6,170 nucleotides of DNA from a bacterium (GTDB lineage: Bacteria > CG2-30-53-67 > CG2-30-70-394): the NCBI GenBank assembly GCA_024278555.1, contig JAJRSX010000198.1, forward strand, positions 1 to 6,170, given 5' to 3'. Below the pieces are notes generated by a model. That model saw only the letters and a program-made list of their open reading frames with translations. It was not told the DNA's origin and ran no database searches. The position numbers were made by a program, and so were the translations under genes. Within the stretch, counting starts at the first letter, position 1; each line of letters begins with the position of its first letter. Positions 1 through 6,170 of the stretch are shown here, piece by piece.

Positions 1-1
1 C

Positions 2-916
2 CCCTCCGCCCCCGCCACCTCCCTCTTCCGGGCGGCGGCGAGCCGTATTGCCACCGGCGGCCGCAGTGGCAACCTCACCGTCGGCGCCAACGGCCTCGCC
101 CTCCACCTCACCGCCCAGGGGGGCGCCGCGGCAGCGGTCGAGCTATCGACCGGCAATGGCGCCGACACCACCCGCGAACGTCGCACCGCCGCGGCGGCCT
201 ACCAGGTCGACCTCGACCTCAACGTCGCCTTCTCCGCCGCCCTGGCCGGCCAGCAGGCGCGCCTCTCCGACCTCGACCCCGCGCTTCTCAACGACTTCAC
301 CGCCGCCTTCAACGCCCTCGATGGCAGCAAGGCCCACCAGCGTGCCTTCTTCCGCGCCACCGACCACCTCTTCGACGCCCTGGAGCAGGAGGTGGGGCTC
401 TCCTCCACCGGACTCGACGACGAGGCCGAGGTGGTCAAGGGGGCGGTGCGCGACTTCTTCCACGAGGTGAAGGCGATGGACCGCCTGGTACGCAGGACCG
501 TCGGCGGGGTCGCCGAGGTCGCCGACCGGCTCGCCCGCCGGGCGGCCCAGGTGGTGGCGAAGGTCGCTGCGAGCGAAGCGCCGCCGATCCAGCGACTGCG
601 GCAGGCGGACCAGCTCATCGGCGACACCGCGATCGACGGCGGCGCCCGCCGCCACCTGCGCCACCTCGTCGATCGCCTCCTGGCGCGCGGCGACGAGGAG
701 GGTAAGCGGCAGGAGGTCGGCGCCCGCCTCCAGGGCGCCCGCGACGCCCTCACCGCCGCCGAGCCCCACCACCTCCGCCGCGCCGGCCACGCCCTGGAGC
801 GCGCCCTCGATCGCGACGACCCGTCCGAGGCGGCGGCCCACCGCTTTGCCAAAGCGCTTACCGACGGCGACGACCACGCCGAGGGGAACGACCGCGCCGC
901 CCGACCCCGTAGCTGA
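2..916 (+). CDS. Unrecognised protein, C-terminal 304 residues (5' end outside window)
   Basis: An open frame enters from the left edge and ends at TGA 914-916. Codon third positions are almost all G or C throughout, which supports this frame over the shadow frames on both strands. I do not recognise the family. The visible part begins with an Ala/Ser/Gly-rich stretch. Residues about 24-50 look beta-prone (NLTVGANGLALHL, then AAVELSTG). Residues 67-82 are hydrophobic and alternating (YQVDLDLNVAFSAALA). The rest, about 85-304, reads as mostly helical and strongly charged, with many Arg, Asp, Glu and His. There is no signal peptide, membrane segment or catalytic motif in the visible part, but the N-terminus is missing. 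The gene stands apart from the ccm operon, with a tRNA gene on the opposite strand just downstream. No function is proposed; coding status is fairly sure, identity unknown. Confidence 0.75.
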   Translation, partial: PSAPATSLFRAAASRIATGGRSGNLTVGANGLALHLTAQGGAAAAVELSTGNGADTTRERRTAAAAYQVDLDLNVAFSAALAGQQARLSDLDPALLNDFTAAFNALDGSKAHQRAFFRATDHLFDALEQEVGLSSTGLDDEAEVVKGAVRDFFHEVKAMDRLVRRTVGGVAEVADRLARRAAQVVAKVAASEAPPIQRLRQADQLIGDTAIDGGARRHLRHLVDRLLARGDEEGKRQEVGARLQGARDALTAAEPHHLRRAGHALERALDRDDPSEAAAHRFAKALTDGDDHAEGNDRAARPRS

Positions 917-926
917 CGGTACGCGA

Positions 927-945
927 GGCAGGTTGCGAGCCTGTC
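927..945 (+). terminator. Weak hairpin after the unrecognised gene
   Basis: A 6-bp stem including one G-U pair (GGCAGG at 927-932 with CCTGTC at 940-945, 7-base loop) lies 10 bases after the stop codon. No T run follows, so it is not a standard intrinsic terminator. It may be chance in such GC-rich DNA. Confidence 0.2.
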
Positions 946-957
946 GGGTCAACAGCC

Positions 958-1044
958 TGGTGCCGGAGGTGGGAATCGAACCCACATGAGGTTGCCCCCG
1001 CTGGATTTTGAGTCCAGTGCGTCTACCAGTTTCACCACTCCGGC
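958..1044 (-). tRNA. tRNA-Leu (anticodon CAA, reads UUG)
   Basis: On the minus strand the 7-bp acceptor stem pairs GCCGGAG (1044-1038) with CTCCGGC (968-962), followed by discriminator A (961) and an encoded CCA (960-958). The anticodon stem is CTGGA/TCCAG around the 7-base loop CTCAAAA, putting the anticodon CAA at 1010-1008. The T arm is GTGGG-TTCGATT-CCCAC. A long variable arm (about 15 bases between the anticodon and T stems) marks it as a class II tRNA, as expected for leucine. The D arm contains the expected GGTAGA-type sequence. All stems pair perfectly, so the gene looks functional. No clear minus-strand promoter was found in the spacer upstream. Confidence 0.97.
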
Positions 1045-1051
1045 GCACCGG

Positions 1052-1089
1052 CAAGCGTGGCACCGGGGCGGAGAGGCGGTCAAGCGTGG
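1052..1089. repeat. 9-bp direct repeat in the tRNA-fmdB spacer
   Basis: CAAGCGTGG occurs at 1052-1060 and again at 1081-1089, with starts 29 bases apart. It lies between two divergently transcribed genes, where a regulator could bind both copies. Nothing else supports an operator role, and the spacing is close to but not exactly three helical turns. Confidence 0.3.
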
Positions 1090-1091
1090 GG

Positions 1092-1121
1092 TTGACGGCG
1101 GACCCGTCCGTTCCCTTATTT
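1092..1121 (+). promoter_or_regulatory. Weak sigma-70-like promoter candidate for the fmdB-type gene
   Basis: TTGACG at 1092-1097 is one base from the -35 consensus. It is followed, 18 bases on, by TTATTT at 1116-1121, a poor -10 match but the most AT-rich hexamer in this spacer. Transcription would start near 1128, about 60 bases before the ATG at 1191. A second TTGACT at 1136-1141 has no AT-rich partner downstream. Confidence 0.3.
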
Positions 1122-1190
1122 CATCGTGTGTTGTCTTGACTAGAGGGTGGCCGGGGCCGACCCTTCGCCGTTGCTTTCTTGGAGGTTTCG

Positions 1191-1493
1191 ATGCCGATTT
1201 ATGAGTACGTCTGTAACAAGGGCCACGAGTTCGAGGTCAATCAGGGAATGAATGACGTGCCCCTGAGCCGCTGCCAGGTGGACGGCTGCCGCGCCGGGGC
1301 CCGGCGGCTAATCTCCCTCAGCGGCTTTGCCCTCAAGGGGGGCGGCTGGTATGCGGACGGCTACCACGGCGCCAACGGCAAGGGGGCCAAGGCGAACAAC
1401 GGCAACGGCAAGAGCAAAGAGAAGAGCGGCAACACCGGCGGCTGCGGCAACAACTGCGCCTGCGCCGCCAACAAGGGGAGCGGCGACAAGTAG
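1191..1493 (+). CDS. FmdB-type small zinc-ribbon protein (100 aa)
   Basis: The N-terminus MPIYEYVC, the RRLIS segment (residues 38-42) and FALKGGGWY (46-54) are hallmarks of the FmdB putative regulatory / zinc-ribbon family, small cytoplasmic proteins of largely unknown function. The ATG at 1191 is chosen because GGAGG (1181-1185) lies 5 bases before it and family members begin MP-Y-EY; the in-frame ATG at 1179 lies upstream of that site. The zinc site is atypical. The usual first CxxC appears as C8-N-K-G-H12, and the second knuckle as C28-x4-C33. The C-terminal 40 residues are low-complexity Gly/Asn/Lys and end with C85, C89 and C91, which could bind metal or form disulfides. The gene stands alone, convergent with the ccm operon. 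Family assignment is firm; role unknown. Confidence 0.88.
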   Translation: MPIYEYVCNKGHEFEVNQGMNDVPLSRCQVDGCRAGARRLISLSGFALKGGGWYADGYHGANGKGAKANNGNGKSKEKSGNTGGCGNNCACAANKGSGDK

Positions 1494-1510
1494 GCGGGTT
1501 GCAGGTGCGA

Positions 1511-1532
1511 CGGTGGCGGCGACGCGCCACCG
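1511..1532. terminator. GC hairpin between convergent genes, possible shared terminator
   Basis: CGGTGGCG (1511-1518) and CGCCACCG (1525-1532) form a perfect 8-bp stem with a 6-base loop. It lies 17 bases after the fmdB-type stop codon and about 75 bases beyond the ccmD stop, so it is placed to serve both strands. Neither side has a T run, so termination would be weak or factor-dependent. Nothing else is recognisable in 1494-1608. Confidence 0.35.
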
Positions 1533-1608
1533 GTCGTGGAGGGGGGCGGTGCGCCGTCCCGGTGCGCGCAGCACAGGGGGGTGAGTCCGCAGGGCCGGGG
1601 AGAGGTGG

Positions 1609-1773
1609 CTACCCCTTGCGGCCGGTGAGCTCCTGGCGGAGGTCTTCGATCTCGCGCATGAGGCGGCGCTGGCGGGAAAAGATCATCCCGAGGTAGCCGA
1701 AGAGGATCGTCCAGAAGGCGGCGTAGCCGGCAAAGAGGAAGTCGAGGAACTTGTCAGGTGACATGGAGGACAC
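1609..1773 (-). CDS. ccmD: CcmD, small membrane protein of the heme exporter complex
   Basis: A 54-residue frame starting at GTG 1773, or 51 residues from ATG 1764, ending at TAG 1611-1609. From the ATG the protein has a short N-terminus, one membrane helix (about residues 9-29, containing FAGYAAFW and LFGYLGMIF), then a basic, charged helix (RQRRLMREIEDLRQEL). This is the architecture and size of CcmD, which stabilises the CcmABC complex and helps release heme-loaded CcmE. AGGAG at 1784-1780 sits 6 bases before the GTG but 15 before the ATG, so the GTG is the better-supported start. The gene follows ccmC after a short gap containing a C9 run and is the last recognisable gene of the operon. 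It is small enough to be missed by length-filtered gene finders. Assignment rests on helix pattern and position, which together are convincing. Confidence 0.88.
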   Translation of the reverse strand: MSSMSPDKFLDFLFAGYAAFWTILFGYLGMIFSRQRRLMREIEDLRQELTGRKG

Positions 1774-1810
1774 AACGGTCTCCTGGGAGAGGGGGGGGGA
1801 CGAGGGGCGG

Positions 1811-2524
1811 TCAGCCGCGCTCGGGGGGGGCCACGTCGGCCTCGCGGTAGAGGTGGTCGACCTCGTCCTGGAGGAGCTCGACGACGATGCGGCGCAGGAG
1901 CAGGGCGATGAAGAGGCAGAGCATGGCGATCATGCAGACGCGGAGGGTCTGGCTCATCGGCGGGGCCAACCCCGACCCCTTACCGCCCATGATCACCGGC
2001 GCCGGGTGCTGGGTCCGCCACCAGCGGATCGACATGTAGACGACGGGCACGTCGAGGAAGCCGAGGATCCCCACCACCGCCGCCAGGTTCGCCTTGCGGC
2101 TCCCCTCGGGGAGGTAGGCGCGGAGCATCAGATAGGCGACGTAGATGAGCCACAGGACCAGGGTGGTGGTGAGCCGGGCGTCCCAGGTCCACCAGATCCC
2201 CCAGATCGGCTTCGCCCAGATGGGGCCGGTGATGAGCACCACGCTACAGAAGACGACGCCGATCTCCGCCGACGCCTGGGCGGCGATATCCAGCCCCCGG
2301 CGGCGGGTGAAGAGGTAGGCGAGGCTCGCCAGGAAACAGATAAAGAAGGCGAGGAAGCTCACCATCGCCGACGGCACGTGGAAGTAGAAGATCCGCTGGA
2401 CGTTGCCCATGGTCCGCTCCATGGGAACGAAGTGGAAGACCATGTAGAGGGCCCAGACGATCGCCCCCCAGGCGATCGCGGTGGCAACGTTGGCGGCGGT
2501 GTGGAGACGCTCGAGTCGCATCAT
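1811..2524 (-). CDS. ccmC: CcmC, heme-handling membrane protein of cytochrome c maturation
   Basis: A 237-residue polytopic protein with about six membrane helices. It carries the family's tryptophan-rich WWD motif at residues 103-119 (core WWTWDARLT). Two conserved histidines flank it, H49 in FYFHVP and H173 in TQHPAPV. In this family these ligate heme while it is transferred to CcmE in the periplasm. Length is normal for CcmC. The start ATG at 2524 overlaps the ccmB stop as ATGA. A second ATG follows at once (2521), and GGAGG (2530-2526) is 4 bases from that one but only 1 from the first, so initiation may use the second Met. The last residues (APPERG) are encoded over a C8 run. CcmA, CcmB and CcmD, its known partners, are all adjacent. 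Very secure. Confidence 0.97.
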   Translation of the reverse strand: MMRLERLHTAANVATAIAWGAIVWALYMVFHFVPMERTMGNVQRIFYFHVPSAMVSFLAFFICFLASLAYLFTRRRGLDIAAQASAEIGVVFCSVVLITGPIWAKPIWGIWWTWDARLTTTLVLWLIYVAYLMLRAYLPEGSRKANLAAVVGILGFLDVPVVYMSIRWWRTQHPAPVIMGGKGSGLAPPMSQTLRVCMIAMLCLFIALLLRRIVVELLQDEVDHLYREADVAPPERG

Positions 2525-3195
2525 TCCTCCAGCACAAAGTCGAAGAGCAGCGTCGATGTTACGAGAAAGATCACATCGTACAGGGCGAGCATGCGGATGA
2601 AACTGGTCAACCCCTCGGTCTCGTGGTTGAGGATCAGGCCGGTGGATTGTACGGCGCCGATGATCACCGGCACGATGATCGGGAAGAGGAGCACCGGCAG
2701 CATCACCTCGCGTAGGCGGGTGTTGGCGCTGATCGCCGCCAGGAGCGTCCCGACGGCGGTGAAGCCAATGGTCCCGAGGAGGCAGACGAGGAGCAGCGGT
2801 GGGATCTCAGTGGTGAGCGAGAGGTTGAAGAAGAGGACGAAAAAGGGCAGCAGGATCGCCTCGGCGATGAGGGTGAAGCAGAGGTTGGCGAGCCACTTGC
2901 CGAGATAGATGGCGCCGCGGTCCATGGGGGTGAGCAGGACCCCGGAGAGGCAGCCGTTCTCCTGCTCGGAGGCGAAGGCGCGGTTGAGACCCAGCACCCC
3001 GGCGAAGGTGAAGGCGACCCAGAGGATCCCCGGCCCGATGGCCAGGACCATCTCGCGATCGGGGTTGAAGGCGAAGTTGAAGATCACCAGCACCAGGAGG
3101 GCGAAGAGCAGCATCGCGCTCATCGCCTCACGGGTGCGCCACTCCAGCCGCAGGTCCTTCATGAAGATGGTGAAGAGCTGCTGCAAGAACCTCAT
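2521..3195 (-). CDS. ccmB: CcmB, membrane subunit of the heme exporter ABC complex
   Basis: A 224-residue protein, the usual CcmB length, with about six membrane helices. Family signatures are KDLRLEWRTRE at residues 13-23, the block around PGILWVAFTFAGVLGLNR (55-72), and SEQENGCLSGVLLTPMDR (76-93). CcmB is the permease-like partner of the ATPase CcmA and works with CcmC and CcmD on heme-loaded CcmE at the inner membrane. The ATG at 3195 is the only plausible start: no in-frame ATG, GTG or TTG lies between it and the in-frame upstream stop at 3246-3244. No Shine-Dalgarno sequence precedes it; the ATG follows a run of six A's. Its first two bases lie in a perfect inverted repeat that reaches back to the ccmA stop codon. 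The 3' end overlaps ccmC as ATGA. Confidence 0.97.
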   Translation of the reverse strand: MRFLQQLFTIFMKDLRLEWRTREAMSAMLLFALLVLVIFNFAFNPDREMVLAIGPGILWVAFTFAGVLGLNRAFASEQENGCLSGVLLTPMDRGAIYLGKWLANLCFTLIAEAILLPFFVLFFNLSLTTEIPPLLLVCLLGTIGFTAVGTLLAAISANTRLREVMLPVLLFPIIVPVIIGAVQSTGLILNHETEGLTSFIRMLALYDVIFLVTSTLLFDFVLEE

Positions 3196-3284
3196 TTTTT
3201 TCGCGGCAAGAGTGGTCTTGGGAAGGACGGTGGTGGTGCGGTCTCAGCGCCATCTCTCGGGCAGGGCGCGGCCGCGAAAAAAAT
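3194..3284 (-). promoter_or_regulatory. Perfect 14-bp inverted repeat joining the ccmA stop and ccmB start
   Basis: ATTTTTTTCGCGGC at 3194-3207 is the exact reverse complement of GCCGCGAAAAAAAT at 3271-3284, separated by 63 bases. In the minus-strand mRNA the 5' arm begins with the A of the ccmA UGA stop, and the 3' arm ends with the AU of the ccmB AUG. Folding would bring stop and start together or hide the start. A 5-bp stem (GCGCC at 3269-3265 with GGCGC at 3251-3247) could form inside the loop. The repeat is directly seen; any role in translation is inference. Confidence 0.6.
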
Positions 3285-4012
3285 CACTGCAGCGACTCTT
3301 CGTACAGGGCATCGAACTCCTCGCGCGACAGGGCCGCCGCCGGGGTGTGGTGGATCACCTCGCCGCGCCGGAGGATGGCGATATCGGTGGCCATGGTGAA
3401 GCCGAGGTGGTGGTCGTGGGTAGTGAGCAGGACCGTGTGGTGCGCCTCGCGGAACCCCTCGATGAGCTCATTGAGGGTCGCCACCGAACGCTGATCCAGC
3501 CCGGTGTACGGCTCGTCCAGGAGCAGGATGTCGGGTCGGTGGAGGAAGGCGCGGGCGATCGCCAGCCGCTGCGCCATGCCGCGGGAGAAGTGGCGCGCCC
3601 GGCTGTTCGCCCGGTGGATCAGGTCGACTCGGGTGAGGACCTCCTCGCACCGCGCCTCCAGGTCGTCAACCTGGTAGAGGCGGCCGTAGAAGCGGAGGTT
3701 CTCCATGGCGCTGAGGTCGCCGTACAGAAACAGCTCATGGGAGACCACACCGAGGTGGCCGCGGATCGCCGCCGCCTCCTTGTGGGCGTCGAGGCCGGCG
3801 ATCTTCAACTCCCCGGAGGTGGGACGCATGAGCCCGGCGGCGATGCGCAAAAAGGTCGTCTTGCCGGCACCGTTGTGGCCGAACAGGGCGGTCACCCCGC
3901 CGCGCGGGACGTCCAGATCGACGCTCCGCAGGGCGGTGATGCGGCCAAACCGCTTCGCCACCCCGCGCGCCTCGACCGCATACCCGGTCGCCCCCCCTCC
4001 CGCCTGATTCAT
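3284..4012 (-). CDS. ccmA: CcmA, ATPase of the CcmAB heme exporter complex
   Basis: A single ABC ATPase domain of 242 residues. Walker A is GHNGAGKTT (45-53), the signature is FSRGMAQR (142-149), Walker B is ILLLDE (162-167) followed by the D-loop region GLD, and the H-loop is TTHD with H199. The FSRGM signature and the YGDLSAMENLRFYGRLY segment match the CcmA family rather than generic transporters. It is cytoplasmic, bound to CcmB, and its ATP hydrolysis is needed to release holo-CcmE. The Q-loop position appears to hold Glu (E93 in VVSHELF), where most CcmAs have Gln. The ATG at 4012 overlaps the upstream gene's stop as ATGA, with no good Shine-Dalgarno sequence, so translation is probably coupled. 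The N-terminal GGG is encoded in a G7 run. Very secure. Confidence 0.97.
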   Translation of the reverse strand: MNQAGGGATGYAVEARGVAKRFGRITALRSVDLDVPRGGVTALFGHNGAGKTTFLRIAAGLMRPTSGELKIAGLDAHKEAAAIRGHLGVVSHELFLYGDLSAMENLRFYGRLYQVDDLEARCEEVLTRVDLIHRANSRARHFSRGMAQRLAIARAFLHRPDILLLDEPYTGLDQRSVATLNELIEGFREAHHTVLLTTHDHHLGFTMATDIAILRRGEVIHHTPAAALSREEFDALYEESLQ

Positions 4013-5226
4013 CCCATCGCCCGGTCGAGGTGCTGCACCGTCTGATCGAGCTGCTCCAGGAGCTCGGCGCGACGCCGCTGGTGTTGACGACGGCTGATGG
4101 AGCCCTCTGCGAGGCGATCGTCGAGGGCGGCGATGGCGGCGACCAGGCTCTCCTTGAGGCGCAGCGCCTCCTTTTCGCCCTTGGCGACGCCGTTGGCCGC
4201 GGGGCGCGGCGTGCCGCCCATGAGGAAGGCGGCGGCGATGAGGATGACGCCCATGCCGCCGGCCACCAAGGGGATCAGCCGCTGGGTACGGTTGGGCTCG
4301 ATCGCCACCTGGAACTGGCCGCGTCCGCCGCCCACGGCGGTGCCGCCGGAGAGCGCCACACTGATCCGGCTCCCCGCCTTGGCCGCCTCACCGTGGACGT
4401 AGATGAGGTCGCGCTCGACGTTTCTGTCCATGACCTTCAGCGGAGCGACCGGGGTGACAGTGACGTCCGCCGGCTGGACGAAGAGGTCGACCCTGGGCAG
4501 GTCGTACGGCAGGCGGGCCTCGTAGCGGAGCTGCTTGCCCGGGTAGGGGAGGCCGTAGTTGACGGTGATCTGGGTCACCCCGGGGCGGATCGGGTAGTCG
4601 ACGGTAAACAGCTCCGGGTCGTTCGTGGCCACCGGCTCGCGCTGCACCGGCTGCCCCTGGGCACGCACGCTGATAGCGGTCTCGCCGGTGCGCCCCTTGG
4701 GCAGGAAGACGCGGAAGAGGCCGCCCTCCTTGTACAGGGCGCGGTTGCCCGTGTTGGTCACCTGGATCAGCTCGTCGACACGAAAGATCCGGCCGTCGGT
4801 GCGCAGCAGCCGCCGCTCGCTCACCTCCACCCCGGCCCACTGGTCGCTCACGTCAAAGACGGTGAACTCGACGCTCGCCGGGGCGCCGGTGAGGCGCAGG
4901 GGCTGGTTGTAGGTCACCCCCTTGTACTCGGCGCGGACGAGAAAAAAGGGCGCCTTCGCCTGCACGTTGGTGAGCTGGAAGCGGCCGTCGGTAGCGGTGG
5001 TAGAGGCGACCTCCTCCATCCCCAACGACGGCGCGATGAGGGCGATCTCCACCGGCCCGAGGGTCGCCCCCGGCGTCCCCATGTGGATGACGCCGGTGAT
5101 GGTTGCCCCTGCCCCCTGCCCCTGGGCCGCGGACGACCAGGCCACCCCAATAACGAGCACGAGGGCCGCCAGGAGGCGCTGGAGGGGCGCACCAGCGGTG
5201 CCGGCAATAACGGTCTGTTCAGCCAT
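4009..5226 (-). CDS. Exported, membrane-anchored protein with carboxypeptidase-regulatory-like domain; ccm accessory candidate (405 aa)
   Basis: Start ATG 5226 is chosen because AAGGA (5239-5235) lies 8 bases before it; ATG 5235 directly abuts that site, and longer starts run into the previous gene. Residues 16-34 are a hydrophobic signal segment, with likely cleavage near SSAAQG. Residues about 41-125 (ATITGVIHMG, then ATDGRFQLTNV) resemble a carboxypeptidase regulatory-like or transthyretin-type beta-sandwich. Residues 130-310 are further beta-rich periplasmic sequence. A membrane helix follows at about 317-337. The cytoplasmic tail (350-402) is a charged coiled coil with a DDRLAEGSISRRQHQRRRAE stretch that recalls the short SHOCT-type helix pair. 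There is no cysteine in the mature protein and no catalytic motif. It sits between a CcmI-like gene and ccmA, overlapping ccmA by ATGA, which suggests a role in heme export or apocytochrome handling. The specific function is unknown. Confidence 0.85.
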   Translation of the reverse strand: MAEQTVIAGTAGAPLQRLLAALVLVIGVAWSSAAQGQGAGATITGVIHMGTPGATLGPVEIALIAPSLGMEEVASTTATDGRFQLTNVQAKAPFFLVRAEYKGVTYNQPLRLTGAPASVEFTVFDVSDQWAGVEVSERRLLRTDGRIFRVDELIQVTNTGNRALYKEGGLFRVFLPKGRTGETAISVRAQGQPVQREPVATNDPELFTVDYPIRPGVTQITVNYGLPYPGKQLRYEARLPYDLPRVDLFVQPADVTVTPVAPLKVMDRNVERDLIYVHGEAAKAGSRISVALSGGTAVGGGRGQFQVAIEPNRTQRLIPLVAGGMGVILIAAAFLMGGTPRPAANGVAKGEKEALRLKESLVAAIAALDDRLAEGSISRRQHQRRRAELLEQLDQTVQHLDRAMG

Positions 5227-5240
5227 ACTGCTCATCCTTG

Positions 5241-5278
5241 GGGTTCGCGAAAACGCAGCGTTATTTTTTCGTGAGCCC
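5241..5278 (-). promoter_or_regulatory. Imperfect inverted repeat filling the gap before the 405-aa gene
   Basis: Arms 5241-5253 and 5266-5278 are complementary over 13 positions, with two G-T wobbles at the DNA level and a 12-base loop. In the minus-strand mRNA 11 of 13 positions pair and two are A-C mismatches. The repeat begins at the first base after the zinc-ribbon gene's stop codon and ends one base before the AAGGA Shine-Dalgarno sequence of the next gene. It could be an intercistronic stem-loop affecting message stability or relative expression. The pairing is seen; the role is inference. Confidence 0.45.
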
Positions 5279-5680
5279 TCAGCTCGCCGCCTGGCCACAC
5301 TCGGGACAAAAACGGCTACCCGCGGCCAGCGATGCGCCGCACTTGCGGCAGGCCGTAGCGCTGGCGGTCCGGTGCTGGGCGATCTCCCGTTCGAGGGCGG
5401 CGCGCCCCACCCCGCCGTGGAGGCGGTCGATCCGCTCGATGGTCGCGGCCGCCTCCTGCTTCAGATGGCCCCGCATCGCCTGGTAGTCGGCATCACCGAC
5501 CTTCCCCATCTCGTGGTCGAGATCGAGGTCCTTGATGTTCGCGTAGATCCGCTCCTTGGCGATGAAGAGGTCCTCCGCCCCGAGGTTCACCTTCGCATAG
5601 GTGCGACCGCGCCACACGTATGGGAGGAGGGTATAGGCGAGGGCCGCGAGGGCGGCCGTAAAGAGGATGATGTCGATCAT
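5279..5680 (-). CDS. CcmI-like membrane protein with C-terminal zinc ribbon (133 aa)
   Basis: The ATG at 5680 overlaps the ccmH stop as ATGA, and the protein then starts MIDIILFTAALAALAYTLLP, one membrane helix followed by basic WRGR, implying a cytoplasmic C-terminus. Residues 35-86 (DLFIAKERIYANIKDLDLDHEMGKVGDADYQ region, then AATIERID) resemble the cytoplasmic helical segment of CcmI/CycH, in which a short glycine turn separates two charged helices. Residues 111-128 form a C4 zinc ribbon, CRKC and CPEC. CcmI normally has a second helix and a periplasmic TPR domain that delivers apocytochrome to the ligase; neither is present here. Its position directly after ccmH fits a CcmI-derived accessory protein. 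The family resemblance is moderate and judged by eye; the membrane helix and zinc ribbon are certain. Confidence 0.83.
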   Translation of the reverse strand: MIDIILFTAALAALAYTLLPYVWRGRTYAKVNLGAEDLFIAKERIYANIKDLDLDHEMGKVGDADYQAMRGHLKQEAAATIERIDRLHGGVGRAALEREIAQHRTASATACRKCGASLAAGSRFCPECGQAAS

Positions 5681-6170
5681 AGGTCGCGAAGCTCCTCTTC
5701 GATCTGATCCGAGTGGGAATCCGGCCCCATGTCGGCGGCCGTACCCGCACCCCCTGCAGCGGCTGTTTCGGCGGCGGGGGAGAGGGTCGACCACCGCCGG
5801 AGGAGCAGGAGGATCACCACCACCGCGATGCTCAGGAGCACCCCGGGGGCGATCCAGGCGGTGATGTTGAAGCCGCTGGTGGGGGGCGCCGAGAGGACCA
5901 CCAGCCCCATGTCATCGACGAAGCCGTTGATGATCTCCTGATCGCCCCGGCCCGCCAGGATCTCCTTGTCGACGCGGGCGCGCATCGGGGTGGCCGAGCC
6001 GCACTGGAAGTGGTTGCAGTCATCGAGGACCAGGTTGCAGCCGCACTGGCACACGAGCCGCTTGCAGATCGAGTGGAACCGCTTTACCTGAACCGGGTCG
6101 GTGAGGCTGGTGTGGATCGAGGCCGCCGAGGCGCCGCCCCCGGGGGAGCTGGAAGAGACGGAGGCGTTGC
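5677..6170 (-). CDS. ccmH: CcmH-type apocytochrome thiol-handling protein, 163 C-terminal residues (5' end outside window)
   Basis: The frame is open to the right edge; numbering is from the first complete codon. A Ser/Gly/Ala-rich linker (about 1-21) precedes the conserved domain. The redox centre is LVCQCGCN (38-45), with further cysteines at 35, 51 and 56. It is followed by the CcmH-typical helix region from MRARVDKEIL to QEIINGFVDDMG (62-88) and a membrane helix at about 102-123 (ITAWIAPGVLLSIAVVV). A cytoplasmic acidic tail ends the protein. CcmH normally has an LRCxxC pair that keeps apocytochrome heme-binding cysteines reduced in the periplasm; here the spacing is C-x-C-x-C. I associate this variant with former Deltaproteobacteria. 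The signal peptide and true start lie beyond the window. The stop overlaps the next gene as ATGA. Family secure. Confidence 0.92.
   Translation of the reverse strand, partial: NASVSSSSPGGGASAASIHTSLTDPVQVKRFHSICKRLVCQCGCNLVLDDCNHFQCGSATPMRARVDKEILAGRGDQEIINGFVDDMGLVVLSAPPTSGFNITAWIAPGVLLSIAVVVILLLLRRWSTLSPAAETAAAGGAGTAADMGPDSHSDQIEEELRDL

Follow-up and report, generated by a model that had tools for sequence, protein, structure and literature searches.

The perfect inverted repeat between ccmA and ccmB is probably an interrupted, long-loop copy of a lineage-specific family of gene-end hairpins of the form T5-7-CGC-loop-GCG-A5-7. The family recurs in the genome, is biased in its position, has covarying stem pairs, and is absent from the congener, and the question shifts from one operon to a genome-wide pattern. 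A device dedicated to coupling CcmB to CcmA is not supported as the primary explanation, and the lesson from the ccm site is that the exact fit of a stem to 2 codons is no warrant for dedicated regulatory design.

The inverted repeat at the ccmA-ccmB junction

The window, by which we mean the whole stretch of 6,170 nt of DNA analyzed here, contains the following features around the junction:

4012-3284, minus strand: ccmA, heme exporter ATP-binding protein, stop codon TGA at 3286-3284 (NCBIfam TIGR01189, 133.5 bits, cut-off 131.6)
3271-3284, minus strand: 5' arm (coding strand), A(of ccmA TGA)-TTTTTTT-CGC-GGC, with the core T7CGC common to the genome-wide hairpin family
3208-3270, minus strand: spacer, 63 nt, single copy in the genome, with no other strong genome match
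3194-3207, minus strand: 3' arm (coding strand), GCC-GCG-AAAAAAA-T, of which the last 2 bases are the AT of the ccmB ATG
3195-2521, minus strand: ccmB, heme exporter permease, ATG at 3195-3193 (Pfam CcmB PF03379, E = 3.8e-40), 4-nt overlap with ccmC
2524-1811, minus strand: ccmC, the neighbor of ccmB

A repeat search confirmed the arms described in the earlier note, at positions 3194-3207 (ATTTTTTTCGCGGC) and 3271-3284 (GCCGCGAAAAAAAT), which are 14 bp long, 100% complementary, and separated by 63 nt. Read on the minus strand, the repeat opens with the last base of the ccmA UGA and closes with the first 2 bases of the ccmB AUG, and the gap between the 2 genes is 88 nt. A 6-bp direct repeat, GCCGCG (3267-3272 and 3202-3207; gap positions 11 and 76), brackets a 59-nt stretch at 3213-3271. 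The predicted fold of the coding strand contains the stem, with an energy of -38.3 kcal/mol that is unremarkable (z = -1.7; 13 of 200 shuffles were as good). No known RNA family matched the repeat, the sole RNA family match in the window being a tRNA elsewhere. In a 298-kb sample of the genome, perfect inverted repeats with arms of 14 bp or longer and spacers of at most 100 nt occurred 17 times, compared with about 0.2 in first-order Markov sequence. Because of this excess, the ccmA-ccmB repeat is not an accident of chance or composition, though the genome is rich in such repeats.

Upstream of position 3195 there is no in-frame ATG, GTG, or TTG (the open reading frame listing takes the first start after a stop), and the CcmB protein of the congener aligns from residue 1 with 92% identity, which shows that the call of the ccmB start is sound and bears out the claim that ccmB has no alternative upstream start. 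The claim that ccmB lacks a visible Shine-Dalgarno sequence is likewise correct, but the same absence was recorded by a crude test for 103 of the 175 genes in the genome sample and for ccmB in the congener, so it is ordinary for this genome. Immediately upstream of ccmA, between a zinc-ribbon gene and ccmA and overlapping the latter by 4 nt, positions 4009-5226 of the window encode a 405-amino acid protein with no NCBIfam or Pfam match.

The genus comparison comprised 2 genomes, the source genome and the congener (G001; contig MNYW01000124.1, "Nitrospirae bacterium CG2_30_70_394"). In the congener, the ccmA stop codon TAA is followed by about 72 nt and then by the ATG of ccmB; this gap contains no T-run, no A-run, and no inverted repeat of more than 6 bp, and its fold is unremarkable. 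The 2 genes are thus spaced apart in both genomes of the genus, but there is no conservation of the stem. The earlier note had named independent divergence of the arms in relatives as evidence that would count against its reading, and the comparison goes part of the way toward this, since the sole congener compared keeps a 72-nt gap and has neither arm. No compensatory change that keeps the pairing was seen at ccmA-ccmB, the arms being absent in this sample of one, and the junctions at distant ccmB loci were short or unrelated. In an alignment of the gaps of the source genome and the congener, 8 of 1,000 shuffles were as good for the whole gap, which is a weak signal, and 337 of 1,000 were as good for the inner part, which is not significant. 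The weak whole-gap alignment hints that the gap is perhaps older than the arms, and is too weak to decide between an interrupted hairpin and a template switch. Matches to ccmB at E = 1e-3 were obtained in 2 of the 2 genomes of the genus and in 0 of the 6 class relatives outside the genus (G002 to G007).

A genome-wide family of gene-end hairpins

The core of the ccm arms, T7CGC/GCGA7, recurs in the genome as tight hairpins of the form T5-7-CGC-NNN-GCG-A5-7. The first clue came from the 298-kb sample, where CAATTTTTTTCGC and CCATTTTTTTCGC are 2 more repeats built on this core. A pattern search identified 14 tight copies of TTTTTTCGC-N-GCGAAAAAA in the genome, and 22 when T5/A5 was allowed. The same search for tight-core copies gave none in the congener, and the reversed pattern, which served as a control, had no match in either of the 2 genomes. 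With a covariance model built from 20 copies, about 33 distinct places were reported in the genome; the congener had no match, and 4 class relatives had a few. Because the search itself demanded the core pairs, these were excluded as evidence of covariation; just outside the searched core, the 2 next pairs were paired in 19 of the 20 copies, compared with about 9 expected if the 2 sides of the stem were independent, and included several pair types. In most of the stop-adjacent copies the loop reads TRY on the sense strand, and isolated half-sites of the core were also enriched.

The hairpin is absent from the congener at the orthologous sites that could be aligned (C131, C163, and C51), for which reason the copies are lineage-specific gains or losses. 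With about 33 gene-end hairpins that are absent from the congener, the birth and function of stop-proximal palindromes can be tested by a comparison of orthologous sites that have a hairpin with those that lack one. A phage origin of the hairpin was rejected, as the exact pattern had no match in viral contigs.

All 22 exact-core copies are intergenic or sit at the extreme ends of predicted genes, according to gene calls made with a simple codon-usage script. The start of the hairpin falls between -4 and +3 nt from a sense-strand stop codon in 9 of the 22, compared with 3.1% for random intergenic placement (P ~8e-9). At C56, the sequence TG-A-TTTTTTTCGC...GCGAAAAAAA-TG has the same fit to TGA as at ccmA. 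The hairpin at C95 is located 13 nt after one stop codon and 3 nt before the next start codon, and the same stem was also found after genes that have no downstream start inside the stem.

Stable RNA genes carry copies as well. A copy found by the model (L212:157-528, G000:C112) is a variant, TTTTTTTGC-TGC-GCAAAAAAA, which starts at the 3'-terminal CCA of the tmRNA gene. Two class relatives (G006:C83 and G004:C114; L098 and L099) contain three copies each of TTTTTTCGC-NNN-GCGAAAAAA directly 3' of tRNA genes (Ser, with others nearby) in a tRNA cluster, and G003 and G007 have one copy each near a tRNA-Ala sequence.

Several observations concern the surroundings of the copies. In L116, L117, L118, L120, and L082, stop-adjacent copies are followed immediately by a second hairpin composed of G and C only, such as GGGCGCC-TGC-GGCGCCC, and the gene end may thus be a two-hairpin module. 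Hairpin copies are present on both sides of a gene that by eye resembles those for PIN-domain proteins of the VapC type and its small upstream partner (L055:16189-16946, G000:C16); both genes of this pair are absent at the aligned place in the congener. At L058:2634-2717 (G000:C169), a large inverted repeat, GGTAGGAGGGGGTTGCACCCC, adjoins TGATTTTTTCGCGGCGCAAATCA, a hairpin that has decayed and that follows a stop codon. Another repeat family of the genome consists of recurring inverted repeats, CACAGAGGACACAGAGAACT / TTCACCACGGAGACA, in L053, L058, and L059.

Relationship of the ccm repeat to the family

The ccm repeat contains the T5CGC/GCGA5 core in inverted orientation, as T7CGC and GCGA7 in its arms, and its stem starts at the A of the TGA, as in C56, which is a habit of 9 of the 22 exact-core copies and not universal. 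The tight loop of 3 to 5 nt is missing, with 69 nt between the core CGC and GCG, and the ccm site is not among the places that the covariance model reports; we therefore refer to the repeat as derived from the family and not as a regular member. Paired cores with a spacer of 45 to 75 nt occur at one place in the genome, namely ccmA-ccmB. From an estimated 96 or so unpaired half-sites genome-wide, about 0.15 convergent pairs within 100 nt are expected by chance, before T7 and the further pairs are required. If one GCCGCG and the stretch bracketed by the direct repeat were removed, the remainder would be T7CGC-GGCC-GCGA7, a normal hairpin of the family. The contention that so exact a fit is hard to explain as a GC-rich coincidence holds with respect to chance, given the 17 repeats against about 0.2 in Markov sequence, but the fit to the stop codon is a trait of the genome-wide family that was also seen at other genes (C56, C152, and C156) and is not specific to ccm.

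We suggest that the ccm copy is a family hairpin in which the loop has been opened by extra sequence, giving 63 nt between the arms instead of 3 to 5 nt. Because the copies follow stop codons, tRNAs, and tmRNA, the stems covary, and the loop has a sense-strand polarity, the hairpin may act as an RNA 3'-end or intercistronic stem-loop, which at this site would protect or delimit the ccmA message. By coincidence, the 3' arm directly adjoins the start of ccmB and may also reduce independent initiation at ccmB, and a ribosome that finishes ccmA would cover the 5' arm, upon which the stem would open. Several findings speak against the interpretation as an interrupted hairpin: no intermediate state was seen, the congener has an armless gap of 72 nt, and the ccm loop is about 15 to 20 times longer than that of any other copy. 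Against a role at gene ends, the hairpin is without the U-tail of an intrinsic terminator.

A broader proposal, which we put forward as speculative and doubtful, is that these hairpins constitute a lineage-specific class in which the terminator polarity is reversed, with the U-run at the beginning, the A-run at the end, and a URY loop, and which is used at the ends of mRNAs and tmRNA and also, in class relatives, of tRNAs. They would then be a new element of RNA 3' ends or stop codons, expanded in a single species and captured in the ccm operon, where it would also gate ccmB.

Alternative explanations

Two effects on the translation of ccmB had been proposed in the earlier note. In one of these, the stem hides the ccmB start and is opened when ccmA is translated to its end, a form of coupling by RNA unfolding in which CcmB would be made only when CcmA is. 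This is physically possible: the mean predicted unpaired value of the start region of ccmB is 0.20, within the bottom 4% for 147 genes, and the predicted value rises to about 0.54 with the 5' arm occupied by a ribosome on the ccmA stop codon. Translational coupling is also known at a spacing of +52 nt, as in rpmI-rplT (PMC12548453). However, the congener lacks the stem and has a predicted open start region at ccmB (0.48). In the source genome, pairing of the ccmB ATG itself is nothing unusual (rank 0.48) and the fold energy is ordinary, and the same stem follows genes with no start inside it. We consider masking of the start unlikely as the explanation of the repeat, although it could hold as a by-product even if the repeat originated from the hairpin family. 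The other proposed effect, that the fold holds a terminating ribosome beside the ccmB start for reinitiation, is not supported and is very improbable. The predicted stem does bring UGA and AUG side by side, but its 5' arm starts at the A of UGA and would be covered by a ribosome on that codon, which makes the stem and the terminating ribosome mutually exclusive. Reinitiation is furthermore strongly limited by distance, a separation of 38 nt having abolished termination-reinitiation for one pair of genes in E. coli and reduced it by 80% to 90% in 2 others (PMC10666635), whereas the ccm gap is 88 nt.

The repeat could also have arisen as a mutational by-product, if a template switch during replication placed a reverse-complemented copy of one arm at the opposite end of a gap that was already there, leaving a functionless perfect stem. 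It is known that a single template-switching event can produce a perfect hairpin (PMC8794818), and such an origin would be consistent with the perfect arms, the spacer that is unstructured by comparison, and the congener gap of similar length without arms, for which the whole-gap alignment is slightly better than shuffles. A template switch alone nevertheless does not account for the match between the arm and the core of a family with about 33 occurrences, or for the location of such stems at stop codons, and we regard it as somewhat unlikely. The remaining alternative is a palindrome without a role in RNA that acts in the DNA, for example by binding a protein or by forming a cruciform. The core is a near-perfect DNA dyad and isolated half-sites are enriched too, but a binding site has no need for the matched changes on both sides of the stem outside the core, and the copies cluster just after stop codons and at the ends of stable RNAs rather than at promoters, which makes this reading quite improbable. 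Insertion of an 88-bp mobile element with target duplication of TGA, splitting a GTGA overlap, was also considered and rejected, as there is no second copy of the 99-bp region and the congener has its own 72-nt gap instead of an empty GTGA junction.

Comparison with known systems

Like an intrinsic (Rho-independent) terminator, the family hairpin is a stem-loop at the end of a gene. The polarity is reversed, however, with the T-run in the 5' arm, the A-run in the 3' arm, and nothing U-rich after the stem, and for these reasons the hairpin is not a canonical terminator. The sequence after the ccm stem is GAGGUUC on the coding strand and CACTGC on the other, which does not give the combination of a GC-rich stem and a U-tract, and an intrinsic terminator at ccmA-ccmB was rejected because no U-tract was present on either side. 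Near copy C51, a conserved canonical terminator is separate from the hairpin.

The ccm junction resembles systems that are coupled by RNA unfolding, such as rpmI-rplT in E. coli and coat-lysis in MS2, in that the region of the downstream start is predicted to pair with sequence that the upstream ribosome would cover. It differs from them in that the ccm stem is not conserved in the genus and the same stem is found after genes without a downstream start in the stem.

In its position, the family hairpin resembles the stop-proximal subset of REP elements, which are short, multi-copy, extragenic hairpins, some of them within 15 nt of a stop codon. Ribosomes are reported to stall at REPs that lie less than 16 nt from a stop codon, and in other instances REPs reportedly protect mRNA or act on its stability (PMC12306157). 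A literature search of limited extent returned general papers on REPs and template switching and no published description of hairpins like these, which is no proof of novelty. No pair of hairpin cores was found beside the Y1 transposase gene at the 3 loci examined among the 4 Y1_Tnp matches in the genome, and a RAYT-borne REP was rejected on this ground; flanking of a RAYT (Y1) transposase by copies is not demanded by every definition of REPs. The sequence of the family also differs from that of REPs: the 5' arm carries a U-run and the 3' arm an A-run, and the sense-strand loop reads TRY. The loop of the ccm copy is far longer than in REP hairpins. As in REPs, the family consists of multi-copy extragenic palindromes without a U-tail, with about 33 sites that are either intergenic or at gene ends; the ccm site is a single locus. 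We conclude that the family is a variant of the REP-like stop-proximal palindromes, and a more interesting find than the ccm site.
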